27,791 nt of DNA from positions 1 through 27,791 of IMG/VR virus record IMGVR_UViG_3300025626_000104; one strand, given 5' to 3'. The translations under genes were made by a program, and so were the position numbers. Below the pieces are notes generated by a model. It saw nothing but the letters and a program-made list of their open reading frames with translations, ran no database searches and was not told the DNA's origin. The stretch is from a virus. Below, in pieces: positions 1-27,791 of the stretch (positions are counted from its first letter, which is position 1; each line of letters opens with the position of its first letter).

Positions 1-56
1 ATAGTTAAATATTTTATATACATAGTGCAATAGTCGTGCCAAACTATATTTTGACA

Positions 57-80
57 AGAAATCCCCATTTAAGGGGACTC
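57..80 (-). terminator. Hairpin terminator after the NinG-like gene
   Basis: On the minus strand the RNA would form an 8-bp stem, GAGUCCCC with GGGGAUUU (including G-U pairs), around the loop UUAAAU, followed by CUUG. It starts a few bases after the stop codon of the gene ending at 84. The U-tract is short and partly inside the stem, so it is a modest intrinsic terminator. No gene is visible downstream of it in the window. Confidence 0.6.
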
Positions 81-83
81 TTA

Positions 84-506
84 TTACCAAGTTTTCTTAG
101 CTTCTTCTTTTTCCATCTTACCCTTCCAGTAAGCAACTAAGATAGCATACTCATCTTCTGTTACTTTCCATGGCATAAGACTTTTAGCTAGTAATGCTTT
201 AGATAGTTTTAGACCCAGCTTTAAACTAAATTCAAACTGTCTTCCTTCCATCCAATTGTTACATCTAGCACATTGTATCTTTACATTGGTTTCGTCCCAT
301 CTAGTAGCTTTTAAGGATCTGTTTATGAAATGTCCAGCTTGCGTCTTCTTGTACTCTAAAGGTACATTACACGTGTAACAAGTTCCATATCCATCTCGAT
401 CAGTATCCCTTAAACGAATATACTTATGAAAGTATGTATCCATTTTAGTTATCCAGTATTTTAATCCTTTAGGTTTCTTTTTAACTACTTTTTTCTTTAC
501 GGGCAT
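84..506 (-). CDS. NinG/Rap-like recombination protein
   Basis: A 140-residue protein with a very basic N-terminus (MPVKKKVVKKKPKG) and a zinc-binding centre: Cys43-x2-Cys46, then AGHF with His59, then Cys79-x2-Cys82 in an IQCARCN context. This layout is that of the phage NinG/Rap family, which lambda uses in recombination and branched-DNA processing; the fold is HNH-endonuclease-like. The length is somewhat shorter than lambda NinG. It is the only DNA-metabolism gene in the window apart from terminase and lies behind the lysis genes, separated from them by 318 noncoding bases, so it may have its own promoter. An inverted repeat lies about 35 bases upstream of its start. A generic HNH nuclease is the alternative. 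Confidence 0.8.
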   Translation of the reverse strand: MPVKKKVVKKKPKGLKYWITKMDTYFHKYIRLRDTDRDGYGTCYTCNVPLEYKKTQAGHFINRSLKATRWDETNVKIQCARCNNWMEGRQFEFSLKLGLKLSKALLAKSLMPWKVTEDEYAILVAYWKGKMEKEEAKKTW

Positions 507-540
507 ATAACAAATTCTTTAAGGTTACGTAGACTATAAG

Positions 541-554
541 TACAATTCATTGTA
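541..554. promoter_or_regulatory. Inverted repeat upstream of the NinG-like gene
   Basis: TACAAT-TC-ATTGTA is a perfect 6-bp inverted repeat with a 2-base spacer, 35 bases upstream of the NinG-like start codon. Its size and position would suit an operator for a dimeric repressor. I saw no convincing -35/-10 pair or Bacteroidota TAnnTTTG box beside it, so the regulatory role is inferred. Confidence 0.3.
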
Positions 555-566
555 CGCAATAGGCTA

Positions 567-719
567 CTTCTATAATTAAAGCTGCTTCTAGTATAAACTC
601 TTCTCTGTATAAGATTTCTATAACTAAACAACTTTACATATATGTAGAAGTGAATAAATATAAGAAGTGTTAAATATTAGAAGTGTTTAAATAATAGAAG
701 CTGTTTAAAATAGTAGAAG
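567..719. repeat. Two-sided array of short iteron-like repeats
   Basis: The 318-bp noncoding stretch 507-824 holds two runs of a short motif in opposite orientation. CTTCT (A/T-rich tail) starts at 567, 585 and 600, with a degenerate TTTCT at 615. Its complement AGAAG, mostly as AGAAGTG(T)TAAATA, starts at 646, 663, 679, 696 and 715. Spacing is 15-19 bp on both sides, and the centre near 620-645 is A/T-rich. Regular, roughly helical spacing is typical of protein-binding iterons, as at replication origins, partition sites or regulatory regions. I cannot tell which it is. No gene is seen in 507-824 on either strand. Confidence 0.5.
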
Positions 720-733
720 AGTCCACCTGTTTC

Positions 734-746
734 AGACTTGCAGTCT
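734..746. repeat. Short inverted repeat AGACT-TGC-AGTCT
   Basis: A perfect 5-bp inverted repeat with a 3-base loop, lying between the repeat array and the holin gene. The same arms with a 7-base loop recur at 27699-27715 in the noncoding DNA at the other end of the operon. It could be an operator or a small RNA hairpin; with arms this short, chance is also possible. Confidence 0.3.
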
Positions 747-783
747 TCACAGTTGTACGTAATACTAGTTTTATATTCTTAAA

Positions 784-807
784 CCCCCCCTATGACACAT
801 TGTCATA
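784..807 (-). terminator. Hairpin and G-run downstream of the holin gene
   Basis: TATGACA-CAT-TGTCATA (791-807) is a perfect 7-bp inverted repeat with a 3-base loop. On the minus strand it is followed by a run of seven Gs (784-790) and then TTTAAG. It lies 18 bases past the holin stop codon, at the end of the lysis cassette. There is no U-tract, so it may be a 3'-end stabiliser or operator instead of a true intrinsic terminator. Confidence 0.4.
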
Positions 808-824
808 TAGTATAAATTCATAAA

Positions 825-1274
825 CTACTGTCTTTCAGCACCGAAGATCTTTTCAGCTCCACGACTGCCAAAATAGGCTGTCAGTACTATACTTAGCATA
901 TTTCCAATGATATCCATTTGGTATTCTGCCATAAAAAATCCTACAATAAATGCAACAGTTAATGCTAATAGTATAAAGGGTCTTATAGTTTTAGTTACAA
1001 AATTACCAAACCTTAAGTCCGCTGACCACCTTTGAGTAACACCTCTTTCACCTTCAATATCCAATCTAAGCTGTTCTAACGCAAAAGCTCTATCTTCTGC
1101 ACTAATACTAGTATCTTCTACTAAAATGTCTTTAAGAGCGCCTAATACATCACCAGTAGCTAAACTACCAGCAGCATCTAAAGCCTTGCCAACTAATCCA
1201 GATTTCTTAATCTTCCTTAGAAAGTCACCAACCCTAGTAGTACCATGTATGTCTTTATATCTTTTCTTGTCCAT
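825..1274 (-). CDS. Holin of the three-TM (GTA-type) family
   Basis: A 149-residue protein. The N-terminal half is soluble and rich in small residues (GLVGKALDAAGSLATGDVLG), followed by an acidic helix. The C-terminal half has RWSADLRFGNFVTKTIRP leading into hydrophobic segments of about residues 99-115 and 120-137, then FGSRGAEKI. The pattern 'RW..D......RP...L' followed by membrane helices and 'SRG.EK' is that of the phage and gene-transfer-agent 3TM holin family, which makes the inner-membrane lesion at lysis. It starts just after the small membrane protein and ends the lysis cassette, supporting the role. Only two membrane segments are obvious; the first helix may be amphipathic. Confidence 0.7.
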   Translation of the reverse strand: MDKKRYKDIHGTTRVGDFLRKIKKSGLVGKALDAAGSLATGDVLGALKDILVEDTSISAEDRAFALEQLRLDIEGERGVTQRWSADLRFGNFVTKTIRPFILLALTVAFIVGFFMAEYQMDIIGNMLSIVLTAYFGSRGAEKIFGAERQ

Positions 1275-1275
1275 A

Positions 1276-1572
1276 TTAAATGTGTTTAGTCCATGAATAC
1301 AATTTACGAGTCTTAAGATAATCTAAATTATCATCATTGTCATAAGCTTCTATTTCAAATGGATTGTTTCTATATCCTCTTCTTATACTATAATAAAAAT
1401 AAAGCAAATAAAAAGGAATAACTAGCATTTCCATCTCCTGGCGTATGTGTATTCGCTCGTGATTGATAAGCTTATCTTCCTTACTATAACCTCTCTTTAT
1501 AATAATAAAAGGGAATATGGCTATACCCAATATGCCTAGCATACTAGTAAACCATTTACTTCTTATTACCAT
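1276..1572 (-). CDS. Small membrane protein with HERIH zincin-like motif
   Basis: A 98-residue protein. Residues about 8-25 form a hydrophobic segment, and a second runs from about 49 to 62. Between them is NHERIH (His38-Glu39-x-x-His42), a fit to the HExxH zinc-protease motif. Further on, NPFEIEAY offers Glu73 or Glu75 as a possible third ligand, as in gluzincins. I recall similar short 'HErIHxRQ...PFE.EAY' proteins in Bacteroidota genomes, without known function. It overlaps the endolysin stop by 7 bases and lies directly before the holin, so it belongs to the lysis cassette. Peptidase activity is inferred from motif only; a spanin-like or regulatory role is the alternative. Confidence 0.6.
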   Translation of the reverse strand: MVIRSKWFTSMLGILGIAIFPFIIIKRGYSKEDKLINHERIHIRQEMEMLVIPFYLLYFYYSIRRGYRNNPFEIEAYDNDDNLDYLKTRKLYSWTKHI

Positions 1573-1940
1573 CTCGCCTTGTTTTTACGAACATCATAGT
1601 GCACAAATGTATTGTACAATCCTAATCCGCCCTGTTTCATTTTACCACTACTTATCAGTTCCTCTATAATTTCATATATAATATTCGGTGTAAAACCCTC
1701 TCCTACTCTTATGTCGGAAGCTTTAGCCAGCAAATGCTGTGATTTAACTGATCCTCCAATAGAGCGATTGTATTCCGTATGTCTATATGCAGAGTTAATA
1801 TGTATAGGTTCACCTATATAGTCTCTTAATACTTGTAGGTTATCAGCAAGCATCTGTACGTTAGGTATAAATTCTTTTGGAACTGGAACACCGTCACGAC
1901 AGGCAAACTCACATAACCAAAAATTGTTAGTTAGTTTCAT
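1566..1940 (-). CDS. Endolysin, peptidase M15 family
   Basis: A 124-residue single-domain enzyme expected to cut peptide cross-links in peptidoglycan. The M15 (VanY/M15_3-like) signature is clear: INSAYRHTEYNRSIGG, then SQHLLAKASDIRV with zinc ligands His69 and Asp76, and GLGLYNTFVHYDVR with the third ligand His114. It ends with ARW, usual for this family. There is no signal peptide or cell-wall-binding domain, so release would depend on the neighbouring holin. Its start overlaps the stop of the preceding membrane protein as TAATG, and its 3' end overlaps the next gene by 7 bases, which indicates translational coupling of the lysis genes. Confidence 0.85.
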   Translation of the reverse strand: MKLTNNFWLCEFACRDGVPVPKEFIPNVQMLADNLQVLRDYIGEPIHINSAYRHTEYNRSIGGSVKSQHLLAKASDIRVGEGFTPNIIYEIIEELISSGKMKQGGLGLYNTFVHYDVRKNKARW

Positions 1941-2251
1941 TAGAATAGTTTTATATAATGACTTAATAATTGAGAAGCAACAGCTAGCGTTAAAGCACCT
2001 ATTATACTTAATATAACATTATTACGTATTTTAGTATCCTTAACCATATTAGCAATCTCCTTTATTGCATCCTCTAGGTTGTTAACTCTCGTTAGTAATC
2101 CTTCATTACTAGAATCTTTATCATCGTATAACTCCATTTCTATCTTATCTAATGCCTTAACAATCCTTGAGCGTAGTATTTTACGCTTTTCCTCTTTCTG
2201 CTTAAAATCCTCTATGAAGTCTTTTAGCATATGTTTTTCTTCACGATTCAT
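1940..2251 (-). CDS. XhlA-like coiled-coil membrane protein of the lysis cassette
   Basis: A 103-residue protein with a highly charged N-terminal two thirds (MNREEKHMLKDFIEDFKQKEEKRK...), a likely coiled coil about residues 55-75 (LLTRVNNLEDAIKEIANM), and a C-terminal membrane helix about residues 78-98 (NVILSIIGALTLAVASQLL). This resembles XhlA-type haemolysin or holin-associated proteins, which sit in the membrane and aid lysis. It directly precedes the endolysin with a TAATG stop-start. A holin or antiholin working with the gene at 825-1274 is plausible. The family match rests on architecture, not on conserved residues. Confidence 0.55.
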   Translation of the reverse strand: MNREEKHMLKDFIEDFKQKEEKRKILRSRIVKALDKIEMELYDDKDSSNEGLLTRVNNLEDAIKEIANMVKDTKIRNNVILSIIGALTLAVASQLLSHYIKLF

Positions 2252-2263
2252 ATAGTTTTAATT

Positions 2264-2287
2264 AAACCCCCTAATTAAAGGGGGCTT
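2264..2287 (-). terminator. Hairpin between adhesin and lysis genes
   Basis: The minus-strand RNA forms AAGCCCCC paired with GGGGGUUU around an 8-base A/U loop (UUUAAUUA). It lies just past the stop of the 1096-residue adhesin and before the lysis cassette. No long U-run follows beyond the UUU of the stem, so termination may be partial, separating strongly expressed virion genes from the lysis genes. Confidence 0.6.
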
Positions 2288-2294
2288 GTTAATA

Positions 2295-5200
2295 TTAAGT
2301 TAATCCAGGTATATTGGCTGTTACGATATCATTAGATGCCATTCCTTGAAATATCATCTTAGTGTAACCATCAGTATTGTTTACTTGGTTCATAATACCA
2401 CTAGAGAATGAATCATTAGTACCATCACCCATTAGATATACTTGCGTAGTAAAATGTCTACTACCGTTAGTATCCCAGGGATAATCACTATAATCTGTAG
2501 TACAATGTCTAAACTTGCCACCTACCTTATAATCAGCTATCCACCTCATAGGGTCTTTTACCATAGTGACAATTTCAGCATTTGTAGGCAGATCATCATC
2601 AGTCCTTAGTGTAGTAACGACCATACTAGCAACCTCACCATTAAAGTTACGATTTGTATATCGACCTCCAATGGATAAATGTCCTGTTACGTCTCTATCC
2701 ATCCTAACACCTGTACTTGTCCAAGCTGCTGATACTGATAGATTAGAACCAATAGTCCAGTTATTACTAGCACTATTCATTAATCTAATATCAAAAGCAT
2801 CTGCTAAGTTAGCTGCAGTAGCATTAGCTGAGCTAAGTCTAGTGCCTTTATGAGCAATATAAACTCCATACCAAGCATTGTGTCCAAGATAACCGCTTGG
2901 CGCAGAAGGTATTGGATGAATCATACATTCATTGTAGCCTACACCTTCACGACCCCATCCAAAGTATAGTTTCTTACTACTAATTCTTAAATAGATGTTA
3001 TCGTTATTAGTTGAAGCTCCTTCTCCTTGATTCCATATATGCTGGTTACTAGTATTATTGTCTATATTAAATACTATAGCAGTAGCCCAAGGTCTAGAGT
3101 TACTATTGTTAGACGTCTTAGTTGAGTCAGTTGTGTGAGCAGGAACTAAAACAGACTGGTCATTCATCTTAAGAGGAAGTACACTACGAGAATTGTTGTT
3201 ACTCTTTATGTGTTGAGCGCCTCCAGTAAAGTCAACAATCTTTGTCCACGCTGTAAGAGGTGTAGTAGATACCGCTGGTAATTGATGTTCACTAATACCA
3301 GTAGTACTAATGTCCCCAGTAGTTCCTGTAACAGCTATAGCTATACTCTTAGTTCCTGTAACAGTCGTATCCTGAGAAGCTGTAAAAGTAAACGTACCTC
3401 CATCAGCAGCTGCATTCTCACTTGATTTGTCAGCGGTAGATGTATTGTAGTTAGCTTCACAAACTCCATCTTTATTAGATAGATAAAAATCATATCCTAT
3501 ACCAGGGTTGAAAGTATGTGTTGTAGTAGTACCTACTGCAGATCCTGTTAACAAAGGAGTAACATTGACGGAGCTGGAAGAGTTATACTGAAATTTAAAA
3601 CCACAGATAAAGTCAGGTCCTGCTACGCTATCCCAGTTATTAACTGTGTCAGCAGCAAATCCTATAAAATACTTATCATCAACACCTACCATAGAAGGAA
3701 GTATATTAGCCGTTACATAAGCGTCAGTAATCTTCACTCTGTAGTTATCCTGTACAGTATTATCTAAAAGAACAGCAGAGCCATCATCCAGAGTATTAGC
3801 ATCAACTAAAGGACTACTACCAGATATTAAAGTAAAACCACTTATAGCTACAGAAGGAGCTGTTGTATTAGTTATTACTAATGTCAACGTACCTACACTT
3901 GAGCCATAATCATTCGCCTTAGTTACAGTAATTGTATATGTGTCCGAAGGGTTAACAGTATTATCCTGTAATACCTCTGGAGCAGTACCTACTAGGTTAG
4001 AGCCATTAAAAGCTAGTCCAGTTGGTATACCAGTTACATTATAAGTATCCGCATCACCTGCTGGCTTAATAGGTAGATTCATAGAAGAACCTTCATTAAC
4101 CGTCACAGTGTTGTCAGCATATTGAGTAGGTACATAGTTAGCGTCATCTCCAGTTGCGATCTCGTTCCATACAACTCCTGCAAGTGCAGAGGGTGCTGAA
4201 GATTGATCGTGAAACATGTACGAGCTTGGCATATACCAAACACTAGAAGTAGGTTGCTCATCTATAAATGTATGCTGATGAGATACTCCAGCGTCATTAG
4301 CTGCAGTTCCATACTCTTCATCGACATAATTAGCCTGTTCAGCAGAGTCGAATAAAGGATAATAGAAAGAGCCGTCTGGACTCTCTATGTAATACCATGT
4401 CAAAGGAGGTGCAGTATCTAATGTGTTTACTGTGAACGCTCCTATACCGTCTAGCTCATTAGCTAAAGGCATTATAACATTAAGCTTTAATAAAGTACCA
4501 GTAGTTATAGCAGTCTCTGTTCTACCAACAACAATTACATTACTGTTAGAGTCTACATAACCAATAAAAGCTCTACCTTGAGAATCTAATCCTATTCTGT
4601 ATGTAAGCTTAGTTGATAATAAGTCAGAGAAACCTACCTCATTAATCTTTCCGTATGTTGAAGCAGGGTCTGTAAATATAAAGTTTGTATTCTTTATTCT
4701 TAATCTAAGTATATTCTTTACAACGTTACCAGCAACATCTTCTTCTAGATCAGACTGGTCATAAGTAGTCTCATCAAATAAGCCGAATGTAAATCCTGTA
4801 CCTGCTGAATCCCAGTTAGAGTTCTGAGTAAACTCAAAGTATTCTCCTGGCTCAGAGATAGTTTCATTACTTATCATACCGTTTGAAGTATCAAAGTTAC
4901 CAACCTCTCTAGTAGACGTATAAACATCTCCTACGTTAGTGATTCTATCACCGTATACAGTAAAGTTACCGTCATTGCTTTCAGTCGCTATAGAGCTATC
5001 ACTAGTCCCAGAGTCACTACCTACTGCCTGTCCCGATAAGACCTCGTTAAGTCTATCAACAGCTGCATTTATATTATTAAAAGATACAGCACCTTCGTTA
5101 ACAGTAGTGTTGTAATATCTTAAGTTAAGATAAACATCCTTATTACCTTTGATAGTTCTTAATGTAATAGTTCCGTTACTAGCAGCACTAGCTACCAATG

Positions 5201-5585
5201 AGTTAACTGAGAACATATCTCCATTAGAAAACAATACAGTAGTATTAGTTGCTTCTCTTTGAGCGTCTAAAGTATCAGTTTGGTTAAATATAAAAGTACC
5301 TGAAGTACCAGATACGTTTGCATTATCAGTTATATATTGAGCACATTCAGAGGCGTTCTCAAATATGTTTTCGTCTTTGTCAACAAAGTCAGAGAAGGGT
5401 AAGTTAAAGAACTCATATACAGTTCCTTCGTTTTCCAAACTCCTTACAGTGTTTACAACGTTTATGTTATTAGGGTTATCTTCATTGATCTCTCCTTCAA
5501 GTACTGCATTCCAGTACGTTGGGTTTGATGATCCGAAGAAGTTGATACAGTTTCCTGCATCATTCCTTGCTATTCTTATTGCCAT
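2295..5585 (-). CDS. Large adhesin or tail fibre with Ig-like and LamG-like domains
   Basis: A 1096-residue virion surface protein, probably for host binding. In order: an N-terminal region (MAIRIARNDAGNCINFFGSS) of a type often seen in flavophage structural proteins; beta-rich sequence to about residue 480; a cadherin/He_PIG-like Ig domain about 492-573 (NTVTVNEGSS...YTITVTKANDYG...LTLVIT); another beta region; and a concanavalin/LamG-like domain about 780-1015, with the IGGRYTNRNFNGEVASMVV stretch and DPMRWIADYKVGGKF behind it. LamG-like folds often bind sugars. No catalytic motif was seen. It follows the 320-residue adhesin after two bases and is the last gene before the lysis cassette hairpin. 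Confidence 0.7.
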   Translation of the reverse strand: MAIRIARNDAGNCINFFGSSNPTYWNAVLEGEINEDNPNNINVVNTVRSLENEGTVYEFFNLPFSDFVDKDENIFENASECAQYITDNANVSGTSGTFIFNQTDTLDAQREATNTTVLFSNGDMFSVNSLVASAASNGTITLRTIKGNKDVYLNLRYYNTTVNEGAVSFNNINAAVDRLNEVLSGQAVGSDSGTSDSSIATESNDGNFTVYGDRITNVGDVYTSTREVGNFDTSNGMISNETISEPGEYFEFTQNSNWDSAGTGFTFGLFDETTYDQSDLEEDVAGNVVKNILRLRIKNTNFIFTDPASTYGKINEVGFSDLLSTKLTYRIGLDSQGRAFIGYVDSNSNVIVVGRTETAITTGTLLKLNVIMPLANELDGIGAFTVNTLDTAPPLTWYYIESPDGSFYYPLFDSAEQANYVDEEYGTAANDAGVSHQHTFIDEQPTSSVWYMPSSYMFHDQSSAPSALAGVVWNEIATGDDANYVPTQYADNTVTVNEGSSMNLPIKPAGDADTYNVTGIPTGLAFNGSNLVGTAPEVLQDNTVNPSDTYTITVTKANDYGSSVGTLTLVITNTTAPSVAISGFTLISGSSPLVDANTLDDGSAVLLDNTVQDNYRVKITDAYVTANILPSMVGVDDKYFIGFAADTVNNWDSVAGPDFICGFKFQYNSSSSVNVTPLLTGSAVGTTTTHTFNPGIGYDFYLSNKDGVCEANYNTSTADKSSENAAADGGTFTFTASQDTTVTGTKSIAIAVTGTTGDISTTGISEHQLPAVSTTPLTAWTKIVDFTGGAQHIKSNNNSRSVLPLKMNDQSVLVPAHTTDSTKTSNNSNSRPWATAIVFNIDNNTSNQHIWNQGEGASTNNDNIYLRISSKKLYFGWGREGVGYNECMIHPIPSAPSGYLGHNAWYGVYIAHKGTRLSSANATAANLADAFDIRLMNSASNNWTIGSNLSVSAAWTSTGVRMDRDVTGHLSIGGRYTNRNFNGEVASMVVTTLRTDDDLPTNAEIVTMVKDPMRWIADYKVGGKFRHCTTDYSDYPWDTNGSRHFTTQVYLMGDGTNDSFSSGIMNQVNNTDGYTKMIFQGMASNDIVTANIPGLT

Positions 5586-5587
5586 GA

Positions 5588-6550
5588 TTATCTTATTAAG
5601 GTTACTAATAATCCAAGTGGTTGTATAATCACTGGGTTGTCTGATTTGATTGCTGGAAGTGTTAAAGCATTAACATCTTCGTTTGATGTGATCCATGCAG
5701 ATATCTCTACCCTATTAAGGAAAGTTCTACCTACTGTACCTTGACCGTAGAATATAGGCTGTGCAGTTAACGGAAACGTAAAAGTAATATCATCACTATC
5801 ATTCCTGTTAGAGTACCATAAAGCTGGCTCTACAGTTGTGTTAGCAATCTGAGGTATAACGTTAAAGTCAAACCTTACTCTTAGTTGATCTCCGTATACA
5901 GCGTCATTCAATCTTATTCTACCAGTAGTACCTTCAAATCCAGTTCCTGTAGAGGATGGATAGTTAGTATCATAATCGTAGTCAAACTCAAACAACTTAG
6001 TTACGTTGGCTGGTAGGTTAGCTCCTTGAAATAAACCTATACCAGTGTTTCCAGTAGGAGTAGGTGTAGACCAATAAGGGTTATCTACAGCAGCGTGTAC
6101 TGCTTGGCTTAATGAAAATACTTTCCATTCTGCTGCATCAACATCTGCCTGAGTGTAAGATAAACCAGCTCCTGATTCCCATACATAGTTATTATCTAAG
6201 GGCTTATCAGCGAATGCACCAGTGTGACTATATCCAGACTCGCCAGCCGTAAAGGTAGCGTCAGCTGGAAGGTATCTATCTCCCACCTTAGCATCTATTT
6301 CTTCAGCTGTTTCGTATTCTGACACAAAGTCACCTTGAATAGCTTCAGTTATATTTAAGTAATCGTCATTAGTGATTCCTCCCTGTAGTATGAATATCTT
6401 TTGCTCAGATACGACATAGGTCTGTAATCCTTCATATCTAGCAGACGCAGGAATAGCATCTCTTGCAGCTAAATCAGCGCAGACTAGACGTGAGTCAATA
6501 GGTTCGTTTGACTGGACTCTAAATCCAGATAGTATGTCGTTATATGCCAT
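5588..6550 (-). CDS. Tail fibre or adhesin protein
   Basis: A 320-residue protein. Its first 60 residues (FRVQSNEPIDSRLVCADLAARDAIP, then RYEGLQTYVVSEQKIFILQGG) fit a module I know from many phage structural proteins: a small domain with 'RY.Gl..YV...k.y.L..G'. The remainder is beta-rich without cysteine-based or catalytic motifs. The N-terminal module is likely a virion attachment domain and the C-terminal half the exposed part. Its leader upstream of ATG is A-rich without a Shine-Dalgarno. It lies between the glycosyltransferase-like gene and the large adhesin, which supports a fibre role. The exact position on the virion is unknown. Confidence 0.6.
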   Translation of the reverse strand: MAYNDILSGFRVQSNEPIDSRLVCADLAARDAIPASARYEGLQTYVVSEQKIFILQGGITNDDYLNITEAIQGDFVSEYETAEEIDAKVGDRYLPADATFTAGESGYSHTGAFADKPLDNNYVWESGAGLSYTQADVDAAEWKVFSLSQAVHAAVDNPYWSTPTPTGNTGIGLFQGANLPANVTKLFEFDYDYDTNYPSSTGTGFEGTTGRIRLNDAVYGDQLRVRFDFNVIPQIANTTVEPALWYSNRNDSDDITFTFPLTAQPIFYGQGTVGRTFLNRVEISAWITSNEDVNALTLPAIKSDNPVIIQPLGLLVTLIR

Positions 6551-6568
6551 TTTGTTTTTATTTTGTTA

Positions 6569-7462
6569 TTATAGGAATACTCCCTTAAAATGTTCTCTTC
6601 TCTCTACCATGTAATTAAGGTATAAGTCCATCTTTGATTTCCAATCATTATCTACATTAGGATTAAAAATCCCACAGTGGAAAGAACTTAGTATTTTATT
6701 TAATTGCGGAATACGAGATTCCTTTGGAGTTCTAAGTATGTGCTGGTTAAAGTGCCAAAAAGCAGCTTGCCAGTGTTTGCCTAATTTATCAACTACATCT
6801 ATATCCTTACCTAGCATTGCTGCATACAACATAGACTCACTGTAATGAGTAGTATAAACTTTCTTAGATTTAACCATCATCTCATATAGATCATGATCTC
6901 TATCTAACACATTATTTTCTCCACATTTATCTTTCATAAAACCTACATACTCGTGAGTAGTTAGAGGGTGAGGCTTTATATAAGAAGTTCCATCTTTAGT
7001 TACTTCTATCAATTTCTGAATATCCATGACATCCATAAATTTATTAGTCCCCATAGGTACTACAATAGAATGTCTACCAACTTTATTAGCAGACTTTCTG
7101 TTGCTATACTTGTTAGCAGACTTTTCTGCTATAACTCCAGAGTAGTAATTATCCCACCTTAATGTTTTAGAATTAGGATCTAGTAAACTATCTAGAATCA
7201 TATCTCTTCTCACGTCATTATTTAACGGTTGAACCATAAAATTAGTACCCCACTCTGTATATGATAGTGTTTGAAACGAAGGGTTTTGAACTGCAGTAAC
7301 ATCATAAGATGCTTCGAATCCTAAAGATTCAGCTTGGTGAAAGAAGTAATCTTCAACCTCTTTTAATACATCTAGCTTTACAGTTTTCTGTAATCTATCC
7401 CCTACTCTTTTCTTATGCTCTTTAATATTGAACATACTCATTCTTTCTTCTTTTGTTTCCAT
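6569..7462 (-). CDS. Glycosyltransferase-like protein (capsule-synthesis type)
   Basis: A 297-residue, non-repetitive, charged protein, unlike its beta-rich neighbours. The C-terminal half has HSIVVPMGTNKF (131-142), then YIKPHP (161-166), then DLYEMMVKSKKVYTTHYSES (191-210) followed by MLYAAMLGKD (211-220). This 'K.HP ... s..v.t..S....A...GK' order is typical of GT-B-like capsule polysaccharide transferases (Capsule_synth/Kps-type, CDP-glycerol and polysialyltransferase-like proteins), where it binds the nucleotide-sugar. The N-terminal half is short for a full GT-B. Its ATG shares a base with the stop of the Thr-rich repeat gene upstream (TAATG), suggesting co-production. A second possible start is Met8. 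The substrate is unknown; glycosylation of the neighbouring virion proteins is my inference. Confidence 0.6.
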   Translation of the reverse strand: METKEERMSMFNIKEHKKRVGDRLQKTVKLDVLKEVEDYFFHQAESLGFEASYDVTAVQNPSFQTLSYTEWGTNFMVQPLNNDVRRDMILDSLLDPNSKTLRWDNYYSGVIAEKSANKYSNRKSANKVGRHSIVVPMGTNKFMDVMDIQKLIEVTKDGTSYIKPHPLTTHEYVGFMKDKCGENNVLDRDHDLYEMMVKSKKVYTTHYSESMLYAAMLGKDIDVVDKLGKHWQAAFWHFNQHILRTPKESRIPQLNKILSSFHCGIFNPNVDNDWKSKMDLYLNYMVERREHFKGVFL

Positions 7463-7917
7463 TATATATTAGTATAAAAGCTCTTTGTCATAGTTGTTGT
7501 AAATGAAGTTGGATACAGTGTTGAAGCTGTATATGTACTTGATGTTGCAAATGTACTACTAGTGTTAAAGTCAGTACTAGTAGCTTTCAATGTCTGTATA
7601 GTAGAGCTTGTGTTGAAGTTAGTAGTAAAAGAGGTTGACACTGTTGCATTAGTAGCAAAAGTAGTTGAAGTCCCATATGTAGTTGTGGTAGCTCTACTTG
7701 TACTGTGACCCTTAGTAGTATTGAAAGAAGTGGTCGTAGATTTAGAGGTGCTACCTGTATAGGCAGTGGAATAACTAGTAGTGTAACTTGTACTGTAACT
7801 GGTAGTTCCAGCTGTGTTAAATGTAGTGCTAAAAGTAGTTACATGACTAGTAACAACATTACCCATAGCCGTATTTCTACTTGTAATCCTTGTAGTTAAT
7901 CTATTAGTAAACGGCAT
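7462..7917 (-). CDS. Thr/Ser-rich repeat virion protein 2
   Basis: A 151-residue protein made mostly of Thr, Ser, Ala, Asn and aromatic residues. Aromatic-x-Thr units recur at F29, F33, Y41, Y45, Y49, F65, Y81, F87, F97, F101, F117 and F123. Spacing is often 6 or 10 and sums to 16 (F65-Y81-F97 and F101-F117). Residues 117-140 show clean six-residue steps (FNTSST, FATSST). There are no catalytic motifs, no signal peptide and no cysteines. It is a close structural relative of the preceding 165-residue protein. Similar repeats occur in tail proteins of other marine phages as far as I recall. It probably forms an elongated beta-structured fibre or spike and may carry O-linked sugar. Function is not established. 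Confidence 0.65.
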   Translation of the reverse strand: MPFTNRLTTRITSRNTAMGNVVTSHVTTFSTTFNTAGTTSYSTSYTTSYSTAYTGSTSKSTTTSFNTTKGHSTSRATTTTYGTSTTFATNATVSTSFTTNFNTSSTIQTLKATSTDFNTSSTFATSSTYTASTLYPTSFTTTMTKSFYTNI

Positions 7918-7943
7918 AATTATTTATCTTTATATGTTAATGA

Positions 7944-8441
7944 TTATTCAAAACCTCCAGGTCCACCTTCACCTCCATCAGAAAAGTAGTAGGTCTGGAA
8001 TGCAGTAGCATAACTAGTACTTTGAGTCGAAGCAGTATTGTAGTAAGTAGTGTAAGATCCACTTGAAGTAGTACTTATTGTAGTAGCTTTACTAGTTGTC
8101 TTAGAAGTTGTTTTACTGGTTGTACGAGTCTTAGCTGTACCATATGAGGTAGTTGTCGATCTACTAGTCCCAGCAGCGTAATACGTATTAAAAGTTGTAG
8201 TTGTACTATGAGAAGTATTAAACGATGAGCTAGTGTTAAATGTAGTATTCGCTGAGGTGCTTACAGTGGAAGACGTACCAAACGTTGTTAATGTATTTTT
8301 AAGCGTGTTAAATGCTGAAGACGTACCAAACGTTGTAGTGTAATCAAAATTAGTAACCTTTTGCGTATTAACTGCATAAGTAGTATTAAAAGTAGTAGTA
8401 GTTAACCACTCGTAAAGTTTTGAAAAGGCTATATTTCTCAT
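7944..8441 (-). CDS. Thr/Ser-rich repeat virion protein 1
   Basis: A 165-residue protein, the larger twin of the next gene. After a short non-repetitive start (MRNIAFSKLYEWL), 'FxTSS' units recur at F38, F44, F54, V60, F68, F74, F84 and Y100, with 6- and 10-residue steps making repeats of about 16 residues. A TSKTTSKTTSK stretch (about 108-118) adds positive charge. The protein ends in DGGEGGPGGFE, a glycine-rich tail like those of some phage fibres. At DNA level a 20-bp exact repeat 48 bp apart shows duplication of one 16-codon unit. It starts one base after the stop of the upstream fibre-like gene. Likely a surface fibre or spike; function is unproven. Confidence 0.65.
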   Translation of the reverse strand: MRNIAFSKLYEWLTTTTFNTTYAVNTQKVTNFDYTTTFGTSSAFNTLKNTLTTFGTSSTVSTSANTTFNTSSSFNTSHSTTTTFNTYYAAGTSRSTTTSYGTAKTRTTSKTTSKTTSKATTISTTSSGSYTTYYNTASTQSTSYATAFQTYYFSDGGEGGPGGFE

Positions 8442-8442
8442 A

Positions 8443-8805
8443 TTAAGTAAAGTTTCCTATGTAGTTAGTTAATATTGTAGTGCTGTTGACAATGTAGTAA
8501 GACAGCATAGCAGTGTTACCCGAAGTATTGTTCCATACAGCAGTATCGCCATTAGGAGTCTTAAACTCACTAGGCATTGTTGGTGTTGAAGTTGTTCCTG
8601 AATTAGTAATAACTAATACTCCAGACTTACCTTCGTTACCAGATATGTTTGACAAGGATAAGCTCCATGCTCCAGTAACTGATAAGTGATGGTTGACAGC
8701 AGTATCGAAGTCAATAGAACCTGTTGTAAGAGATTCCACACCCATAGAAGTTGCATCTACATCTTCTTGAGTAACCTTTGGAAATATGTCTAATATATTT
8801 GGCAT
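8443..8805 (-). CDS. Small fibre-like protein with MPN..IFP start
   Basis: A 120-residue protein beginning MPNILDIFP, which matches the start of the upstream 282-residue protein (MPNLKTIFP). The shared start suggests a common docking segment on the virion. The rest (NHHLSVTGAWSLSLSNISG, ...GVLVITNSGTTSTPTMP..., then STTILTNYIGNF) is beta-rich and resembles small distal domains of phage fibres. No enzyme motifs were seen. It sits between a duplicated UUCG hairpin and the Thr-rich repeat genes, inside the adhesin block. A role as a fibre or accessory decoration subunit is likely but not proven. Confidence 0.5.
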   Translation of the reverse strand: MPNILDIFPKVTQEDVDATSMGVESLTTGSIDFDTAVNHHLSVTGAWSLSLSNISGNEGKSGVLVITNSGTTSTPTMPSEFKTPNGDTAVWNNTSGNTAMLSYYIVNSTTILTNYIGNFT

Positions 8806-8823
8806 AATATTTTATTTAGTTGT

Positions 8824-8861
8824 TAATAATATAGCCCCCTCCGAAGAGGGAGCATATATAA
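8824..8861 (-). terminator. UUCG-tetraloop hairpin, copy 1 (38-bp duplicate)
   Basis: The minus-strand RNA forms CUCCCUC-UUCG-GAGGGGG, a 7-bp stem (one G-U pair) capped by the very stable C(UUCG)G tetraloop. The 38-bp block is identical to that at 12034-12071. It follows the stop of the 282-residue gene. The downstream bases are A/T-rich (CUAUAUUAUUA) without a U-run, so it may act as a partial terminator or as a 3'-end protector of the upstream mRNA. Confidence 0.6.
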
Positions 8862-8869
8862 AATTTGGA

Positions 8870-9718
8870 TTAGTTTATACCCATAAGAGCCCATCCAGTA
8901 GTACCATCAATGTAAATTAGTTCGAAGTTAGCAGTAGCGTCATTCAATACTAAGTCACTAGTAGAACCTTGAATAGGTTGTGCATTACGAGCGATAACAG
9001 TGTCAGTACGACCTGACAAGTTTACAATCTTTACCCAAGCTCCAACAGCTGGAGAAGCAGGCAAAGTATAAGTTACAGTTTGTGTAGCTCCAGGAATAAC
9101 ACGAACAGCGTTAGCAACTAGAGTTTGGTTAGTGTCAGCAGCAGAAGTAGCAGTAACATCATAAGCAATAGGAGCATGGTCAGCTACACTAATGTTAATC
9201 TGGTCACTGTTAGAACCGTCAGCAGAGATTTCAAATTCGTCAGAGAAGTTAAGTACTCCTAAGCTACCAGAAGTAGAAGGAACAGAAGTCTCGTTTAATT
9301 CGATAGAAAGATCATTGTTGATAGTTCCACCAGTCATAGATATACCTACACCACCTATTACATTTACGTTACCTACCTCTCTCCAGTCACCAGAAGCAGA
9401 AGCTCCAGCAGAAGATTGGTTAGTTCCAACGTAGATTAAAGATACAGTTGCAGGAGTTCCATCAGCATCAACAGTAACGATAGCAATATCCCCTTTGTTG
9501 TACTTGTTAGTAGATACTGCGTAGAATTCAGTTAAAGAAGCAGCTTGAGTATCTTCGTTAGAATCAAAAGCAAATGTGTTTCCAATTTCAATAACAGGAA
9601 GTTTTGAAGATGGAATGAGAGATACGTCATCTCCTTTAGCCCAAGTTGATACTTGTGCAGCTCCAGTTCCGAAATCATTTGGATCTAGTCCTGGAAAAAT
9701 AGTTTTTAAATTTGGCAT
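8870..9718 (-). CDS. Fibre-like protein with shared C-terminal module
   Basis: A 282-residue protein starting MPNLKTIFPGLDPNDF, related to the start of the next gene. The middle is Ser/Gly/Thr-rich beta sequence (GGVGISMTGGTINNDLSIEL) like phage fibre shafts. The C-terminal 70 or so residues (TLPASPAVGAWVKIVNLSG...LVLNDATANFELIYIDGTTGWALMG) form a module also present at the end of the 471-residue protein upstream, where it reads PLPANPLPGDVVHVSNLSG...LVLDDETSSFSLVFINPTLGW. Such modules occur at the tips of phage fibres. The gene is followed by a UUCG hairpin, as is the capsid gene, which may indicate abundant expression. It could be a fibre or a head decoration fibre. Confidence 0.55.
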   Translation of the reverse strand: MPNLKTIFPGLDPNDFGTGAAQVSTWAKGDDVSLIPSSKLPVIEIGNTFAFDSNEDTQAASLTEFYAVSTNKYNKGDIAIVTVDADGTPATVSLIYVGTNQSSAGASASGDWREVGNVNVIGGVGISMTGGTINNDLSIELNETSVPSTSGSLGVLNFSDEFEISADGSNSDQINISVADHAPIAYDVTATSAADTNQTLVANAVRVIPGATQTVTYTLPASPAVGAWVKIVNLSGRTDTVIARNAQPIQGSTSDLVLNDATANFELIYIDGTTGWALMGIN

Positions 9719-9730
9719 AATAAATTGTGT

Positions 9731-11146
9731 TTAACTTTGACCGATTATATTCCAGCCTAAAGTCGGGTTAATAAATACTAGACTAAATGAGCTCGTCTCA
9801 TCGTCTAAAACTAGGTTGTCTGAATAGAGTCCATGCAAGATATTTCCGTTAAGTTGTATCTCGTTAGTTGTCTCTCCAGACAGGTTTGAAACGTGAACTA
9901 CGTCTCCAGGTAATGGGTTTGCTGGTAATGGCATTAATAAACCATCCATACCCGTAGGTATAACATTGGCAGTATTAATTTCCAAAGATGAATCTGCGGT
10001 AGATAAAATCTTTACAGATACAGACACATCGTTAGTCTCTGAACTACTAGCTAATGCTCCTGAAATAAGAGTATACTCAAAGCGAGAGTTATCAAATACT
10101 ATTGCAGTATCTAGTCTGTAAACGTTGTATCCATCTTGAGTAGTTAAAATATACTCTTCGATATCGTCCAGTCCTAAATCATTCTTAATACCAGTTAAAG
10201 GGTATTCACTATCTACTAGTATGTAAATATAGTCATTAGAGTTAGTATCTATTTCTACTTCCACTCTATTAGGTACTACATTATTAAATCTACTAGTCCA
10301 TAAAGTTACGTCAGTTATCTGAGCACTTGTTATGGTGTCTGTAGTAAAAGTGCTTATACGTGGAGACTTAATGCCTTCATACTCTGTACGATAGAAAACT
10401 GTAGTTGTTACAGCACTATCTAAAGCAGATTCAAATGTTATGATAGACGATATAGCTACCAAGTCATCACCACTAGATACAGTTGCTACATTTCCAGATA
10501 TAGATCCATCACTATCAGAAGCTAGTTCATATGTTACACTATTAAAAATCCAGCCATTGCTAGGTTCATAAGTTGTAGGCATAGTTATAGTTCCTGAGTC
10601 ATGTAACTCATATTGTCTATTTATAGGGTCTGTATTAAATCCAGCATACTCTTGAGAAGGATTAGCTATAGGAGCAGTCATAGATCCTATTTGCTCCATA
10701 CGAACTTTAAGTATAACAGTACCAATATAGAAATCAGTTCCCATTTCATTGAGTTCATCTATATCTACACTCTCTACGGTTTGTATGTATATATTAAATC
10801 CTTTACTTTCTAAATTTAGATACTCATCATAATCAACATCTAATATTCTTTGCACTTCAGATACCATTGCATCTCTAGACTCTCTAGTGTCAGCATTGAT
10901 CTCTGATCGTGTTACCACCTTAATTCCTACAAAGTAGTCATAAGAGCTTCCCTGTGCAGTCACAGCGACCTCTTGAATATCATTGCTATCTATTTCTACG
11001 CAGATATAAGGATAAGGTGTATTATCTACAGGTTTACTTTGTATAATAGTATTCCATGTACTTGGTATGTAAGGAACGGCAGCAGTTCTAAACTGAGCTC
11101 TTAATCTTCTTACGATTGCGGTTTTTAATTGTGAAGTTCCTAACAT
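9731..11146 (-). CDS. Tail terminator-like protein fused to an adhesin module
   Basis: A 471-residue protein in two parts. Residues 1 to about 155 (LKTAIVRRLRAQF...PYPYICVEIDS...DYFVGIKVVTR...SEVQRILD...DFYIGTVILKVRM) have the length and pattern of phage tail terminator/completion proteins (DUF3168/gpU-like), which cap the tail at the head interface. The position fits: it follows head closure with a TAATG stop-start. Such proteins are normally about 130-150 residues. Here some 315 residues follow, beta-rich, ending in a fibre-type module (about 400-471) shared with the next gene. The continuous reading frame makes this a real fusion. If the first part is wrong, the whole could be a neck-attached fibre. 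Confidence 0.55.
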   Translation of the reverse strand: MLGTSQLKTAIVRRLRAQFRTAAVPYIPSTWNTIIQSKPVDNTPYPYICVEIDSNDIQEVAVTAQGSSYDYFVGIKVVTRSEINADTRESRDAMVSEVQRILDVDYDEYLNLESKGFNIYIQTVESVDIDELNEMGTDFYIGTVILKVRMEQIGSMTAPIANPSQEYAGFNTDPINRQYELHDSGTITMPTTYEPSNGWIFNSVTYELASDSDGSISGNVATVSSGDDLVAISSIITFESALDSAVTTTVFYRTEYEGIKSPRISTFTTDTITSAQITDVTLWTSRFNNVVPNRVEVEIDTNSNDYIYILVDSEYPLTGIKNDLGLDDIEEYILTTQDGYNVYRLDTAIVFDNSRFEYTLISGALASSSETNDVSVSVKILSTADSSLEINTANVIPTGMDGLLMPLPANPLPGDVVHVSNLSGETTNEIQLNGNILHGLYSDNLVLDDETSSFSLVFINPTLGWNIIGQS

Positions 11147-11508
11147 TATATAATTCTTTCTAAGATTAATTCAGTAGTAAACTTGAAGGCTGGCTGTAGC
11201 ATATCTACAATCTGATACTTATATTCATCACCTTCACGTTGTACAGTGTGGTCTTCAGTCAGTGCCTCTACGTCTCTAGCATCGCACATAACTCTCTTTA
11301 CTTGTACAGATCTATATCTACCCATATAATCAGTCCTTACACTGGGTAAGTCTTCTACGCATCCCCAGAACTCTATATCGTCCTGTGCATTATATACTGG
11401 TAGACCATCATCGTCATAGGCTTGGTCTCCTTGAGCCCTATTAGATCGAGCAATAAAATACTCCTCTCTCTCACCTATATTCTTTTTATCGAACCCCATA
11501 GTAACCAA
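11146..11508 (-). CDS. Head closure (head-tail joining) protein
   Basis: A 120-residue protein in the position and of the size of SPP1 gp16/HK97 gp7-like head closure proteins, which seal the connector and receive the tail. The sequence has alternating beta strands (EFWGCVEDLPSVRTDYMGRYRSVQVKRVMC...) and ends TTELILERII. The coding start overlaps the previous gene by 23 bases; Met4 (MGFDKK) is an equally possible start. It is stop-start coupled (TAATG) to the tail-terminator fusion. Assignment rests mainly on position between connector and terminator, plus beta-barrel-like composition. Confidence 0.6.
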   Translation of the reverse strand: MVTMGFDKKNIGEREEYFIARSNRAQGDQAYDDDGLPVYNAQDDIEFWGCVEDLPSVRTDYMGRYRSVQVKRVMCDARDVEALTEDHTVQREGDEYKYQIVDMLQPAFKFTTELILERII

Positions 11509-11995
11509 ATACTTTAAAAGGTGATAAGAAGCTTCTCCAATTCGTAGTAACTTTTTCAGTTCTAGAATGATAAAGTTCAGCTACTAATGCTAATATTCCT
11601 GGTTTAACTAATGAAGAGTCTAATCCACTAGTAGTATAAGTTATAGCAACTTTACTAGCAGAAGATTGTTCAAGTTTAAAGAGGGGATTATCTAGCCCCT
11701 CTACAGTATAATCTGTATCTACAATCATAGTTACACCATCAATAGTAACAGAGTCAACTGTACTGATAGGTGAATAGCGAAAGTTAATAGGCTCGCAGAT
11801 CTCTGCGAAATACTCTCGTCTTTGTTTTGATACGATGTCACTGTTAAGATATCTTTCCGCACGTATTCTAGCGTTCGGAATAATGCTGTTAATATAGTCA
11901 TCATCTCTAGTGTTAGTTATACGTAGATAGTTTTTAACTTCTACTAACGTAACAGGTTCTGTAATGCCTATAGTACTTATAATTTGATTGTCCAT
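11486..11995 (-). CDS. Head-tail connector (gp6-like adaptor)
   Basis: A 169-residue protein with the classic start of gp6/phiE125 gp8-like connectors: ITEPVTLVEVKNYLRIT, then DDDYINSIIPNARIRAERYL. The middle is beta-rich, and a last helix follows (PGILALVAELYHSRTE). These proteins form a ring under the portal through which DNA leaves. It follows the capsid gene and precedes head closure, as in HK97-type head modules. Between it and the capsid gene is the second copy of the UUCG hairpin, so its level may be set apart from that of capsid. Confidence 0.8.
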   Translation of the reverse strand: MDNQIISTIGITEPVTLVEVKNYLRITNTRDDDYINSIIPNARIRAERYLNSDIVSKQRREYFAEICEPINFRYSPISTVDSVTIDGVTMIVDTDYTVEGLDNPLFKLEQSSASKVAITYTTSGLDSSLVKPGILALVAELYHSRTEKVTTNWRSFLSPFKVFGYYGVR

Positions 11996-12033
11996 TTTCT
12001 AAGGTTTTATATCTACCTGGGGAGATTAGTTAA

Positions 12034-12071
12034 TAATAATATAGCCCCCTCCGAAGAGGGAGCATATATAA
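12034..12071 (-). terminator. UUCG-tetraloop hairpin after the capsid gene, copy 2
   Basis: An exact 38-bp copy of the block at 8824-8861, placed 9 bases past the capsid stop codon. The stem at 12045-12062 is CUCCCUC-UUCG-GAGGGGG on the minus strand. The second pair is G-U only in minus-strand RNA (C-A on the other strand), which supports function in this transcript. There is no U-run, and transcription must often continue into the connector genes, so partial termination or mRNA 3'-end protection for capsid is likely. Confidence 0.65.
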
Positions 12072-12079
12072 GTTTAGAA

Positions 12080-13315
12080 TTATGCGTTTAATGCAAGGAT
12101 AGCATTAGCAAAAGTTCCATTTTGGATAGCGTCTACTTTACCAACAACAAGAGCAAAACGACCATAAACTTTTAAGCTTACGTTGTTTCTTTCCCAGTCA
12201 TCACCAGTATAACCCATCTCCATTTTCATACCTTCTCTAGTTACGAATTTAACTTCGCTTCTATCAAATATGTAAAATTCACCAGCAGCAACAGCAGGTA
12301 CTTCAATTAGCTCAGCTCCACCTAAGAAAGAACGTACTTTTCCAGTAGCGTCTACAGTAGATTGTAATTGGTAGTGACCATCAGTTCCTTTGATACCTTG
12401 TAATTTAGCGATTAAGCTAGGGTTTACAAATACAACTTTTTCACCAACAAAGTTAATTCCTTTGAAAGATGCTACAGCAGCATTGATTACATCGATTTCA
12501 TTAGCAGAAGTTCCGTAAGAATCAGCAAGAGAACCAAAGAAAGTCTCAAGAGCAGCTTGATCAGAAGCAGGCTTCCAAGTAGAGATACCTTTAAGAGCAT
12601 CTGCTCCACCAGCACCACCAAGAATTTGGCTATTGATAGTATCAACTAGGTAACCTCTCATATCTTCTCTGAAGTAGTTTTCTAAAGCAACAGTATCAGC
12701 TAACTCTTCACGTGGCACAGTAAGAATGTGTCCCATTGTGATGTAAGGAGTTTGTTGATCAGCTACAGAAAGACTAGACTTTCCGAAAGCAGCACCTTTA
12801 AGTTTACCAGCACTGTTATCAGTTGCAGCACCTGCAGAGTTGAAACGGTAAGAAGTACCAGTTCCAGTTTTAGCTGAAAGAAATGCAGCAACAGTAGATT
12901 GGTGTGGGTTAAATTCGATATCAGATTGACGATCTTCTTTAGAAGGAGTCGAGTCAGCAGCAGCAGAAGCAGAGTAAGTACTAGTGTTCTTTACTTCGAA
13001 AGTTGCAGTTGCGTTTTTAGATTCCATAACTTCTTTAGAAGCTGAATCTAACCAAGATTTTAATTCGTTTGTGTTCATAGGTTCAGTAATTGTGTTGATG
13101 TTTTTAACCTCATTTGCAAGGTCATCGATTGATTTTTGTACTAGTTCAAGAGCAGCAGTATCTACTTTTCCTTCAAGTACTTCGTTAATTTGTGCAGACT
13201 TAGCTTCTAATTCGCTAGTAAAGTCTACAGTTTTTGCTTCGATTGCATTGTTAGCAGTTTCGATAGCTTTAGCTTCTAAATTAGAAACTACTTCTTTTGG
13301 ATCTAAGTTTTCCAT
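12080..13315 (-). CDS. Major capsid protein, HK97 fold
   Basis: A 411-residue protein. Residues 1 to about 100 are acidic and helical (SNLEAKAIETANNAIEAKTVDFTSELEAKSAQ...), matching the scaffold-like delta domain removed by prohead protease in HK97-type phages. The mature part includes ITMGHILTVPREELADTVALENYFREDMRGYLVDTINSQIL, GISTWKP, and the near-C-terminal FYIFDRSEVKFVTREGMKMEMG, as in HK97-type capsids. It follows the protease gene after a short gap with an A-rich leader (AATTTTTATTATG), the typical strong start of Bacteroidota. A UUCG hairpin follows it. The exact cleavage site is not visible by eye. Confidence 0.9.
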   Translation of the reverse strand: MENLDPKEVVSNLEAKAIETANNAIEAKTVDFTSELEAKSAQINEVLEGKVDTAALELVQKSIDDLANEVKNINTITEPMNTNELKSWLDSASKEVMESKNATATFEVKNTSTYSASAAADSTPSKEDRQSDIEFNPHQSTVAAFLSAKTGTGTSYRFNSAGAATDNSAGKLKGAAFGKSSLSVADQQTPYITMGHILTVPREELADTVALENYFREDMRGYLVDTINSQILGGAGGADALKGISTWKPASDQAALETFFGSLADSYGTSANEIDVINAAVASFKGINFVGEKVVFVNPSLIAKLQGIKGTDGHYQLQSTVDATGKVRSFLGGAELIEVPAVAAGEFYIFDRSEVKFVTREGMKMEMGYTGDDWERNNVSLKVYGRFALVVGKVDAIQNGTFANAILALNA

Positions 13316-13323
13316 AATAAAAA

Positions 13324-14007
13324 TTAATTGTTTGTTAGTGCCTCAGTAAGGGCGATTAAATAGTCTAAGTTAGTTGGATCTTCAGGCTCTTCTATAATCG
13401 GCTCAGTGTCGACTTGCAACGGCTGAGTGACAGATTTATAAAGTTCCGCTAACTTAAGGATTTCAGCCTCATTCTGAAGCTTCATTGATTTCTTGCCAAT
13501 TGTCTTAGCAAGCACTTCAAAGCGTTCGATTATTTCCTCTCGGTTATCTTCGTTCGCAATATTCTTTACTTCTAAAAGTTTAGCTTCTGGATTCATAGGA
13601 ATAGCTACGGGACTGATCTCAAATAATTTAAGTTCAGACAGGTCTCTACCACCATGATTATTACTATCTCCTTTAACTACAGCGTAGCCAATTGAGAAAC
13701 TATCCACAACACCATCTTTCATAAGCTGCTTATATTCTTGAGCACGCTCTGTTTTAGCTAGGTATCCTTTGAATAGCAATCCAGTTGCATCTTCTTTCAT
13801 TTCAGTAACTCTTCCAATAGGTTTATTCTGGTCATGATTTGCTACCATAATAACACTACCTCCGTTTTCAGAGATAGTCTTATTGAATGCACCCTTTTTG
13901 ATTACATCGCCTCCTCGGTCAATGTTGTCAAAGATTGCTCCGTATCCAGTTATTTCACCTTCTACGTTTAACGTACCTTTGACTTCAAATGTTTTAAATT
14001 CTATCAT
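13324..14007 (-). CDS. HK97-type prohead protease (U35/S78 family)
   Basis: A 227-residue serine protease that trims the capsid delta domain and other prohead proteins. Family signs: N-terminal FEVKGTLNVEGEITGYGAIFDNIDRGGDVI; KGAF; the catalytic His in ANHD (His58); GRV; and the catalytic Ser in VDSFSIGY (Ser105). The block LFEISPVAIPMNPEA is typical of the region after the active site. Residues after about 150 form a charged helical tail likely removed on maturation. The start overlaps the portal stop as ATGA, and the capsid gene follows directly. Confidence 0.9.
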   Translation of the reverse strand: MIEFKTFEVKGTLNVEGEITGYGAIFDNIDRGGDVIKKGAFNKTISENGGSVIMVANHDQNKPIGRVTEMKEDATGLLFKGYLAKTERAQEYKQLMKDGVVDSFSIGYAVVKGDSNNHGGRDLSELKLFEISPVAIPMNPEAKLLEVKNIANEDNREEIIERFEVLAKTIGKKSMKLQNEAEILKLAELYKSVTQPLQVDTEPIIEEPEDPTNLDYLIALTEALTNN

Positions 14008-15329
14008 TTCTTATCGTCTTTTTTAGGTTTGTCTTTACCTTCTGTTACGTTTGCATCTGATTGTCCATTAGACTCACTAATCTCTTCGTTATCTCTAACT
14101 ACAGCTTGAGTGAAACCTAAGTACATATCTTCTCCTGTAAACTCACCAAGTTTAGCTACGGGGCTTAAACCTGCCATAGATCTAGCTTCATTGATTGAAA
14201 CCATACCAGCAGACTGAGCAATAGCTTGGAATCTTACTAGCTTATTCTCTTGTAAAGCATCTATATGTTGTAGATCGTAATCTATCCATACATCGCCAAA
14301 CTGAGGAGCTAGCCAAGAATTAAATCCATTCTTTAGTTCGTCTAACATTGGAGTAACACAGTTTTCCCATAACGCAACTCTAGCTTCTTTACCATTCTGA
14401 TAAGTTGAATCTTTCAATCCAATTAACTGAGACGGGAAGTTTAATACGTTACAAATATCCTGTGCGGATTGTTCTAGTTGTTCAAATAACATTAAAGCTT
14501 CTAAACCACTTGATACGTCAATAGAATCTAGGTTAGCATCAATAATTGGAATGTTACCAGTATTGTTGTTACCTTGTGCTTGCTTCTGAAGTTTATTCTT
14601 AAGCTGGTCTAATGCTTCTGGAGAGAACTCAATCTCATTGTCTTTATTGACAAGGATCTTTTGTGCTCCTTTGTTTTGCTGATACCATAACAAACTCTGT
14701 TTTGCGTCATTGTAGATCTGTATAGAATCTAATGCAGCTCTAAATGGAGATTGTCCAAATAGCCAGTTGTCAGATTGATTGTAATCAGGATTAGCAGAAC
14801 GCATCCATAATACATCACTAGCTGGAATCTCTTGAGCACTGTTATCAGTATCCATTAAGTATCCAGATATATTACGTCCATTACCAGATACAACTTGTAT
14901 CTTAGGAGTAGGAAGCATATACATAGTGTTATATTTACTTGCATTAATACCAGAACCATATTCACCAGTAATAAAAGAATTACCTTCTAATAGATAGTGA
15001 GTTGTAGCAGCTTCAGTTAAATCGCTCCACTTCTGTAGAGGATTGGGTTTGTACATTAACTGGTTAAGTAAAGGTATTTGAACCTTTTCTCCCTTAGCAT
15101 TATATACACACCATTTAGCTTTAGCTACATTCTTAGCTATCATATTTACAATAGAGAATACTACGGGATTCTTTTGATATCCCTTCTCTACGTAAGTAGC
15201 TAAATTAGCATCGTAGGAATTAACAGAACCTATACGCTCAAGGAATAATCTAGATTGCCTATCTGCAAACTCTAGAGCACCCTTCTTAGGCTTCTGTCTG
15301 CCTGTGAAATAATCGAATATACTTGCCAT
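14004..15329 (-). CDS. Portal protein, HK97 family
   Basis: A 441-residue protein forming the DNA entry ring of the capsid vertex. Recognised by the N-terminal block NPVVFSIVNMIAKNVAKAKWCVYN, the HYLLEGNSFI motif, DVLWMR, and the C-terminal PMLDELKNGFNSWLAPQFGD region with QAIAQSAGMVSINEARSMAGLSPV, a usual closing motif in these portals. The acidic and lysine-rich tail (KDKPKKDDKK) lies after it. It is placed between large terminase and protease, as in most HK97-type modules, and overlaps the protease by 4 bases. Confidence 0.9.
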   Translation of the reverse strand: MASIFDYFTGRQKPKKGALEFADRQSRLFLERIGSVNSYDANLATYVEKGYQKNPVVFSIVNMIAKNVAKAKWCVYNAKGEKVQIPLLNQLMYKPNPLQKWSDLTEAATTHYLLEGNSFITGEYGSGINASKYNTMYMLPTPKIQVVSGNGRNISGYLMDTDNSAQEIPASDVLWMRSANPDYNQSDNWLFGQSPFRAALDSIQIYNDAKQSLLWYQQNKGAQKILVNKDNEIEFSPEALDQLKNKLQKQAQGNNNTGNIPIIDANLDSIDVSSGLEALMLFEQLEQSAQDICNVLNFPSQLIGLKDSTYQNGKEARVALWENCVTPMLDELKNGFNSWLAPQFGDVWIDYDLQHIDALQENKLVRFQAIAQSAGMVSINEARSMAGLSPVAKLGEFTGEDMYLGFTQAVVRDNEEISESNGQSDANVTEGKDKPKKDDKK

Positions 15330-15330
15330 T

Positions 15331-16521
15331 TTAATAAATTTTTACAGTTCGTTTACCAGTAAATCTAGAGAGTACATAACGGAGACTATCAACTAAATGA
15401 TCAGGTCCTTCGTATTTGTTATCCATTAGATTACCATCTTTATCTTGTTTATATCTGTAAGTTAGAAACTCATTTAATAAGTTCTTAGATCTTTCTGTTA
15501 TATATAACGTAGATTCATTGATTATATCAATACCACGTTTAATACTGTCAGGACCTTTTTTACATTTGAGGATGTTCAACCCTTTACTTCTTAGTTCTCT
15601 TATTGTTTGAGGAAAGTTATAATCAGCATAGATCATCGCATCATAGCCCTTTAGAGAGTCGTAGATGTCTGATATTTCTAAATCTGATAAGTATAATACC
15701 TCATCAACAATAAACTCATTAGAATCGTTCTTATAGAGTGCTACACCTGCATTAGGATCTACGTTACCAAAATCCAATCCAATACCACATAATTGAAACC
15801 CTTCAAATGCTTTGTCATCTTTAACAAAACCATCTTCTGGATTACCTTGTATTATCTTATAGTCCTTGATACAAGCCCCATGCACTTGTCCCCATTCTCC
15901 AAGTCCGTAGACTTTCCATTCATTCATCATATAATCTGAACGAACAGATTGTAATTCTAAGTCTGCAAAGTATTGTAATTGCACTTCACTAAGAGCTTCA
16001 TTATCTTTAAAGTTAACTACTAACGCATCGTGTATAACATCATCCTGTAAGAAGTCATTATACCAAAAAGGTCCAGAAGGATTCCATGATAATATCACTT
16101 CATTCTCTGTACGTCTTTCTAGCTGTGTATATACTTCAAACGATACTCGGTTAGCTTCATCAATAAAGAGTCTCTCTCTACGAGGACCCCTTGCCTTAGT
16201 TTCATCTTCTAGTCCAATAAACTCAATTATAGAACCATTCTTTAGTTCATATATAGATTCACTCTTTTTCCAGCATTCTGGTTTCCAAGCGTCTCTTGAT
16301 AATAGGATGTTCTTTAAATCACGAACAGCACCCTTCTTAAGGTTAGCTAGTGTATTCGATGCTATAGTAATCCGTTCTCCTGGAGTATTTACTGCGTCTT
16401 GATACAATTTAGCTAATACGTTAAATGTCTTGCCAGAGGAAGAACCTCCGTAGATAGCTTTGATTCTCTTATCGAGTCCAAGTATCTTATTAAAGCAAGT
16501 AGTCGGTTGCCATCCACTCAT
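15331..16521 (-). CDS. terL: Terminase large subunit (PBSX/Terminase_3 type)
   Basis: A 396-residue packaging motor and nuclease. ATPase: Walker A GGSSSGKT (25-32), Walker B LFIDE (118-122) and coupling motif SWNPSG (145-150). Nuclease: Asp250 in GLDFGNVDP, Asp300 in YADYN, and Asp378 (or Asp374) in DHLVDSLRY, giving the expected acidic triad. The sequence style (GGSSSGKTF...RGPRRERLFIDEAN) is that of the PBSX/Terminase_3 group; the packaging mode cannot be read reliably from this alone. It follows the small subunit by 2 bases and precedes the portal. Confidence 0.93.
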   Translation of the reverse strand: MSGWQPTTCFNKILGLDKRIKAIYGGSSSGKTFNVLAKLYQDAVNTPGERITIASNTLANLKKGAVRDLKNILLSRDAWKPECWKKSESIYELKNGSIIEFIGLEDETKARGPRRERLFIDEANRVSFEVYTQLERRTENEVILSWNPSGPFWYNDFLQDDVIHDALVVNFKDNEALSEVQLQYFADLELQSVRSDYMMNEWKVYGLGEWGQVHGACIKDYKIIQGNPEDGFVKDDKAFEGFQLCGIGLDFGNVDPNAGVALYKNDSNEFIVDEVLYLSDLEISDIYDSLKGYDAMIYADYNFPQTIRELRSKGLNILKCKKGPDSIKRGIDIINESTLYITERSKNLLNEFLTYRYKQDKDGNLMDNKYEGPDHLVDSLRYVLSRFTGKRTVKIY

Positions 16522-16523
16522 AA

Positions 16524-16958
16524 TTATCCTGTTTTATCTTTCTTTTCTTTATACACAGTAAAGATCGGTCTATCAGCTTCAAACTTATCTGATTCCTCTC
16601 TATCTTGTGCTCTAACTTCTAATCCTTCCAATTTAGCTATCATCATTAATACTTGTGCAGCAGCTTTAGGATCTTCTCCTTTAAGTGCATTATATTGATG
16701 TTCTAATTGAATAATTCTTTTTGTACGTCTATCCATGATCTTATCTTCACGTAATTTAGTACATCTTTCCCAGCCTAACTTCCAATACTTGTGAGCTTGA
16801 CTTTCTGACTTAACATCTGGAAACGTATCTAAAAACCATGTTGTAAACTGTTTACGTGTAGGGTCATAGTTAAATACATATTCAGCAGAGTCAAGTGTAC
16901 GCTTTTCTATTTGAGCGTCTGTTCCTTTACTATAGGAACTTCTTGGAGTTCTTTTCAT
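16524..16958 (-). CDS. terS: Terminase small subunit
   Basis: A 144-residue basic, helical protein directly upstream of the large terminase. The N-terminal part (residues 1-75) has helix-turn-helix-like character (FPDVKSESQAHKYWKLGWERC), then a helical oligomerisation segment (RTKRIIQLEHQYNALKGEDPKAAAQVLMMIAKLEGL), and a charged tail. The helical segment with 'D..AA...l..i.kleGl' is typical of small subunits of phages with Terminase_3 partners, which bind the packaging site. It follows a UUCG hairpin after the BACON gene. Assignment is by position and composition. Confidence 0.8.
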   Translation of the reverse strand: MKRTPRSSYSKGTDAQIEKRTLDSAEYVFNYDPTRKQFTTWFLDTFPDVKSESQAHKYWKLGWERCTKLREDKIMDRRTKRIIQLEHQYNALKGEDPKAAAQVLMMIAKLEGLEVRAQDREESDKFEADRPIFTVYKEKKDKTG

Positions 16959-16973
16959 ATTGTCTTTATTAAA

Positions 16974-16993
16974 GACTCCCCCGAAGGGAAGCC
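16974..16993 (-). terminator. UUCG-tetraloop hairpin between tail and head modules
   Basis: The minus-strand RNA forms GGCUUCCC-UUCG-GGGGAGUC, 8 bp with two G-U pairs that exist only on the minus strand. It is related in form, not in stem sequence, to the two 38-bp copies. It lies between the stop of the BACON-domain gene and the start of the small terminase. UUUAAUAAAG follows, a short U-tract, so this one is the most terminator-like of the three. Confidence 0.6.
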
Positions 16994-17005
16994 TTATTAT
17001 TATTA

Positions 17006-18550
17006 TTACAACGGTCCGTCTAATGCATCTTGCTCTACTTGAATAGTTGCAGAAGCACCTCCATCATTATGCGATACAGTTACAGTACCACTTCTAAATG
17101 TATCGAATTGACCTGTATTACTAGTACAGAATACATTCACGTTATTACCACTTATAGTAGTAGATATCCATGATCTATTATCACTAACACTAAATCCAGC
17201 ACCAGCAGTAGGTCCAGTAGTTACTGTAACAGCCTGACCAGAACCACCACCTGGAACGAATGTCAAACTAGAGTTACCAACACTTATTGTGTTAGGAATA
17301 TCAGCAGGACAAGTACCACTAATGGTTATAGTATAGGTAGTATCATTAGCAGGATAAGATCCAGTTATTAATCTACTCCATGTATTAAATGTAGTATTTA
17401 TAGTAGGAGTTCCAGCACCAAGTCCACTAGGAGTTATACTAGTAGAAGCGTTACCAATAGAGTCGAAACTATGACCACTCTCTCCCATTGCCGTAGCAGT
17501 TAATGAGAAAGCGTCTCCAACATTACCAGTCTTAGGACTAACACCACCTACAGTTGCACCACTGATATTATCAACGATAACAAATGTTACAGTACTAGTT
17601 GAAACAGTAGCAGGTTGTGTTACGGTTCTAGTTATATTCGTAGTAGTACCAAATCCAGCATACCCAGAAGGTATAGTGACCTGTACAGTTACATCTCTAG
17701 ACGTATCAGAAGTTACAGTTCCAAATCCACCAGTTAACATAGTTACAGGGAATCCATTACCAGCAGTAGCTGTAGGATTACCAGAAGCAGATACATTAAC
17801 AACACCAGTCCATTGAGCATCACCAAAAGCAGGTAATGAAGCAGGAACGGTTACGTTAACAGATCCACTAAATGTAGTTCCACTATTAAAGTAGAGATTA
17901 GCAGGTCTATAGGTGAAAGTTATAGTTTCAGTTCTTGCACTAGATTGTAATGCGAAAGAAGATGGACTAATACTTAAAGCCTGTATAGAAGCTCCAGAAG
18001 CAGTAACGGAGTTAGTACCTACAGAACTACAAGATCCGCTAAATGTAGCGTCTCCACTGTAAAATATAGGTCCTCCAGTACCATTAACAGTCCTATATCT
18101 AGTTAGAACAGATCCGAAAGTACTAGCTCTAGAAACGTTCTGAGTGTAAGAGTTTGTATCACCAATATCATTGGTAGGATTAACACATACACCAGGAACT
18201 CCATTCCCAATAGGAGCAGTTAACTCTGTACACATATCAACTATAGTATGAATGTAGTCATTATAGTCAGTCCTTATTTGATAAGTTTGACTTTGAGTTA
18301 CAGACGTACTGTTAGCATAATTATCAGTATTAGGACTATACGCAGATACATTGACGTCAAGAGTTCCAGAAACAGCTCCTCCAGTAATTGTAGTGGATTG
18401 ATTTTGATACTCAGCAGTTCCATCAGCATCAGCAGCCCTACTCCATACAAGAGTAGTTCCAACATATACTTCCGAAGCGTCTGTTGTACCTAAACTGATA
18501 CCGTCAGCCGAAGCCTCAGATATCAGTGTATTTCCTACATATATTGCCAT
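17006..18550 (-). CDS. BACON-domain tail adhesin
   Basis: A 514-residue beta-rich protein. The start MAIYVGNTLISEASADGISLGT followed by EVYVGTTLVWS is a small domain frequent in Bacteroidota phage structural proteins. Between about residues 150 and 415 are Ig-like repeats like those in the neighbouring tail-tip protein (TYTITISGTCPAD). The C-terminal 90 residues are a BACON domain: ISVGNSSLTFVPGGGSG..., then SWISTTISGNNVNVFC, FRSGTVTVSH and IQVEQDA. BACON domains are thought to bind carbohydrate or mucin in Bacteroidota proteins, and crAss-like phages carry one too. It follows the tail-tip gene directly, so it likely sits at the tail tip and contacts host glycans. Four cysteines around residues 107-175 may form bonds. 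Confidence 0.7.
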   Translation of the reverse strand: MAIYVGNTLISEASADGISLGTTDASEVYVGTTLVWSRAADADGTAEYQNQSTTITGGAVSGTLDVNVSAYSPNTDNYANSTSVTQSQTYQIRTDYNDYIHTIVDMCTELTAPIGNGVPGVCVNPTNDIGDTNSYTQNVSRASTFGSVLTRYRTVNGTGGPIFYSGDATFSGSCSSVGTNSVTASGASIQALSISPSSFALQSSARTETITFTYRPANLYFNSGTTFSGSVNVTVPASLPAFGDAQWTGVVNVSASGNPTATAGNGFPVTMLTGGFGTVTSDTSRDVTVQVTIPSGYAGFGTTTNITRTVTQPATVSTSTVTFVIVDNISGATVGGVSPKTGNVGDAFSLTATAMGESGHSFDSIGNASTSITPSGLGAGTPTINTTFNTWSRLITGSYPANDTTYTITISGTCPADIPNTISVGNSSLTFVPGGGSGQAVTVTTGPTAGAGFSVSDNRSWISTTISGNNVNVFCTSNTGQFDTFRSGTVTVSHNDGGASATIQVEQDALDGPL

Positions 18551-18556
18551 AATTAT

Positions 18557-21500
18557 TTATGTTACAAAAGTTATCGTTTGTGCACTAGCACTAGTTGGTG
18601 CAGTACTAGAAACAACAAAGTTCAAATTATTTACAGTTTGAGCATTAGAGTTGTTTATAGCCTTAGTAGCTTTTACAGTAGCTGTTGTACCGCTGTCATC
18701 AGCATGAACTATAGTAGCTGTCACATCATTCATAAAGAATTCAGGAATACCATTAATAGTTCCAGCACTGACAGAAGTAGTCATAGTTACACCATTAGAA
18801 TTATAAGTAACACCAGTACCAGAAGCAGTAAACCTTCCAGGAATAGGCGTTGTTAATACAGGTATAAAAGCTGACATAGTACTAGCGAAAACATCGTAGT
18901 TTCCAAACTTAGCTATAGTTGTAGCAGGAGTAATTCCAAAGTCCCCAGAGAAACCAGGAGCAATAGAAGATATTATAGAAACATCAATAGATACATTACC
19001 TATTACATTGCTAGAACTAAACACAGGTAAAGAAACTGTTAACGTAAAGCTAACTTCTCCGTTTGCATATGTATAGTTGGATGCAGTACCTCCATTAATA
19101 GAAAAGGTAGTACCACTAGCATATTCAGATAATCCTTCATTAGGAACGACAGTAATGCCAAATACTAAGTTAGTATCCGTAGCACCAAATCTTTGCGACA
19201 ACGTATTCTGAGAAACTCTACCTTGAGGTAAAGTCTCAGTTAAATTGATTGTAGCTACATAAGGTTCTTCACTTGTACTTCCACTTAGCGTAACTGGTAT
19301 AGTCACACTACTAGAGGGAGCAATAATAGAAGTCGATATGTTTACACTTCCTCCACCAGCATTAGAAGCTCCAAAAGCAACAACACCACTAGATTCAGTT
19401 ATAGTTACATCACTAGCATTGATAAAAGAACCTCTGCTAGGAGTTATAGTATTTGTATAGTTGATCCTTTGACCAGCGTTTAGTATAAAAACTTCCGAAC
19501 TATCAGTTAAACCAGTTCCAGCTATATTATTTGTAAAGTTTACAGTTATAGAAACAGTACCCACTCCACTAGCTTGTGCAGAACCACTAATAGTAGCAGT
19601 ACCTGTAGCATCAGCAGCAGGAAACGTAATCTCTAACGGTATTAATACAGTCTCACCTCCACCTGTAGCATTACCCATGTTTAACCATGATTCAGCTTCA
19701 GATATAGAGAAGTTACCAGAATTTAATTCAAATCCATCAGCAGCAAAAGCAGTTACATCATATATAGCAGTAGTACCTACAACACCAGTTATTACCAGTT
19801 GAGTCCTAGACAGAGATACATTACCAATACTCTCACTCAATGTAAGCGTAACAGTAGATACGTCTCCAGAAGGAATATCAGTCGAAGTAGTTCCAGATAT
19901 AGTTACAGTATCAGTTTCATCAGTCTCCTGAAATAAAACTTCAAATTCTATATATACAGAAGTTCCTAATTGCTCTACACTCTTAACGGTCATGTACGAA
20001 GGTACAGTTGCAGTAAAAGCACTAGCATCAAACTGCTTATCGGCATCAGGAGTTATAATACAATTTATAAATGCATTAGTTCCAGGAATACCTCTAAGGT
20101 TTCTAGTAGGATTAACAATAGAACCACCATAAGAACCAGCTAAAGAGAATGTTAAATCAACCTCCCTATTCGAAGCTAATTTTGGATCGACCTCACCAGC
20201 AAACCTTAGTTGTTCAAATTCAGAACGTTGAGGTAACTCTAAGTCAAATATTATTTCTAATTCAGAACCTAAATCCCTAAAAGATATGTTACTTAACTGT
20301 TCAGCAGTGTCTTCACCTTCCTCAAGTAGTTGCCATATACCAGTACCTTGATTAGTACCGTCAAAGAAACTCATATTCGAAGCAGAAGCCTCAAAGTTTT
20401 CGTCTACAGATATTTTAACAACATGATTCGACTTACTTCCTGGAGATCCAGTTATCTGGAGTACACCATTAGGTAGATCATCTATAGTTAAAGGGTTAGT
20501 AGTAAGTAAAGCTCCAAATTCATCAATACCTTGAGGTACTAATGCTAAGGAATAAGTTACTTTATTACTTCGACCTGTAAAGTCATCAGCAACTAAGTCT
20601 ACGTCATACTCATAGAATCCAGGAGTAATAGTTCCATCATCATTAATGCTTCCATCACCAGGAGCAATATCTCCTAATTGGTTAGGTGCATAGTGTGACA
20701 TATCAAACTTACCATCTTTAGGTCTATAAACACCTCCTTTAAATATAAGAGTTTCAGCCTCAATATAGCTATTCCAATCCATTTTTAACTTATGGTGAGG
20801 AGCTATAGGATCGCTAGATATGTTTATAAAGTCACCTTCATAGAATCTAAATTCATCTCTATTATCATTCAACTTTTGCTGAGTAACAATTCTCTCTAAA
20901 GTAGTAGGGAACTGTACGAGATCATCTCTTCTCCAGAATCCCTCTTGCTCTATCTTATTATAAACAGAGTTAGGTAAGTCATCGGCAAAGTAAGGACCGT
21001 AGCTCTCAGTTTTAGTATAGTTAGCTTGCACACGCTCAAACGTGGGCTTAGTTATGTCATTAGAATACTTATTCTTAGCACTTATATTAGTCAATAAAAC
21101 AGTACAATTACCAACATCACTACCTTCGTTTCTCTTTCTACCACTTCTTTTACTTTTAGGGTAAAACCAGTAAACAGTAAGAGTTCCATCTAGTGAGGTG
21201 TGGTTACCAGTTCCACTATCGTAATATGTTCCAGCACTTAAGGTTTCATCTACAGATTGCCATTCATTTAAATCAGTCGTTGTTGATTGGCTGTGATGAG
21301 CATCTGCACTTGCAAAAACTTTATAGTCGCTTAATATTCTACTTCCATAATCCCAGTCTCCATTCGTAAAGTTATAAGTAAAGTTTCTTTCAGAAGCAAT
21401 ACTATAAAAAGTACCTTGATTAGTGTATCCGTAAGAATGCGTAACCAAATTAGAAGTAGTAAGAACAACAGCGAAATTCATAGCTACAGACTCATTTTTG

Positions 21501-22711
21501 TCAGTCGCCATCCAATCAAAGCTTATATCTATAGGAGCATTAACATCTACAGTCATAGGTTCACTCTTAAACCATACAGTTCCTAAAGTGTCTAGTCTAA
21601 ATCTATTCCTACTAGTTTCAAGAGCATATTTAGCCCCTGGATGTTTAGTAGTTGAATTTAAAGTCTGTCTAACTAATGTTTGATCAGCAGCAGTAGATGT
21701 AACATCATATCCATCAACACCAGACTGAAACAAGCCATTTGTAATGTAATTCCTCTCCCTAACGTTCTTAGGTTTACACTCTACAGAGCCAAAGGGTCTT
21801 TTAGTGTTTATTTGTAAGTCAGAATTTGCTACTAATAGGTCAGGAGTACTACCGCCAACATTATATAACAAATCAAAATTCTCAGTCCCAACAGAACTGT
21901 ACACTTCATTAGTTACAGTGTATTTCTGGAACGTAGCAGTCTCATCAACACCATACCCACCATGAGTAGAAGCATTAACAATAAACCATTGTCCATACGA
22001 TTGAAAGATTCTACAGTTAAATGCACTGAGAAGACCTTCTATCATGTTTTTAGACGTCAATTTCTTGCGATATTCTACATTGTCATCATCAGAGGTGAAT
22101 AAACTGTAAGGATGAGCAGTAACGTCTGTTAAAGCCTCTCCTGAGCTATTTCTGATACCAGAATCCACCAATACAGGTAAATCTAGTCCAGTTTGTCTTA
22201 TAGCCTCTAAAACCTTGCCAAATAGGTTAATTGGAGTAGTACTGTCTACATTTACGTCTACAGTAGTGTCTTCCATACCTCCTAAATTGTCAATAGCAGT
22301 AAAAGTAGTTGTAGGATTAGTAGAACTAATACTTTCGCTACCGTCAGAAGACTGAATAAACCCACACCAGTAATCATTTAGTGTGGATTCTCCATTTCTT
22401 CTATATCTTAATCTTGCTTGGTACTCAAATTGACCAGCACTTGTAAATCTAGGGAGATTATCTCCAGCAATTTTATGTAACGCTATTTTAGCTTTAGAAG
22501 CCATTATAGGTTTATAAACATCAGAATCGCTCATCCATTCCACCTCAATAGGTGAGTTTGTTGCAGTAACCTGTACAGTAGGATCACTAGCCCACGCAGG
22601 GGTTGCTTCTGAGTCATCGTAAGAGCGTAGTAAGTCTAGCTCCCACTGATATTCCTCACCAGCAAAAGTTCCAAATGTTACAGTATGTGTAACGTTAAAT
22701 ATTAAAGCCAT
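18557..22711 (-). CDS. Tail-tip protein with tandem Ig-like repeats
   Basis: A 1384-residue protein right after the tape measure, where distal tail and tail-tip proteins lie. Residues 1 to about 680 look like a baseplate-hub or tail-associated domain (EYQWELDLLRSYDD, a MIEGLLSAFNCRIFQSYGQWFIVN motif, KRPFGSVECKPKNVRERNYITNG). From about 850 to 1250 there are about four Ig-like units of roughly 95-105 residues, each with a start like 'G..g....yt..i.P..G..f..s.ft' and an end like 'tvtIsGt'. The final 130 residues are related beta sequence. No muralytic or endosialidase motif was seen. The hub domain probably closes the tail tube and the repeats project outward to bind the cell. Confidence 0.7.
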   Translation of the reverse strand: MALIFNVTHTVTFGTFAGEEYQWELDLLRSYDDSEATPAWASDPTVQVTATNSPIEVEWMSDSDVYKPIMASKAKIALHKIAGDNLPRFTSAGQFEYQARLRYRRNGESTLNDYWCGFIQSSDGSESISSTNPTTTFTAIDNLGGMEDTTVDVNVDSTTPINLFGKVLEAIRQTGLDLPVLVDSGIRNSSGEALTDVTAHPYSLFTSDDDNVEYRKKLTSKNMIEGLLSAFNCRIFQSYGQWFIVNASTHGGYGVDETATFQKYTVTNEVYSSVGTENFDLLYNVGGSTPDLLVANSDLQINTKRPFGSVECKPKNVRERNYITNGLFQSGVDGYDVTSTAADQTLVRQTLNSTTKHPGAKYALETSRNRFRLDTLGTVWFKSEPMTVDVNAPIDISFDWMATDKNESVAMNFAVVLTTSNLVTHSYGYTNQGTFYSIASERNFTYNFTNGDWDYGSRILSDYKVFASADAHHSQSTTTDLNEWQSVDETLSAGTYYDSGTGNHTSLDGTLTVYWFYPKSKRSGRKRNEGSDVGNCTVLLTNISAKNKYSNDITKPTFERVQANYTKTESYGPYFADDLPNSVYNKIEQEGFWRRDDLVQFPTTLERIVTQQKLNDNRDEFRFYEGDFINISSDPIAPHHKLKMDWNSYIEAETLIFKGGVYRPKDGKFDMSHYAPNQLGDIAPGDGSINDDGTITPGFYEYDVDLVADDFTGRSNKVTYSLALVPQGIDEFGALLTTNPLTIDDLPNGVLQITGSPGSKSNHVVKISVDENFEASASNMSFFDGTNQGTGIWQLLEEGEDTAEQLSNISFRDLGSELEIIFDLELPQRSEFEQLRFAGEVDPKLASNREVDLTFSLAGSYGGSIVNPTRNLRGIPGTNAFINCIITPDADKQFDASAFTATVPSYMTVKSVEQLGTSVYIEFEVLFQETDETDTVTISGTTSTDIPSGDVSTVTLTLSESIGNVSLSRTQLVITGVVGTTAIYDVTAFAADGFELNSGNFSISEAESWLNMGNATGGGETVLIPLEITFPAADATGTATISGSAQASGVGTVSITVNFTNNIAGTGLTDSSEVFILNAGQRINYTNTITPSRGSFINASDVTITESSGVVAFGASNAGGGSVNISTSIIAPSSSVTIPVTLSGSTSEEPYVATINLTETLPQGRVSQNTLSQRFGATDTNLVFGITVVPNEGLSEYASGTTFSINGGTASNYTYANGEVSFTLTVSLPVFSSSNVIGNVSIDVSIISSIAPGFSGDFGITPATTIAKFGNYDVFASTMSAFIPVLTTPIPGRFTASGTGVTYNSNGVTMTTSVSAGTINGIPEFFMNDVTATIVHADDSGTTATVKATKAINNSNAQTVNNLNFVVSSTAPTSASAQTITFVT

Positions 22712-22726
22712 TCTTTCTTGTTTTTA

Positions 22727-24625
22727 TTAGTTAAATCCAGAGTAGTTGTCGTTTGCATTTTGCATACCATACCTCATCATGTCCATAGGGATTATAAGGT
22801 TAGAGTTTCTTACTCTAGCGTTCTCCCTTACGGGATTATTGATAACTGTACTTGAAGAACCTGAACTTGCACGACCAGCACTTGAGCTTCCGCCTCCACC
22901 ACCAGCAGATTTATTAGCAAAAGATGATACGGCAGCACCAGCAGCAACCAAAGCAGCACCAGCAATAATGGCTAACGGAGCCATAGCAGGGTTTGACAAT
23001 ACTATGGTTAAATTCAACGCAGCAACTCCAGCAGCTATGATAAGTCCTCCTAATTGTACTAGCATATTACCTAAGCCCTTCAATAAAGCATTACCCATGT
23101 TATCACCACTACCAGCAGCCTCAGCAAAACCAGATATAAGTCCAGTTAACTGACCTTCAAGCATAGCACCCACGTTAACCATGTTATTTTGAGCCTCACT
23201 TGACTTATTAAACGATTCTGTAACGGTATCTACCCTTTTTATGTACTCATCGAAGGCAATAACGCCTCCATCAAGCATTTCTCTAATAGCAGCTAGATCA
23301 TTCTTGAATTTATTCAATGCAGCAGTACCATCGTCTAAACCTACGAAATTGTCCATTAAAGGAGGTAAATTCGAGATTTGAATCCCTAATACATTTATTT
23401 TATGCATTAATTTAGCCTTTTCCTCTAACTTTATAGTTGTCTGGTCAATAGCAGTTAATTGCTCTAATTCAGACGCCAATAGTGCTCCATTGTCTGCACC
23501 AGCAGCTTTCATCACTTCTAAGTTATTTTTAATATCATTCAAGAAGTTAGAATACACATCAGTACCTATCATAGTCTTCTTCATTCCACCTAGAAATGCA
23601 TGAGAATAGGCAACACCATCTTTTTCTCCTTCATCTCCACCACCGCCTCCTCCTGTCGGATTCTCAACGTCTAGTGAAGTCAATCCAGCTTCGTCTATTA
23701 ATTCTTTAGCAGCTTTTTTACCTGTAGATATTAACTTATCAGCCGATAACTTTAGAGCGTCTACTTTTCCCCTAAGTTCATCAACATCTTTCTGCTGATT
23801 CTTTATCAATATACCATCCTTCTTTACAAGGTGTTTCTTGAAGCCAGCTAGTTTTTCTTCTTCTGCAGTAAGTTCTGCCTGAAGCTTAAGTTGTTCAGCT
23901 AATTTTTTACTCACAGCTGCCACGGTAGCACTTTCAATGGCATTCAACTTAATCATTGCACTTTTCTTTGTGACAAATTCATCAAGAGATCCATTAACAG
24001 GATCAAAACCCATCTCCTTAAGCTTGACCATAGCGTCCTTAAACTCGTAGGTGTTTTTCTCACTGCTCTTAACTGCATCTGCGTACAGCCCTAGTTTAAC
24101 TATAGGACCTTGAGCATCAGCCAAAGCTTTAGACGCTAACTGTGCAGCCTCTTTCGCTTCCTTACCCATCTTCTGAAAATGCTTAACAACAAACCCTATA
24201 GCTACAGTAGCAAGAGTTAATGCTACTATAAGAGGTCCACCAGCTCCCATAGATACAGCCATTGCTTGAATGTTATTCTGTACTCCTTGAAAACCGTACT
24301 GCATATCATCAATAGCGTAAGCTGCTTGAGTCATTGCCATGTTACTCTTCTTCTGCTTACTACCTAACTTAGTTACAGCACTACTTGTCTTCATAGTTTG
24401 AAGAGCATACTGCTTTAAAGCAATAGCAGACATATTGTACTCATTACGAGCTAATTTAACTTGATTCTTAGCTAAAGAGATCTGAGTAGCCATTTTCTTG
24501 TTAGCACCACCAGCTTTTAATGCTTCGTTCTCTAATTTTAATAGAGCTTTCTGAGCTTCTAGTAAGTCAGTTTTATACTTACCTACTTTAGCTTCTAGTT
24601 CAATGGATAATTTTTCTGTTGCCAT
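22727..24625 (-). CDS. Tape measure protein
   Basis: A 632-residue helical protein that sets tail length and spans the tail lumen. The N-terminal 110 residues are coiled coil (KTDLLEAQKALLKLENEALKAGG...). A hydrophobic segment lies at about 133-149 (PLIVALTLATVAIGFVV), and another cluster near the C-terminus (GGLIIAAGVAALNLTIVL and PLAIIAGAALVAAGAAV), as usual for tape measures. A glycine/serine linker (SAGGGGGSSSAGRASSGSSS) precedes the end. By the general rule of 0.15 nm per residue the tail would be about 95 nm. The ATG shares a base with the stop of the gp10-like gene (TAATG). Confidence 0.88.
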   Translation of the reverse strand: MATEKLSIELEAKVGKYKTDLLEAQKALLKLENEALKAGGANKKMATQISLAKNQVKLARNEYNMSAIALKQYALQTMKTSSAVTKLGSKQKKSNMAMTQAAYAIDDMQYGFQGVQNNIQAMAVSMGAGGPLIVALTLATVAIGFVVKHFQKMGKEAKEAAQLASKALADAQGPIVKLGLYADAVKSSEKNTYEFKDAMVKLKEMGFDPVNGSLDEFVTKKSAMIKLNAIESATVAAVSKKLAEQLKLQAELTAEEEKLAGFKKHLVKKDGILIKNQQKDVDELRGKVDALKLSADKLISTGKKAAKELIDEAGLTSLDVENPTGGGGGGDEGEKDGVAYSHAFLGGMKKTMIGTDVYSNFLNDIKNNLEVMKAAGADNGALLASELEQLTAIDQTTIKLEEKAKLMHKINVLGIQISNLPPLMDNFVGLDDGTAALNKFKNDLAAIREMLDGGVIAFDEYIKRVDTVTESFNKSSEAQNNMVNVGAMLEGQLTGLISGFAEAAGSGDNMGNALLKGLGNMLVQLGGLIIAAGVAALNLTIVLSNPAMAPLAIIAGAALVAAGAAVSSFANKSAGGGGGSSSAGRASSGSSSTVINNPVRENARVRNSNLIIPMDMMRYGMQNANDNYSGFN

Positions 24626-25041
24626 TACTTTTTGGAGTTACTGGCAGCATTTTTCACTGCACTATTAATAAATTTTGTTAATACACCTAAATTTTGTTTT
24701 ACTACCTTGTACCAGTAGGGAGTGGTTTTGTATTCACCAGCTCTCCCGTGTTCTACAACCCTTCCATATTCGAAGTTAGTCCTTCTAGGATCGGTTTTAG
24801 TAGTGTCTACAAAGATGCGAGCTCTATATTGCCCAACATCTCTGTAAATACTTTTTCTTAAGTTTCCTCTACTTACTCCATCACTTATTGGAGCTGCAGC
24901 TGTGACATCTCTCTGTATATCAGCTGATACCTTCTTAATAATCTTTGGAACTGATACATCAGCTACATCAATTAGAGATGCTAGTCTAGAATTTACTACA
25001 TCTAACTCTCCTTTGTCAAATCCTTTGTTTCCTTTGCCCAT
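24625..25041 (-). CDS. HK97 gp10-like tail completion protein
   Basis: A 138-residue basic protein of the HK97 gp10 family: helix ISRLASL-type start, VSADIQRDVTAAAPISDGVSRGNLRKSI, GQYRARIFVDT, FEYGRVVEHGRAGEYKTTPYW and a closing helix. These proteins join the tail to the head or help tail completion. In the family's usual order it lies between head closure and tail terminator; here it is between the chaperone and the tape measure, some 13 kb from those genes. It overlaps the G-T fusion frame by 40 bases. Confidence 0.75.
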   Translation of the reverse strand: MGKGNKGFDKGELDVVNSRLASLIDVADVSVPKIIKKVSADIQRDVTAAAPISDGVSRGNLRKSIYRDVGQYRARIFVDTTKTDPRRTNFEYGRVVEHGRAGEYKTTPYWYKVVKQNLGVLTKFINSAVKNAASNSKK

Positions 25042-25753
25042 TTGAAATGTTGTTTCATGCGTTCTACGTCTACAGAGGCTGCTGTCTTGTCTACTTTAAT
25101 ATTCGTTGGAATATCATGGAGCAGCTTATACAGGTCTCTAGGACGTTTAATTTTCTTGAATGGATTCTCACCCGACATTCCAGCAAAAGCAGTTTGATAA
25201 TTAGAGAACTCAATGTTTCTAGTCATCTCCCATCTGCTATTTTCTATATACCGATTTCTTTGTATTAGGAGCAGCATCTGCCGAAGCGTTAGCTTCCAAA
25301 ATATATTTGGATCTACACCAGCGTGTACGACACAGGCTTGCTCAAACTCAGAGATAGTTGTTAACTCTTCTTCTTCGCTACCTTCATCGGTGTTTGCTTT
25401 CCCACAACCTTATCTATAGCTTGCGAATTATTAAAGATAACATTAGACAATTCAACGATTCCGTGCTCACCTAACGACATAACGTCATTACGCATTTTAA
25501 ATCTATTGTAATCAAAGTCCATGTCTTCCTCTTGAGCATAAGCTCTAGCAGCAGCTAAACATAAGTCTGTTATTAAATCTAGTAGTATAAACTCATTTTT
25601 ATCTTCTTTTTGTAATTCATTTCCAAATTCTGTTAAGAACTTGCTAGAAGTGAGTCCTGTATCTTCCTCAAGGTTAAACCATGAATTAATACTGAAATGT
25701 AAATTAAGCCCATTATCTGGGAATTGGTAGTATCCTATTTGTTTTGTCTTCAT
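25002..25753 (-). CDS. Tail assembly chaperone G-T fusion (-1 frameshift product)
   Basis: The extension frame 25002-25397 continues the chaperone in the -1 frame. It has no suitable start before Met at 25277, yet the frame is open upstream to just before the slippery site and encodes sequence typical of chaperone T domains: SEFEQACVVHAGVDPNIFWKLTLRQM before that Met. Slippage at GGGAAAG (25403-25397) joins 119 residues of G with 131 residues of T, giving about 250 residues. G-T fusions bind the tape measure during tail assembly, and here the tape measure gene is near. A separate 91-residue protein started at 25277 is the less likely reading. Confidence 0.8.
25361..25753 (-). CDS. Tail assembly chaperone G
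   Basis: A 130-residue protein directly after the tail tube gene, where the tail assembly chaperone is expected. It contains INSWFNLEEDTGLTSSKFLTEF, ILLDLITDLCLAAARAYAQEE and a basic C-terminus (VGKQTPMKVAKKKS). The Gene-G-like protein coats the tape measure with the G-T form and does not enter the virion. It ends 33 bases after the slippery heptamer. A 10-bp hairpin precedes it. Confidence 0.8.
   Translation of the reverse strand: MKTKQIGYYQFPDNGLNLHFSINSWFNLEEDTGLTSSKFLTEFGNELQKEDKNEFILLDLITDLCLAAARAYAQEEDMDFDYNRFKMRNDVMSLGEHGIVELSNVIFNNSQAIDKVVGKQTPMKVAKKKS
25397..25403 (-). promoter_or_regulatory. Programmed -1 frameshift slippery site
   Basis: On the minus strand the bases read GGGAAAG, in the zero frame as G GGA AAG (codons Gly-Lys of VVGK). 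This is an X XXY YYZ heptamer and the same one used by lambda genes G and T. Both tRNAs can re-pair after a -1 slip (GGG and AAA). The -1 frame is closed only 13 bases upstream of it (TAA) and opens through the rest of the T domain. I did not find a clear downstream pseudoknot. Confidence 0.8.
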
Positions 25754-25777
25754 TCTATCTGTCTTTATTGGTTAGTT

Positions 25778-25813
25778 GAGGTAAGAGTCTTAATAAGCCT
25801 CCTCTCTTACCTC
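25778..25813 (-). terminator. 10-bp hairpin after the tail tube gene
   Basis: GAGGTAAGAG and CTCTTACCTC form a perfect 10-bp stem with a 16-base loop, between the tail tube stop and the chaperone start. AACUAACCAAUAAAG follows, without a U-run. The tail tube is needed in far more copies than the chaperone, so a partial terminator or mRNA stabiliser makes sense here. Confidence 0.55.
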
Positions 25814-25841
25814 TGTTTAAATAACTATGAATTATTTAGTA

Positions 25842-26282
25842 TTAAGCCATTACTACTTTAGTAAGCTCTCCAGAACCTTTAAGGCTACAAGAGTAAGTAA
25901 TGTTATCATCTGAGCTACGAGCTACCTCGAAAGACTCAATGAAAGCAGATCCACTCCAACCAAGAAGGTCGCCAGTAGATAATCCTGTTTCAGGACGTGT
26001 GAACATAAAAGCAATCTTAGTTCCAGCTAATGCTAGGTCAGAGAATTGCTCAGTAGATTTACTTGAAGCTACATCATCAAAGTCAGCAAGACCATCAGTA
26101 GAGATACTGAAAGTTTTACGACCAGAAATCATTTCTTCGAAAGAGTTACTATCTACAGAAGTAACATCAATAAGAGAGTTGTTTACACTTAAAGAAGCAG
26201 ACATAGAGTGAGCAAACTTTTGTTCAGATCCAGCAGTGCTGTCAATTGCCAGTGTTAAGGCATTTCCATTTAATAAAGCCAT
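25842..26282 (-). CDS. Major tail tube protein (TP901-1-like)
   Basis: A 146-residue protein of the major tail family. It has MALLNGNALTLAIDS, then HSMSASLSVNNSLIDVTSVDSNSFEEMISGRKTFSISTDGLADFDD, the usual 'h....sl.....evts.dS....e.i.G....sis.dgl' pattern, and a C-terminal GWSGSAFIESFEVARSSDDNITYSCSLKGSGEL, the usual 'y.c.l.gtGel' ending. It polymerises as hexamers round the tape measure. The leader is A-rich (AAACAAAACAAAATG). It is followed by the 10-bp hairpin and then the chaperone, the conserved order for this module. Confidence 0.85.
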   Translation of the reverse strand: MALLNGNALTLAIDSTAGSEQKFAHSMSASLSVNNSLIDVTSVDSNSFEEMISGRKTFSISTDGLADFDDVASSKSTEQFSDLALAGTKIAFMFTRPETGLSTGDLLGWSGSAFIESFEVARSSDDNITYSCSLKGSGELTKVVMA

Positions 26283-26294
26283 TTTGTTTTGTTT

Positions 26295-26507
26295 TTAGTT
26301 GTTTGTTTTCTTTTTCTTTACTTTCTTAGGTGCAGCAGGTCTTTCCTCTACTTCCTCATATAATACTGTAATATCAGCTGTTGTGTCTACAGAAGGTTGT
26401 TTAGTGAATACTATATACTTTCCGTTTACCTCTTCTATATACATACCAGTTAGTTCAGCGTGCTTCTGAGCATACGCTTCACAGTTAAATACTTTCTTGA
26501 TTCCCAT
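26295..26507 (-). CDS. Small protein of unknown function (70 residues)
   Basis: I do not recognise it. It starts MGIKKVFNCEAYAQKHAEL, has a short beta pair (MYIEEVNGKYIVFTK), and ends in a basic tail (APKKVKKKKTNN). It lies 12 bases before the tail tube gene and shares its operon. The Lys-rich end could bind nucleic acid or an acidic partner. It is a coding call because it lies in the packed row of minus-strand genes with no competing frame. Confidence 0.5.
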   Translation of the reverse strand: MGIKKVFNCEAYAQKHAELTGMYIEEVNGKYIVFTKQPSVDTTADITVLYEEVEERPAAPKKVKKKKTNN

Positions 26508-26510
26508 AAT

Positions 26511-26729
26511 CTATATTTTATTTATTAGTTTATGCTTCTCTAAAGTGATAGGGTTGTTTACCACAGTCTGATTAAGACGTTTCATCTTAATACTTAATTC
26601 CTCCATACTGGAGATAAGGCTAGTCTCAGCTCCTATGAACTGATTATAACCATTAGACCCAATTCTTTTATTGAGTTCCTTTACTTCACTTACTAAGTCC
26701 CTTAAGACTACTTCCATTGATGTCATCAT
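26511..26729 (-). CDS. Small helical protein of unknown function (72 residues)
   Basis: Not recognised. It is mostly helical with a likely coiled coil (MEVVLRDLVSEVKELNKRIG... and SSMEELSIKMKRLNQTVV). The start may be Met1, Met2 or Met5 (MEVV, at 26717). It overlaps the previous gene by 30-44 bases and ends 3 bases before the next. A small structural or assembly accessory is possible but unproven. Confidence 0.5.
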   Translation of the reverse strand: MMTSMEVVLRDLVSEVKELNKRIGSNGYNQFIGAETSLISSMEELSIKMKRLNQTVVNNPITLEKHKLINKI

Positions 26730-26886
26730 TCTCTACCTTCTTTATGTTTATTCCCCTGTAATCTATTTTAATCATCACTCCAGAACCAGAGGAATCTAAA
26801 TCCCAGAGTATAATACTTTTATCTTCATTCAATGCCTCTACTATGTCACCAGGAGTGTCATTATCAAAGCTATAATAGTAATCCAT
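26686..26886 (-). CDS. Small acidic protein of unknown function (66 residues)
   Basis: Not recognised. It starts MDYYYSFDNDTPGDIVEALNEDK and is acidic with beta-type stretches (KSIILWDLDSSGSGVMIKIDYRGINIKKV). Its ATG shares a base with the stop of the upstream gene (TAATG), indicating coupling. No motif suggests an enzyme. Confidence 0.5.
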   Translation of the reverse strand: MDYYYSFDNDTPGDIVEALNEDKSIILWDLDSSGSGVMIKIDYRGINIKKVENDDINGSSLKGLSK

Positions 26887-27137
26887 TATTTTACGTGGCT
26901 AATTAATAACCTTAAAACCTGACCAGAATTATTTATTACATCTGCGTGTTTAGGTAAAGGTATGTTAGTGTTGAGCTGTTTAACATCTCCTCCCGTAAAA
27001 AATGTCATGGTAACTCCATCTATTCTTCCGTAAGGCTGCAATACTCCATCTAAGAAGTATGAATCTATAGTTCCTGATTCTTGCTCGTGTACTGGATGGG
27101 TTACTCCATCAGCTATTTCTATTATTGTTAGTGACAT
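26886..27137 (-). CDS. Small beta-rich protein of unknown function (83 residues)
   Basis: Not recognised. The sequence MSLTIIEIADGVTHPVHEQESGTIDSYFLDGVLQPYGRIDGVTMTFF is beta-rich and ends DVINNSGQVLRLLISHVK. It could be a small virion accessory, since 'LDG.LQP.G..dg..' resembles stretches in tail-associated proteins, but this is weak. It lies 2 bases downstream of the metzincin-like lipoprotein. Confidence 0.5.
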   Translation of the reverse strand: MSLTIIEIADGVTHPVHEQESGTIDSYFLDGVLQPYGRIDGVTMTFFTGGDVKQLNTNIPLPKHADVINNSGQVLRLLISHVK

Positions 27138-27139
27138 AA

Positions 27140-27586
27140 TTATTTGTTTTGTTGTTTAGTTAGTGTGTCTAAGAACTCTAATCTCATGCTTTCAGTCATA
27201 GATCTTAATCCTCCACTCATTAGTGAACAGCTATTGTGTTTTAGTCCAAATACATCGTGTGCCATTTCATGATACACCAATGCTTTACGTTCCGATTTAC
27301 TTAACCTGCCCCATATGTATATATCTATAACTATGTTTACAGCATACTTGTTATCCATTCCTATAGCTATTCCAGCTACATTAAAAGGAGTTCTACCTAA
27401 AACTATACTAAAGCTTATATTGTCGTTGTCTATCTCTAATCCAATACTCTCTATGTCCTCTCTAAAGTCCATATAGTATTCTCTAAGTTCAGGGTCTATA
27501 TAGTAAAACACCTTACTAGCCTCTACTACCTTCTCCTTACAACCTATAATACTCAATACAGCTATTACTAGTATAAATCTTCTCAT
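27140..27586 (-). CDS. Metzincin-like metalloprotease lipoprotein
   Basis: I choose the start at 27586, which gives 148 residues beginning MRRFILVIAVLSIIGCKEK: basic, hydrophobic, and a lipobox (SIIGC). An upstream in-frame Met at 27694 would put 36 residues ahead of this signal peptide and is less likely. The zinc motif is HEMAHDVFGLKH, i.e. HExxHxxxGxxH with His106, Glu107, His110 and His117 (short-start numbering), and a Met follows in SLMSGG (Met123), a candidate Met-turn. This is the metzincin pattern. As a lipoprotein it would sit in the cell envelope of the host. It is the first gene of the visible late operon. Roles could be exclusion of other phages, lysis help or modification of surface proteins; none is shown. 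Confidence 0.65.
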   Translation of the reverse strand: MRRFILVIAVLSIIGCKEKVVEASKVFYYIDPELREYYMDFREDIESIGLEIDNDNISFSIVLGRTPFNVAGIAIGMDNKYAVNIVIDIYIWGRLSKSERKALVYHEMAHDVFGLKHNSCSLMSGGLRSMTESMRLEFLDTLTKQQNK

Positions 27587-27678
27587 TGTTAATGCTTTGT
27601 TAATGTCATTCTTAAAATCTACTATATTTATAAGGTGGAATATCAGACACCTATCCACATATTTAATCACTTTCACCA

Positions 27679-27715
27679 GGGGGGGTGCCCACACTTATAG
27701 ACTTTTCTTAAGTCT
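27679..27715. promoter_or_regulatory. Noncoding start region of the late operon
   Basis: The 205 bases 27587-27791 carry no gene I can support. They hold a run of seven Gs (27679-27685) and an inverted repeat AGACT-N7-AGTCT (27699-27715), whose arms match those at 734-746. The minus-strand segment near the gene has an AT-rich stretch (TTATAAATATAG) that could serve as a -10, but I find no clear -35 or TAnnTTTG box, so promoter position is uncertain. The far end may belong to a gene outside the window. Confidence 0.3.
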
Positions 27716-27791
27716 CTTACTATACTATACTAATGTTAATAACTATGTATGTATATACTAGGTTATGTGTAAAATAAATTGCTTATCACAT

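Follow-up and report, generated by a model that had tools for sequence, protein, structure and literature searches.

Based on the analysis of a virus record from IMG/VR (IMGVR_UViG_3300025626_000104) and its relatives, we propose that a module shared by very different tailed phages probably serves to coat part of their own tail fibre with sugar. The record, which we call the window (27.8 kb; 27,791 nucleotides), is siphovirus-like, and its terminase is approximately 36% identical to the terminase of Bacteroides phages. The module would be a dedicated virion-glycosylation system composed of a fibre adaptor, a Thr/Ser-repeat (T/S) fibre element and a glycosyltransferase, affecting attachment, and we put the probability of this reading at roughly 70%. 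Its basis is the gene structure, the reciprocal co-occurrence of the genes, their joint gain and loss, the predicted GT-B fold of the enzyme and its conserved motifs. In the window the genes are transcribed from the minus strand in the order 120-aa gene, T/S protein A, T/S protein B and 297-aa enzyme gene:

8870..9718, minus strand: upstream fibre-like structural protein, 282 aa, whose C-terminal part matches phrog_31104 (context)
8443..8805, minus strand: fibre adaptor, 120 aa, a gene of its own in the window (HMM of nine such domains, this one included)
7944..8441, minus strand: Thr/Ser-repeat protein A, 165 aa, 47% T+S, T:S ratio 2.0 (ORF map, composition)
7462..7917, minus strand: Thr/Ser-repeat protein B, 151 aa, 54% T+S (ORF map, composition)
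7460..7464, minus strand: TAATG, in which the stop codon of B and the enzyme's ATG have one base in common (sequence)
6569..7462, minus strand: glycosyltransferase-like enzyme, 297 aa, predicted GT-B fold, phrog_26179/30602 family (HMMs, AF2 model)
6965..6976, minus strand: KPHP motif, enzyme residues 163-166 (K163, H165, P166 and T168 invariant)
5588..6550, minus strand: fibre/tail protein directly 3' of the enzyme, 320 aa, whose N-terminus matches the tail protein phrog_25379 (context)

Two adjacent Thr/Ser-repeat genes and an enzyme gene starting at TAATG had been described in an earlier note on this DNA, and all three open reading frames were confirmed at their place. Judged from the sequence, the TAATG overlap likely couples the translation of T/S protein B and the enzyme. 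The same overlap (-1) is found in Lullwater, and an overlap of -4 in BL199, L010 and L017.

The co-occurrence of the two gene families in other phages, by which the earlier note wanted its proposal to be judged, proved near complete in both directions. In the forward test, ORFs were mapped at 93 enzyme loci, and clustering of the enzymes at 70% identity gave 23 groups. In 22 of these, a same-strand T/S-repeat gene lies zero to one genes upstream of the enzyme. The upstream gene consists of 38-62% T+S in 18 of the 22 paired clusters. In Cr30, L023 and L025 it is a repeat rich in Thr, Ser and Tyr (27-30% T+S), and in L021 the T/S frame was masked by an overlapping ORF and recovered by translation. 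Stenotrophomonas phage DLP_6 is a true exception, having the enzyme and no T/S gene in the 1.8 kb upstream, where the record begins. For the reverse test, IMG/VR was scanned with a DNA pattern for TTTTFNT, built on the repeat alone to avoid circularity, and a T/S ORF was defined by at least 38% T+S and at least 90 aa; this pattern favours marine-type repeats, which make up most of the sample. The enzyme followed within about 4 kb downstream in 38 loci, 19 loci were too short downstream and one, L140, seemingly had no enzyme. In L140 the enzyme turned out to follow a tandem pair of T/S genes, and therefore all 39 decidable loci (a T/S gene plus at least 2.5 kb downstream) were paired. A further 30 loci had no qualifying T/S ORF. 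The enzymes from this test formed 30 clusters, 26 of them new in comparison to the forward set.

Altogether the enzyme families were seen in more than 100 IMG/VR loci, and tandem T/S genes before the enzyme were found in the window and L140. The isolates that carry the pair include the T7-like podoviruses Lullwater, Quill and BL199 and the myoviruses Cr30 and KVP40, to which the siphovirus-like window is added. In KVP40-type phages the pair adjoins QueC, radical-SAM and nadV genes and not tail genes. HTVC008M was an expected carrier, and neither gene was found in the 14.0-109.0 kb part of its record.

The composition of the T/S proteins is not due to chance, as none of 178 other ORFs of at least 80 aa, from one representative locus per enzyme cluster, reached 35% T+S. 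The T/S proteins gave nothing in BLAST or in back-translated scans (low-complexity filter, degenerate repeats), and their kinship was therefore judged by composition, position and the HMMs of neighbouring genes; as the repeat is too degenerate to align, it is by composition and position that they are classed together as one kind of protein. Their length ranges from 116 aa in Cr30 to 1474 aa in marine contigs, where the gene is cut by the end of the locus, and the repeat gene of KVP40 (KVP40.0254) has 49% T+S. The single-sequence AF2 model of T/S protein A was uninformative (pLDDT 34), so we claim no fold for the repeat. An even spacing of hydrophobic residues, as expected of beta strands, was discarded as an argument, being significant in some marine T/S proteins only and not in those of the window. 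N-glycosylation sequons are, by inspection, little above what the composition implies. For a sugar on the repeat protein, O-linkage would be the likelier arrangement. In Quill, the annotated T/S gene (Quill_5.2, L006:3355-3909) stops early and the T/S reading runs on in another frame to a TAATG shared with the enzyme; as the reading resumes there, we take this as a frameshift, either an error or real variation.

The system is bigger than the earlier note had it, with an adaptor domain belonging to the module in one clade. A related domain of about 110 aa ends the gene before the T/S gene in nine loci (L010, L011, L012, L015, L017, L018, L021, L023 and L025), and the same domain precedes the T/S gene in Cr30, the Caulobacter podophages and the window, where it is the 120-aa gene. 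An HMM of nine such domains, the window's included, was run on all fetched loci and matched 35 ORFs. For 33 of them the very next ORF has 27-64% T+S; the other two are in L021, with its T/S frame under another ORF, and L131. The marine and KVP40-type phages have no adaptor, and an N-terminal region is found on the T/S protein itself instead. The enzyme tree splits along this same line with a support of 95/93.

Among the Caulobacter podophages of the Percy cluster, the genes were seen to be gained or lost jointly. The tail fibre measures 408 aa in BL199, BL198 and ERS, which also carry the enzyme and a T/S protein of 217 aa, whereas Percy and KSC have fibres of 1013 and 1054 aa and neither cassette gene, with two small unrelated genes at that place; downstream, Percy and KSC share about 82% DNA identity with BL199. 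The first 290 or so residues of the BL199 fibre, a T7-type anchor, are 50-56% identical to the Percy and KSC fibres (56% for Percy), and the end of the fibre is a domain with 33% identity to the fibre end of the myovirus Cr30, which infects the same host and in which the fibre likewise precedes a T/S gene and the enzyme. The more distant phages Cd1 and Babayka have fibres of 679 and 692 aa and neither cassette gene. From these comparisons we conclude that the cassette swaps as a unit and accompanies the loss of the long distal fibre. A published genome comparison of these phages mentions no glycosyltransferase, and the host ranges given there are not simply split by the cassette (PMC11053796). 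The earlier note had supposed that the phage coats its fibres to evade binding or to engage lectins; the short-fibre podophages point instead to a repeat protein that replaces the distal fibre. As the cassette accompanies a shortened fibre, we consider attachment, with low confidence, a likelier role than that of a pure shield. A GDSL-type esterase is also encoded near the endolysin in cassette carriers (BL198, L220:7946-9619; Lullwater, L003:9956-11410), and the genes near that place are shorter in Percy and KSC, the one in Percy having no Pfam match.

The window enzyme matches phrog_26179 (4e-28, residues 10-294) and phrog_30602 (3e-7, residues 117-292), both annotated as unknown function only, and both were matched by all 34 relatives tested. 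With tblastn it showed 22-27% identity to proteins of the Caulobacter phages Cr30, Lullwater, Quill, BL199 and others, and the same range in KVP40-like Vibrio phages. Two IMG/VR profile scans gave 13 and 141 relatives, 80 of the latter being kept. No relative was found when 84,980 genomes of bacteria and archaea were scanned with an 11-sequence enzyme profile; this is weak evidence for absence, since the scan rests on one short pattern. A Pfam search with the window enzyme gave zero matches, including to Capsule_synth, Glyco_transf_52 and polysialyltransferase, and the best scores among 34 family members were weak (Capsule_synth 6e-4 in three members, GT52 6e-4 in one, polysialyltransferase 0.03 in two).

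Conserved positions were scored in 24 representatives less than 70% identical, and a further alignment contained 34 sequences. Ten positions are invariant in all 24 (D54, K118, Y119, G138, N140, K163, H165, P166, T168 and G264); position 208 is Ser in 21 and Thr in the remaining ones, and E209 is present in 23. The earlier note had read a KPHP...S/T...GK signature in the enzyme, of which KPHP held and GK did not, as the family conserves K-x-H-P-x-T, G-x-N and S/T-E. When a counterpart of the general-base Glu was sought, D54 was found as an invariant acidic residue of the N-terminal half and so a possible candidate.

An AF2 model of the enzyme built from 11 relatives reached a pLDDT of 83.9 and a pTM of 0.83. 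In VIA-align its best matches were all CMP-Kdo transferases, namely KpsC (GT107; Z 10.1 over 220 residues), WbbB (GT99; 9.5) and KrkA (GT140; 8.3), followed by a bacterial polysialyltransferase (Z 7.5) and mostly by matches of about Z 6-7, and Foldseek likewise ranked WbbB (7.5e-4) and KpsC (9.5e-4) best. The 297-residue protein thus has glycosyltransferases as its nearest neighbours, and a match to another kind of fold, which the earlier note had named as grounds for giving up its proposal, did not appear. The structural alignments have 8-14% identity. By sequence, the family profile had KpsC as its first PDB match, a weak one (E 0.21), aligned across the HP and downstream Ser/Thr motifs. In the GT99, GT107 and GT140 Kdo transferases the catalytic nucleophile is an Asp in a conserved QXXXD motif (PMC12887879, PMC9587256). 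The strand before the HP motif carries no invariant Asp in our family, and since the invariant G-x-N (G138, N140) replaces QXXXD there, membership in these three families was rejected; the presumed acceptor is different as well. The enzyme has a GT-B-like predicted fold, an HP histidine and a Ser/Thr motif, as in the HP-motif (CMP-sugar) class of GT-B enzymes, although its matches to glycosyltransferase families by sequence are all weak and the fold is a prediction. A GT-B fold with an HP-type donor site is well supported, and a CMP-sugar would be the likeliest group for such an enzyme to bind and transfer.

The main rival for the enzyme family is modification of the host O-chain. The enzyme would then alter the host surface (LPS or capsule receptor), as serotype-converting phages do, and mask the receptor of the fibre against superinfection or against re-adsorption of progeny to debris. 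The nearest predicted folds, being those of LPS and capsule Kdo transferases, agree with this, the pair tracks the type of tail fibre, and the glycosyltransferases in the host-recognition cluster of pelagimyophages have been read as modifiers of host O-chain or LPS (PMC7029224). However, a change of the host surface leaves the constant low-complexity T/S partner unexplained, which is found across differing fibres and hosts and often in overlapping reading frames, and a late structural gene position would be odd for an early surface change; we consider this rather unlikely. The enzyme gene also stands where tail-fibre chaperone genes are usually found, and a protein with a glycosyltransferase-like fold and no transfer activity, which helps the T/S fibre to fold or acts as a chaperone in its assembly, would fit the strict pairing and the absence of the Asp nucleophile motif of its nearest fold relatives. 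This is unlikely too, as the invariance of the donor-site-like residues K163, H165, P166, T168 and N140 in all 24 representatives is unexpected for a pure chaperone, and in L012-L018 the T/S gene and the enzyme are separated by an extra small gene, a possible chaperone instead. Transfer of another CDP- or CMP-linked group to Thr/Ser, such as glycerol phosphate, as a phospho-decoration of the virion is very improbable: the CDP-glycerol polymerase TagF is the fifth row in Foldseek, but its TM-scores are at most 0.29, it is absent among the 50 VIA-align matches listed and the Kdo enzymes lead.

Returning to glycosylation of the virion, the best explanation we can infer is that the enzyme uses the repeat proteins as its sugar acceptors. 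The T/S-repeat protein would be part of the virion as a long, Thr-dominated distal element of the tail fibre, docked on the tail by the adaptor, which is a separate gene in the window and fused to the fibre in relatives; in the second clade the T/S protein itself would bear an N-terminal anchor in place of the adaptor. The enzyme would be a soluble GT-B glycosyltransferase of the CMP-sugar (HP-motif) type, made by coupled translation, and the overlapping frames of the two genes fit a matched production. Acting in the cytoplasm of the host, it would put sugar on the numerous Thr/Ser hydroxyls either ahead of virion assembly or while this is under way, and as the cytosol is also the site of assembly an export system would not be needed. 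The likeliest donor would be a CMP-activated ulosonic acid supplied by the host. Nearly all bacteria with LPS make CMP-Kdo, and many make CMP-nonulosonates; supply by the host would explain how the cassette can work in small phages that have no genes for sugar synthesis. The glycosylated element would then replace the distal part of an ordinary tail fibre and so affect attachment. More tentatively, this may be a general strategy in which the receptor-contacting end of the fibre is a densely sugar-coated, mucin-like Thr/Ser tether, so that the glycan and not a folded domain contacts host lectins or the host surface, and which replaces the receptor-binding domain and moves as a cassette between podo-, myo- and siphoviruses.

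Several other genes were observed next to the pair. Directly after the enzyme, L011 (5851-6678) has a 275-aa ORF that is sulfotransferase-like by eye (NSMGKAGTHLVKN), with no Pfam match at 0.1, which could modify the sugar further. Marine contigs (L045:5483-6403, L037:5852-6853 and equivalents) have a conserved gene of 306-358 aa after the enzyme, a candidate second modifying enzyme; Pfam gave no match for the two that were scanned. A 160-190-aa gene (MLYxRxN...EFP) separates the T/S gene from the enzyme in L017 (4513-5004), L012-L016, L018 and L023, and a 55-83-aa coiled-coil-looking gene does so in marine contigs (L045:4448-4615 and equivalents); a similar small gene precedes the enzyme of DLP_6 (L008:1664-1837), with no T/S gene seen. 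A small CxxC-type protein follows the enzyme in L012-L015 and L017. The marine contig L127 has two adjacent enzyme copies, and the marine phage contig L092 has a Coq4-like gene (6871-7560; 1e-6) two genes after the enzyme.

The closest mechanistic precedent, by analogy, may be the Maf and Caulobacter FlmG proteins, which transfer CMP-nonulosonate in the cytosol directly to Ser/Thr of flagellin and belong to chromosomal flagellar systems. The Gram-positive serine-rich repeat adhesins also have a low-complexity Ser/Thr acceptor gene beside the gene of a dedicated cytosolic glycosyltransferase. These adhesins are cell-surface proteins with an export system and the UDP-GlcNAc enzymes GtfA/GtfB, whereas the module is encoded by phages, with no export genes seen, more Thr than Ser and an enzyme of another fold group. 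As in phage virion-glycosylation systems, the enzyme is encoded by the phage, beside or among the structural genes. In mycobacteriophage virion glycosylation (Freeman et al., 2023, as cited in PMC12619734), a phage-encoded glycosyltransferase is likewise proposed to act on the phage's own virion proteins; the acceptors described there are the C-termini of capsid and tail-tube proteins, in contrast to the dedicated Thr/Ser-repeat protein that is genetically paired with the enzyme here. The earlier note knew of no phage system of this form, and in the open-access literature we similarly found no description of the pair or of a link between phrog_26179/30602 and T/S genes.

Under this proposal, two phage families that are annotated as unknown function and are present in the well-studied KVP40, Cr30 and Caulobacter podophages receive a function that can be tested, and close relatives among the Caulobacter phages that differ in the cassette form natural pairs for such tests. 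It also offers an alternative reading for at least some of the glycosyltransferases of host-recognition clusters, which so far have been taken as modifiers of host LPS (PMC7029224). If true, phages would own a mucin-like glycoprotein fibre system.
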